IMG/VR virus record: IMGVR_UViG_3300025138_000114
Span: 1 to 37,753 of that record
Length of the DNA stretch: 37,753 bases
Origin: a virus
Strand: one strand, 5' to 3'
Positions 1 to 37,753 of this stretch are shown here, in pieces. Both the position numbers and the translations under genes were made by a program. The first letter of the stretch is position 1; every line of letters starts with the position of its first letter. Under the pieces are notes generated by a model, which did no database searches, was not told the DNA's origin, and saw only the letters and a program-made list of their open reading frames with translations.

Positions 1-53
1 CACAAGAATACATCAACCAATTTACAAAATGGCTACAATCACTGAAGCAATAA
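1..53 (+). CDS. C-terminal end of small membrane protein (joins 37585..37753 if circular)
   Basis: Reading from base 3, an open frame runs to a TAA at 51-53 and encodes about 16 residues (QEYINQFTKWLQSLKQ). It has no start of its own. If the window is circular, the last base of the window plus bases 1-2 make an ACA codon, and this stretch becomes the C-terminus of the small one-helix protein that starts at 37585, giving 73 residues in total. The end then overlaps the start of the next gene (ATG at 29) by 25 bases. The residue style (amphipathic, charged, Gln-rich) continues that of the 37585 frame. A 17-codon open run can occur by chance, so this is moderate evidence. Confidence 0.45.
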   Translation, partial: QEYINQFTKWLQSLKQ

Positions 54-358
54 CACAAGTAGATTCGTTACATCAACGCTATGATCGCCGATGGCAACTT
101 GGCGAGCACAGTTACAATACTCAAGAGATTCAACAACGCGATCTTGAGATTAGGGACGTGCATGGTATTGAACACGGTCTATCGGGACAAGATCTTCGTA
201 TCTTATTTAAGATACTCAAAAAAGACTACGAAGACTGCGGTCGCAAACGTGGCGCAATCCTTCGTTACATTAAGCATTACAGAGAGGTAACAGATAACGC
301 AAAGCCAAAGCTTTCTTTATCTAAGTTACACAGAAATCTAACTCGACAACCACTATGA
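29..358 (+). CDS. Hypothetical protein, 109 aa, first gene of the ThiF/JAMM set
   Basis: I do not recognise this protein. It is 109 residues, strongly charged and predicted largely helical, with a basic C-terminal third (KPKLSLSKLHRNLTRQ). It has no signal peptide, membrane segment or cysteine pair, apart from a single DCGRKRG stretch. The ATG at 29 follows an A-rich leader without a Shine-Dalgarno sequence, as is usual in this genome. Its stop overlaps the ThiF-like start by 4 bases (ATGA at 355-358), which suggests translational coupling. That position makes it a candidate partner of the ThiF/JAMM pair. It does not look like a beta-grasp ubiquitin-like protein: it lacks a Gly-Gly end and looks helical. 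Function unknown. Confidence 0.75.
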   Translation: MATITEAITQVDSLHQRYDRRWQLGEHSYNTQEIQQRDLEIRDVHGIEHGLSGQDLRILFKILKKDYEDCGRKRGAILRYIKHYREVTDNAKPKLSLSKLHRNLTRQPL

Positions 359-1074
359 AACCAAAACTAAAAGCCCTAATCGTAGGTGCAGGCGGCGTAA
401 CCAGTTACATGTTACCAGCACTTAAAAACAGTTTTGACTTACAGCTTACGCTCATCGACGGCGACGTCCTTGAGAAACGTAACCTTGACCGTCAACTCTT
501 TCGCAACAATCACGTCGGCATGAACAAAGCCGAAGCACTAATGCGCACGTATAACTTTCGCAAAAACGAAGGACAAATCGTACGTGGGTACTTCGACAAA
601 GACATGCTTGACACAGAGTACAAATTCTTCTTTCACGAAGCTGACGTACTTATCTGTTGTGCAGACAACCATCCAGCACGTCGTCATCTATTGGAAGCAG
701 CAATACAATTGGACAAACCAATTCTAATTTGTGCTAACGAATACTCAACCAGTCAAGCGTATTACTTTGATCCCAGACTGATGCAACAGTATCCAATGAT
801 GAACCCACTTCTCAGGTATCCTGAGCTACGAACCTCAAACGAAGGTTCCCCAATCCGTTGTCAAGGTGAGGCGCTGGAAGCAACGCCACAACTAGCAATA
901 GCAAACCAAACAAGTGCCTCCCTTGGCAACCTTCTTCTATGGCTGTGGTTCTCAGGAACTGACACTATTGAAGATCACATGCCTGTAGAATACCAAACAA
1001 CGTTCTCACGCATTGAAACAATCACGCTCGCTGATTTAATTAACATCCAAACACCAACTCACAATGTCCAATAA
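355..1074 (+). CDS. ThiF/MoeB/E1-like adenylyltransferase
   Basis: Proteins of the ThiF/E1 family use ATP to adenylate the C-terminus of a ubiquitin-like or sulfur-carrier protein. Visible motifs are the Rossmann nucleotide loop GAGGVTS (residues 11-17), the acidic DGD at 35-37, NLDRQ (43-47), the conserved Lys58 in GMNKAEA, and the CCADNHPARR block (101-110) that matches the DNxxxR element of MoeB. Cys169 in the segment after NEGSPIR is a candidate catalytic cysteine. The MoeB-type CXXC zinc pairs are absent. At 239 aa it is a single-domain enzyme close in size to the ThiF of PRTRC plasmid systems, with no rhodanese or E2 domain. It overlaps its neighbours by 4 and 11 bases. The next gene carries a JAMM motif, so a ubiquitin-like conjugation/deconjugation role is likely. 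The substrate is not evident. Confidence 0.88.
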   Translation: MKPKLKALIVGAGGVTSYMLPALKNSFDLQLTLIDGDVLEKRNLDRQLFRNNHVGMNKAEALMRTYNFRKNEGQIVRGYFDKDMLDTEYKFFFHEADVLICCADNHPARRHLLEAAIQLDKPILICANEYSTSQAYYFDPRLMQQYPMMNPLLRYPELRTSNEGSPIRCQGEALEATPQLAIANQTSASLGNLLLWLWFSGTDTIEDHMPVEYQTTFSRIETITLADLINIQTPTHNVQ

Positions 1075-2218
1075 ATATGTTGTATACGATAACGAAGTAT
1101 TTGAACGCGTTAATCACCCGCTGTTCACTACCTACCGACTGCGCGAAGTCCCAGAAGTTCCAACACTTGAACCAAAGTGGTACGGTAAAAAGATACCGCT
1201 AGAAATGTGGAATGACATTCTTGCGTTTATGAAGATTAGTTACGATAAACTAAAATCAGAAACATTACTATTCTTATACTATGATGAAGACAACACTGAA
1301 AGTCCTTGGTCTTATTGGGTTCCACCTCAAACAACTAGTGGAATGTCTGTTAAGTCCGATCCCACAAATCCAGAGTTTTCAAAACAACGTGCCGCCTATC
1401 CTGACACCTTGTTTGGTACTGTTCATCATCATTGTAGTACATCTGCTTTTCAATCAGGAACTGACGAAGCAGACGAAACAAACCGTGAAGGCTTTCACTT
1501 TACCATCGGTAACCTTAACGACAGAGACACCTGTGACATACATCTTCGATGCACACTAGGCGGTATCTGCGTAGATATTGATGACTTGTCAATAATACTA
1601 CCAGACGTTCCATCTTTGTTTAAAAAGAACATTAAAACTCTTACACCAAAGATGCAAGAAGTAGAGCTTGAATACAAACAAGAACAATACGCAAAGCTAC
1701 CAGACATCACAAAGTATAACTTTGATGATGAGCTTCAAAACGTAACTAAACCTGTTTGGCAACCAAGTCACACAACAAAAAGTTATTCATATCAAACTAG
1801 ACAAGCAGCTTTTAACTACGGCGACGACTACTGGCAAGAGCCAGACATGGACCCTGTAAAAAAAAGTTCACAGCAAATAGATGACATTGTTACTGACATC
1901 ATTGTAAACATTGAGTCAGATGATAAATGCGAAGCTAGTATTTGCGACTACTACACAAAGTTTGAATCCAAACATTCTCATTATTTAGTCGAAGACCTTA
2001 TTTATGGTAGAGCCGAAGATGATGAGTATGAACGAGTTATAAGTCAAATGTTACACAATGACTTTTTCTTATCGACACCAGATGGTAAGTACTTTGAATC
2101 ATTTGTCACTGACAAATGTAAACAACACAAAACAACAATAGACGACGTAAAAAACGCGTTATTTAACTATGAAATCGGAGAAACAGTTCAATCAATGGTT
2201 GACGAAGCAATTCTATGA
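1064..2218 (+). CDS. JAMM/JAB-motif isopeptidase-like protein
   Basis: The N-terminal half carries a textbook JAMM zinc-metalloprotease signature, H121-x-H123-x7-S131-x2-D134, with an upstream glutamate (E66 in KSETLLFLYY) where the family places its catalytic acid. JAB-family enzymes remove ubiquitin-like proteins from targets or trim their C-termini. In PRTRC systems a JAB protein (protein A) accompanies ThiF, which fits the upstream ThiF-like gene that this one overlaps by 11 bases. Residues from about 190 to 384 form an extra acidic, Tyr/Asp-rich region (for example YNFDDE and YGDDYWQEPD) that I cannot assign. The 50-base overlap with the downstream nuclease is unusually long. The motif assignment is firm; the biological role is inferred. 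Confidence 0.82.
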   Translation: MSNKYVVYDNEVFERVNHPLFTTYRLREVPEVPTLEPKWYGKKIPLEMWNDILAFMKISYDKLKSETLLFLYYDEDNTESPWSYWVPPQTTSGMSVKSDPTNPEFSKQRAAYPDTLFGTVHHHCSTSAFQSGTDEADETNREGFHFTIGNLNDRDTCDIHLRCTLGGICVDIDDLSIILPDVPSLFKKNIKTLTPKMQEVELEYKQEQYAKLPDITKYNFDDELQNVTKPVWQPSHTTKSYSYQTRQAAFNYGDDYWQEPDMDPVKKSSQQIDDIVTDIIVNIESDDKCEASICDYYTKFESKHSHYLVEDLIYGRAEDDEYERVISQMLHNDFFLSTPDGKYFESFVTDKCKQHKTTIDDVKNALFNYEIGETVQSMVDEAIL

Positions 2219-2564
2219 ATCAAGCAAAACAAAAGTGTGCGTACAACGCATCGAAACTACTACGGGAAACGGAGTACCTGATTTACTGGTCATCCAACCG
2301 TCTAAGATCTTGCTTATTGAGAGCAAGTTTGAAACTAGAAACATACGCCCTGAACAGGGAGCGTTCCAAATTAAAGCCAATGAAATCATGAGAGACGGCA
2401 ATAATGTATGTTGTACATTATCTGCCTATCCCAAAACCAACCGTCTTGTGTATCAGACATTTAATGCACAGTCAATTACAGAAAACGGTTTAGAACCAAC
2501 ACAACCAATTGAGTTTACTCTTGACGCAAATGGCTTTGCAAACTTTCTTAAACACATTAAATAA
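2169..2564 (+). CDS. VRR-NUC (PD-(D/E)XK) nuclease
   Basis: This 131-aa protein has the compact VRR-NUC layout. GNGVPDLLV is followed about ten residues later by ILLIESKFE, giving the PD...(E)xK active site, and then a conserved RPEQxxFQ-like element (RNIRPEQGAFQ). Family members act as Holliday-junction or flap/structure-specific nucleases; small stand-alone forms are common in phages near replication genes. The start at 2169 lies 50 bases inside the JAMM gene in another frame. It is preferred because the N-terminal helix (MKSEKQFNQWLTKQF) resembles that of other VRR-NUC proteins and there is no later ATG before the core. It probably processes replication or recombination intermediates. Confidence 0.85.
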   Translation: MKSEKQFNQWLTKQFYESSKTKVCVQRIETTTGNGVPDLLVIQPSKILLIESKFETRNIRPEQGAFQIKANEIMRDGNNVCCTLSAYPKTNRLVYQTFNAQSITENGLEPTQPIEFTLDANGFANFLKHIK

Positions 2565-2764
2565 CTTTGGCATAGCGATCCACAAAGTAAGTATGATTAA
2601 ACACCATACCGAAAATCTGGTTCCATCCCCCAATCTAGCGACTCTATACGGCTAGACAAATTGTATAGACTAGGCGATTTGCTGGCGACCCTTACGAGGC
2701 TGTATCCGAAGCGTCCTTCCTAGATAACGGGACTAGTTTACTCTAGTTCCGCCAATTTCTTACT
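2565..2764 (+). other. Gene-free, hairpin-rich, CTAG-rich intergenic segment
   Basis: This 200-bp gap lies between two same-strand genes in an otherwise tightly packed arm. It has no convincing ORF. It contains six CTAG tetramers between 2635 and 2746. Clear hairpins are a 7-bp perfect stem (TCTATAC 2643-2649 with GTATAGA 2663-2669), extended after a bulge by CTAG 2635-2638 / CTAG 2670-2673; a GAAG/CTTC stem near 2708-2719; and a 9-bp stem with one G-U pair (2728-2736 with 2743-2751, loop TTTACT). No U-run follows the last stem, so it is not an ordinary terminator. It may be a structured RNA leader for the endolysin gene or a regulatory site. Function unknown. Confidence 0.55.
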
Positions 2765-3121
2765 ATGACACAAATACCGCTAATAACACTGCTTCTTGCT
2801 TTGACTCACGTTGAAAGCAATGACAAAGATAACGCCATCGGCGACAACGGCACATCATATGGTTGCTTACAAATAAAAGCAATCTATGTAAAAGACGTTA
2901 ATCGTATATTAGGCGAAGAACGATACACACATGAGGACGCGTTTAACCGCGCAAAAGCTTACCACATGTTTATTATATACACTGACCACTATGCTACTGA
3001 AAGACGCTTAGGTCGTGAACCTACAACCGAAGACCGTGTGCGCATTCACAACGGAGGACCCAACGGTTGGAAAAAACCCCATACAAAAGCTTATTGGAAC
3101 AAGGTAAAAAAGATGGTATGA
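2765..3121 (+). CDS. Lysozyme-like/SLT transglycosylase endolysin
   Basis: This enzyme is predicted to cleave the peptidoglycan glycan backbone at lysis. Its N-terminus has the lysozyme-like signature ALTHVES with the probable catalytic Glu17, followed by NAIGDNGTSYGCLQI, which matches the Gly-x-x-Gln-Ile loop of SLT/GH23-like folds. The C-terminal RIHNGGPNGW...YWNKVK segment is also typical of small phage and bacterial members. At 118 aa it is a minimal, single-domain enzyme with no cell-wall-binding module. There is no convincing signal peptide, so export would need a holin. It lies in the rightward arm, far from the holin-like cassette at 15.5-16.2 kb. Its stop overlaps the next gene by 4 bases. 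Confidence 0.85.
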   Translation: MTQIPLITLLLALTHVESNDKDNAIGDNGTSYGCLQIKAIYVKDVNRILGEERYTHEDAFNRAKAYHMFIIYTDHYATERRLGREPTTEDRVRIHNGGPNGWKKPHTKAYWNKVKKMV

Positions 3122-3351
3122 AAACACGAACACACAAAATTCTATTTGGCACAGCTTGTCCAAACTTTAAAGATTGGGCTGAGACTTCAGATATACCTTA
3201 TGAAAAAGAGGGTGAATGGGACTACATCTCTTACATAGTAAATTGGCACAATGTAATGCACTGTAAGACACCTAGCCCTTACCTAAGCGAGTTACAGCAA
3301 GCGTTCAAAAACAACCCAGAGATTGAAAACATAACCCTTGAAGTAATTTAA
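3118..3351 (+). CDS. Hypothetical protein, 77 aa
   Basis: I do not recognise this protein. The start chosen is the ATG at 3118, which overlaps the endolysin stop (ATGA) and removes 17 residues that would otherwise be encoded inside the endolysin gene. The product (MKTRTHKILFGTACPNFKDW...) contains several aromatic residues, two cysteines and an acidic C-terminus, with no membrane segment. Translational coupling to the endolysin and the neighbouring 31-aa membrane peptide make a lysis accessory role possible, but nothing in the sequence shows it. Confidence 0.6.
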   Translation: MKTRTHKILFGTACPNFKDWAETSDIPYEKEGEWDYISYIVNWHNVMHCKTPSPYLSELQQAFKNNPEIENITLEVI

Positions 3352-3354
3352 GAT

Positions 3355-3450
3355 ATGAAAACGCCAAACAAAGACGCATATGTTATGTCATGGTGCATGA
3401 TCATTGCAGGAATACTTTTAGTTGTAACTCTAATAATGGAAAACCTATAA
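3355..3450 (+). CDS. Tiny single-span membrane peptide, 31 aa
   Basis: An ATG 3 bases after the previous stop opens a 31-codon frame. Its product has a short charged N-terminus (MKTPNKDAY) followed by one hydrophobic helix (roughly residues 11-28, containing MIIAGILLVVTLIM) and a short polar end. It sits between the endolysin neighbour and the next gene with gaps of 3 and 12 bases, so it fills otherwise unexplained space in a compact operon. A pinholin-like or lysis-accessory role is conceivable because of its position. The assignment rests on spacing and the transmembrane helix only. Confidence 0.5.
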   Translation: MKTPNKDAYVMSWCMIIAGILLVVTLIMENL

Positions 3451-3462
3451 AAATATAAACTT

Positions 3463-3705
3463 ATGCAAGACTTAGACCCTGAAACACTGCACAACCTACT
3501 TAACATGGTTGAAACTAAATCCCAAGAAATACTTGATAAAGACCCAGATCAAGAGATTCGACAAGCAGTTAAATGGGCAAAGGCTAAGGGTCTAATACGT
3601 AAAAAAACAGACATTGAGATACACAACGAATTGCTCAGCAAACCGTGGCTCAAAGTTAACCGTACAATACGTGCCAATATAGACGAGCAAAAAGAAGACC
3701 AATAG
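3463..3705 (+). CDS. Hypothetical protein, 80 aa
   Basis: I do not recognise this small charged, helical protein (MQDLDPETLHNLLNMVETK...). It has no cysteine, membrane segment or recognisable motif. A central basic stretch (KWAKAKGLIRKK) and an acidic, Gln-rich end are the main features. It lies 2 bases upstream of the DNA polymerase gene in the same operon, so a replication accessory role is possible but unproven. It does not resemble thioredoxin or a clamp. Confidence 0.65.
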   Translation: MQDLDPETLHNLLNMVETKSQEILDKDPDQEIRQAVKWAKAKGLIRKKTDIEIHNELLSKPWLKVNRTIRANIDEQKEDQ

Positions 3706-3707
3706 CT

Positions 3708-5534
3708 ATGCAAATACCTTTATTTGAACCAGACTCGTTGTGGCGACCACCGTCAATGTTACCACAACTAGGTAACATCGTAGCCATTGACCTTGAAACA
3801 TGTGACCCAAACCTCAAGCAACGTGGAGCAGGTTACAAACACAACGACGGACACGTTGTTGGTATCGCACTTGCAGACGAACACACAGAAATATATTTAC
3901 CATTCGCTCACATGAGTGGTGACAACTTAGATAAAAATATAGTCCTTTCATACGTGAGTAACATAGTAAAAGAAAGCAAAGAGTTAATCTTTGCAAACGC
4001 AACCTACGACCTAGGCTGGCTTGAGACGGTTGGAGTTACTGTCTCAAGCCACATTAGGGATGTTCAAGTAGCCGAAGCTTTGATTGACGAAGAAAAGTTT
4101 TCATACTCACTTAACTCATTGTGCAAAAAATACTTAAACACTACAAAAGAAGAAAAGCATCTTGAAGAAGCTGCAAGAGCTTACGGAGTAGATGCAAAAA
4201 GTGGTATGTGGAAACTACCTGCACGACACGTAGGTTTGTATGCAGAACGAGACGCCCGTTACACATGGGACATATATCAAAAACAAATCCCATTGCTTAT
4301 ACAAGAAGATGTATGGGATGTGTGGCAACTAGAGTGTGACCTCATCCCCGTACTTCTGCACATGACACTCAAAGATGTGCCTGTTAACCTTAGTAGCGCA
4401 GAACAACTAAATGATGAGTTAAAGAAACGTGAGCAAAAACTTACAAACAAGTTTAAAAACCTAGACATTTGGTCGCCACCACAGCTTGGTCGTTACTGCG
4501 AAAACTTAGGACTTGTTGTGCCTCGTACAGACAAAGGCAACTACTCCGTATCTAAAGACTTCTTAGAACATTGCGACCACCCAGAGGTCAAACAGATACA
4601 AGAAGCTCGTAGCATTAACAGACTCCGCAAAGTGTTTATTGAAGACATCATACTAAAAGGTAATCACAAAGGTTACATCCACGCTGAGTATAGACAAACT
4701 GCGTCTGACCACGGTGGCACTAGGTCTGGTCGCCTTTCATCTCGTAATCCCAACATGCAACAAGTACCTAAACGTAGCGCTATTGGTAAACAAATACGTG
4801 CGTTATACATAGCCGAAGAAGACAAGCTCTGGTGCAAAGCAGATTACAGTTCCCAAGAACCCAGACTCCAAGTACACTACGCGTTACTTGGTCAGTTTGG
4901 TAAGCCACTACCCAAGGCAGTCGACGCACTAGAATCTTTTAAGAAAGGTGAGAAACTATATTCATTCTTTGAGAAAGCTACAGGGCTACCTTACGATACC
5001 TGCAAAATGCTTTGCTTAGGTATTAGTTATGGTATGGGCAATAAAAAAATGGCTACAACTCTTGGTATATCCGAAGAGATGTGCACAACGACTCAGCGTA
5101 AATTCAACGCTGAAGCACCCTTCCTTAAAATTTTATTTGACAACGTAATGAACCGAGCAAACAGAGTCGGACATATCCGAACCATACTAGGTCGCAAAGC
5201 ACGCTTTGACTTTTGGACACCAAGCTTTGGTGACTCTCCAGTAAAGACACGAGAAGCAGCGGAACAAAAGTATCCAGACCAACAACTAAACAGAGCTTTT
5301 GTTAGCAAGGCGCTAAACAGGCTAATCCAAGGCTCTGCTGCAGACCAAGCAAAAAGAGCCATGGTGGATGCGCACCGCGCTGGCTTTGATTTACGCCTTC
5401 CAGTTCACGACGAAATTAACTGCATGGTCAATTCTGAACAAGAAAGCCTTGACTTAAAATTAATCATGGAGAATGCTATCAAACTCAAAGTACCAGTCAT
5501 TGCCGACATAGACCTCGGACCTACTTGGTGCTAA
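3708..5534 (+). CDS. Family A DNA polymerase with 3'-5' exonuclease
   Basis: Replicative phage DNA polymerase of the Pol I family, 608 aa. The proofreading domain has ExoI DLET (Asp28, Glu30), ExoII NATYD (Asp101) and ExoIII YAERDARYT (Asp182). The polymerase domain has motif A DYSSQEPR (Asp379), motif B TCKMLCLGISYG (Lys433, Tyr441) and motif C HDE (567-569). There is no 5'-3' exonuclease domain. Two details stand out. The residue equivalent to E. coli Phe762 is Leu437. The basic residue expected four positions before the O-helix lysine (Arg518 in T7, RxxxK) is Tyr429. It heads the replication block and is followed 8 bases later by the DUF6378-like gene. Confidence 0.96.
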   Translation: MQIPLFEPDSLWRPPSMLPQLGNIVAIDLETCDPNLKQRGAGYKHNDGHVVGIALADEHTEIYLPFAHMSGDNLDKNIVLSYVSNIVKESKELIFANATYDLGWLETVGVTVSSHIRDVQVAEALIDEEKFSYSLNSLCKKYLNTTKEEKHLEEAARAYGVDAKSGMWKLPARHVGLYAERDARYTWDIYQKQIPLLIQEDVWDVWQLECDLIPVLLHMTLKDVPVNLSSAEQLNDELKKREQKLTNKFKNLDIWSPPQLGRYCENLGLVVPRTDKGNYSVSKDFLEHCDHPEVKQIQEARSINRLRKVFIEDIILKGNHKGYIHAEYRQTASDHGGTRSGRLSSRNPNMQQVPKRSAIGKQIRALYIAEEDKLWCKADYSSQEPRLQVHYALLGQFGKPLPKAVDALESFKKGEKLYSFFEKATGLPYDTCKMLCLGISYGMGNKKMATTLGISEEMCTTTQRKFNAEAPFLKILFDNVMNRANRVGHIRTILGRKARFDFWTPSFGDSPVKTREAAEQKYPDQQLNRAFVSKALNRLIQGSAADQAKRAMVDAHRAGFDLRLPVHDEINCMVNSEQESLDLKLIMENAIKLKVPVIADIDLGPTWC

Positions 5535-5541
5535 CAACAAT

Positions 5542-5799
5542 ATGGACATACTAAAAACTGCACTAAACCTAACAACTAAAGATCGTCACGATGATTATGG
5601 AGACTGCAATATTGAACTCGACAGAGTAGCAACTATGTGGTCTGTAATCTTTCAAACAGACATTACACCCAACCAAGTAGCTCTAGCTATGATTGCTTTA
5701 AAAATCACTAGACAGATGCACGCTAACAAAAGAGATAATTGGGTTGATATTGCAGGATATGCAAGAATCGGAGACATCGTAAACAAGAACACAAAATAA
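5542..5799 (+). CDS. DUF6378-like small phage protein
   Basis: This 85-aa protein matches the pattern I know as DUF6378: a helix with TKDRHDDYGDCNIE, then RVATMWSVIF, ITPNQVALAMIALKITRQ, and a closing RDNWVDIAGYARIG. The conserved Asp/Glu and Arg residues recall helical nucleotide-pyrophosphohydrolase folds, but the biochemical role is not established to my knowledge. It sits between the polymerase and the coiled-coil/ssDNA-binding genes, where phages often keep nucleotide-metabolism genes. A nucleotide-pool role is a guess. Confidence 0.75.
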   Translation: MDILKTALNLTTKDRHDDYGDCNIELDRVATMWSVIFQTDITPNQVALAMIALKITRQMHANKRDNWVDIAGYARIGDIVNKNTK

Positions 5800-5801
5800 C
5801 A

Positions 5802-6377
5802 ATGAATGATCCACTACTAGAAGAATCAGATATTATTCCTATTGGAGATATCACACTAGAACAACCACGAGATATTCCAATTAGCGAACTCACCGCTAAA
5901 GCAGAAGAACTCGTTCAACTAGACGAGGATGTACTCGGACTAGAAAAAGAACTGTCAGAGCTTAAGCAAGTGCGCAAGACTGTGGCAGAAGAACACATCC
6001 CAATCATTATGGAAACTGCTGGTGTTGATACACTACAACTAAGCGACGGCAAAAAGATTGCAATCAAAGAGTTTGTAGACGCTCGTATCCAGAACCCAGA
6101 GAAAGCGTTTGACTGGTTGCGTGAAACTAACAATGAGTCAATCATAAAAAATGAGATTAAAATCCAACTCGGAAGAACAGAGGATGATAAAGCTCGAGAG
6201 ATTGTAGAAACAATACAAAGAGAGTTTGGGATTGATGCTGATGTTAAAATCACCATTCACAACGCAACACTCAAAGCCTTTTGCCGTGACGCACTGGAAG
6301 ACCCAGAGCTAGCGGCATCTATGCCTCGTGAAGCCTTTGGTATCTACCAAGGTAAGCGAGCAAAAGTAACAAAGTAA
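5802..6377 (+). CDS. Coiled-coil replication-region protein, 191 aa
   Basis: The family name is not known to me. The N-terminus is acidic (LLEESDIIPIGD), followed by a predicted coiled coil at about residues 30-65 (LVQLDEDVLGLEKELSELKQ). A mixed alpha/beta region follows with DTLQLSDGKKIAIKEFVDARI, then a C-terminal part ending in a basic tail (YQGKRAKVTK). Proteins of this layout are often found directly before ssDNA-binding-like proteins in marine podoviruses; this is recollection, not a search result. Its last codons form part of the CAAAAGTAA-type repeats that precede the next gene. Confidence 0.65.
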   Translation: MNDPLLEESDIIPIGDITLEQPRDIPISELTAKAEELVQLDEDVLGLEKELSELKQVRKTVAEEHIPIIMETAGVDTLQLSDGKKIAIKEFVDARIQNPEKAFDWLRETNNESIIKNEIKIQLGRTEDDKAREIVETIQREFGIDADVKITIHNATLKAFCRDALEDPELAASMPREAFGIYQGKRAKVTK

Positions 6378-6415
6378 CAAAAGTAACCAAAAGTATAATA
6401 AGAAACCAAAAGTAA
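6361..6415 (+). repeat. Five imperfect CAAAAGTAA tandem repeats before the ssDNA-binding-like gene
   Basis: The last codons of the coiled-coil gene and the short gap after it contain five imperfect copies of CAAA(A)GTAA: at 6361, 6370, 6378, about 6387 and about 6406. The last two are of the form CCAAAAGTA. The A-rich array ends directly at the ATG at 6418. It could be an operator for a DNA- or RNA-binding protein, an unstructured translation enhancer, or a slippage product. Confidence 0.6.
6394..6399 (+). promoter_or_regulatory. Possible -10 box (TATAAT) for the ssDNA-binding-like gene
   Basis: A perfect TATAAT lies 18 bases before the ATG at 6418, inside the repeat array. No recognisable -35 hexamer is present 16-18 bases upstream, where the sequence is the A-rich repeat. 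Together with the strong terminator at 7187-7217 it would make the downstream gene its own transcription unit. The evidence is the hexamer alone. Confidence 0.3.
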
Positions 6416-6417
6416 AT

Positions 6418-7161
6418 ATGGCATTCGATATAACAACCGTAGCAGGCAAAGGCACAGAGAATCTGGATTCAGGTTCCGCTATGCCTTTTATCCGTATCCT
6501 ACAGGATATGTCCCCTCAACTGAAAAAACAAAAAGAAGAATACATCGAGGGGGCAGAGTCTGGTGACTTGTTCTTTAACAAGAACAAAACAGTAGTACAA
6601 CAACCTGCCCAAATCATCCCATGCTTTACACAGTCCGTGTATACAGAATGGGTTCCACGTAGTAGCGGTGGTGGCTTTGTAGCCACACACCCACTAAGCG
6701 TCACATCTAACCCTAAATATGAAAAGGGTCGTGACCGTCAGTATGACGAATGGCTTGGTGAAAACGAACTGCGTTTCACAACATACTTCTTTGTTCTACT
6801 CAACACCAATGGTGAGTGGGAACAAGCTGTTATTCCGTTTACGGTATCTCAGCTTAAGATTGCAAGGAAGTTCACAAACGACATCAACCGATTCCGCTAT
6901 GAAGATGATAATCTCAAAGGTGTTGTACCCCCTCTCTTTGCTCAAAAATGGGAACTGGGAACAACATTGGAAACAAACAAAAACGGTGATGACTACTATA
7001 ACTTCAGCATTAGCAACAGCACTCCGCTGGATTTGGAAGCAGACGAAAACCTGCTTGCATTGGCTGCTGAAGCATACAGTTCCGCTGTTGATACTCCTCT
7101 GTTACAAACTTCGGAGACTCCTCAGTTGGTTGACTCAGCCACTGAAGCAACTCCGTTCTAA
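6418..7161 (+). CDS. Putative ssDNA-binding protein, 247 aa
   Basis: The protein starts MAFDITTVAGKG and continues with a block I associate with phage ssDNA-binding-like proteins of replication modules (PFIRILQDMSPQLKKQ, then YIEGAESGDLFF). The middle is rich in aromatic residues and beta-strand-like (YTEWVPRSSGGGF, LRFTTYFFVLLNTNGEWEQ), suiting an OB fold. The C-terminal 50 residues are acidic and low-complexity, like the acidic tail of many SSBs. It lies between polymerase and primase genes, is preceded by a possible promoter and ends at a strong terminator, as expected for an abundant protein. No motif is diagnostic, so the function is inferred from layout and context. Confidence 0.55.
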   Translation: MAFDITTVAGKGTENLDSGSAMPFIRILQDMSPQLKKQKEEYIEGAESGDLFFNKNKTVVQQPAQIIPCFTQSVYTEWVPRSSGGGFVATHPLSVTSNPKYEKGRDRQYDEWLGENELRFTTYFFVLLNTNGEWEQAVIPFTVSQLKIARKFTNDINRFRYEDDNLKGVVPPLFAQKWELGTTLETNKNGDDYYNFSISNSTPLDLEADENLLALAAEAYSSAVDTPLLQTSETPQLVDSATEATPF

Positions 7162-7186
7162 ACTACAGAAGTAACGCACACCTTAA

Positions 7187-7217
7187 CCTTGGGGGTTCAT
7201 TCCCCCAAGGTTTTTTT
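7187..7217 (+). terminator. Rho-independent terminator between SSB-like and primase genes
   Basis: A perfect 9-bp stem (CCTTGGGGG 7187-7195 with CCCCCAAGG 7202-7210) with a 6-base loop is followed directly by seven T residues (7211-7217). The primase ATG is at 7221, only 3 bases after the U-run. The element can therefore act as an attenuator, and the AAGG of its 3' arm is the only Shine-Dalgarno-like sequence before that start. Confidence 0.93.
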
Positions 7218-7220
7218 GCC

Positions 7221-8759
7221 ATGATACCACTTACACACCTAGCAACACAATTCAACGAACTATTTAAACCAAACCCAAACGTTTTTGGTCAGACAAAACT
7301 GACTGGCAAAGTTCGTGACAGGGATGGCAAACAAGACTCTAAGTCTTTTCTCGTAAAATCTGAGTTAACTGTTGATGTGTGGGAACAACACATCAAAGGC
7401 GAACGACTGATTGGTTGTACACCAATCCTTGAGAACAACAAGGTTATGTGGGGTGCACTAGACATCGACGTATACCAAGACTCTAGCACTATAGAAGACT
7501 TACGAGCTAGTGTAAACGAACACAAGCTACCGTTTGTTGTCTGTCGTTCTAAGTCTGGTGGCGCTCACGTTTACTTATTCATGTCTGAAGCAATACCAGC
7601 AAAAGATATGATTGACAAACTAAAAACATACAGCGCGTTCTTTGGTCAGGGGGTCTGCGAGATATATCCGAAGCAACCAAAGATAGGTAGTCGTAAAGAC
7701 GATAGCAAGTATGGCAACTGGATAAACATGCCGTACAGTGGTAATCCAACCTTGCAATATGCCATTGATGAAGAAGGTCAGGCACTAAGTCCAGAAGCAT
7801 TTATTGAATACGCAACAAAGCGTAGATTATCAGTAGAAGATTTTAGCAACCTTAAAGTACCTAAGTTAGATGCCGACGGGTTGTTGCCAGAAGGTCCACC
7901 TTGCCTGAATTATATATTCGAAAAGAGAACCAAAGAATCAGAGAACCGAAATGTAACATTATCCAATGTAGCAGTATACCTCAAAAAAGCAGAACCGTCG
8001 GACTGGAAATCAATGCTTCATAAATTCAATAAGAAGTTTTCAGAGCCACTACCTGACAGAGAAGTAGACGCCATAATAAAGTCCTACGAAAGAAAGGACT
8101 ACAAGTATCAGTGTGCCCAAGAGCCACTGTGCAGATACTGTGATGCCAAGATGTGCGGACAACGCCGTCATGGTATCGGACAAGAAGAGTTCCTGCCAAA
8201 CAATCGTTCGCTTCTTCAACTCAAGAGTGACCCACCCCTGTGGTTCCTGACTCTAGATCACGAAGAGATACAGCTAACGACCGCTGAGTTTGACAACTTC
8301 AACAGTTTCAACCAGCGAGTAATGGAACGGCTATTGTTCAAGTATCCGCCAATCAAGCAAGAAGACTGGGTAAAGCAGCAAAACCTGCTACTCAAGAACT
8401 GCGTGCGCATCGAAGTTCCTTTCGAGATGACGCCCGTCGGACAGTTTGTTGAATATCTGTCCACGTTCTGTGCCAACGCCAGCGAAGACATCAGCCACAT
8501 CAAAAACGGTGCTGTTAAACAAGCTGGTAGTTGGTACGTCTTCCGCATGGTTGATTTAAAAGACTATCTAAACCAACAACGATTCACGGAACTAGCAGAC
8601 AACAGACTGCTGTCCATACTTAAACGAACACTTAAGGCTGACACCACAAGAGTATCACTCGGTGGTTCACAGATTCGTTGCTGGCGAGTGCACGGTGACA
8701 ACATGCACCTCGATCCTACACAACCAATGCCCAACTTAGAAGTGGATGACAACTACTAA
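7221..8759 (+). CDS. Archaeo-eukaryotic-type primase (AEP/PrimPol-like)
   Basis: Predicted DNA primase of the archaeo-eukaryotic superfamily. The catalytic acidic pair is in GALDIDVY (Asp81, Asp83). It is followed by SKSGGAHVYLF with the motif II histidine (His116) and a GNWINMPYSG block (about 165-174) typical of TOTE-type and plasmid/phage AEPs. A PriCT-like helical region follows (GPPCLNYIF near 225-233). Cysteines at 228, 298, 304, 307 and 312 could bind zinc or an Fe-S cluster. The C-terminal 190 residues are unassigned. There is no Walker A motif, so it is not a primase-helicase fusion of the T7 gp4 type. The start follows the attenuator directly, and the end overlaps the SF1 helicase gene by 14 bases. 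Confidence 0.85.
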   Translation: MIPLTHLATQFNELFKPNPNVFGQTKLTGKVRDRDGKQDSKSFLVKSELTVDVWEQHIKGERLIGCTPILENNKVMWGALDIDVYQDSSTIEDLRASVNEHKLPFVVCRSKSGGAHVYLFMSEAIPAKDMIDKLKTYSAFFGQGVCEIYPKQPKIGSRKDDSKYGNWINMPYSGNPTLQYAIDEEGQALSPEAFIEYATKRRLSVEDFSNLKVPKLDADGLLPEGPPCLNYIFEKRTKESENRNVTLSNVAVYLKKAEPSDWKSMLHKFNKKFSEPLPDREVDAIIKSYERKDYKYQCAQEPLCRYCDAKMCGQRRHGIGQEEFLPNNRSLLQLKSDPPLWFLTLDHEEIQLTTAEFDNFNSFNQRVMERLLFKYPPIKQEDWVKQQNLLLKNCVRIEVPFEMTPVGQFVEYLSTFCANASEDISHIKNGAVKQAGSWYVFRMVDLKDYLNQQRFTELADNRLLSILKRTLKADTTRVSLGGSQIRCWRVHGDNMHLDPTQPMPNLEVDDNY

Positions 8760-10266
8760 CACAACAATATATGTAGCTAGCGCAGGAACAGGTAAAACAA
8801 CTACACTAATGGACAAGCTTACAGCTTGCCTAAAAGACACTAAACCAAGCAAAGTTTGTTTTACTAGCTTTACCAAAGCTGCAGCTCAAGAAGCCATTGA
8901 CCGCGCCCTTGTAAAAAACCCTGACTATGTGGAGAAAGACTTCTCTGCGTTCAGCACGCTACACGCACTCTGCTATCGACGTGTGCCGCACAAGCAAATG
9001 CTAAACAACCAAGACTACAAGTTACTTGGTCAGTTGTTGGGTCTGTCGATTACAGGTTATTCTTCACAGTATAACAACAACGCTGCAAGCACTATTGGTA
9101 AAGGTGACAGGCTATTACAGTATGAGTCGCTTATGCGCAACACGCAGCAACCAGCAGCTGCAGTTCTGGTTGACCAAGTCAACACAAAATTTAAACCTGA
9201 TGAGCTAGAAGAATTCTCTAAGTTCTACCGTGAGTTCAGGGCAGAGAAAAACAAGTACGACTTTACCGACCAATTAGAATCATTCTTAATACACAAGGTA
9301 AAGCTACACGTTGACTACCTCTTCGTTGACGAAGCTCAGGATTTATCACCGCTGCAGTGGAACATCATCAACCACATCTCCAAAGAAGTTAAACAAGTGT
9401 TCATTGCTGGCGACGACAAGCAAAGTATCTTTAAATTCTCTGGTGGTGACCCAAAGTCACTAATAAACAAAGAAGGCAACCGAATAGTGTTAGACACAAC
9501 CTATCGACTGCCGAAGAAAGTTCTTGCTTACGCAGAAACAGTAGCTAAACAAATCACCGAGAAACAAGATTACAGCGTTGTACCCGCCAAAGAAAACGAC
9601 GACGGCTGCGTACACAACATTCGTTCACTCGATGACCTTGACTTTACCCAAGGAACATGGTTCCTGCTCTGTCGGAACAAGGTCCTCATGACTATCTTCG
9701 AGAACTACCTGCAAAAAAAGAAGCTATTGTTTATATCAGGTGGTGACACATCGCTGTTCAAAGAACGTCAAATCTTCTTTATTAAATTGTGGGAACAACT
9801 ACGTCTTGGTTACAAGTTCAAAGCCTCGCTTATCAAAGAGTTATACCGCGACTACCTGCCAACAGGCGCAGCTGTAGGACGCGGAGCTAAAACACTTATT
9901 GACACAATGCCTGACAATCATTTGTTTGATAAAGACGAACTTATAACCAACTTCGGGTTACGCACCACAACAAAGTGGGATCAAGTATTCCGCCTACCAG
10001 ATGCAACTAAATCAATACTGCTGCACGCAGAACAAAACGGTACGTTTGACAAAGCTGCTAACATTGAAGTTAATACCATCCACGCATCAAAAGGTAGAGA
10101 GGCTGACAATGTAGTTGTTATGCCTGACATGACACAAACCACTTACCAACACTATCGTAAAGATCCAGACAACGAACACCGTGTATTTTACGTAGCCTGT
10201 ACACGCTCCAAGAAAAATCTGTATCTTCACTACCCAGTAACTACACAATTCTATCCGTTACCATGA
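8746..10266 (+). CDS. UvrD/Rep-like SF1 helicase
   Basis: This 506-aa ATP-dependent DNA helicase has the complete SF1A motif set: motif I ASAGTGKTTT (Lys17), Ia FTSFTKAAA, II VDEAQD (194-199), III GDDKQSIF, IV TYRLP, V NTIHASKGREADNVVV and VI RVFYVACTRS. It is shorter than UvrD/Rep (about 670-720 aa), mainly through small 1B/2B insertions. It probably unwinds DNA at the fork or during recombination. It overlaps the primase gene by 14 bases and the SNF2-like gene by 4 bases, so the three are co-translated. Since no DnaB- or T7-type helicase is visible, this or the next protein may be the fork helicase. Confidence 0.94.
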   Translation: MTTTNTTIYVASAGTGKTTTLMDKLTACLKDTKPSKVCFTSFTKAAAQEAIDRALVKNPDYVEKDFSAFSTLHALCYRRVPHKQMLNNQDYKLLGQLLGLSITGYSSQYNNNAASTIGKGDRLLQYESLMRNTQQPAAAVLVDQVNTKFKPDELEEFSKFYREFRAEKNKYDFTDQLESFLIHKVKLHVDYLFVDEAQDLSPLQWNIINHISKEVKQVFIAGDDKQSIFKFSGGDPKSLINKEGNRIVLDTTYRLPKKVLAYAETVAKQITEKQDYSVVPAKENDDGCVHNIRSLDDLDFTQGTWFLLCRNKVLMTIFENYLQKKKLLFISGGDTSLFKERQIFFIKLWEQLRLGYKFKASLIKELYRDYLPTGAAVGRGAKTLIDTMPDNHLFDKDELITNFGLRTTTKWDQVFRLPDATKSILLHAEQNGTFDKAANIEVNTIHASKGREADNVVVMPDMTQTTYQHYRKDPDNEHRVFYVACTRSKKNLYLHYPVTTQFYPLP

Positions 10267-11693
10267 ACTACACATACAAAACAAAACCACTAAAACACCA
10301 ACGTGAAGCAGTTGAGCGATTCGCCAACAAAGACTACGGTGCACTATTCTGCGAAATGGGTACAGGTAAAACCAAGATTGTACTCGACATCATGCGGAAC
10401 TCAACCGATTTGTTTGAGGCTCTCGTAATTGCACCCAATGGTCTGCACCATAACTGGGACATTAACGAAATACCCAAACACGTAAGAAATGACAAGCTAC
10501 ACCCTGTCACAACTTATTGCTGGAAGGGACCTATTAAAACAAAAAAAGCAGAACAAGAGTTTAGACGCTTTATAAAAACAGAAGATACTTGTCGATTCTT
10601 TCTTATTAATGTTGAAGCCTTACGTACTTCTGCTGGTTTTGATACAGCGACTAAGTTTCTAGCCAGCTGTGTTAGTTTAAAACATATGATTATTGATGAG
10701 TCTACATGCATCAAAAATCCAAAAGCAATACAAACAAAACGTGTGCTTAAACTAGCTGAGCAAGTTGACCGTAAGTGGATACTTAACGGTACACCAATTA
10801 CACAAAGCCCACTAGACTTGTTTACACAGTGTAAGTTTCTAAATAAAAACGCTATACCTCATACTACATATACAGCCTTTAAGCACGCATTTGCCATTGA
10901 GACTACAATGACAATGGGTAGCCGTTCGTTCCGTAAGATTATCGGATACCAGAACCTTGAGCAACTGACCAAGTTACTTGAACCATTTACTCTAAGGATT
11001 GAAAAGAAAGACTGCCTAGATTTACCAGATAAGACATTTACACAGGTAGCCATCCAAATGACTCCAGAGCAACGCAAGATTTACAAGTCAATGAAAGACG
11101 ACTGCCTAGCACTTTTAGAAGGTGGCGAATTAGTCACATCAACCATTGCGCTAACGCGCATCGTCAAGCTACAACAAATCCTAACAGGTTTTGTAACCGC
11201 TGATGACGGCACAGAACATGCCATTGAAAACAACAGGATAGCTGCTCTCATGCAAATTGCAGAGACAACAAAGCCTTTGGTTGTGTTCTGTGCCTACAAA
11301 TTTAACATTAAACAAATACGCGAAGCCTTAGAAAAAAAGTTTCCTAGCAAAAAGATTGTAGAATACACAGGCAACGTAAGTAATAACATACGCAATGAGG
11401 GTGTAAGACAGTTTCAAAATGGTCAGGCTGATTTCTTTTTAGCCACATCTGCTGCTGCCAAAGGTTTGACATTACACCGTGCATCAACCATGGTCTATTA
11501 TTCAAACAATTACAGCCTTGAAACCAGACTTCAAAGTCAAGACCGAATCCACCGCATTGGTCAGAACAACAAATGTACATATATTGATCTCGTTGTCCCA
11601 CAGACTGTAGACGAAGCCATCCTTAAACGACTAAAAGAAAAGAAAGAGCTGTCTAACATGGTGTTAGATGACTTGATCGAAATAATTAAATGA
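10263..11693 (+). CDS. SNF2-like SF2 helicase/translocase
   Basis: This 476-aa double-stranded-DNA translocase is of the SNF2 class. Motif I is EMGTGKTK (Lys36), motif II is IIDESTCIKN (DEST, Asp145-Glu146, a DEAH-box variant) and motif III is LNGTPITQSP. The second RecA lobe has SAAAKGLTLHRAS and the hallmark SQDRIHRIGQ. No nuclease or chromatin-reader domain is fused to it. Phage homologues occur in replication modules and are thought to remodel protein-DNA complexes or promote branch migration. It starts 4 bases before the end of the SF1 helicase gene. Confidence 0.94.
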   Translation: MNYTYKTKPLKHQREAVERFANKDYGALFCEMGTGKTKIVLDIMRNSTDLFEALVIAPNGLHHNWDINEIPKHVRNDKLHPVTTYCWKGPIKTKKAEQEFRRFIKTEDTCRFFLINVEALRTSAGFDTATKFLASCVSLKHMIIDESTCIKNPKAIQTKRVLKLAEQVDRKWILNGTPITQSPLDLFTQCKFLNKNAIPHTTYTAFKHAFAIETTMTMGSRSFRKIIGYQNLEQLTKLLEPFTLRIEKKDCLDLPDKTFTQVAIQMTPEQRKIYKSMKDDCLALLEGGELVTSTIALTRIVKLQQILTGFVTADDGTEHAIENNRIAALMQIAETTKPLVVFCAYKFNIKQIREALEKKFPSKKIVEYTGNVSNNIRNEGVRQFQNGQADFFLATSAAAKGLTLHRASTMVYYSNNYSLETRLQSQDRIHRIGQNNKCTYIDLVVPQTVDEAILKRLKEKKELSNMVLDDLIEIIK

Positions 11694-11878
11694 CAAAAAC
11701 ACCAGCGACTAACCGATCCCTGTTTCACCAAAATGAACGAAAAATACTAGAACGCGGATTACACTCAATTACTTTAGCCTGTGACGCCCTCACAGAACAA
11801 AACAAACAACTCAATAAAGACATTGCAGGGTTAAAAGCAAAAAACGCACGTCTTGAAGAAAAAATACTAACATTATGA
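11690..11878 (+). CDS. Small coiled-coil protein, 62 aa
   Basis: This 62-residue protein has 4-base overlaps at both ends (ATGA at 11690 and at 11875-11878), which supports it as a real gene. The N-terminus is basic, and the rest is a predicted coiled coil with a leucine heptad pattern (LTEQNKQLNKDIAGLKAKN). Function unknown. It may be an oligomerisation or adaptor partner for the helicase or phosphoesterase beside it. Confidence 0.7.
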   Translation: MTKTPATNRSLFHQNERKILERGLHSITLACDALTEQNKQLNKDIAGLKAKNARLEEKILTL

Positions 11879-12858
11879 AACCTAAAAAAATAGATATTGT
11901 TCGCGAGTATATTGAAAAGTTCCCAGACCACGGTAATCGAACCCTTGCTCTGTTAATAGAAAAAGAAAACCCAAACCTATACTCAAGCACAGAAGCTGCT
12001 CGCGGAGCAGTCCGATACGCTCGTGGTAATCACGGAAAACAGAATCGAAAATCAGCAGGTCCAAAGACCCAACAGTTCCGTAAAAACGGTAAAGCAGGTG
12101 AATACAAGATACCAAAATCTTTAACTCCTAAAAAACGCATTGTACGAATACCAGACGGTAAAACACTGCTACTATCTGACATACACCTACCGTATCACGA
12201 CATCGAAGCACTAGAATGCGCGTTAGACCACGGACACGATGCTGACAATGTCATACTTAACGGCGACACCGTAGACTTCTACGCCACAAGTCGCTGGGAC
12301 ACGGACCCCAATCACCGTGACTTAGCTGGTGAACTACAAGCAAGTCGCCAGTTCCTTATGCACTTACGTGAAAGGTTTCCCACTGCTAACATATACTTTA
12401 AGATTGGTAACCACGAAGAACGATGGGAAAAGTTCTTGTGGCGTAAAGCTCCTGAGCTGTGCGGTGTACCTGACTTTAAGATGGAAAAGCTACTAAGGTT
12501 TGATGACCTTGACATCCAAGAAATTGGTGGTCGTCAACTAACCAAAGCAGGCGGTCTGTGGATACTACACGGACACGAGTTCTTTAACACCTTTGACCCA
12601 GTTAACTTTGCCCGTACGCTACAAGTCAAGACTGGTGTATGTACCATCGCAGGTCACAAACACAAAAGCAGTCAACACTCTGTCAAATCTATGGACGGTG
12701 ATACTATAGCTTGTTGGTCAGTTGGTTGCCTATGTGACCTAGAACCTGACTACATGCCAGTTAACCAATGGAACTTAGGCTTTGCTGAGATTACTCACAA
12801 AGGTAAAAAGTTTGAGGTAAACAACTACCGCATCATTGACGGAGAAGCTTACCGCTAA
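11875..12858 (+). CDS. Calcineurin-like metallophosphoesterase with N-terminal helical extension
   Basis: This 327-aa protein contains all metal-binding blocks of the calcineurin-like phosphoesterase fold: SDIHLP (Asp102, His104), NGDTVD (Asp131), GNHEE (178-182), LHGHEF (231-236) and AGHKHK (259-264). Such enzymes include SbcD/Mre11-type nucleases and phosphatases of nucleotides or proteins; the substrate here cannot be read from sequence. The first ~90 residues form a basic, helix-rich extension (EYIEKFPDHGNRTLALLIEKE) that could be a helix-turn-helix DNA-binding segment, favouring a DNA substrate. It is the last protein gene of the rightward arm; the tRNA follows 10 bases after its stop. 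Confidence 0.88.
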   Translation: MKPKKIDIVREYIEKFPDHGNRTLALLIEKENPNLYSSTEAARGAVRYARGNHGKQNRKSAGPKTQQFRKNGKAGEYKIPKSLTPKKRIVRIPDGKTLLLSDIHLPYHDIEALECALDHGHDADNVILNGDTVDFYATSRWDTDPNHRDLAGELQASRQFLMHLRERFPTANIYFKIGNHEERWEKFLWRKAPELCGVPDFKMEKLLRFDDLDIQEIGGRQLTKAGGLWILHGHEFFNTFDPVNFARTLQVKTGVCTIAGHKHKSSQHSVKSMDGDTIACWSVGCLCDLEPDYMPVNQWNLGFAEITHKGKKFEVNNYRIIDGEAYR

Positions 12859-12868
12859 AATTTGGTAT

Positions 12869-12945
12869 CGGGGCATAGCGCAGTCGGGTAGCGCACCTGC
12901 TTTGGGAGCAGGGGGTCGGGGGTTCAAATCCCTCTGCCCCGACCA
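12869..12945 (+). tRNA. tRNA-Pro (anticodon TGG), CCA encoded
   Basis: Full 77-nt cloverleaf. The acceptor stem CGGGGCA pairs with TGCCCCG (12935-12941), with discriminator A12942 and an encoded CCA at 12943-12945. The anticodon stem is CCTGC/GCAGG, and loop TTTGGGA gives anticodon TGG at 12903-12905. The T arm contains GGTTCAAATCC. The C1-G72 pair is characteristic of proline tRNAs. It reads CCA and, by wobble, possibly other proline codons. It is the only tRNA in the window and lies exactly where the two arms converge, 3 bases from the tail-fibre stop codon. Confidence 0.97.
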
Positions 12946-12947
12946 AA

Positions 12948-14723
12948 TTACAACCAGTGAACAGTACCCGTAGTTGCTGCATTTTTATTATTTGTAGATG
13001 CATCTCCTACGGTAGTAGCTGTACCTTCTCTCATTCTATGATGAAGCACTGCGCCGTTAGATAATAGTTTAAAATTCTTGATATACATAACATCATCATT
13101 AGCGTCATTTAATCCCTGCCAAGACCCACTGTTCCCGTCATTCAATGATATTTGAATATTATTAGTATCATTGCTGTCACTTGTTGTAACATCAGCTAAC
13201 ACTGTTGTCCAAGTGTTAAGAGCTATTGCAGTTGATTGAGTGCTTCTTCCATCATAATGAATCTGACTGTTGTTATCTGTTTTTATTTGGAAACCATCAG
13301 CGTTTGTATTACTTGAAGGTATATAAATATCCACGCTTATAGTAAATCTAGTATTTACAGTATATGCACTTGATTTATTATAATAACTACCGCCATTAGC
13401 ATCATTTTTGTAAATCTTTAAAGCACCTGATACACCAGCAACAGTTGAATTAGGTGTAAGAACACCCCGTGTTGCACTAAAGCTATCAGTACCAGATGTA
13501 AAATCTGACACAGAGCCAATAATTGCATCAATAGGAAACCATCGTTCGGCAGGGTTTATAAAGTCAATGCTTCTTAATCGAGAAGCAATATCAGGAAGCG
13601 CAAAGTTAAATATAGCGCCTCCACCATCAGCTCCTGATAATGTTGATTGAGTCCAAAATGTAGATGCTGTTGTGTTGTTGGTTCCAATATTAATTGAACT
13701 AGACGACGAAATATTTACAGTACCCTTAAGTGTGCCACCAACAAATAAAGACGCATTTCCACCTCGATCGCATACAAGAGTTATGCGATAAGCTTGTCTG
13801 TTTGTAAGACCTGGATTACCTAAATCGTAGTTTGAAATAGTTCCACTATTGTTTACAAACGTAAGTCTAAATTTACCGTCTAGTTGAACACTAAGCTCAA
13901 CACGGTTGTTTCCAGAAACATGAGAAGACCACAGCGGAGAAGGACCAGTTGGTGTGTAATCATCTAACGCAACAATTCGTGTCCACGAAAAAGAACCAAG
14001 TCCAAAGTCAAGACCATTCGCAATAGCAAAACCAGCTCCTGCCTCTAAGCGAAGACCATCAATCATTCGATCAACACCTGCAGATAACGAAGTAAGGTTA
14101 CTGGTAGTTAACTCACCAACTTCAAGTCCTGCAATGTAATTATTTGTCTCAGCAATATCTACGCCCTTTGCACCTGTAAAAGTGTCTGACATAAGAGGAA
14201 TTTTAATTCCTGTTAAATTATTTATTGTACCACCACCTGAATTTTCAGGTTTTTCCATGTCAATATAAGTAGCCTTTGAAACAGTCCCAACGCCTTGGTT
14301 CTTGCCCCACATGCGCATACCAACAGCATCGGCTACATCCCCATTACCTGTGTTCAACCACAAAGCATACATGGGAACTAATTTTTGCACGTCTGCAGCT
14401 ACTGCATTCCGAGCTACAGATTCAAAAGGATAAAGACGCAAATTACCACCAGAACCAATATTAGCCCCACTGGTGTACATTAAAATATCAATACCGTGAA
14501 AATCAGTTGATTGCTGCACACCGCCAGAAGCAGGTTGAACCTTGTAAGATCTTTTTGTTGCAACAGGTCTGCCCTCATTTACTACGGTCATTGTAGTATC
14601 TTGATTCATTTCACTGTTTGCCCCAGTAACAGTCACTTTACTGTGAGTTACGTCACCGCTAATAAATTCAGTTAATGCGTCGTCAATGTCGCTTGCTGTG
14701 CTGCTTAAGTTATAATCTGCCAT
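12948..14723 (-). CDS. Tail fibre / receptor-binding protein with lectin-like domains
   Basis: Last gene of the leftward arm, 591 aa. The short N-terminal segment (MADYNLSSTASDIDDALTEF) resembles fibre-anchor regions. The rest is Gly/Ser/Thr/Asn-rich and beta-structured. A central LamG-like lectin segment (SLFVGGTLKGTVNI) is followed by the SIDFINPAERWFPID connector and a carbohydrate-binding-module-like domain (FTISVDIYIPSS..., YIKNFKLLSNGA) near the C-terminus. Position after the virion genes, composition and lectin-like segments point to host-surface recognition. No chaperone domain is seen. Confidence 0.75.
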   Translation of the reverse strand: MADYNLSSTASDIDDALTEFISGDVTHSKVTVTGANSEMNQDTTMTVVNEGRPVATKRSYKVQPASGGVQQSTDFHGIDILMYTSGANIGSGGNLRLYPFESVARNAVAADVQKLVPMYALWLNTGNGDVADAVGMRMWGKNQGVGTVSKATYIDMEKPENSGGGTINNLTGIKIPLMSDTFTGAKGVDIAETNNYIAGLEVGELTTSNLTSLSAGVDRMIDGLRLEAGAGFAIANGLDFGLGSFSWTRIVALDDYTPTGPSPLWSSHVSGNNRVELSVQLDGKFRLTFVNNSGTISNYDLGNPGLTNRQAYRITLVCDRGGNASLFVGGTLKGTVNISSSSSINIGTNNTTASTFWTQSTLSGADGGGAIFNFALPDIASRLRSIDFINPAERWFPIDAIIGSVSDFTSGTDSFSATRGVLTPNSTVAGVSGALKIYKNDANGGSYYNKSSAYTVNTRFTISVDIYIPSSNTNADGFQIKTDNNSQIHYDGRSTQSTAIALNTWTTVLADVTTSDSNDTNNIQISLNDGNSGSWQGLNDANDDVMYIKNFKLLSNGAVLHHRMREGTATTVGDASTNNKNAATTGTVHWL

Positions 14724-14735
14724 AATCTTGTTTAT

Positions 14736-14975
14736 TTAACATTTCCACTTACGTAATGCAAGCGCTTTTCGTGTTGGACGACCCTTTGAGTCTTTCATAG
14801 GTCCTTTAACTCCTCCCATACGAGCGCAGAATGATTTCCGACGCCCTGCAGCCTTGGACCCGCGTTTCACGTTACCAGTAACAGGTGGCTTAAGATTAGC
14901 TCCTTCTTTAGCTTTAAAATGCCGACGTCCCGCTGCGGTCAAACCGCCTGTTTTGCTCTTATGTTCTTTTCTCAT
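14736..14975 (-). CDS. DUF6321-like small basic protein, 79 aa
   Basis: Very basic 79-aa protein. The pattern KSKTGGLTAAGRRHF, GANLKPPV, KSFCARMGG and KGPMKDSKGRPTRKALAL matches what I know as DUF6321, a small protein seen in marine phage genomes. Its role is unknown. High Lys/Arg content and glycine-rich turns suggest nucleic-acid contact. It lies 12 bases beyond the fibre start and overlaps the next basic protein gene by 4 bases. Confidence 0.82.
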   Translation of the reverse strand: MRKEHKSKTGGLTAAGRRHFKAKEGANLKPPVTGNVKRGSKAAGRRKSFCARMGGVKGPMKDSKGRPTRKALALRKWKC

Positions 14976-15247
14976 TTGTTTTTGCGAATAGCTTTTACTT
15001 TGCGTGGTTTACCCGCGGGTTGTCCAATCCTCTTTTTCTGGGCGATCCTTGTGCGTTTTTCGCTTTCGGTTATCTCCCCCGAGGTGGCAGGTGTCTTTGA
15101 ACTCACACGCTTCGATGGTCTGCAGTATGGCGTTCCGCGCTTTTCGCCCTTTTGTCGACCGCAAGGCTTCCCTGAGCGTACATCTTTCCAGTCCTCTTTG
15201 AACCATCTCCGAAGCGCCGCACCCTTTGCTGTTTTCCGCACTGCCAT
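14972..15247 (-). CDS. DUF5872-like small basic protein, 91 aa
   Basis: This 91-aa basic protein has the sequence KGAALRRWFKEDWKDV, KPCGRQKGEKRGTPYCRPSKRVSSKTP, characteristic of DUF5872 as I recall the family. Two cysteines in CGR and YCRPSKR contexts could bind a metal or nucleic acid. Its codons are GC-richer than those of neighbouring genes (CGC, GCG and CCC codons), which also opens long spurious frames on the other strand. The start is ATG at 15247, directly abutting the stop of the 45-aa gene. Confidence 0.8.
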   Translation of the reverse strand: MAVRKTAKGAALRRWFKEDWKDVRSGKPCGRQKGEKRGTPYCRPSKRVSSKTPATSGEITESEKRTRIAQKKRIGQPAGKPRKVKAIRKNK

Positions 15248-15385
15248 TCACTTTTTCTTTTTCGCTTTGTTACCCCAACTGCTTGCACCTACTTTACGAC
15301 ATTTTGCAATAGCACCAGAAGCATAGGCAGAAGGAAACACCTTATACCTAGCTTTAACTTTTTTGTAACAAGCGTCCTTGGGCAT
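15248..15385 (-). CDS. Small basic cysteine-containing protein, 45 aa
   Basis: The 45-codon frame MPKDACYKKVKARYKVFPSA...KCRKVG ends in AKKKK. The CYKKVKxRYKVFPSAYASGAIAKCRKVG pattern is one I associate with small conserved phage and environmental proteins found alongside DUF6321/DUF5872 members. It abuts the following gene with no gap, which supports it as real. Function unknown; it is basic and probably binds nucleic acid. Confidence 0.75.
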   Translation of the reverse strand: MPKDACYKKVKARYKVFPSAYASGAIAKCRKVGASSWGNKAKKKK

Positions 15386-15387
15386 AA

Positions 15388-15471
15388 CTATTTTTTCTTA
15401 ATCTGAGCTTTAACTTTCTTTTTTGGTGGTCTTCCGACTTTACTTCCGTATGTTCCTTTTCCTTGTGGCAT
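15388..15471 (-). CDS. Very small basic protein, 27 aa
   Basis: This 27-codon frame encodes MPQGKGTYGSKVGRPPKK followed by a Lys-rich end. The GKGTYGSxxGRPPKK opening is one I recall from marine phage proteins, and the GRP core resembles an AT-hook. It fits between neighbours with gaps of 2 and 4 bases. Function unknown; DNA minor-groove contact is a reasonable guess. Confidence 0.6.
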   Translation of the reverse strand: MPQGKGTYGSKVGRPPKKKVKAQIKKK

Positions 15472-15475
15472 AGTA

Positions 15476-15631
15476 TTACTTCTTTCTTTTGTTGTGAAAA
15501 TCAAATAAAACTTTTACTTTTTCTGCAAGAGATTCAACATTGTAGTGCATTCTAGATAATACAATGATTAGTGTTATAATACCAATTAAGACAGGCGTTA
15601 ATGACGATATGACTTGCAGAAATTCATTCAT
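15476..15631 (-). CDS. Small one-span membrane protein, 51 aa
   Basis: The frame starts at ATG 15631, overlapping the stop of the holin-like gene by 4 bases (ATGA). An N-terminal membrane helix (about residues 6-26, SSLTPVLIGIITLIIVL) is followed by a charged, coiled-coil-like C-terminus ending in KRKK. This layout resembles antiholin, holin-accessory or spanin-type proteins. No lipobox is visible, so an outer-membrane spanin is unlikely. Confidence 0.65.
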   Translation of the reverse strand: MNEFLQVISSLTPVLIGIITLIIVLSRMHYNVESLAEKVKVLFDFHNKRKK

Positions 15632-16026
15632 TTGATTTGCGATGAACCAAAGTAGAATCCTACAATGGCTAAGGCAGTTTGCCTAATTTCTGGTAAAATA
15701 ACGAATCCCTGCACAGTGTCCCATTTAACGGTTTTAAAAAACCCTAAGAAGCCGTTTGTCTCTCTAGCTACACTTACCCCCACGTCAGTCCACGCAAAGA
15801 CAAATGGGGCTACTACAATAGCAAAAACAGTAGATACAACAAGAAACCTACGAACTATAACGCCACTATGACGTTTAGCAGCTGCATCTGCTGAAGCATC
15901 TGCACCTTGTTGCGCTCCAATCATTCGTTCAAATTGACGAGCTTGGTGCTCCATTTGAGAACCAATAAGCTTCATTACAAAGCCACTAAGTCCCCCGCCT
16001 AACATTGCTAATAGTTCTGGTGTCAT
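15628..16026 (-). CDS. Holin-like membrane protein, 132 aa
   Basis: Predicted inner-membrane protein with a Gly-rich weakly hydrophobic N-terminus (LLAMLGGGLSGFVMKLIG), an amphipathic Gln/Ala-rich stretch, a strong helix at about 63-81 (VVSTVFAIVVAPFVFAW) and a C-terminal helix at about 113-128 (TALAIVGFYFGSSQ). This matches the layout of the three-TM phage/GTA holin family (Holin_3TMS), which lets endolysin cross the membrane. It lies between two tiny membrane proteins, each linked by a 4-base overlap. Confidence 0.65.
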   Translation of the reverse strand: MTPELLAMLGGGLSGFVMKLIGSQMEHQARQFERMIGAQQGADASADAAAKRHSGVIVRRFLVVSTVFAIVVAPFVFAWTDVGVSVARETNGFLGFFKTVKWDTVQGFVILPEIRQTALAIVGFYFGSSQIK

Positions 16027-16166
16027 TTTTTCTTACAGGTTTTATACGCAGCAGCTAGTGAAGCAAGCCCTGCGCAAATATACATAAATGCTTGTGCATT
16101 GTCATTCACATTAAATGCGCTAAATTCACCTAGCGCCACAAGTCCCCAAATTTTAGATTGAGTCAT
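16023..16166 (-). CDS. Small hydrophobic protein, 47 aa
   Basis: ATG at 16166; the stop at 16023-16025 overlaps the holin-like start. The product (MTQSKIWGLVALGEF...) ends in a hydrophobic helix (about residues 22-41, QAFMYICAGLASLAAAY) and a basic KTCKKK tail. The overlaps and membrane helix support a real gene in the holin cassette, possibly a second holin or antiholin. The family is not recognised. Confidence 0.6.
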   Translation of the reverse strand: MTQSKIWGLVALGEFSAFNVNDNAQAFMYICAGLASLAAAYKTCKKK

Positions 16167-16180
16167 AATATGTTCTTCGA

Positions 16181-16411
16181 TCATACAACTGTGTCTTCTG
16201 CTAATTCGTAAGTAGGTTCAGTGGAACTTTGCTCCACTGTGTCTAATTCGTACGCCGATACATCAAGCACCCACTTACCATCTACTGCTAGTTGAGGTTC
16301 AGTTAACCACCGTGTAACGCCACTAGATGTCCAGTAAGCGTAGCCGTTGCTACGTCCTTCTTCGTCAGCACGTTCAGTTGCAACTTCTTTTGTTTCGTAA
16401 ACTAAATACAT
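16181..16411 (-). CDS. Hypothetical protein, 76 aa
   Basis: Unrecognised small acidic protein (MYLVYETKEVATERADEEGR...) with several Trp and Tyr residues and an acidic C-terminus (TYELAEDTVV). Its start at 16411 touches the stop of the adhesin-like gene. The aromatic, beta-like composition would suit a small virion or assembly component, but no motif supports a specific role. Confidence 0.65.
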   Translation of the reverse strand: MYLVYETKEVATERADEEGRSNGYAYWTSSGVTRWLTEPQLAVDGKWVLDVSAYELDTVEQSSTEPTYELAEDTVV

Positions 16412-17259
16412 TATAAGACGTTAGCAGTTATGTCAGCTTCAATAGCTGCACGGTTAGCGTTTTGATCTGAGTCGTAAATAATTAATTCATTTATAGTTCC
16501 GTTAAGGTGCGTAGTAGCACCACTCCCACCAATGTTTAATTTTCTATTTGCTATTACACCAGATCCGATGTTTTGGTTAATACCTTTAAGAACTGAGTTA
16601 GCATAAAGAGCAGTTCGCCCTGAGCCATCGCTATTTAAGCTAGATATAATAGTTGCAACTTCTTCAACATCATCAGTTACAGACTGAAAAGACTTTGCAC
16701 TTCCAATGCTTACTCTACGAGTTCCATTGCCCAAAATAAAATAAACATAATTACTAAATCTAAACACGTAACCATTCTCACTTGGGGTAGTATTAAAGCT
16801 GTTTGCTATAAACGAAGATAATATAGAGCCATCTCCAAATGAAAACGTGTTAGTTGTTTCTAGTTTGTGAGCATCTTCAAAGAAAAGACCACCAGACACC
16901 AAAGCTCCACTAGCAACAATAAACGGCTGACTTGTAAGTGATGAGTTAACAAGATCCTCTCCGTTACCGCTTTGGTCATACCATTTTGTTACAAAGCCAT
17001 CATGACCAGAACCAACAAAACTAACTAATGCCCCAGAGGATATCTGTGAAGATGAAAAATCTTGTTCATCATTATCTCCAGAACCACCGTCTGTATCTCT
17101 ACGGACTCTTACAATTGGTCCCGAGTAACTAGAACTTAAGTTACGAAGACTATAAGCAAATTTAGCACCGCTGTATGTATCAAGAAGTAAGTTACTTAAT
17201 TCACCTTTTGAAACGCTCCTATCAAAACCAGAGCTAAATCTGCGTATTAACCCAAGCAC
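16411..17259 (-). CDS. ArabFuran-catal/LamG-like tail adhesin or depolymerase
   Basis: This 282-aa protein begins MLGLIRRFSSGFDRS. It then shows FAYSLRNLSSSYSGPIVRVRRD, FVGSGHDGFVTKWYDQSGNGEDL and SQPFIVASGALV, the signature of the arabinofuranosidase B catalytic (ArabFuran-catal) lectin-like fold found in phage adhesins. The C-terminus (HLNGTINELIIYDSD) is typical of concanavalin/LamG domains. It probably binds or degrades host surface polysaccharide. Catalysis cannot be confirmed. It is translationally linked to the genes on both sides (1-base overlaps). Confidence 0.75.
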   Translation of the reverse strand: MLGLIRRFSSGFDRSVSKGELSNLLLDTYSGAKFAYSLRNLSSSYSGPIVRVRRDTDGGSGDNDEQDFSSSQISSGALVSFVGSGHDGFVTKWYDQSGNGEDLVNSSLTSQPFIVASGALVSGGLFFEDAHKLETTNTFSFGDGSILSSFIANSFNTTPSENGYVFRFSNYVYFILGNGTRRVSIGSAKSFQSVTDDVEEVATIISSLNSDGSGRTALYANSVLKGINQNIGSGVIANRKLNIGGSGATTHLNGTINELIIYDSDQNANRAAIEADITANVL

Positions 17260-17558
17260 TAAGCATACCCATTAAGCTGTGTAATAGCAACAACAGCTGT
17301 TCCTCCGTTACCAAGCATCTTAGCAGTCTTAAACATACCTGCATACAGTAAGTAGTCACGGTCTTTCTTTAGTATATGTCCAACACTCGCAGATGGAGTT
17401 GACCCGTCAAAAGTAATATACAAATCGTTATCCTGAACATCGACAAAACAAAGGTTTGCCGAGCTGTTAACGCTTGGAGCGTCTACTACGGAACCTGTAG
17501 TAACACTTAAGTTAGACATAGAGCCAACGACTCCAATATTTTTAGGTGTAGTGCTCAT
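17259..17558 (-). CDS. Small structural-type protein, 99 aa
   Basis: A 99-aa, beta-rich protein with the segment DVQDNDLYITFDGSTPSASVGHILKKDRDYLLYAG, a pattern I know from small virion or decoration-type phage proteins encoded beside tail-fibre genes. It has no membrane segment. Its stop overlaps the start of the adhesin-like gene by one base. A virion decoration or fibre-adaptor role is an inference. Confidence 0.65.
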   Translation of the reverse strand: MSTTPKNIGVVGSMSNLSVTTGSVVDAPSVNSSANLCFVDVQDNDLYITFDGSTPSASVGHILKKDRDYLLYAGMFKTAKMLGNGGTAVVAITQLNGYA

Positions 17559-17560
17559 GC

Positions 17561-17662
17561 TTATGTGCTAGGATATTCAGCTGTAGTTTGGCTGGCAGTT
17601 TGACTGTTGCCAGCTTGATACTCTTTAGTAGTTTGAGCCGTGGTTTGGGATGTATTTGCCAT
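17561..17662 (-). CDS. Thr/Gln-rich peptide, 33 aa
   Basis: A 33-codon frame starts 10 bases after the promoter candidate and ends 2 bases before the next gene. The product has an internal duplication (TAQTTKEYQ, then TASQTTAEYP) and no other feature. It is the first gene of the fibre-lysis unit. It may be a true small protein or a translated leader; the A/T-rich start region resembles other starts here. Confidence 0.5.
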   Translation of the reverse strand: MANTSQTTAQTTKEYQAGNSQTASQTTAEYPST

Positions 17663-17671
17663 AGTAAATTT

Positions 17672-17700
17672 TATATATAAGGGTTAATGTTTTAAGTCAA
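17672..17700 (-). promoter_or_regulatory. Sigma70-like promoter for the adhesin-lysis-fibre unit
   Basis: On the minus strand TTGACT (17700-17695) is separated by exactly 17 bases from TATATA (17677-17672), continuing AAAT. Transcription would start near 17665, just before the ATG at 17662, and run into the adhesin, holin, basic-protein and fibre genes. It lies in one of the few intergenic gaps (46 bp) of the leftward arm. Confidence 0.65.
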
Positions 17701-17708
17701 GTCTTTTT

Positions 17709-20700
17709 CTACTGTTGATTTACTGTTTCGTCAAGCATATCTTGTTGTATTTCATTAAGATACTCAGTCATTACTTCTCCGATCATTCCGTGAAGCCACT
17801 GAGGTGGTCCGTAGATATTTTCGCCTGTAAGCGCTTGGGCGTTGTCTAGTGCGCCTTTTGCGTCACCACTGCTCAAATCAACACCTAATCCAAATATTGT
17901 TGATGGTAGAGGAGATAATGCCTCCATAACACCATAGTCTTTAATATCTAGTGGCATCTCTAACACGCCTAAAACACCAGACTGTTGCATAACGCGTGAC
18001 CACTCATATGGTCGCATGTCTAACAACGACATTGGTTTTTCGCCTCTAGCCAAGTCTTTGAGAACTGTAGCAATGTAACCAAAAGCCAACGCGCCCCCAA
18101 TATAGGAGACAAGGTGAGCTACCTTGTACGCCATTGCAGCGTCTCCCTTGCCAAAATCACCGTTCATAAAACGACGATATAGTAGCTTAGTCATACCAAC
18201 CATAAACGGCTGATACTGAGTAGCAATACGAGCCAAGGTCCCCTCAAATGTGCCTTTTCTGAAGCCAAGGGTCATTTGAGCATTTGTGCCAGCATCAGGC
18301 ATAAAGACGGCTTGACGCATGTATTTAGTAATATACTGGCGATACTTCTTAGCCAACGCTGCATCTTTAACTCCTGTAGGCACTAGACGGAAAGTACCGT
18401 CAGGTGACTTTGTTACAGATTTACGTAGTTTATCAATATCCCCTGCTTCAAAACCAAAGTTTAAAAGATTAGCTCGTAGCTGACTGCTCATTGTTGGCTT
18501 ACCAAATTCACGAGCAATACCCTGTGTTAACACGTCTACAAACAATTCTTGGTGCGCAGTGGTCAAGGCGTTTAAACCATTTATCTTAAATAATAGGTTA
18601 TGGAGCTTGTCCATTTTGCCCACGTTTGTCGTTGTATCTGAGAGCCTTCTAATAACTTGATTGTTAATCGCATCAAAACCTGCACCCTGACCCAACAAGA
18701 AGTCACGCATACCGTCTGGATCATTGCCAAAACGACGTTTCATTGCATCACCGTACGCTTCTAAGAATAACTTATTTGTTTCACCAAAACGTACACCCAT
18801 AACCTCTAGGGTTGACGCAACCATCGGTATATCTGTAAGTGATGAAATACCAGAACCAGATAAGAATAGTATATTGCTTAACTGCTTAAACTTGTTCTCA
18901 AACGTAGCTAATGTAGAATCTACAGGATTTTCTAAAATACCCGTAAGAGAATCTACCGTTGCTTTATATGACTTAGCGTTAAAAGCATTTGCCCCACGAC
19001 CTGTGCTTAGTCCTTCAAGCAAGCCAGTAAGCATCTCATTAGGCTTTGTACCAGCAAAGCCAGCCATCGTAGCTAAAGCCGAACGACGTTGTATTTGCTG
19101 AAGCATCAGATAGCCAATGTTGTCATAGCCACTAAACTCAAGCATTACATCTGTTGCATGTTCTGGCTTAATACGAACCATACGACCGCCAAAAGATTCT
19201 TCTAGGTCAAATACTTGAACATCCGAATCAATCTTCCTGTTCGGGTCTAATGTGTCATACCACTGCTTTAAAAACGCATCAACTGTAAATACCTCTTCTT
19301 TGCCGTCAATAAACAAGACGCCTGCGTGTGTATCAGACGTAGCCTCTATATCCATAACCTCTAGCATACGAGCTTTAAATTGCTGGTATCCCATTGTGTG
19401 GATAATATTACCATCCCATTTTTGAGATACACCACCAAAGTCAGACAACATTTTAATGTCTAAGCCTGCAGCATTTAACTCGTCTAGCAGCCGAACTTCT
19501 GTTGCCATTAGAACGTCAAACATTTCTTTTAACGCGGGTACTTCTTCCCAAGCTTCTGGAAGTTTACGTGCCAGCAACGCTTTATGTAACTCGTCGTGAA
19601 AAGCTTTTGATCTGTCTTTACGGTTTTTTCCAAACATGTGCCATTTTGGGTCTTTACGGTCAGCACGAAAAACACCAAAGCTATTGTCGGGCATAAACAA
19701 CTCGTCTAGACCGTGCTTGTATAACACATCTAAAATAGGAACTGCAGCATTTTGAGAGTTTGCTGTCATCTCATTCTCAAGCCCTGCAATACGAGGCATA
19801 TTCTTGCGCTCCTGACCGTCTAGCAGTGTACGCAAATATGCAAGTCTTTGAGCGTCTGTCTTAAAGTTACGGAGCCTTGACTCAACAGCTGCCCGCTTCA
19901 TTGCGTTACCAACAACAGACTGTGCCTTGTTTTCGTAGTATTCCTTAACAATGCTATTCTTAGTTGAGCGATACTGGGCTGATGCTTGCTCTAAGTCTTT
20001 TGTGCCACGAAGTACTTTACGATACAGATCGTTATTGCGAAGTAACGACTTGTCATTAACAAGACTCATCGAGTACAGGCGAAGGTTATCGTATAGCTCA
20101 GTGTAATCTGCGCTAGATAATATATCCTCCCGTGTCAAATCTTCGTCTATAATCTCACTTGTAAACTCACGGATACGAGCCTTGTATTCGTCAAAGCTAA
20201 TAAACTCTTGTGCGTCTGGATCAACCTCTTCTGCTAACTCGTCAATGTAGTTAGTCAGTGTTTCAACAAAACGTTGTACATTTTCTCCACGCACATTTGG
20301 CAATGTTGTCGCTGCTAGGCGGTTAAATGCCTGTCTGCGATGCTCTCGCAACTTAGCGTTCTGTCCAGTCACTGTTGACTCTGGCTTGTGGTCCTCTAGC
20401 ACACGGTCAGCTTCAGTCCTTGGCTTAACATCAACAGACTCTGAGTAAACAAGATTTTTAATATTCTGGTTAATACTCTGAGTTGCGGTAAGTATTTGAT
20501 CAAAAGGTAAATTCTTACCACGACCGTTGTTAATGATTGCCCCTAACTGTGTAGCAAACTCAGCAGGTGTCATGTCTACCAATAGCTTATCTACGTCGTT
20601 TAAAAACTCTGTGTTAAGCTTTGACTTACTAAACAGCTCTTTAGCCCGTTTTAGCATCTCAACAATTGCTTCTGAAAACTGCTTAAATAGTGGTTTGTTT

Positions 20701-22493
20701 GCCTTATTAAGCTCAGTCCAAAATGCTGGTTGGGTTATAGCCCACTCAAGCGTAACAGACGGTATCTCAGAATCTACTAAATTTTTACTGTAATGTCCTT
20801 TGTATTTTCGTATCTCAGCTTCAAAGTCTGGGTGCTTACTAATTGCTGCTTGTAGCTCCGCATACATCTCAGGTGATTGAACCCTTAAAACATGCGTTGC
20901 TTCATGCAACATTAAGGCAAATGGGGATTTACCCATCCCTAAAATAACCTCGGCTCTGTTCAATAAAATCTTGTCTGACTCTGCAAATGCCTGACCACCA
21001 AGAGTACCGCCAGTTTTCTTAACGCCGCGTTTCCCTTTTGGTAATTTGTCAAAGTTAAATTGACGCCCAAAAATGTTGTTAATTACAGAATTTGCTACGC
21101 CAATCTCTCTAGCGTAAGCTTTCTCGTATGCTTTGTTAAAAGCTGTTAAAGCAGCTGTTTTTTGCTGTTCACTTATAATACCTCGATCAACAAGGTCTTG
21201 CACGCCAGTTGCTTTGTTTTCTTTTATAATTCTTAAAATGTTACCCGCACGTTTATGTGCTTCTGCTAACGACCCTAAGTTATCTGTGTCAAAACGTATT
21301 GTTGGTTTTCTACCCGTAGGTAACATACCATCATCTTCATCAAGATTTACTCCAGGCGAATCATCAATAACCGACCTTGCAATCTTTTGGTCTGCTTCGC
21401 TTAGTCTACTAATATCGCGGTCTTGCACGGCTACAAGTATATCTGCAAAACGTGTGCGCTGATTATATGCAAACTGATTAATACCCACATCTGGATCAGC
21501 TTCTAGTTCTGCAACTAACTGTTTTGATAAAGCATTTGTTAACGATGCCTGTAGCCCTTCTGTGTGAAAGTAATCTACAACACCGCGAAGAGTTTTTATC
21601 TGACTTGCGTCTAAATTTGTAAAATCAATAACACCGTCTGTTTGTATTGATGTATTTACTAGTTCTGTAAACTCGCCTGTTTTTTTAATTTTCTTACGAA
21701 AATCAGGGCTACCTTCATACAAAACATTAGCAGCTTTAGTATAATCCCCCGTCTGAAAAAACTGGTTCATGTCCTCAAACATCTGCCTTTTGTTTAAGTT
21801 ACTACCAGCACGTCTAAAGTTTCTGTAAGCTCCAATAGGGGCAAAGAAACCAGCTCCAACGCCTGTACCCATAAAAATGTCAAGAGCAACATCTGAGGAG
21901 TCATAGTCTACGCCCTGATAGTTCATGTTAAAATAATGAAAAGGCGATACGGCTGTGTTAGCTACAAGAGCCTCAACTGTGTAATCTTTTACCGAACGCG
22001 CTGCAGCAGCATACTTGTTTCCCTGTAGTATAGCTGTGTTAAGTTTGTTTACCTTTGAAACATTCTTGCCTGCAGTTGCTACCCTACCAAACGGTACAAC
22101 ATTTGCAGGGTCTAAAACTTGAGGAGCCAACTGCCCCACCATATTTGTAACTGGATACTTTTGATTTATCGACTGATGACGTATCTGCTGAGCAAACTGT
22201 GCTTCTGACCGCAAGTGTAGCTGAGTTGGAGTTTCACCTTTAATGTAGTTTAAATTAGGTAACCCAAAACTACGATACTCTTCAACATCTTCCTCGGTAA
22301 CAGGACCCAGCCCGTTCTTTTTATCCTCTGTGCCTGCGTACCATTTTAAAACTGGGTTAGAAATATAAGCAGTTGCAGTATTAAATCCCTCTTTTAATGA
22401 GGCATCAAAAGACTCTTTTCGCCCTGTTAAACTAACAAGATCACCCACGTTAGTAGGTACAGACGAGGAATTACTATTTGAATATGAAAACAT
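17709..22493 (-). CDS. Giant internal virion protein with HEATH metallopeptidase motif
   Basis: This 1594-aa protein is in the position of the large T7 ejection protein (gp16) after the other internal virion genes. Residues 524-540 (SPFALMLHEATHVLRVQ) contain HExxH (530-534) in a hydrophobic helix, the zinc-site signature of zincin peptidases. Long helical charged stretches dominate elsewhere. A membrane helix lies near 1458-1478 (AHLVSYIGGALAFGYIATVL), followed by a short C-terminal domain. No lytic transglycosylase motif was seen. It probably enters the cell envelope during DNA ejection, where the peptidase-like domain could act on wall peptides or virion proteins. Activity is inferred from the motif only. 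Confidence 0.75.
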   Translation of the reverse strand: MFSYSNSNSSSVPTNVGDLVSLTGRKESFDASLKEGFNTATAYISNPVLKWYAGTEDKKNGLGPVTEEDVEEYRSFGLPNLNYIKGETPTQLHLRSEAQFAQQIRHQSINQKYPVTNMVGQLAPQVLDPANVVPFGRVATAGKNVSKVNKLNTAILQGNKYAAAARSVKDYTVEALVANTAVSPFHYFNMNYQGVDYDSSDVALDIFMGTGVGAGFFAPIGAYRNFRRAGSNLNKRQMFEDMNQFFQTGDYTKAANVLYEGSPDFRKKIKKTGEFTELVNTSIQTDGVIDFTNLDASQIKTLRGVVDYFHTEGLQASLTNALSKQLVAELEADPDVGINQFAYNQRTRFADILVAVQDRDISRLSEADQKIARSVIDDSPGVNLDEDDGMLPTGRKPTIRFDTDNLGSLAEAHKRAGNILRIIKENKATGVQDLVDRGIISEQQKTAALTAFNKAYEKAYAREIGVANSVINNIFGRQFNFDKLPKGKRGVKKTGGTLGGQAFAESDKILLNRAEVILGMGKSPFALMLHEATHVLRVQSPEMYAELQAAISKHPDFEAEIRKYKGHYSKNLVDSEIPSVTLEWAITQPAFWTELNKANKPLFKQFSEAIVEMLKRAKELFSKSKLNTEFLNDVDKLLVDMTPAEFATQLGAIINNGRGKNLPFDQILTATQSINQNIKNLVYSESVDVKPRTEADRVLEDHKPESTVTGQNAKLREHRRQAFNRLAATTLPNVRGENVQRFVETLTNYIDELAEEVDPDAQEFISFDEYKARIREFTSEIIDEDLTREDILSSADYTELYDNLRLYSMSLVNDKSLLRNNDLYRKVLRGTKDLEQASAQYRSTKNSIVKEYYENKAQSVVGNAMKRAAVESRLRNFKTDAQRLAYLRTLLDGQERKNMPRIAGLENEMTANSQNAAVPILDVLYKHGLDELFMPDNSFGVFRADRKDPKWHMFGKNRKDRSKAFHDELHKALLARKLPEAWEEVPALKEMFDVLMATEVRLLDELNAAGLDIKMLSDFGGVSQKWDGNIIHTMGYQQFKARMLEVMDIEATSDTHAGVLFIDGKEEVFTVDAFLKQWYDTLDPNRKIDSDVQVFDLEESFGGRMVRIKPEHATDVMLEFSGYDNIGYLMLQQIQRRSALATMAGFAGTKPNEMLTGLLEGLSTGRGANAFNAKSYKATVDSLTGILENPVDSTLATFENKFKQLSNILFLSGSGISSLTDIPMVASTLEVMGVRFGETNKLFLEAYGDAMKRRFGNDPDGMRDFLLGQGAGFDAINNQVIRRLSDTTTNVGKMDKLHNLLFKINGLNALTTAHQELFVDVLTQGIAREFGKPTMSSQLRANLLNFGFEAGDIDKLRKSVTKSPDGTFRLVPTGVKDAALAKKYRQYITKYMRQAVFMPDAGTNAQMTLGFRKGTFEGTLARIATQYQPFMVGMTKLLYRRFMNGDFGKGDAAMAYKVAHLVSYIGGALAFGYIATVLKDLARGEKPMSLLDMRPYEWSRVMQQSGVLGVLEMPLDIKDYGVMEALSPLPSTIFGLGVDLSSGDAKGALDNAQALTGENIYGPPQWLHGMIGEVMTEYLNEIQQDMLDETVNQQ

Positions 22494-25219
22494 TATAGTG
22501 TTGGACCTGCAATAATTGGTGTCGTATCTCTAACTGTCTCAACAAAACTTTCTGCAAGTGTATCTGGAACCCAACCGCCCTCTGCTTGAAGTCTATTAGC
22601 TGATGCTGAGTTTGTAATCACAACTTGGTTATTGTTTACATCAATCAAATTTTCGTAACGTCCCGTTAATCGGTCGTAATATCTTACAGCAATACCAATC
22701 TCATTATTAATAAACGATTTTGCGCTGTAGTCAAGCAACGGGTAAACAGCACCACCAACATAAACTTTACCTTCTTGCAAAATTTCTGCAAGCTCCTCTT
22801 TTGAGTTCACAGTTGCTAGCTCAAACTCTTCAACCATGTCTCTAAAACCAGCGGGAAATTTATCAATGTTTTTTACCATCTCTGGCGTAAAATCTAAATT
22901 ACCGTTTTGCGCCACTTCAATTGAGTAAATCTCTGCTGTGCGGTTAGTTGCTGTGCTTGGTAATACAGAGTAATTACCATCTGTAAGCATAGCCCCTATA
23001 GCTTGTCGATTTGAATAGGTTGTACGACTAAAACCTTCTGCTTGCTCTGGTCCAAAACCGAGAAGCAGGGGAAAGTCTGTAAATGGAACGTTTGCGCTAA
23101 GAAATGATTCTAAGAAAACATTCATTGGCTTACGAAACTCCAAATCAACTGCACCAACCATTGACGGCAACAGTGTAACTTTAGTGTCATTATCTGCTAT
23201 CCTAGTTATACCTACTCGCTCTGTTAACAACTCACGCTCCTTATCAAAGAATGTTTTCATTAACTTAGAGCGCATAACACGAGACTCACCTGCCATAAAA
23301 TTTGTAAAGCCTTCTGCTGAGAAAAATCCAGCTTTTTTAACACCCATTAAATCATCGGCGTGCGCATCTGATACACTTACAGCTAAGCCTTGAAATAACG
23401 TTTGATACGCATCAGCTGTCTCTCTATCACCAGTCTGCAAAGCTACTTTATATTGATTATATATTTCGCTACTTGTCATCACAGATGTTGTACCCGCTTC
23501 ACCAGCAGCACCGTTAAGAAACAGTTGAACAATTGGTGCGTGTTCCGACTCATCAAACCTACCAGATGCCTCTGTTAAAGCTACCATTGCTTTTGTAATA
23601 TTAGCAGCTTCTTGGGGGCTTGCAGCCATCGAAGCAAACTGATAGTTTAATCCTTGTGCACGCTCAGCTTTTGTTGCATTTGCATCAGTAACCATGTTGT
23701 AACCACGCTGAGCCACTGCAGATGGTGTGTTGCTGCTTAAAACTGCATTCAAGTGCGCGGAGGAACTCTCTACATCATTAGCACTCCATGGTACATTCGT
23801 TCCGTTAAACAATGGCATATCTTTGTAGCCTAAGTCTCTTAACAACTTTGATTGCTCTGTAACATCTGGTGTTAACAAACCTAAAACACGAGTATCGCCG
23901 TCCTGTAACCCTTTGTGAATTTTTAAAGTTATTGTATTAACGTACTGACGTAGCTTACCCGCATCATCAGGTCTTACATCTGGAAGTAAGTCATCATCTA
24001 ATACATACTTAGGTAACTCTGCTTTCATCTTTGCAGTCTGCAACGCAGTCAACAATTCTTGTCTAAACGGGCTTGACACAATTTCTTCACCTGAAGCAGT
24101 AACAACCTGTCTTGGCTCAAAAAACTTAGCTATTCTAGCTGCTGATACATACTTTTCTATATCCGAATCTAAAAGATGTGTTGGATCAATGTTCATCAAA
24201 CTATCAACAGTAGCTGCTGATGCGGCAATCATACTTTCAATAGTTGACGCTTGACCAAGTGTATTAAAAAATGTATTTGATGTTTGATCTAGCGCAGCTT
24301 TATTTTGTTCCTGTAGTAGCTTATTACCGTCTTTTGTTAAATCTTCAATTCTTTTTTCAGCAGCAGCAGTAATAGATTTGCGATCAGCTTCATTAACAAA
24401 TTCTAGCTGATCCCCATACTGCTCCACACCCTTTGTTGCAAAGTGATTAAGTTCGTCAACGCTGCGAGAGTTTTCAATGTTGTGTATAAAAAGTTGAGTA
24501 GCCATACCGCTAGCATCCCCCTGAAAAGCAGTTACTGCAGATTCAGATGTAAACGCACCCAGTGCTTCGTGATTACCTACAGCAGTAATACCCATTAAGG
24601 TATTATCGAATGTTGTAGTATCCATAGTTTTATCAAGGTTGTTCTGCATTGCTTGATGCAACCCCTGACTAGCATCGCTCCGAGCTGTTTTAACAATGTT
24701 CTTTAACTGAAGGTGCGGTTTTAAAGCACGATTTTTAAGACTTGCTCCATGATACTTTTCAACAGCAGTGTCCATGTAACCATTAGCTTGATAATACGTT
24801 GGATCTGATACCGCCCCACCTGAATAATTTAATGTGAAATTACTGCTTGTTGGATCAAGTGCTTTAAACGCAGATTCTGCTGCAGCAATGTCTTCTTCGT
24901 TTTCAGTCACATACGCGTCTTGCAAGGCTGCAACACTTGACTCAACACTCATGTTATAACGACTAATACCAGTGTCTGCTATAGACTTATCAACAGCTCC
25001 TTGTTTCTTTGCAATTGCAGCCTGTGCGCGAGCTTGCTCTGTTTGCTCACGTACACGGTTTCTAGCTAGGTCACCGCCTACCGAACCTATTGCCTGCGCA
25101 GTATCTTTAAGAGCGCCCGACACCGCCGATAACGGAGACTTAAATGTTTGTTGATATCCAAAAACAGAAGCATCTGCCTTCTGTTGTTCTACAACCCCTG
25201 TTTTTACTTTAATTGCCAT
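22493..25219 (-). CDS. Internal virion protein, 908 aa
   Basis: The start is set at the ATG at 25219 (MAIKVKTGVVEQQKADASVF), because a longer frame back to 25324 would run 104 bases into the preceding gene. The protein is helix-rich, Ala/Gln-rich and charged. An early segment (SVGGDLARNRVREQTEQARA) resembles the opening of internal virion proteins C of T7-like phages. No enzymatic motif is visible. It lies between the gp14-like protein and the 1594-aa protein, the expected middle member of a three-protein ejectosome. It is a 1-base overlap from the next gene. Confidence 0.72.
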   Translation of the reverse strand: MAIKVKTGVVEQQKADASVFGYQQTFKSPLSAVSGALKDTAQAIGSVGGDLARNRVREQTEQARAQAAIAKKQGAVDKSIADTGISRYNMSVESSVAALQDAYVTENEEDIAAAESAFKALDPTSSNFTLNYSGGAVSDPTYYQANGYMDTAVEKYHGASLKNRALKPHLQLKNIVKTARSDASQGLHQAMQNNLDKTMDTTTFDNTLMGITAVGNHEALGAFTSESAVTAFQGDASGMATQLFIHNIENSRSVDELNHFATKGVEQYGDQLEFVNEADRKSITAAAEKRIEDLTKDGNKLLQEQNKAALDQTSNTFFNTLGQASTIESMIAASAATVDSLMNIDPTHLLDSDIEKYVSAARIAKFFEPRQVVTASGEEIVSSPFRQELLTALQTAKMKAELPKYVLDDDLLPDVRPDDAGKLRQYVNTITLKIHKGLQDGDTRVLGLLTPDVTEQSKLLRDLGYKDMPLFNGTNVPWSANDVESSSAHLNAVLSSNTPSAVAQRGYNMVTDANATKAERAQGLNYQFASMAASPQEAANITKAMVALTEASGRFDESEHAPIVQLFLNGAAGEAGTTSVMTSSEIYNQYKVALQTGDRETADAYQTLFQGLAVSVSDAHADDLMGVKKAGFFSAEGFTNFMAGESRVMRSKLMKTFFDKERELLTERVGITRIADNDTKVTLLPSMVGAVDLEFRKPMNVFLESFLSANVPFTDFPLLLGFGPEQAEGFSRTTYSNRQAIGAMLTDGNYSVLPSTATNRTAEIYSIEVAQNGNLDFTPEMVKNIDKFPAGFRDMVEEFELATVNSKEELAEILQEGKVYVGGAVYPLLDYSAKSFINNEIGIAVRYYDRLTGRYENLIDVNNNQVVITNSASANRLQAEGGWVPDTLAESFVETVRDTTPIIAGPTL

Positions 25220-25220
25220 A

Positions 25221-25868
25221 TTATGAGAATCCGAATGATTTAATTCCTGCTGATTTATTTGCAGACAGTGCTGAGCTTGTTGCACTGACACCGCCAGCAA
25301 CGCCGCCAAGTGCAGATGCAACACCTGCAGTCTTTGTTACACGTGCCTGATTCATTAAGTTATTAGACTCGTTTTGAGAACCAAATATTATGTTGCGAGC
25401 ATTTGTCTCACCACGCTGATGATAAAGTTTACCCATACGTGTGTGCTCATTTGCTTGCAAGAACCCAGACAAGCTATTATCTGAAATGTCACTAGCTACG
25501 GCTATTTGCTGCTCGTACGCATCATCTTCTAGTGAGTCCATATACGAATTAAATGTGCCGCCATAACCAAACTTAACCTCAATACCTGCTAGGTCTTGTT
25601 GAGTCTTCTTTGTAAAGGCTGCTTGCTGACGCTCAGCATCCTCCATTTCTCGGTCACGATTTGCTAAAACAACTAAACGCTCGTGATCCTGTTGCTGTTG
25701 TTGCCCCTGCGCATTGTTGCGTTCGATTGCAGCATTATACTCACCTTGGAGCCGTACAGCCTTTGCATTAGCCTCTAAAGCCTGAGCTTCTTGGCGTGAT
25801 GCCATGTAACCAACATATGTTGATGCAGCGGATGCTGCCATTACGATAAAAGGTATTGCTACAGCCAT
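25221..25868 (-). CDS. Internal virion protein B-like (T7 gp14-like)
   Basis: This 215-aa protein has a hydrophobic N-terminal helix (AIPFIVMAASAASTYVGYMAS), a long Gln/Ala/Glu-rich helix and a Gly/Ser-rich C-terminus (GGVAGGVSATSSALSAN). This matches the size and design of T7 gp14, which forms the outer-membrane pore during ejection. Position directly after tail tubular protein B is as in T7-like phages. Assignment rests on layout and context. Confidence 0.75.
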   Translation of the reverse strand: MAVAIPFIVMAASAASTYVGYMASRQEAQALEANAKAVRLQGEYNAAIERNNAQGQQQQQDHERLVVLANRDREMEDAERQQAAFTKKTQQDLAGIEVKFGYGGTFNSYMDSLEDDAYEQQIAVASDISDNSLSGFLQANEHTRMGKLYHQRGETNARNIIFGSQNESNNLMNQARVTKTAGVASALGGVAGGVSATSSALSANKSAGIKSFGFS

Positions 25869-25869
25869 A

Positions 25870-28800
25870 TTAGTTTAAATCTGTTTTTGTTACAAGTGAC
25901 GCAATAGTAAGCGGATATGGTTCACTCTGCTCAATATCTATAATTTTTTCAACCCCAAAGTAAGAACCTCTAAGTGGTTTTTCTTTATCAAAGCCTGTGT
26001 AGCTAGATTGGAGTATGTTAACCGAAGTGTAATTTACAAATGCTTTTAAATTTAATGAGTCCGAGCTTACCAAATTATTTCCTGCAGAATCTGCAATATT
26101 TGTTGTGTACACCGAAGGATCTGATGGTGCTTTAACTGCTGGTGATACAAAATTTGGTAGTGTTATTAACTCCGTGTTGCCATCAACACCTACCTCGTAA
26201 CGAACAGAATCTATTACATAAGCTTTTGATGATATAACGCGAACATTATCTGATCCATACGCTGGCTTATTTGAGCCATCCCATGTTGGGTACATAGGTT
26301 GTAAAGCACCATCGTATTTAAATCCAACAACCCAACGCTCGTTGTCACCAATCAAAACAGTTACCGCAACAGCCCCATTAGTTATGGTAAACTTACCTAA
26401 GTAAACGCCTCCAAAAATTACATCTACTTGCAACCCATCCTGAAAAACAAACCTGTTTGAAAGGTTAATTGTGTATGTTTTTGAAGCCACATTGTAATTA
26501 GAATCACTTGGGTTAGCTAACCCTGTCTCAGCGCTATCTAAATAAACGGTTGGCTCGGTTGCCTCTTTTGATGTAGATGACAACACTTCGTGCTGTACAA
26601 CACCCGACCTGTTAATAATAGCATACACCTGATCCAAACCTGATCCATAACCCTGTCTGACCACGCCCAAGTCTAGTATAGTTGCGCCTGACAACTCAAG
26701 TTTAGACCATGCGTAATACTCCTCTTGTCTTTGGTATGTTAACACATACACAACACCTGATTTTGTTAAGCAGTAGATGCGAGGTTGGGGTGTCTCCTCT
26801 ACAGCTACTCGTACTATATTGTCCTCGACAAACGTTGGATAAATAAACTTTGATAGGTCATTGGCGTTATCTCGTTGTATGTTACCATCATACTTATACT
26901 CAAGAAGTTGATTCTGCGAGTTATTAGTAAAAAATATTGATGTGCCAACCATAGTTGCTTCATCGTTACAATTTAATTCATCAACTAATTCAAAACGAAC
27001 GGTTTTTGGGCTAACAGCTGCCTCATACTGATTAATCAACAACTTAAATATACCTCTAGTTGTTCCAACAATTAAGTCTTTAGCTGCAATAACCCAACGA
27101 ACAGATGAGTTTACATTTGATAGCGGGTAAGATATTGCGTTTGTATCTAAAACTGTTCCGTCATCTTCAGTTGATGCAAATGAATCTTCGTCGTCTAACT
27201 TACTAAAAAATATGTAGTTTGGATTTGCTGGTGTACCACCAAAAACACGACGACGCTCAAAGCCTGCTACATCTGATGGAAAATTATTAGTGTACCACGC
27301 GCCTAAACTAAATTTTTGAAACCTACCTGAGTTTTCAAACTTGCCTGTAGAGGGATTTCTTGGCACGGGACTTTTTAGTCGAGCACGAACTAATGTATCT
27401 GAAGTTCGCTCTAAAATCTTCATGTACACAGAACCCGATGGCATTACACCGCGCAAATGTCTATTAGGTGCAGTAGTCGCTGTAAAGATACCAGTAGTGG
27501 CTTTAAGGGTTACATCATTAGCAATCTCCACCACATTTACCTGACCTGCTGGTTGAATAAGATTTGCAGCCACACCACCAAGTGAAGCTGAGTGAACTGC
27601 ATCTCCAGCATCGCTAACCTTATGAACATCAAACTCCTGTGCTGTTGATAGATTACCAACTATATCAGCTGCACTATAAAGGCTTAAGTTCTTAAATCTA
27701 CCACCAGTCCATGAAAATGTTCTGTTACCACCTGGAGTTGGTCTTACTATTCCTGAATCATATGCAACTCCTGCGCCACTAGTGTAGTCAAATTTTGGCA
27801 ACTGAATATCCACGCTCATCGGTCCATAAGATTCATACACAGAACCAGACTCATAGAATCCAGCCGCATTAACTGCATGCGTTTTTCCAGTTGAGTTTGC
27901 AAAACCTATGGGGTTTTGGTTTGAACTGCCGTCACCAGCAATTCCAGTCCAAGCTGTGCTGCGAGCAAAGTCTACAGGGTGCGCTTCATTACCTAGGTAT
28001 TCGCCAATTCTAACCCAACGAGTCATTTGACTACTACTATCAATAATTACATTGTCTGATGAATTTTCTGGCGCAACACGAATGTACGACCCAATTTGTG
28101 ATGCATCAAAAACATCTGTATCTACGCGCAAGTGTACCTCACCGTCTGGTACATCTTCATTTTCTAAAGCAACTTCTTCATTTGAATCATTAGCTGTAAT
28201 CTTATTGTCGAGCAGATAAAACAGCGCCCCCGAGTCAGTAATGTCTGTTACAAAATCAACTTGGTCTACATACACAACTTTTTCTGTTGGACCCGTTACT
28301 TCTGGGTAGTGTTCTGCTGTATCAACAACTTTTCCTAACAACCAAATATCATTTACATTATACTCAACATACCAACTCTTTGAAAACGTGTTAACTAACT
28401 TACCGTTAGCTGTACTAATGTAGTCATAGTATATAGCTTGAAAATCTGCCTGATCACTTTCAACTTTTGCCACTTCTTCGCCCTGAATAACATCAATGCG
28501 TGTCTGTGTTTCTTCTTCCTGCAAAACTGGTTCAATAAATGTGTCTAACTCATAAAAATAAGATACACCACTTATAACTTCAAACTTGCGAGGTCTGTGG
28601 TTAGGGTGGCATATGTAAACAACACTTGTTTCAGAACTAAAACGTAAATCATTTAGCTGAGCTGCAGTGTACGGTATATTATTCCACTCAAAGGCTATAG
28701 TGCCATCTGTGTTAAAAACACGGAGTTTTTTGTCTGTAAATACAAGACGATAAGATTCATCTTTGCCCACTGTTAAGTGGACTTGTCTAAACTGCGTACC

Positions 28801-28989
28801 TGACTCATCCTGATCTACATACTGTAGCTGGAACCCCTGCCGAAAGCTAGTAGGTCCCTGAAGAGATGGTAAAAAGTTTGTAAGTTTACGACACGAATTA
28901 GCGACGCGATCAATGTCCGTTCTACCCGATAAATTATCAGTGATTAAACCACCAGAAAAATTTGTAGTAACATTACTGTATCGTGCCAT
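25870..28989 (-). CDS. Tail tubular protein B (T7 gp12-like nozzle)
   Basis: This 1039-aa protein opens with YSNVTTNFSGGLI, then LSGRTDIDRVANSCRKLTNF and SLQGPTSFRQGFQL, which is the conserved start of T7 gp12-type tail nozzle proteins. It is beta-rich throughout, with segments such as GFERRRVFGGTPANPNYIFF and GTTRGIFKLL typical of the family. It is longer than T7 gp12 (794 aa), with an insertion between about residues 330 and 500. It overlaps the tail tubular A gene by 17 bases. Confidence 0.92.
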   Translation of the reverse strand: MARYSNVTTNFSGGLITDNLSGRTDIDRVANSCRKLTNFLPSLQGPTSFRQGFQLQYVDQDESGTQFRQVHLTVGKDESYRLVFTDKKLRVFNTDGTIAFEWNNIPYTAAQLNDLRFSSETSVVYICHPNHRPRKFEVISGVSYFYELDTFIEPVLQEEETQTRIDVIQGEEVAKVESDQADFQAIYYDYISTANGKLVNTFSKSWYVEYNVNDIWLLGKVVDTAEHYPEVTGPTEKVVYVDQVDFVTDITDSGALFYLLDNKITANDSNEEVALENEDVPDGEVHLRVDTDVFDASQIGSYIRVAPENSSDNVIIDSSSQMTRWVRIGEYLGNEAHPVDFARSTAWTGIAGDGSSNQNPIGFANSTGKTHAVNAAGFYESGSVYESYGPMSVDIQLPKFDYTSGAGVAYDSGIVRPTPGGNRTFSWTGGRFKNLSLYSAADIVGNLSTAQEFDVHKVSDAGDAVHSASLGGVAANLIQPAGQVNVVEIANDVTLKATTGIFTATTAPNRHLRGVMPSGSVYMKILERTSDTLVRARLKSPVPRNPSTGKFENSGRFQKFSLGAWYTNNFPSDVAGFERRRVFGGTPANPNYIFFSKLDDEDSFASTEDDGTVLDTNAISYPLSNVNSSVRWVIAAKDLIVGTTRGIFKLLINQYEAAVSPKTVRFELVDELNCNDEATMVGTSIFFTNNSQNQLLEYKYDGNIQRDNANDLSKFIYPTFVEDNIVRVAVEETPQPRIYCLTKSGVVYVLTYQRQEEYYAWSKLELSGATILDLGVVRQGYGSGLDQVYAIINRSGVVQHEVLSSTSKEATEPTVYLDSAETGLANPSDSNYNVASKTYTINLSNRFVFQDGLQVDVIFGGVYLGKFTITNGAVAVTVLIGDNERWVVGFKYDGALQPMYPTWDGSNKPAYGSDNVRVISSKAYVIDSVRYEVGVDGNTELITLPNFVSPAVKAPSDPSVYTTNIADSAGNNLVSSDSLNLKAFVNYTSVNILQSSYTGFDKEKPLRGSYFGVEKIIDIEQSEPYPLTIASLVTKTDLN

Positions 28990-29596
28990 ATGTCTGTTGC
29001 GTACCTAATATCCTAGACGTCGAATCATCTATTGAGGCTTGAGGTGGTCCTTGTCTTGCCTCCACTACCCGTGCACGGCGAAGGGCGGTTACGTACTGCT
29101 GAAAAAGTATTTCGTGTCTAGTTTCAGAACCTGACAACTCAATACTCAATGCTTGGGCAATATGTAGAACAACAAGACGATTTAAAAAAGGTGGTAGGGT
29201 TGTTGCAGCTGATGATAAGTCTGGTACAAACGTAAAGTAGATACTTATGGTTGGCTCGTTTGCAAATAGCTGCCCCTGCTCAATAACATAGTCAGAAATC
29301 TTATAAAATTGTGTTGGGTGCTCTAGGCAATGTAACGTGTTAAAATTAGACGGTAGAGTAAAAGAATACTCGTAAGGTCTATTAGTAAGGGGTGTTGAAT
29401 TAGTAGCTGTTAGTTCAGCTCTTTGTGTATTAAAGTTAAATCTGTTTTCAGAAAATATTTCTAAAATTGCGTCTAAATACGCCTGATTAGTAATCTGGTA
29501 CGTAGTGCTTGTGGTGTCAGTTGCATCCAAAAAATAACTGCCTACTTTGCGCAGAGCAGCATTCATGATGTTTAGCTTTGTGGGCGTAATCGGCAT
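28973..29596 (-). CDS. Tail tubular protein A (T7 gp11-like adaptor)
   Basis: This 207-aa protein is close to T7 gp11 in length (196 aa) and carries the expected N-terminus (LNIMNAALRKVGSYFLDATD). NQAYLDAILEIFSENRFNFNT then matches the gp11 pattern in which a helix precedes the conserved Trp/Phe-rich stretch. It adapts the portal to the tail nozzle. The start codon lies 2 bases beyond the U-run of the capsid terminator. Confidence 0.9.
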   Translation of the reverse strand: MPITPTKLNIMNAALRKVGSYFLDATDTTSTTYQITNQAYLDAILEIFSENRFNFNTQRAELTATNSTPLTNRPYEYSFTLPSNFNTLHCLEHPTQFYKISDYVIEQGQLFANEPTISIYFTFVPDLSSAATTLPPFLNRLVVLHIAQALSIELSGSETRHEILFQQYVTALRRARVVEARQGPPQASIDDSTSRILGTQQTYGTIQ

Positions 29597-29597
29597 A

Positions 29598-29639
29598 TAA
29601 AAAGGGAGTAGCCCCCCCCGAATTTACAGGGGAGGCTAC
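29598..29639 (-). terminator. Terminator after the major capsid gene
   Basis: On the minus strand an 11-bp stem with one U-G pair (29639-29629 with 29618-29608, containing an 8-base G run) is followed by TCCC and five Ts (29603-29599). It lies 9 bases past the capsid stop and 2 bases before the tail tubular A start, so it can lower downstream expression relative to capsid. Confidence 0.85.
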
Positions 29640-29647
29640 GAATTGAA

Positions 29648-30685
29648 TTACTCGACGCAGCGGATTTCGCCAGAAACTTCACCCCACATACGAGAAGCTT
29701 CTGCACAAAGCTTGTAGTATACGTAAGGGATGTTCTTCTTAGCAGGAACACGCCACAGATCACCCTTAAGGGCTGTGCCAATAGAAAGCTTAAGAGCTTT
29801 CGGTGTAGAAACGATAACACGACGCTCATCTCCAGCAGCACCAGTAGATAATGGTAGACGCTCAGTGTGGATGAAGCGGAAGCCCATGAATGTAGTCACG
29901 CTACCTTCAGCAAGTGCCTTGCGGACTGCGAAGTCAGAGCTAACAACTTCAGTAATACCGAGTAGATCATCAAGCTGTTTCGCAGAAAGGAAGCAGTTGA
30001 TAACTTCATCTTGGTCGATTGCGTGCAAGCGAAGCATGGTAGTACGTACCGCGCGAAGCTTAGCAAGAGTAAGACCAGAATTAGCTGCTCCATAATCAGC
30101 ACCAACACAGAAACCTTCAGTCTCTCCAGTAGCTTTTTCGAAGTCACCTGCAGTAGTAATATCACCAGCAGACTTAGCACCCACAATGACCTTACTTTGA
30201 CCTTCAAGAGCTGAACCAGCTACGAAGGTACGAGTAGTTCCACCAGATTTGCCAGTATAAGCTTCTCCGAAGAACTTGTCGATGATAATGTCATCAAGCT
30301 TACGCTTGCCAGAAGCAAGAAGTGCTTGAGTGTAAGCATTCATTGGATCAGTTATCACACGCTTAAGGTCCTTCTCGTCGATATACTTACCGAGTTCGTA
30401 GTCCTTAAGACCGATGCGACGACGATCATGAACGATTTCACTGTTAGGATTGTCACCATAACGAGTAGCATCCTCAGTCATCGCTTCGGCTGTGCCGACA
30501 CGGTCAAAGTATTGGAACTCTTCGTTTTGAGTTTCTTGTTCGAAAAACGGCTGTAGTTTAGACTCACTTTGTTGGAAGGCTTGTTCGAAACCTTCTTTGT
30601 AAGCCTGCACATATGCAGCGTTGATTGTTGTTCCCCCAGCAGGAGAACCAGTTTGTCCCATATAGGTAGGGTCAGAATATGCCAT
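29648..30685 (-). CDS. Major capsid protein
   Basis: This 345-aa protein lies between scaffold and tail tubular A, the T7-like morphogenesis order. It is the same length as T7 gp10A. An N-terminal Gly-rich segment is followed by an HK97-type helix region (YVQAYKEGFEQAFQQSESKL), the DRVGTAEAMTEDATRYGDNP loop and a DDIIIDKFFGEAYTG block typical of podovirus coat proteins. The gene has its own long structured leader and terminators on both sides. Codon choice is biased towards G- and C-ending codons compared with its neighbours, consistent with high expression. Confidence 0.9.
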   Translation of the reverse strand: MAYSDPTYMGQTGSPAGGTTINAAYVQAYKEGFEQAFQQSESKLQPFFEQETQNEEFQYFDRVGTAEAMTEDATRYGDNPNSEIVHDRRRIGLKDYELGKYIDEKDLKRVITDPMNAYTQALLASGKRKLDDIIIDKFFGEAYTGKSGGTTRTFVAGSALEGQSKVIVGAKSAGDITTAGDFEKATGETEGFCVGADYGAANSGLTLAKLRAVRTTMLRLHAIDQDEVINCFLSAKQLDDLLGITEVVSSDFAVRKALAEGSVTTFMGFRFIHTERLPLSTGAAGDERRVIVSTPKALKLSIGTALKGDLWRVPAKKNIPYVYYKLCAEASRMWGEVSGEIRCVE

Positions 30686-30731
30686 AATAAATAATAATTA
30701 AGATTAAAGTTAAATTAAGAATTTGCTTTTC

Positions 30732-30789
30732 GATGAGCTACCCTCACGGACTCGTCTGGTTTTACGAAACCAACGGCTTTCTAAAGCTG
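30732..30789 (-). promoter_or_regulatory. Three consecutive hairpins in the capsid mRNA leader
   Basis: The 179-bp leader between scaffold stop and capsid start has no gene. On the minus-strand transcript it holds CGGCTT/AAGCTG-type (30774-30789, 6 bp with one wobble), GGTTT/AAACC (30758-30771, 4-base loop) and GACGAG/CTCATC (30732-30756, one mismatch, with an inner GTGA tetraloop). A/T-rich single-stranded sequence then runs to the ATG. They could stabilise the mRNA 5' end or bind a regulator. Confidence 0.55.
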
Positions 30790-30800
30790 CATCTGGACCC

Positions 30801-30833
30801 AAAAAGGGCTACCCAGTATGTTCTAGATAGCCC
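30801..30833 (-). terminator. Terminator between scaffold and capsid genes
   Basis: The minus-strand transcript can form an 8-bp stem with one U-G pair (30833-30826 with 30813-30806, GGGCTATC/GGTAGCCC). Five Ts (30805-30801) follow directly. It lies 32 bases past the scaffold stop and would end transcripts arriving from the terminase-portal-scaffold genes. Confidence 0.7.
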
Positions 30834-30852
30834 AGTAAAAGGGTGTTGTCAA
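30824..30852 (-). promoter_or_regulatory. Candidate promoter for the capsid gene
   Basis: On the minus strand a perfect TTGACA (30852-30847) stands 17 bases before TATCTA (30829-30824), a weak -10. The -10 lies within the 5' arm of the terminator at 30801-30833, so transcripts starting near 30817 would lack that arm and escape termination. Evidence is sequence match and placement only. Confidence 0.45.
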
Positions 30853-30864
30853 GTATTTTTAATT

Positions 30865-31785
30865 CTACCCGTACAGCTGCGAGTAAAGCTGCGCACGCTT
30901 GTCAAGGATTTGTTGCCGTTTTGTACGATCCGACATAGGTAGCGATGACGGATCTGATAGAATCAAATCTGCCTGTGACGCGTCTAAGTCTTGAATCTGC
31001 GCACGAATGCCTTGAACAGAGTTTTCACCAAAAGCTGATGGAGTATTGCTGCCCGAAGGTGGTAACGTATCTCCCATAGTCTGAGACAACTTATGAAACA
31101 ACTTCATTGTTGCTGGGTGATTAGATACAATCGGGTCTTCAGCTAACTCCTTAAGTTCAGGGATTTCTTGCGATAGTGCAGCAAACGCTTCTGAACTACT
31201 TCTCATATTAACATCAAAATCATCCTTCCAATCTAGCTGTAAGGATGTTTTAAAATCTTTTAATGTACCAGAGTGGTGTTCTGCTACATTCTGATTACCT
31301 TCTGCGTATAGCTGACCGTAGCGACCATAAAGCTGATCAAACTGTTGTTGCGTCAACCCCAACTGACCTGCAAAATCAACAAGTTCTTGAACTGTGTCAT
31401 CATCAAACTGTGGTGACTCAACGCCTTCAAGGCTGTCTGGTAGCTGTATTTCATCTGGTACTGTATACTCATCATTCTCTGGGCGTAAGTTACCATAAAA
31501 ATCCTCCCACTGTTCTTCACCCCAATCTGCTTGCGGTGCTTCCAGACGTTTTTTACCTAAAGCACTCTGTGCATTTAGCATCTGATTTGCAAGCGACGTA
31601 AAATTTGTTGTCTCTTGCAAAGCTTTTGCACCGCGTACATCTTCTGGTAATGTATCAACAAACTGTCTATACATGTCTTCGTTACCAAAATCTACACTTG
31701 GTGCAGACTCTGTGACGTTACTCTCGGCTTGGACGGGTTCATCTATTAACCCGCTACCCAAACCCACTGTAGTTTCTTCACTCAT
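30865..31785 (-). CDS. Scaffolding protein
   Basis: This 306-aa acidic, helix-rich protein sits between the Bbp19-like gene and the major capsid gene, the standard location of the T7 gp9-type scaffold (307 aa). It has acidic low-complexity N-terminal regions, Gln-rich helices and a basic C-terminus (SDRTKRQQILDKRAQLYSQL) that could contact the capsid shell. No enzymatic motif. It overlaps the Bbp19-like gene by 8 bases. Confidence 0.85.
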   Translation of the reverse strand: MSEETTVGLGSGLIDEPVQAESNVTESAPSVDFGNEDMYRQFVDTLPEDVRGAKALQETTNFTSLANQMLNAQSALGKKRLEAPQADWGEEQWEDFYGNLRPENDEYTVPDEIQLPDSLEGVESPQFDDDTVQELVDFAGQLGLTQQQFDQLYGRYGQLYAEGNQNVAEHHSGTLKDFKTSLQLDWKDDFDVNMRSSSEAFAALSQEIPELKELAEDPIVSNHPATMKLFHKLSQTMGDTLPPSGSNTPSAFGENSVQGIRAQIQDLDASQADLILSDPSSLPMSDRTKRQQILDKRAQLYSQLYG

Positions 31786-32056
31786 CGTTTTGGTTTTCTT
31801 GTTCTATTTTACTTATTAGCTGCTGAGGATCATCCTCAGCTAGTAGATTCAAAAAGCTCATTGCCAGACGGCGTCGTCCCTCACTCTCACGAAGCTTAGC
31901 TTCATCGCTGTGAAATACTGGCTTGGTCACATGACACTCTCGTAGGAGGACAGCAAAAAACCGAACACCTTCTTGGGTATTAAGTATCTGGGTTAAATCC
32001 TCCTTAAGCCGAGCTTTCTTACGAAGCCGCTTAAGGTTCATTACGTTTAGATTCAT
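31778..32056 (-). CDS. Bbp19-like phage protein, 92 aa
   Basis: This 92-aa helical protein has DLTQILNTQEGVRFFAVLLRECHV, then ESEGRRRLAMSFLNLLAEDDPQ, the pattern of the Bbp19-like family found next to portal and scaffold genes in podoviruses. The exact role is not known; head assembly or connector support is inferred from its constant location. Confidence 0.82.
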   Translation of the reverse strand: MNLNVMNLKRLRKKARLKEDLTQILNTQEGVRFFAVLLRECHVTKPVFHSDEAKLRESEGRRRLAMSFLNLLAEDDPQQLISKIEQENQNDE

Positions 32057-32057
32057 T

Positions 32058-33674
32058 CTATATGTTTAAAAGCTGACCAACCCCTTCTGGGTCTATCGAC
32101 TTAGCTTGTGCTATATCTTTCATTGCGCCCCCAAGTTGTGGGGCTGCTTGTGCTGCTGCCATCATCTGTTGATCCTCGGCAGCACCTTGTTTCATGTCTT
32201 GTAACTCTTGCTCCGAACGAATTATTGATGGTGATACGTTACGGTAACGAGCATAATCCTCAAACAGCTGACGCTCATTAAGTGCCTCCATAAGCTCGGG
32301 CTTAACCTGAGCTAATGGTGCTATGTCACGCATAAACGCACTCATGTCAGCAATTCTTGTAGAATATTGTGATTGTGCTGCTGGACTTGCATACGCAATT
32401 TCGAGTTCAACCCCACTCATCGAGGCAGGTGCTTCTGGTAAATCACCAGCACGCTCCAACATCTCATAGGTAATTTCAATTGCTGGTCCAATATACTCAG
32501 ACTCCATTCGATTAATAAGCGGAGCCAACTGGTTTAACATCTGACCGCGTGTGTCTTGAATCTCTGTTACGCTTTGACGCTCCTTCTTTTCTTGACGTAT
32601 AATCTGATCAACAAAGAATGAGCGATTAATTGTATCACGGTACATGCGAATCATATCCATCATGTACTGCGGTTGATTACCTGCCATGATTGGCGAAGGT
32701 TTCTCACTTCCTGCCTCATGAAACACAACCTGACGAGAGCCATACTTCATTGGAAGCATGATGCTGTCTTCTTCAGCTGTTAACGTTGGGAAGTTTAAAT
32801 ACTCGGATGAAATCAACACTTCCTTGACCATCTTATTGAGCACACGAATCTGAGACAAGCAAGTAAATGCTGGTCCACGCCCGTACACCTCATCCGCTAA
32901 CTTAGACCACCGAGGTACTAAGAAAGTAAAATAACTTGACCCATCTACCTGTAATGGCTCTTTAAGTGATGGTGACCAATAAGTGACCGTGTAAGCGCGC
33001 TCTGGTCCAATACGACCACCCTTCTTTGCTCGTTTGTCTGTGTTCGGCTGAATTGTATATATAAGCTCATACTTAGAACTAACCCCACGTTTCTCATCAA
33101 AGCCTTTCATATCCGCAACCTTCGGAAACATCTGCAATAGCTGACGCGCGGTTTTATAGCACCGATAAAATACAGTATCAACACGTCCGTGCGAATCAAC
33201 ATCAAAAAATGTATCTGCTAGTGGGCGCGTACGAAAATTAACAACGCCTTCCTGATACGATACCTGTACAGGCGACGTACCATATGCACCAATATCTAAG
33301 AAGCATTCGTGTGACGCAGAATAAAACTGAGACTCAGGAAGCGCCAGTTCGTGCATTATACGGTCAGAAACTTTTTGTAGGTACGAAAGCTCTTGTTGGT
33401 TTAACTCAGCTGTCGGAACGTTCTTTGCTCGCAGATACATCCAACGATCTGACTTCGGAATCATATTCGAAGCCAGACCATTGGCAAACATCTGATTACA
33501 CCAGACGGCAGTGTCGTCAAAGATCTCTCGCGAGTCATCTTCTTTTCGAGTTGTGTTGTGGTGATCAAACTCGTTTGAGTTCGGACGCACGTACCGTTGA
33601 GAGTCTTTAAACATGTGGTCGAGATTCGACCGCAGTAATTTTAACTCTTCATATCTCTGGCGTAATTCATTCAT
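32058..33674 (-). CDS. Portal (head-tail connector) protein
   Basis: This 538-aa protein is nearly the length of T7 gp8 (536 aa). Recognisable family segments are RQRYEELKLLRSNLDHMFKD at the N-terminus, WCNQMFANGLASNMIPKSDRW, YGRGPAFTCLSQIRVLNKM and RQEKKERQSVTEIQ, with a Gln/Ala-rich C-terminal helix. It forms the dodecameric DNA gate on which the head assembles and terminase docks. It lies two genes downstream of terminase in transcription order. Confidence 0.95.
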   Translation of the reverse strand: MNELRQRYEELKLLRSNLDHMFKDSQRYVRPNSNEFDHHNTTRKEDDSREIFDDTAVWCNQMFANGLASNMIPKSDRWMYLRAKNVPTAELNQQELSYLQKVSDRIMHELALPESQFYSASHECFLDIGAYGTSPVQVSYQEGVVNFRTRPLADTFFDVDSHGRVDTVFYRCYKTARQLLQMFPKVADMKGFDEKRGVSSKYELIYTIQPNTDKRAKKGGRIGPERAYTVTYWSPSLKEPLQVDGSSYFTFLVPRWSKLADEVYGRGPAFTCLSQIRVLNKMVKEVLISSEYLNFPTLTAEEDSIMLPMKYGSRQVVFHEAGSEKPSPIMAGNQPQYMMDMIRMYRDTINRSFFVDQIIRQEKKERQSVTEIQDTRGQMLNQLAPLINRMESEYIGPAIEITYEMLERAGDLPEAPASMSGVELEIAYASPAAQSQYSTRIADMSAFMRDIAPLAQVKPELMEALNERQLFEDYARYRNVSPSIIRSEQELQDMKQGAAEDQQMMAAAQAAPQLGGAMKDIAQAKSIDPEGVGQLLNI

Positions 33675-33716
33675 TAAGTAATTACGTAAAGCTTTTTATT
33701 GCTCTACTATATTTTA

Positions 33717-33965
33717 CTACACGTTTGAGCCGTAGCCCATGCCTGAACCACTAGATCCACCTTTTGCTTTACGTTGCTTTTTACGAGCAATTTGACCAGA
33801 TGCAGCAACCACCCGAGATGGTGACTTAACACTAGCCGCGGAAAGACCTCTTGGACCCTTCATCGGCTGACGTATTCTCGAAGCAGGGGGTGGTGGAGGT
33901 GGGGGTGGTGGAGGTGGTGGTGGTGGAGGTGGTGGAGGTGGTGGTGGTGATTTGCTGCCGCCCAT
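33717..33965 (-). CDS. Polyproline (21 Pro) small basic protein, 82 aa
   Basis: MGGSKS is followed by 21 consecutive prolines, then a basic segment (ASRIRQPMKGPRGLSAAS, IARKKQRKAKGG) and a Gly/Ser tail (SSGSGMGYGSNV). A polyproline tract with a similar basic end is a pattern I have seen in small proteins between terminase and portal genes of marine podoviruses. The first 134 bases overlap the 170-aa frame in another register, and both may be translated. The proline run would depend on EF-P. Function unknown. Confidence 0.7.
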   Translation of the reverse strand: MGGSKSPPPPPPPPPPPPPPPPPPPPPASRIRQPMKGPRGLSAASVKSPSRVVAASGQIARKKQRKAKGGSSGSGMGYGSNV

Positions 33966-34344
33966 AATTTGTAAGTCTTTCTAATCTATTCCAGTTATAA
34001 TATTTAATTGTATCTGGAGTGTCCAGACCCATACTTCGATACCTAGCAAATGCTACGGTGTCAAGTTTATATGGAGCAAATTCCATAAACTTGGCTATTA
34101 CGTCTTCTCCACCGCGTGCTGCAGCATACAAAACATACCAGTAATAACCGCGCTCTTCGGTGTAAGCAAGCTCCGCTAAAAGCAAAAGCTTTGGAGTACT
34201 AAAGACATATCGCTCCGCAGGCGGTCGATAATTTAAATATTGATCTAAAAGCTCAATAAAGTCTAAGCCCTTTGCGTGATACCTTATTACTGCTTCATCA
34301 AGAAGAGATATCTGTTCGCTACCATTTAACTGCTGCGACGTCAT
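33832..34344 (-). CDS. Post-terminase helical protein, 170 aa, with overlapping Thr-rich tail
   Basis: Residues 1-126 form a helical, aromatic-rich domain (IRYHAKGLDFIELLDQYLN, YYWYVLYAAARGGEDVIAKF, PYKLDTVAFARYRSMGLDTP) that looks like a conserved small protein beside terminase in T7-like marine phages. The last ~44 residues are Thr/Ser/Pro-rich because the frame reads the proline tract of the next gene in a different register; they may not be functional. The start at 34344 overlaps terL by 26 bases. Function unknown. Confidence 0.72.
   Translation of the reverse strand: MTSQQLNGSEQISLLDEAVIRYHAKGLDFIELLDQYLNYRPPAERYVFSTPKLLLLAELAYTEERGYYWYVLYAAARGGEDVIAKFMEFAPYKLDTVAFARYRSMGLDTPDTIKYYNWNRLERLTNYGRQQITTTTSTTSTTTTSTTPTSTTPCFENTSADEGSKRSFRG
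33885..33947 (-). repeat. Imperfect CCA-type trinucleotide repeat (proline tract)
   Basis: Twenty-one proline codons in a row on the minus strand: 14 CCA, 5 CCT and 2 CCC. In the register of the 170-aa frame the same bases read ACC/TCC (Thr/Ser). The trinucleotide tract could expand or contract in register without breaking either frame. Confidence 0.97.
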
Positions 34345-35632
34345 ATGTTGTTTTTTGTTTTTTGTTGTCCATCTTTGGCTGCTTTAAACCAACAGCCAAT
34401 GTTCTAAATGCGTCTGCTCCGTGAGAACTTGAGTCGTGCACAGGTGATTTACGAAACACACCACGACTAGAATCAAACTCCTTGTGGTAGCCCTTCAATG
34501 CTTCAAGCCCACGAGCGCAATCGTTTCTAGCAAACCAGCAACGAGGTAGTATTGCACGAACCGCGTCGATGCCGTCAATGATTGGTAGCTTCTTTACCGT
34601 GGTAAACTTTAGCCCCATGCTTCTCGCTATCTCTAACCTACTCTTACCCGTCCCTAATTCACGTACCTTAATATCATGGGGCGCGTAATGTTTACCGTAC
34701 ATAATGTCCCGCTGAACCGCAAACCTGTTTAGCTCTCGTGCGTAGTGTGGCAACCCCTCACCGCTGTTCTCATAATAGTGTACCACACGAATCTCATTCT
34801 TGTATAGCTGAACAAACCAAATAGTTGTAGCGTCATCCATACCTAAGTCCCACGCGGTGTGCACTGGTAACAATGGGTCTGGACTCAATACGTCAAGAAT
34901 CTGTTTGCTCTTATACAACTTACTAATATAGCTTCCGTAGTAACTCCCCTCGACAGGCGTCTTGAACGAACACATATACTCCGACTGGAATCGTGCCTCG
35001 TTGTTTAACTCATCGCGAGCCTTACGTATCTCATCCGCAGGAATCGCCTTGGTCTCCTTGACCGACAGGTGACTGCTGTACCAAGAACCGTCAGACTGAG
35101 CCTTTAGCAAAATTTTATAAAAATGATTTTCGCCACGAGGTGTTCCATTAAACAACGCCCAACCACCGTTCTCCGCTAAAATTGGATTGATCAACTGCCA
35201 CGCGGATGGATCAGAGATACTATACTCAGAGAATACAACGCCGACTGGGTTCGCACCAACCATCTTATCAGGGTCATCTGATCCCATTAGCTGAATCACA
35301 GAACCGTTGCTCAGGTGAATCCGCATCTCCTGTTCACTCTTACGTTCAACAATCTCCTTGGGGAAGTAGTCAATAAACTTCTTGCCCTCACCTGTCATGC
35401 CGTTCCACACAATACGACGCGCCTGATTACCGTACGGCAAAACGTACCAGTATGTACCCACGCGCTGTAGCGCCTTGATCGCCACAATATTTACGCAGGT
35501 CAAATCCTTACCCGCACGACGATGCCACGCAACTACTGCACGTAGTCCACGCTTGGCTTGTGTCATATACTTAAGTAGTGGCAGCTGATAATGTCTCGGC
35601 TGCCATCCCTGTGCAGGAACCTGTACGTCCAT
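34319..35632 (-). CDS. terL: Terminase large subunit
   Basis: ATP-driven packaging motor and nuclease, 437 aa. The Walker A-type motif is AWHRRAGKD (35-43), Walker B-like VGVVFSEYS (130-138) with catalytic Glu136, and the coupling motif is NGTPRG (162-167). The RNase H-like nuclease has Asp262 in AWDLGMDD. It is shorter than T7 gp19 (586 aa), but all motor and nuclease blocks are present. The gene starts just after the 78-aa acidic protein gene; a GAGGAG at 35644-35639 may serve as a ribosome site but is also the Glu-Glu codons of that gene. Confidence 0.96.
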   Translation of the reverse strand: MDVQVPAQGWQPRHYQLPLLKYMTQAKRGLRAVVAWHRRAGKDLTCVNIVAIKALQRVGTYWYVLPYGNQARRIVWNGMTGEGKKFIDYFPKEIVERKSEQEMRIHLSNGSVIQLMGSDDPDKMVGANPVGVVFSEYSISDPSAWQLINPILAENGGWALFNGTPRGENHFYKILLKAQSDGSWYSSHLSVKETKAIPADEIRKARDELNNEARFQSEYMCSFKTPVEGSYYGSYISKLYKSKQILDVLSPDPLLPVHTAWDLGMDDATTIWFVQLYKNEIRVVHYYENSGEGLPHYARELNRFAVQRDIMYGKHYAPHDIKVRELGTGKSRLEIARSMGLKFTTVKKLPIIDGIDAVRAILPRCWFARNDCARGLEALKGYHKEFDSSRGVFRKSPVHDSSSHGADAFRTLAVGLKQPKMDNKKQKTTYDVAAVKW

Positions 35633-35633
35633 A

Positions 35634-35870
35634 TTAAAACTCCTCGTTGTCGTCGTCTTCTACTTCCTCTTCGTCCCAGTCTACTTCGAAATCTATTGCA
35701 ACATCTGTGCCGTAGCTAACTATGTCTGCGTGGGCTTCGTGTAGAAGCATCTTACCTATCATATCGTTGTTAAACCTGTAATCAATACAGCCAGTCTCTT
35801 CATCCAATACAACCAACACGTAGTTTGTGTAGTGCTCTGATACAACCGACTTTACCTCATCAAGTGTCAT
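35634..35870 (-). CDS. Acidic hypothetical protein, 78 aa
   Basis: Unrecognised 78-aa protein with an alpha/beta start (MTLDEVKSVVSEHYTNYVLVVLDEE) and an extremely acidic C-terminus (DFEVDWDEEEVEDDDNEEF). The acidic tail could mimic DNA or bind basic partners. It lies between small and large terminase genes, overlapping terS by 11 bases and ending 1 base before terL, so a packaging accessory role is plausible but not shown. Confidence 0.7.
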   Translation of the reverse strand: MTLDEVKSVVSEHYTNYVLVVLDEETGCIDYRFNNDMIGKMLLHEAHADIVSYGTDVAIDFEVDWDEEEVEDDDNEEF

Positions 35871-36411
35871 GTTTCTCTTCTTCGCTTAAAAACTCTTCGT
35901 ATTCATCTTCTTCATCTACTATCTCCGCCTCAACCGTCTTGGCAAGCTCAGATTTAGAAACCTTTGAATAATCTACTGTTAGTATCTTCATCTCACCTGA
36001 CAGTGTACCCTGCACGTCGACACTCTTTAACTTAGGTTGGGTGAAGCTAGCAAGCTCTTTCCAGATAGATATCTTGTCCTTCTTCGCAACATCGGGATCA
36101 TCGGTATACTGCATCAACTCCTCGATGGGATTAATGCCCCGTTCGGCAAACATAGCCAACAATGCCTTACGCTGCTCAGCAGGCGTCGGTGCTTTGCTCA
36201 TTGTTTCGAGGAACTGTTGCTTGATACTGAGGTCCTTTTCGACATTAGCCAGTTTACCCTGCGCTTCCTTCATGTCCTTCTCTGCTTTCATGCGTGTTCG
36301 GTGGCAACGACTGCGCTTGGCTGACTGTTGCTTAGTTACCTGTTTCGGTTTTCCCGCCTCGTAGGTTCGACGGTCCGCTTTTTTCTTAGCTTGTTTGGTG
36401 GGCACTGTCAA
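35860..36411 (-). CDS. terS: Putative terminase small subunit
   Basis: This 183-aa protein has a very basic N-terminus (VPTKQAKKKADRRTYEAG), a helical centre with a coiled-coil stretch (MKEAQGKLANVEKDLSIKQQ), a helix-turn-helix-like region (LLAMFAERGINPIEELMQY) and an acidic end (EEDEYEEFLSEEEK). These features, its position first in the packaging operon and its place beside the repeat cluster fit a DNA-recognising small terminase. The start is uncertain: TTG at 36411 gives 183 aa, while GTG two codons later would serve equally. No ATG exists before Met41. Confidence 0.65.
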   Translation of the reverse strand: MTVPTKQAKKKADRRTYEAGKPKQVTKQQSAKRSRCHRTRMKAEKDMKEAQGKLANVEKDLSIKQQFLETMSKAPTPAEQRKALLAMFAERGINPIEELMQYTDDPDVAKKDKISIWKELASFTQPKLKSVDVQGTLSGEMKILTVDYSKVSKSELAKTVEAEIVDEEDEYEEFLSEEEKHDT

Positions 36412-37328
36412 AAGTAATGAGCATGTGCCTATGGTTTGTCAAGCAGACAGACACCTATGACACCTAGTAGACACTCAAAAAAGAGGGGGTGTCTGCTATT
36501 AACATATAAGGTAATCAAGGACTTACGAAGAGATAGACACTTTTGACACCTACGGAGAGCATTTCAAAAAGAATTTCTTAATAGGGTAAAAAAAGTGTCT
36601 TTCGTGTCTGTCGTTCCATAAGTTGTTGATAATCCTTAAGGTTAACAACAGACACCTAGTTTCAAAAAGTGTCTGTGTGCTGTCTATTGCGTCTGTCAAA
36701 TGTAAAAAAGAACCTATAGTACTGAACCTTTGTTTACCTAAACTCTCAAAAACTAGAAAATTTATACGCAGGTAGGGACCCCTTGTGATTCTCTCAGCCT
36801 TTTCCCCCTAGTGCCCCCCCCAAACGTCAATTTCGATCCCCGATCCCTAGATTCTAGTGCCTCACGGTCCTTTGAACCCTGCTCCAAGCTCCAATAAACC
36901 TAGTCTCTATGCACCTCCTGAAACCCCAGCCAGCGAAGCACCCATCCACCCAACCATAAGCTCCTGATTCACAGTACCTTACGAACCCGTAGACCCTCGC
37001 CGATCCGAGACACGGTCTAACGGACACCCAACCCTGTGCCGCGTGATCCGTAAGCCCTTGATCCGCTGCAGCTTATGCCCGACCAGGCGCGTACGCAACA
37101 GTGTTGTATGGGGGAGGGGCGGTTGTTTCCTAATCCTAATGCATCGGTCAATGGATTGCTGTCTTGCTTACGCTTCTTCCTGTGTTTCCTGTTGGCAAGA
37201 TTTGTTAGTCGCAGGACTTCTTTCCACGGAAACTCAGAGAAGCTGTGGCAATGCCCGACCATTGACTCGATACAGTTGACCGTGCTGTAACCGCCCTTGG
37301 TTACATTAACTACTAACTGTTATACATT
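36412..37328. other. Gene-free divergent control region (origin/promoter/packaging candidate)
   Basis: 917 bases lie between the two divergently transcribed arms with no credible gene; the frames found at 37017-37290 overlap one another on both strands and have random-looking products. The left part (to about 36720) is A/T-rich with the GACACCTA-type repeats and an imperfect dyad around CCTTAAGG (36634-36641, GTTG/CAAC arms). The right part (about 36760-37110) is C-rich on the plus strand, with a run of eight Cs near 36814-36821, two CTAGTGCC copies (36808, 36854) and five GATCC sites (36835, 36842, 37002, 37045, 37060). A TTGACC at 37276 precedes the first rightward gene, but no good -10 follows at normal spacing. 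Confidence 0.6.
36449..36674. repeat. Cluster of ten GACAC-core repeats beside terS
   Basis: Four exact GACACCTA octamers (starts 36450, 36459, 36545, 36651) and two AGACACT variants (36469, 36535) lie on the plus strand. Four inverted copies of the core (GTGTCT at 36489, 36595, 36604, 36669) lie on the other strand. Pairs are spaced 9 bases start to start (36450/36459, 36545/36554 frame and 36595/36604). Looser copies continue to about 36697 and near 37008 and 37023. Repeats of this kind next to terS could be terminase recognition sites, origin iterons or operators. Confidence 0.85.
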
Positions 37329-37592
37329 ATGAAAGATACACATACTACTGACATCGACACACTCATCGAAGCGCAACGCGAGCATTTGTTCGACGCCTGC
37401 TTCGATTACTCAAACGACGACCTCGGACCCGACGAAGGCTACGGCAGCTTTGATCCTTGGACCCGCGACGACTACGAAGCAGCTAAACACGACCGTCGTT
37501 ACGACGAGCACTACGACCTCAACAGACGCGGGTTTGATGACGATCCTCACGCAATGCTTTCACACCCTAACTACAAGGTATCCAATGGATAA
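37329..37592 (+). CDS. Acidic hypothetical protein, 87 aa, first gene of the rightward arm
   Basis: Unrecognised 87-aa protein rich in Asp, Tyr and His (DYSNDDLGPDEGYGSFDPW, RRYDEHYDLNRRGFDDDP). It has no membrane segment or cysteine motif beyond a single Cys. As the first gene after the divergent control region it is probably expressed early, and acidic early proteins are often host-takeover or DNA-mimic factors; that is inference only. Its stop overlaps the next small gene by 8 bases. Confidence 0.7.
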   Translation: MKDTHTTDIDTLIEAQREHLFDACFDYSNDDLGPDEGYGSFDPWTRDDYEAAKHDRRYDEHYDLNRRGFDDDPHAMLSHPNYKVSNG

Positions 37593-37753
37593 GCCTATCG
37601 AGCACATCAAGACTTTCGTAGCCTGCCTCTTCGTTGGCGGTGCTTTCGGAGTCCTCCTCGTCATTGGACTCGACAAAGAAATCGAGCAAAACGAACGCGA
37701 TCTCTCTCTTATCTCTACTAACTACTCTATCAAAGAGATAAATAACCGAGTTA
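37585..37753 (+). CDS. Small one-span membrane protein, partial at window end
   Basis: The ATG at 37585 overlaps the end of the previous gene and opens a frame that is still open at the last base (56 codons). An N-terminal hydrophobic helix (about residues 11-29, FVACLFVGGAFGVLLVIGL) is followed by an acidic, coiled-coil-like region (DKEIEQNERDLSLIST). If the ends of the window are joined, it continues 17 more codons to a stop at 51-53, total 73 aa. Function unknown; it resembles small phage membrane or superinfection-type proteins only in layout. Confidence 0.65.
   Translation, partial: MDKPIEHIKTFVACLFVGGAFGVLLVIGLDKEIEQNERDLSLISTNYSIKEINNRV

Follow-up and report, generated by a model that had tools for sequence, protein, structure and literature searches.

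The question raised by this locus is what an E1-like enzyme and a JAMM isopeptidase-like protein, encoded side by side by a phage, act upon. Complete conjugation systems for ubiquitin-like proteins (Ubls) are known from eukaryotes, from some bacteria and archaea, and from antiphage defence. The window, by which the whole stretch of DNA analysed is meant, is the single viral contig IMGVR_UViG_3300025138_000114 with a length of 37,753 bases, and it begins in the middle of an operon. An earlier sequence-only reading had described four genes at its start which overlap by 4, 11 and 50 bases, and both the gene borders (Table 1) and the overlaps proved to be exact. It had also seen no Ubl and no E2, and had suggested that the pair might act on a host Ubl or on an unrecognised substrate. 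We now put the probability at roughly three in four that the locus represents the 3' portion of a phage cassette that is self-contained in Ubl conjugation and deconjugation.

The Ubl and E2 genes are seemingly absent from the window because the contig end falls inside the operon. The translation of positions 3 to 50 is 100% identical to residues 291-306 of a 306 amino acid protein, the gene of which is complete in the overlapping viral record IMGVR_UViG_3300001450_001208 (L010). Over the overlap 9656 of 9664 bases (99.9%) of the two records are identical; base 1 of the window corresponds to L010:2403, and L010 extends 2,402 bases further upstream, thereby supplying both genes. In a further relative (L004) a gap of about 3.0 kb lies between the counterparts of the two ends of the window, and this gap contains the Ubl and the E2 genes. 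As the absence of these components is not upheld, the argument for a host or unrecognised substrate falls with it, a Ubl and an E2 candidate of the phage itself being encoded upstream.

Table 1. Features of the cassette; positions refer to the window unless preceded by L010.
Feature	Position	Strand	Remarks
75-aa Ubl gene	L010:1260-1487		upstream of the 306-aa gene
306-aa E2-like gene, complete	L010:1535-2455		Cys198 codon L010:2126-2128
306-aa E2-like gene, 3' end	3-53	+	16 codons and stop
109-aa protein	29-358	+	rich in charged residues; conserved GRKRGAILRYIKxYxE
E1-like adenylyltransferase, 239 aa	355-1074	+	GxGGxxS nucleotide loop, NLxRQ
E1 predicted active-site Cys169	859-861	+	sequence SPIRCQGEALEATPQLAIANQ
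JAMM/JAB isopeptidase-like protein, 384 aa	1064-2218	+	C-terminal region without assigned function
JAMM residues	1259-1261; 1424-1432; 1454-1456; 1463-1465		Glu66; H121 and H123; S131; D134
PD-(D/E)xK / VRR-NUC-like nuclease, small, 131 aa	2169-2564	+	VPDLLV...IESK

As direct matches of the Ubl and the E2 to Pfam and NCBIfam are absent, fold prediction and profile comparison were applied to these two proteins. The 75 amino acid protein matched no family in Pfam, NCBIfam or PHROG, Prok_Ub included, and a sequence search of the PDB with the Ubl, E2 and JAB profiles gave no meaningful matches. An AlphaFold2 model calculated from 13 homologues (pLDDT 88) yielded the order strand-strand-helix-strand-strand-strand as in ubiquitin, followed by a loose tail. 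When this model was compared to the PDB with Foldseek, the top matches were ubiquitin, NEDD8, SUMO, ISG15, other Ubls and designed ubiquitin variants, the best with an E value of 3e-4, a probability of 1.0 and TM scores of about 0.62-0.72. On the basis of the model the protein is a Ubl with a predicted ubiquitin (beta-grasp) fold. All 35 distinct Ubls terminate with Lys-Ala followed directly by the stop codon, with bodies which diverge down to 37-43% identity, and such invariance would be expected of a tail that enters an E1 and becomes linked to target proteins. A terminal alanine is compatible with conjugation because the bacterial cGAS proteins of CBASS are conjugated via a C-terminal glycine or alanine (PMC10097602); the search for a C-terminal Gly-Gly, on which the earlier denial of a Ubl had relied, was too strict. 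In an hhalign comparison to the PRTRC C profile the Ubl scored within the range of shuffled decoys, i.e., with no detectable sequence similarity, so that we make no claim of a shared origin with PRTRC C.

The 306 amino acid protein likewise has no direct match in Pfam or NCBIfam. Its best-kept block, LPNIYDxGxxCxG, contains the cysteine motif of E2 family D (N...G-x2-C-x-G) and resembles the active-site block PLxNVWxxGxICTGS of PRTRC B (Prok-E2_D). Compared with PRTRC B by hhalign, its profile reached a score of 38.5, where the highest of 200 column-shuffled decoys reached 24.0. The corresponding proteins of the phages D69 and Arash gave 50.9 (highest decoy 20.4), and all of these together gave 48.7 (highest decoy 21.1). 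The compared proteins are themselves tied to Pfam Prok-E2_D with E values of 4e-4 for D69, 0.024 for Arash and 2e-48 for PRTRC B. A histidine downstream of the cysteine has been described as absolutely conserved in E2s of the Prok-E2_D type (Iyer et al., PMC1779556); in the alignment it is replaced by asparagine in the phage lineage and likewise in D69 and Arash. A structural model, calculated from a shallow set of homologues, reached a pLDDT of 75, and Foldseek found nothing significant for it in the PDB and in BFVD. Ubiquitin-conjugating or UEV folds came only 19th and 34th in the ranking, with E values above 3, and were discounted. Taken together, the motif, the profile link and the position in the operon suggest that the protein is probably an E2.

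The gene following that of the E2, overlapping it by 25 bases and invariably located between E2 and E1, encodes the 109 amino acid protein. Its GRKRG is an AT-hook-like basic motif, which is unexplained; a similar motif, GRPRG, occurs in a 283 amino acid protein encoded upstream of the Ubl in L004 (L004:3136-3987). The assignment of the second overlapping gene as ThiF-like was confirmed by Pfam (ThiF, 6.7e-20). The NCBIfam model PRTRC_ThiF aligns with residues 4-200 of this E1-like enzyme including the cysteine, at 40-46 bits against a model cut-off of 144.75. When aligned to PRTRC E1s and those of other phages the cysteine column is invariant.

The third gene carries the JAMM motif already recognised, H121-x-H123-x7-S131-x2-D134, preceded by an upstream glutamate. 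The protein matches Pfam Prok-JAB weakly (0.13) and NCBIfam PRTRC_A with E values of 2.7e-4 and 8e-5, which are under the model cut-off. The former view that E1 and JAMM form a cassette of ubiquitin-like type, with PRTRC among its relatives, is supported. For the nuclease the outcome was mixed: a PD-ExK pattern is legible, but the score against Pfam VRR_NUC (0.0021) is under the cut-off. That it is coupled to the cassette holds insofar as it is a constant neighbour in the lineage, but membership in the Ubl machinery was not accepted. The annotations next to the related cassettes of D69, Arash and the PRTRC plasmids show no such nuclease, and it probably stands outside this machinery.

To survey the neighbourhood in other phages, a search with a polymerase profile was performed and yielded 80 related viral loci; some of these are overlapping pulls of one contig, and counts of loci therefore exceed counts of phages. 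In all 22 relatives with sufficient sequence (polymerase identity at least 48% and at least 5.3 kb upstream) the genes for Ubl, E2, the 109 amino acid protein, E1, JAMM and nuclease follow each other on one strand in this fixed order, so that the homologues, whose joint occurrence had been proposed as a check, are always found together. A 23rd relative (L066) is cut within the Ubl. None of the five cassette genes from Ubl to JAMM was found in the six phages with a polymerase identity of 38% or less. One of the 22 (L062) is a contig assigned to a Sneathiella MAG by binning. It was the sole match when 84,980 species, each represented by one genome, were scanned with motifs, a procedure which favours close relatives. 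The E2 cysteine motif is present in 53 of 54 loci, the E1 cysteine motif in 58 of 61, and the JAMM motif with its upstream glutamate in 66 of 67, the misses being truncated open reading frames except for the E1 of L131. A simple dN/dS of 0.09-0.40 for the cassette genes indicates purifying selection. The phage polymerase, primase and helicase genes follow just downstream of the cassette, which lies on the strand opposite to the structural genes. The cassette genes are best read as fixed core genes of an uncultivated marine phage lineage.

Among known systems the closest resemblance is to the PRTRC-type operon (TIGR03735/TIGR03736; Prok_Ub, Prok-E2_D, Prok-JAB), the type of row 6d in Iyer, Burroughs and Aravind 2006 (PMC1779556), in which Ubl, E2, E1 and JAB are encoded by separate genes together with a helical protein, as here. 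Both have in common the region of the E1 cysteine, the E2 motif N...G-x2-C-x-G and a JAB protein of PRTRC_A kind, in the phage with a match under the model cut-off. Ubl tails in PRTRC and phage sets are Lys-Gly or Lys-Ala, a plasmid PRTRC C (L027) ending with GTKA. In contrast to the plasmid-borne PRTRC genes, those of the cassette are phage core genes, with the JAB gene placed after the E1 gene and the 109 amino acid protein standing where PRTRC has an extra protein of about 340-450 residues. The phage Ubl ends with alanine where Prok_Ub has a conserved C-terminal glycine. No ParB-related gene and no PRTRC E were recognised beside the phage cassette, whereas plasmid examples carry both. The cassette thus resembles a row 6d/PRTRC operon and would work like one, but it is not filed as PRTRC because it fails the Prok_Ub match, the terminal glycine, the downstream E2 histidine and the ParB and E genes. 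PRTRC operons on plasmids adjoin ParB or dnaN. In addition, more distant ThiF genes of Lysinibacillus and Leptolyngbya adjoin genes for DNA polymerase III subunits. Plasmid ThiF-like genes with such genes directly beside them (L024:5983-9667 and L025:5929-7710) are a hint that some of these systems act on replication.

Comparable sets are found in other phages, where they are not so annotated in GenBank. In Vibrio phage D69 a triple Ubl-like protein, an E2, a JAMM protein and the cysteine half of an E1 are encoded in one run, and Salmonella phage Arash contains a Ubl-like open reading frame, E2, JAMM and E1. Together with the Vibrio phages D181 and D148, which also encode the triple protein, they share with the present lineage a phage-borne Ubl, an E2 connected by the profile link, JAMM and E1, and Asn-x-Asp-Leu after the E2 cysteine. 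They differ by genomes of 181-188 kb, Ubls ending with TGTKG, the triple fusion in D69, and in that no VRR-NUC is annotated adjacent. The D69 protein (L032:3310-4098, 263 residues, beside the E2 and JAMM genes) consists of three Ubl-like repeats each ending with TGTKG. The likely Ubl of Arash (L034:104-304 in OQ632216) has 67 residues, ends with RTGTKG and is unannotated; GenBank gp251c (102-320) overlaps it in another, wrong frame. Pairs of JAMM and E1-like genes also occur in the crAss-like Bacteroides phage DAC17 (L035:2548-4657) and in an unannotated faecal phage (L033), with no Ubl or E2 identified near either pair. Records named Acinetobacter phage MD-2021a (L026, CAKLQH020000004) look like contigs of a bacterial chromosome, with acsA and with moeB near kdpA, and were dropped.

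The analysis shows which genes are present, their order and joint conservation, the catalytic motifs and the predicted Ubl fold, and from these we infer the following reactions. The E1 would adenylate the C-terminal Ala75 of the Ubl and then hold the Ubl as a thioester on Cys169, from where it would be handed to Cys198 of the E2. The E2 would attach it to an amino group of a phage or host protein, and the JAMM protein would take it off again, with the 109 amino acid protein possibly serving as a small helper. Maturation of the Ubl would be unnecessary since the gene stops straight after Lys-Ala. As to the target, our first guess is a factor of DNA replication or segregation, because the cassette adjoins polymerase, primase and helicase, and the E1 genes of the plasmid relatives lie near ParB and DNA polymerase III subunits; a virion protein comes second. 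We lean, by somewhat more than even odds, to the wider proposal that this marine phage lineage depends on a complete E1-E2-Ubl-JAMM tagging pathway of its own, with a distinct Lys-Ala Ubl, and that this pathway belongs to the core of its infection machinery instead of being a borrowed means of defence or counter-defence.

The position of the cassette also bears on a role in virion maturation, in which capsid or tail proteins would gain or lose the Ubl and the particle would carry the enzymes. Gp246, Gp247 and Gp248 of Arash, which by correspondence are its E1, JAMM and E2, were reported in purified particles by mass spectrometry, in favour of such a role, but the particle list comprises 116 proteins, so that co-purification is possible (PMC10585845). 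The present cassette moreover sits among replication genes and opposite to the structural genes, and we regard virion maturation as unlikely. A function as sulfur carrier, where E1 and Ubl would form a transfer pair like ThiF/ThiS or MoeB/MoaD and JAMM would trim the carrier, is suggested by the ThiF-type models which are the best in NCBIfam for the E1 by bits. The known carriers ThiS and MoaD end with Gly-Gly, as opposed to Lys-Ala in all 35 Ubls; an E2-like protein is always present, the PRTRC_ThiF model spans the E1 including its cysteine, and no sulfur genes were seen near the cassette, which makes this function very improbable.

Either the whole cassette or just its E1 and JAMM proteins might also act on type II CBASS or Bil of the host, for example by cleaving host conjugates or by competing with them. 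Counter-defence genes are seldom core to a whole lineage, which counts against this reading. Phages are targets of Ubl-like immune systems (PMC10097602), the E1 weakly matches the PADLOC E1-E2 and BilD models, and the JAMM protein could cut foreign conjugates. A full cognate Ubl and E2 accompany the pair in every relative tested, however, and a pure saboteur needs neither. CBASS type II with Cap2/Cap3 and the Bil/Bub systems have the E1, E2 and JAMM chemistry in common with the cassette, as well as, for CBASS, a conjugated protein ending with glycine or alanine. Unlike the phage cassette, Cap2 is an E1-E2 fusion which conjugates a nucleotidyltransferase, and the profile matches are weak. Neither a CD-NTase nor a BilA-D gene set with fused E1-E2 nor effector genes were recognised in the cassette or its neighbours. 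Counter-defence is indicated by none of the present findings, and we consider it quite unlikely.

If a phage lineage does keep all four parts of an own tagging pathway fixed, this would show that viruses use Ubl chemistry for their own cycle. No description of a complete phage-encoded Ubl set was found in the open-access papers searched, a collection with no preprints and few subscription papers. The cassette is a compact gene set for biochemistry. It has independent counterparts in phages of Vibrio and Salmonella, of which Arash is grown in the laboratory, and it offers a route to asking for the role of the plasmid PRTRC operons.

Two minor observations concern the surroundings of the cassette. 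Between cassette and polymerase gene a small lysozyme/destabilase-like protein is encoded (2765-3121), with a match to Pfam Destabilase of 1.1e-5 slightly below the cut-off. The phage genome contains a single tRNA gene, a tRNA-Pro with the anticodon TGG, at 12869-12945.
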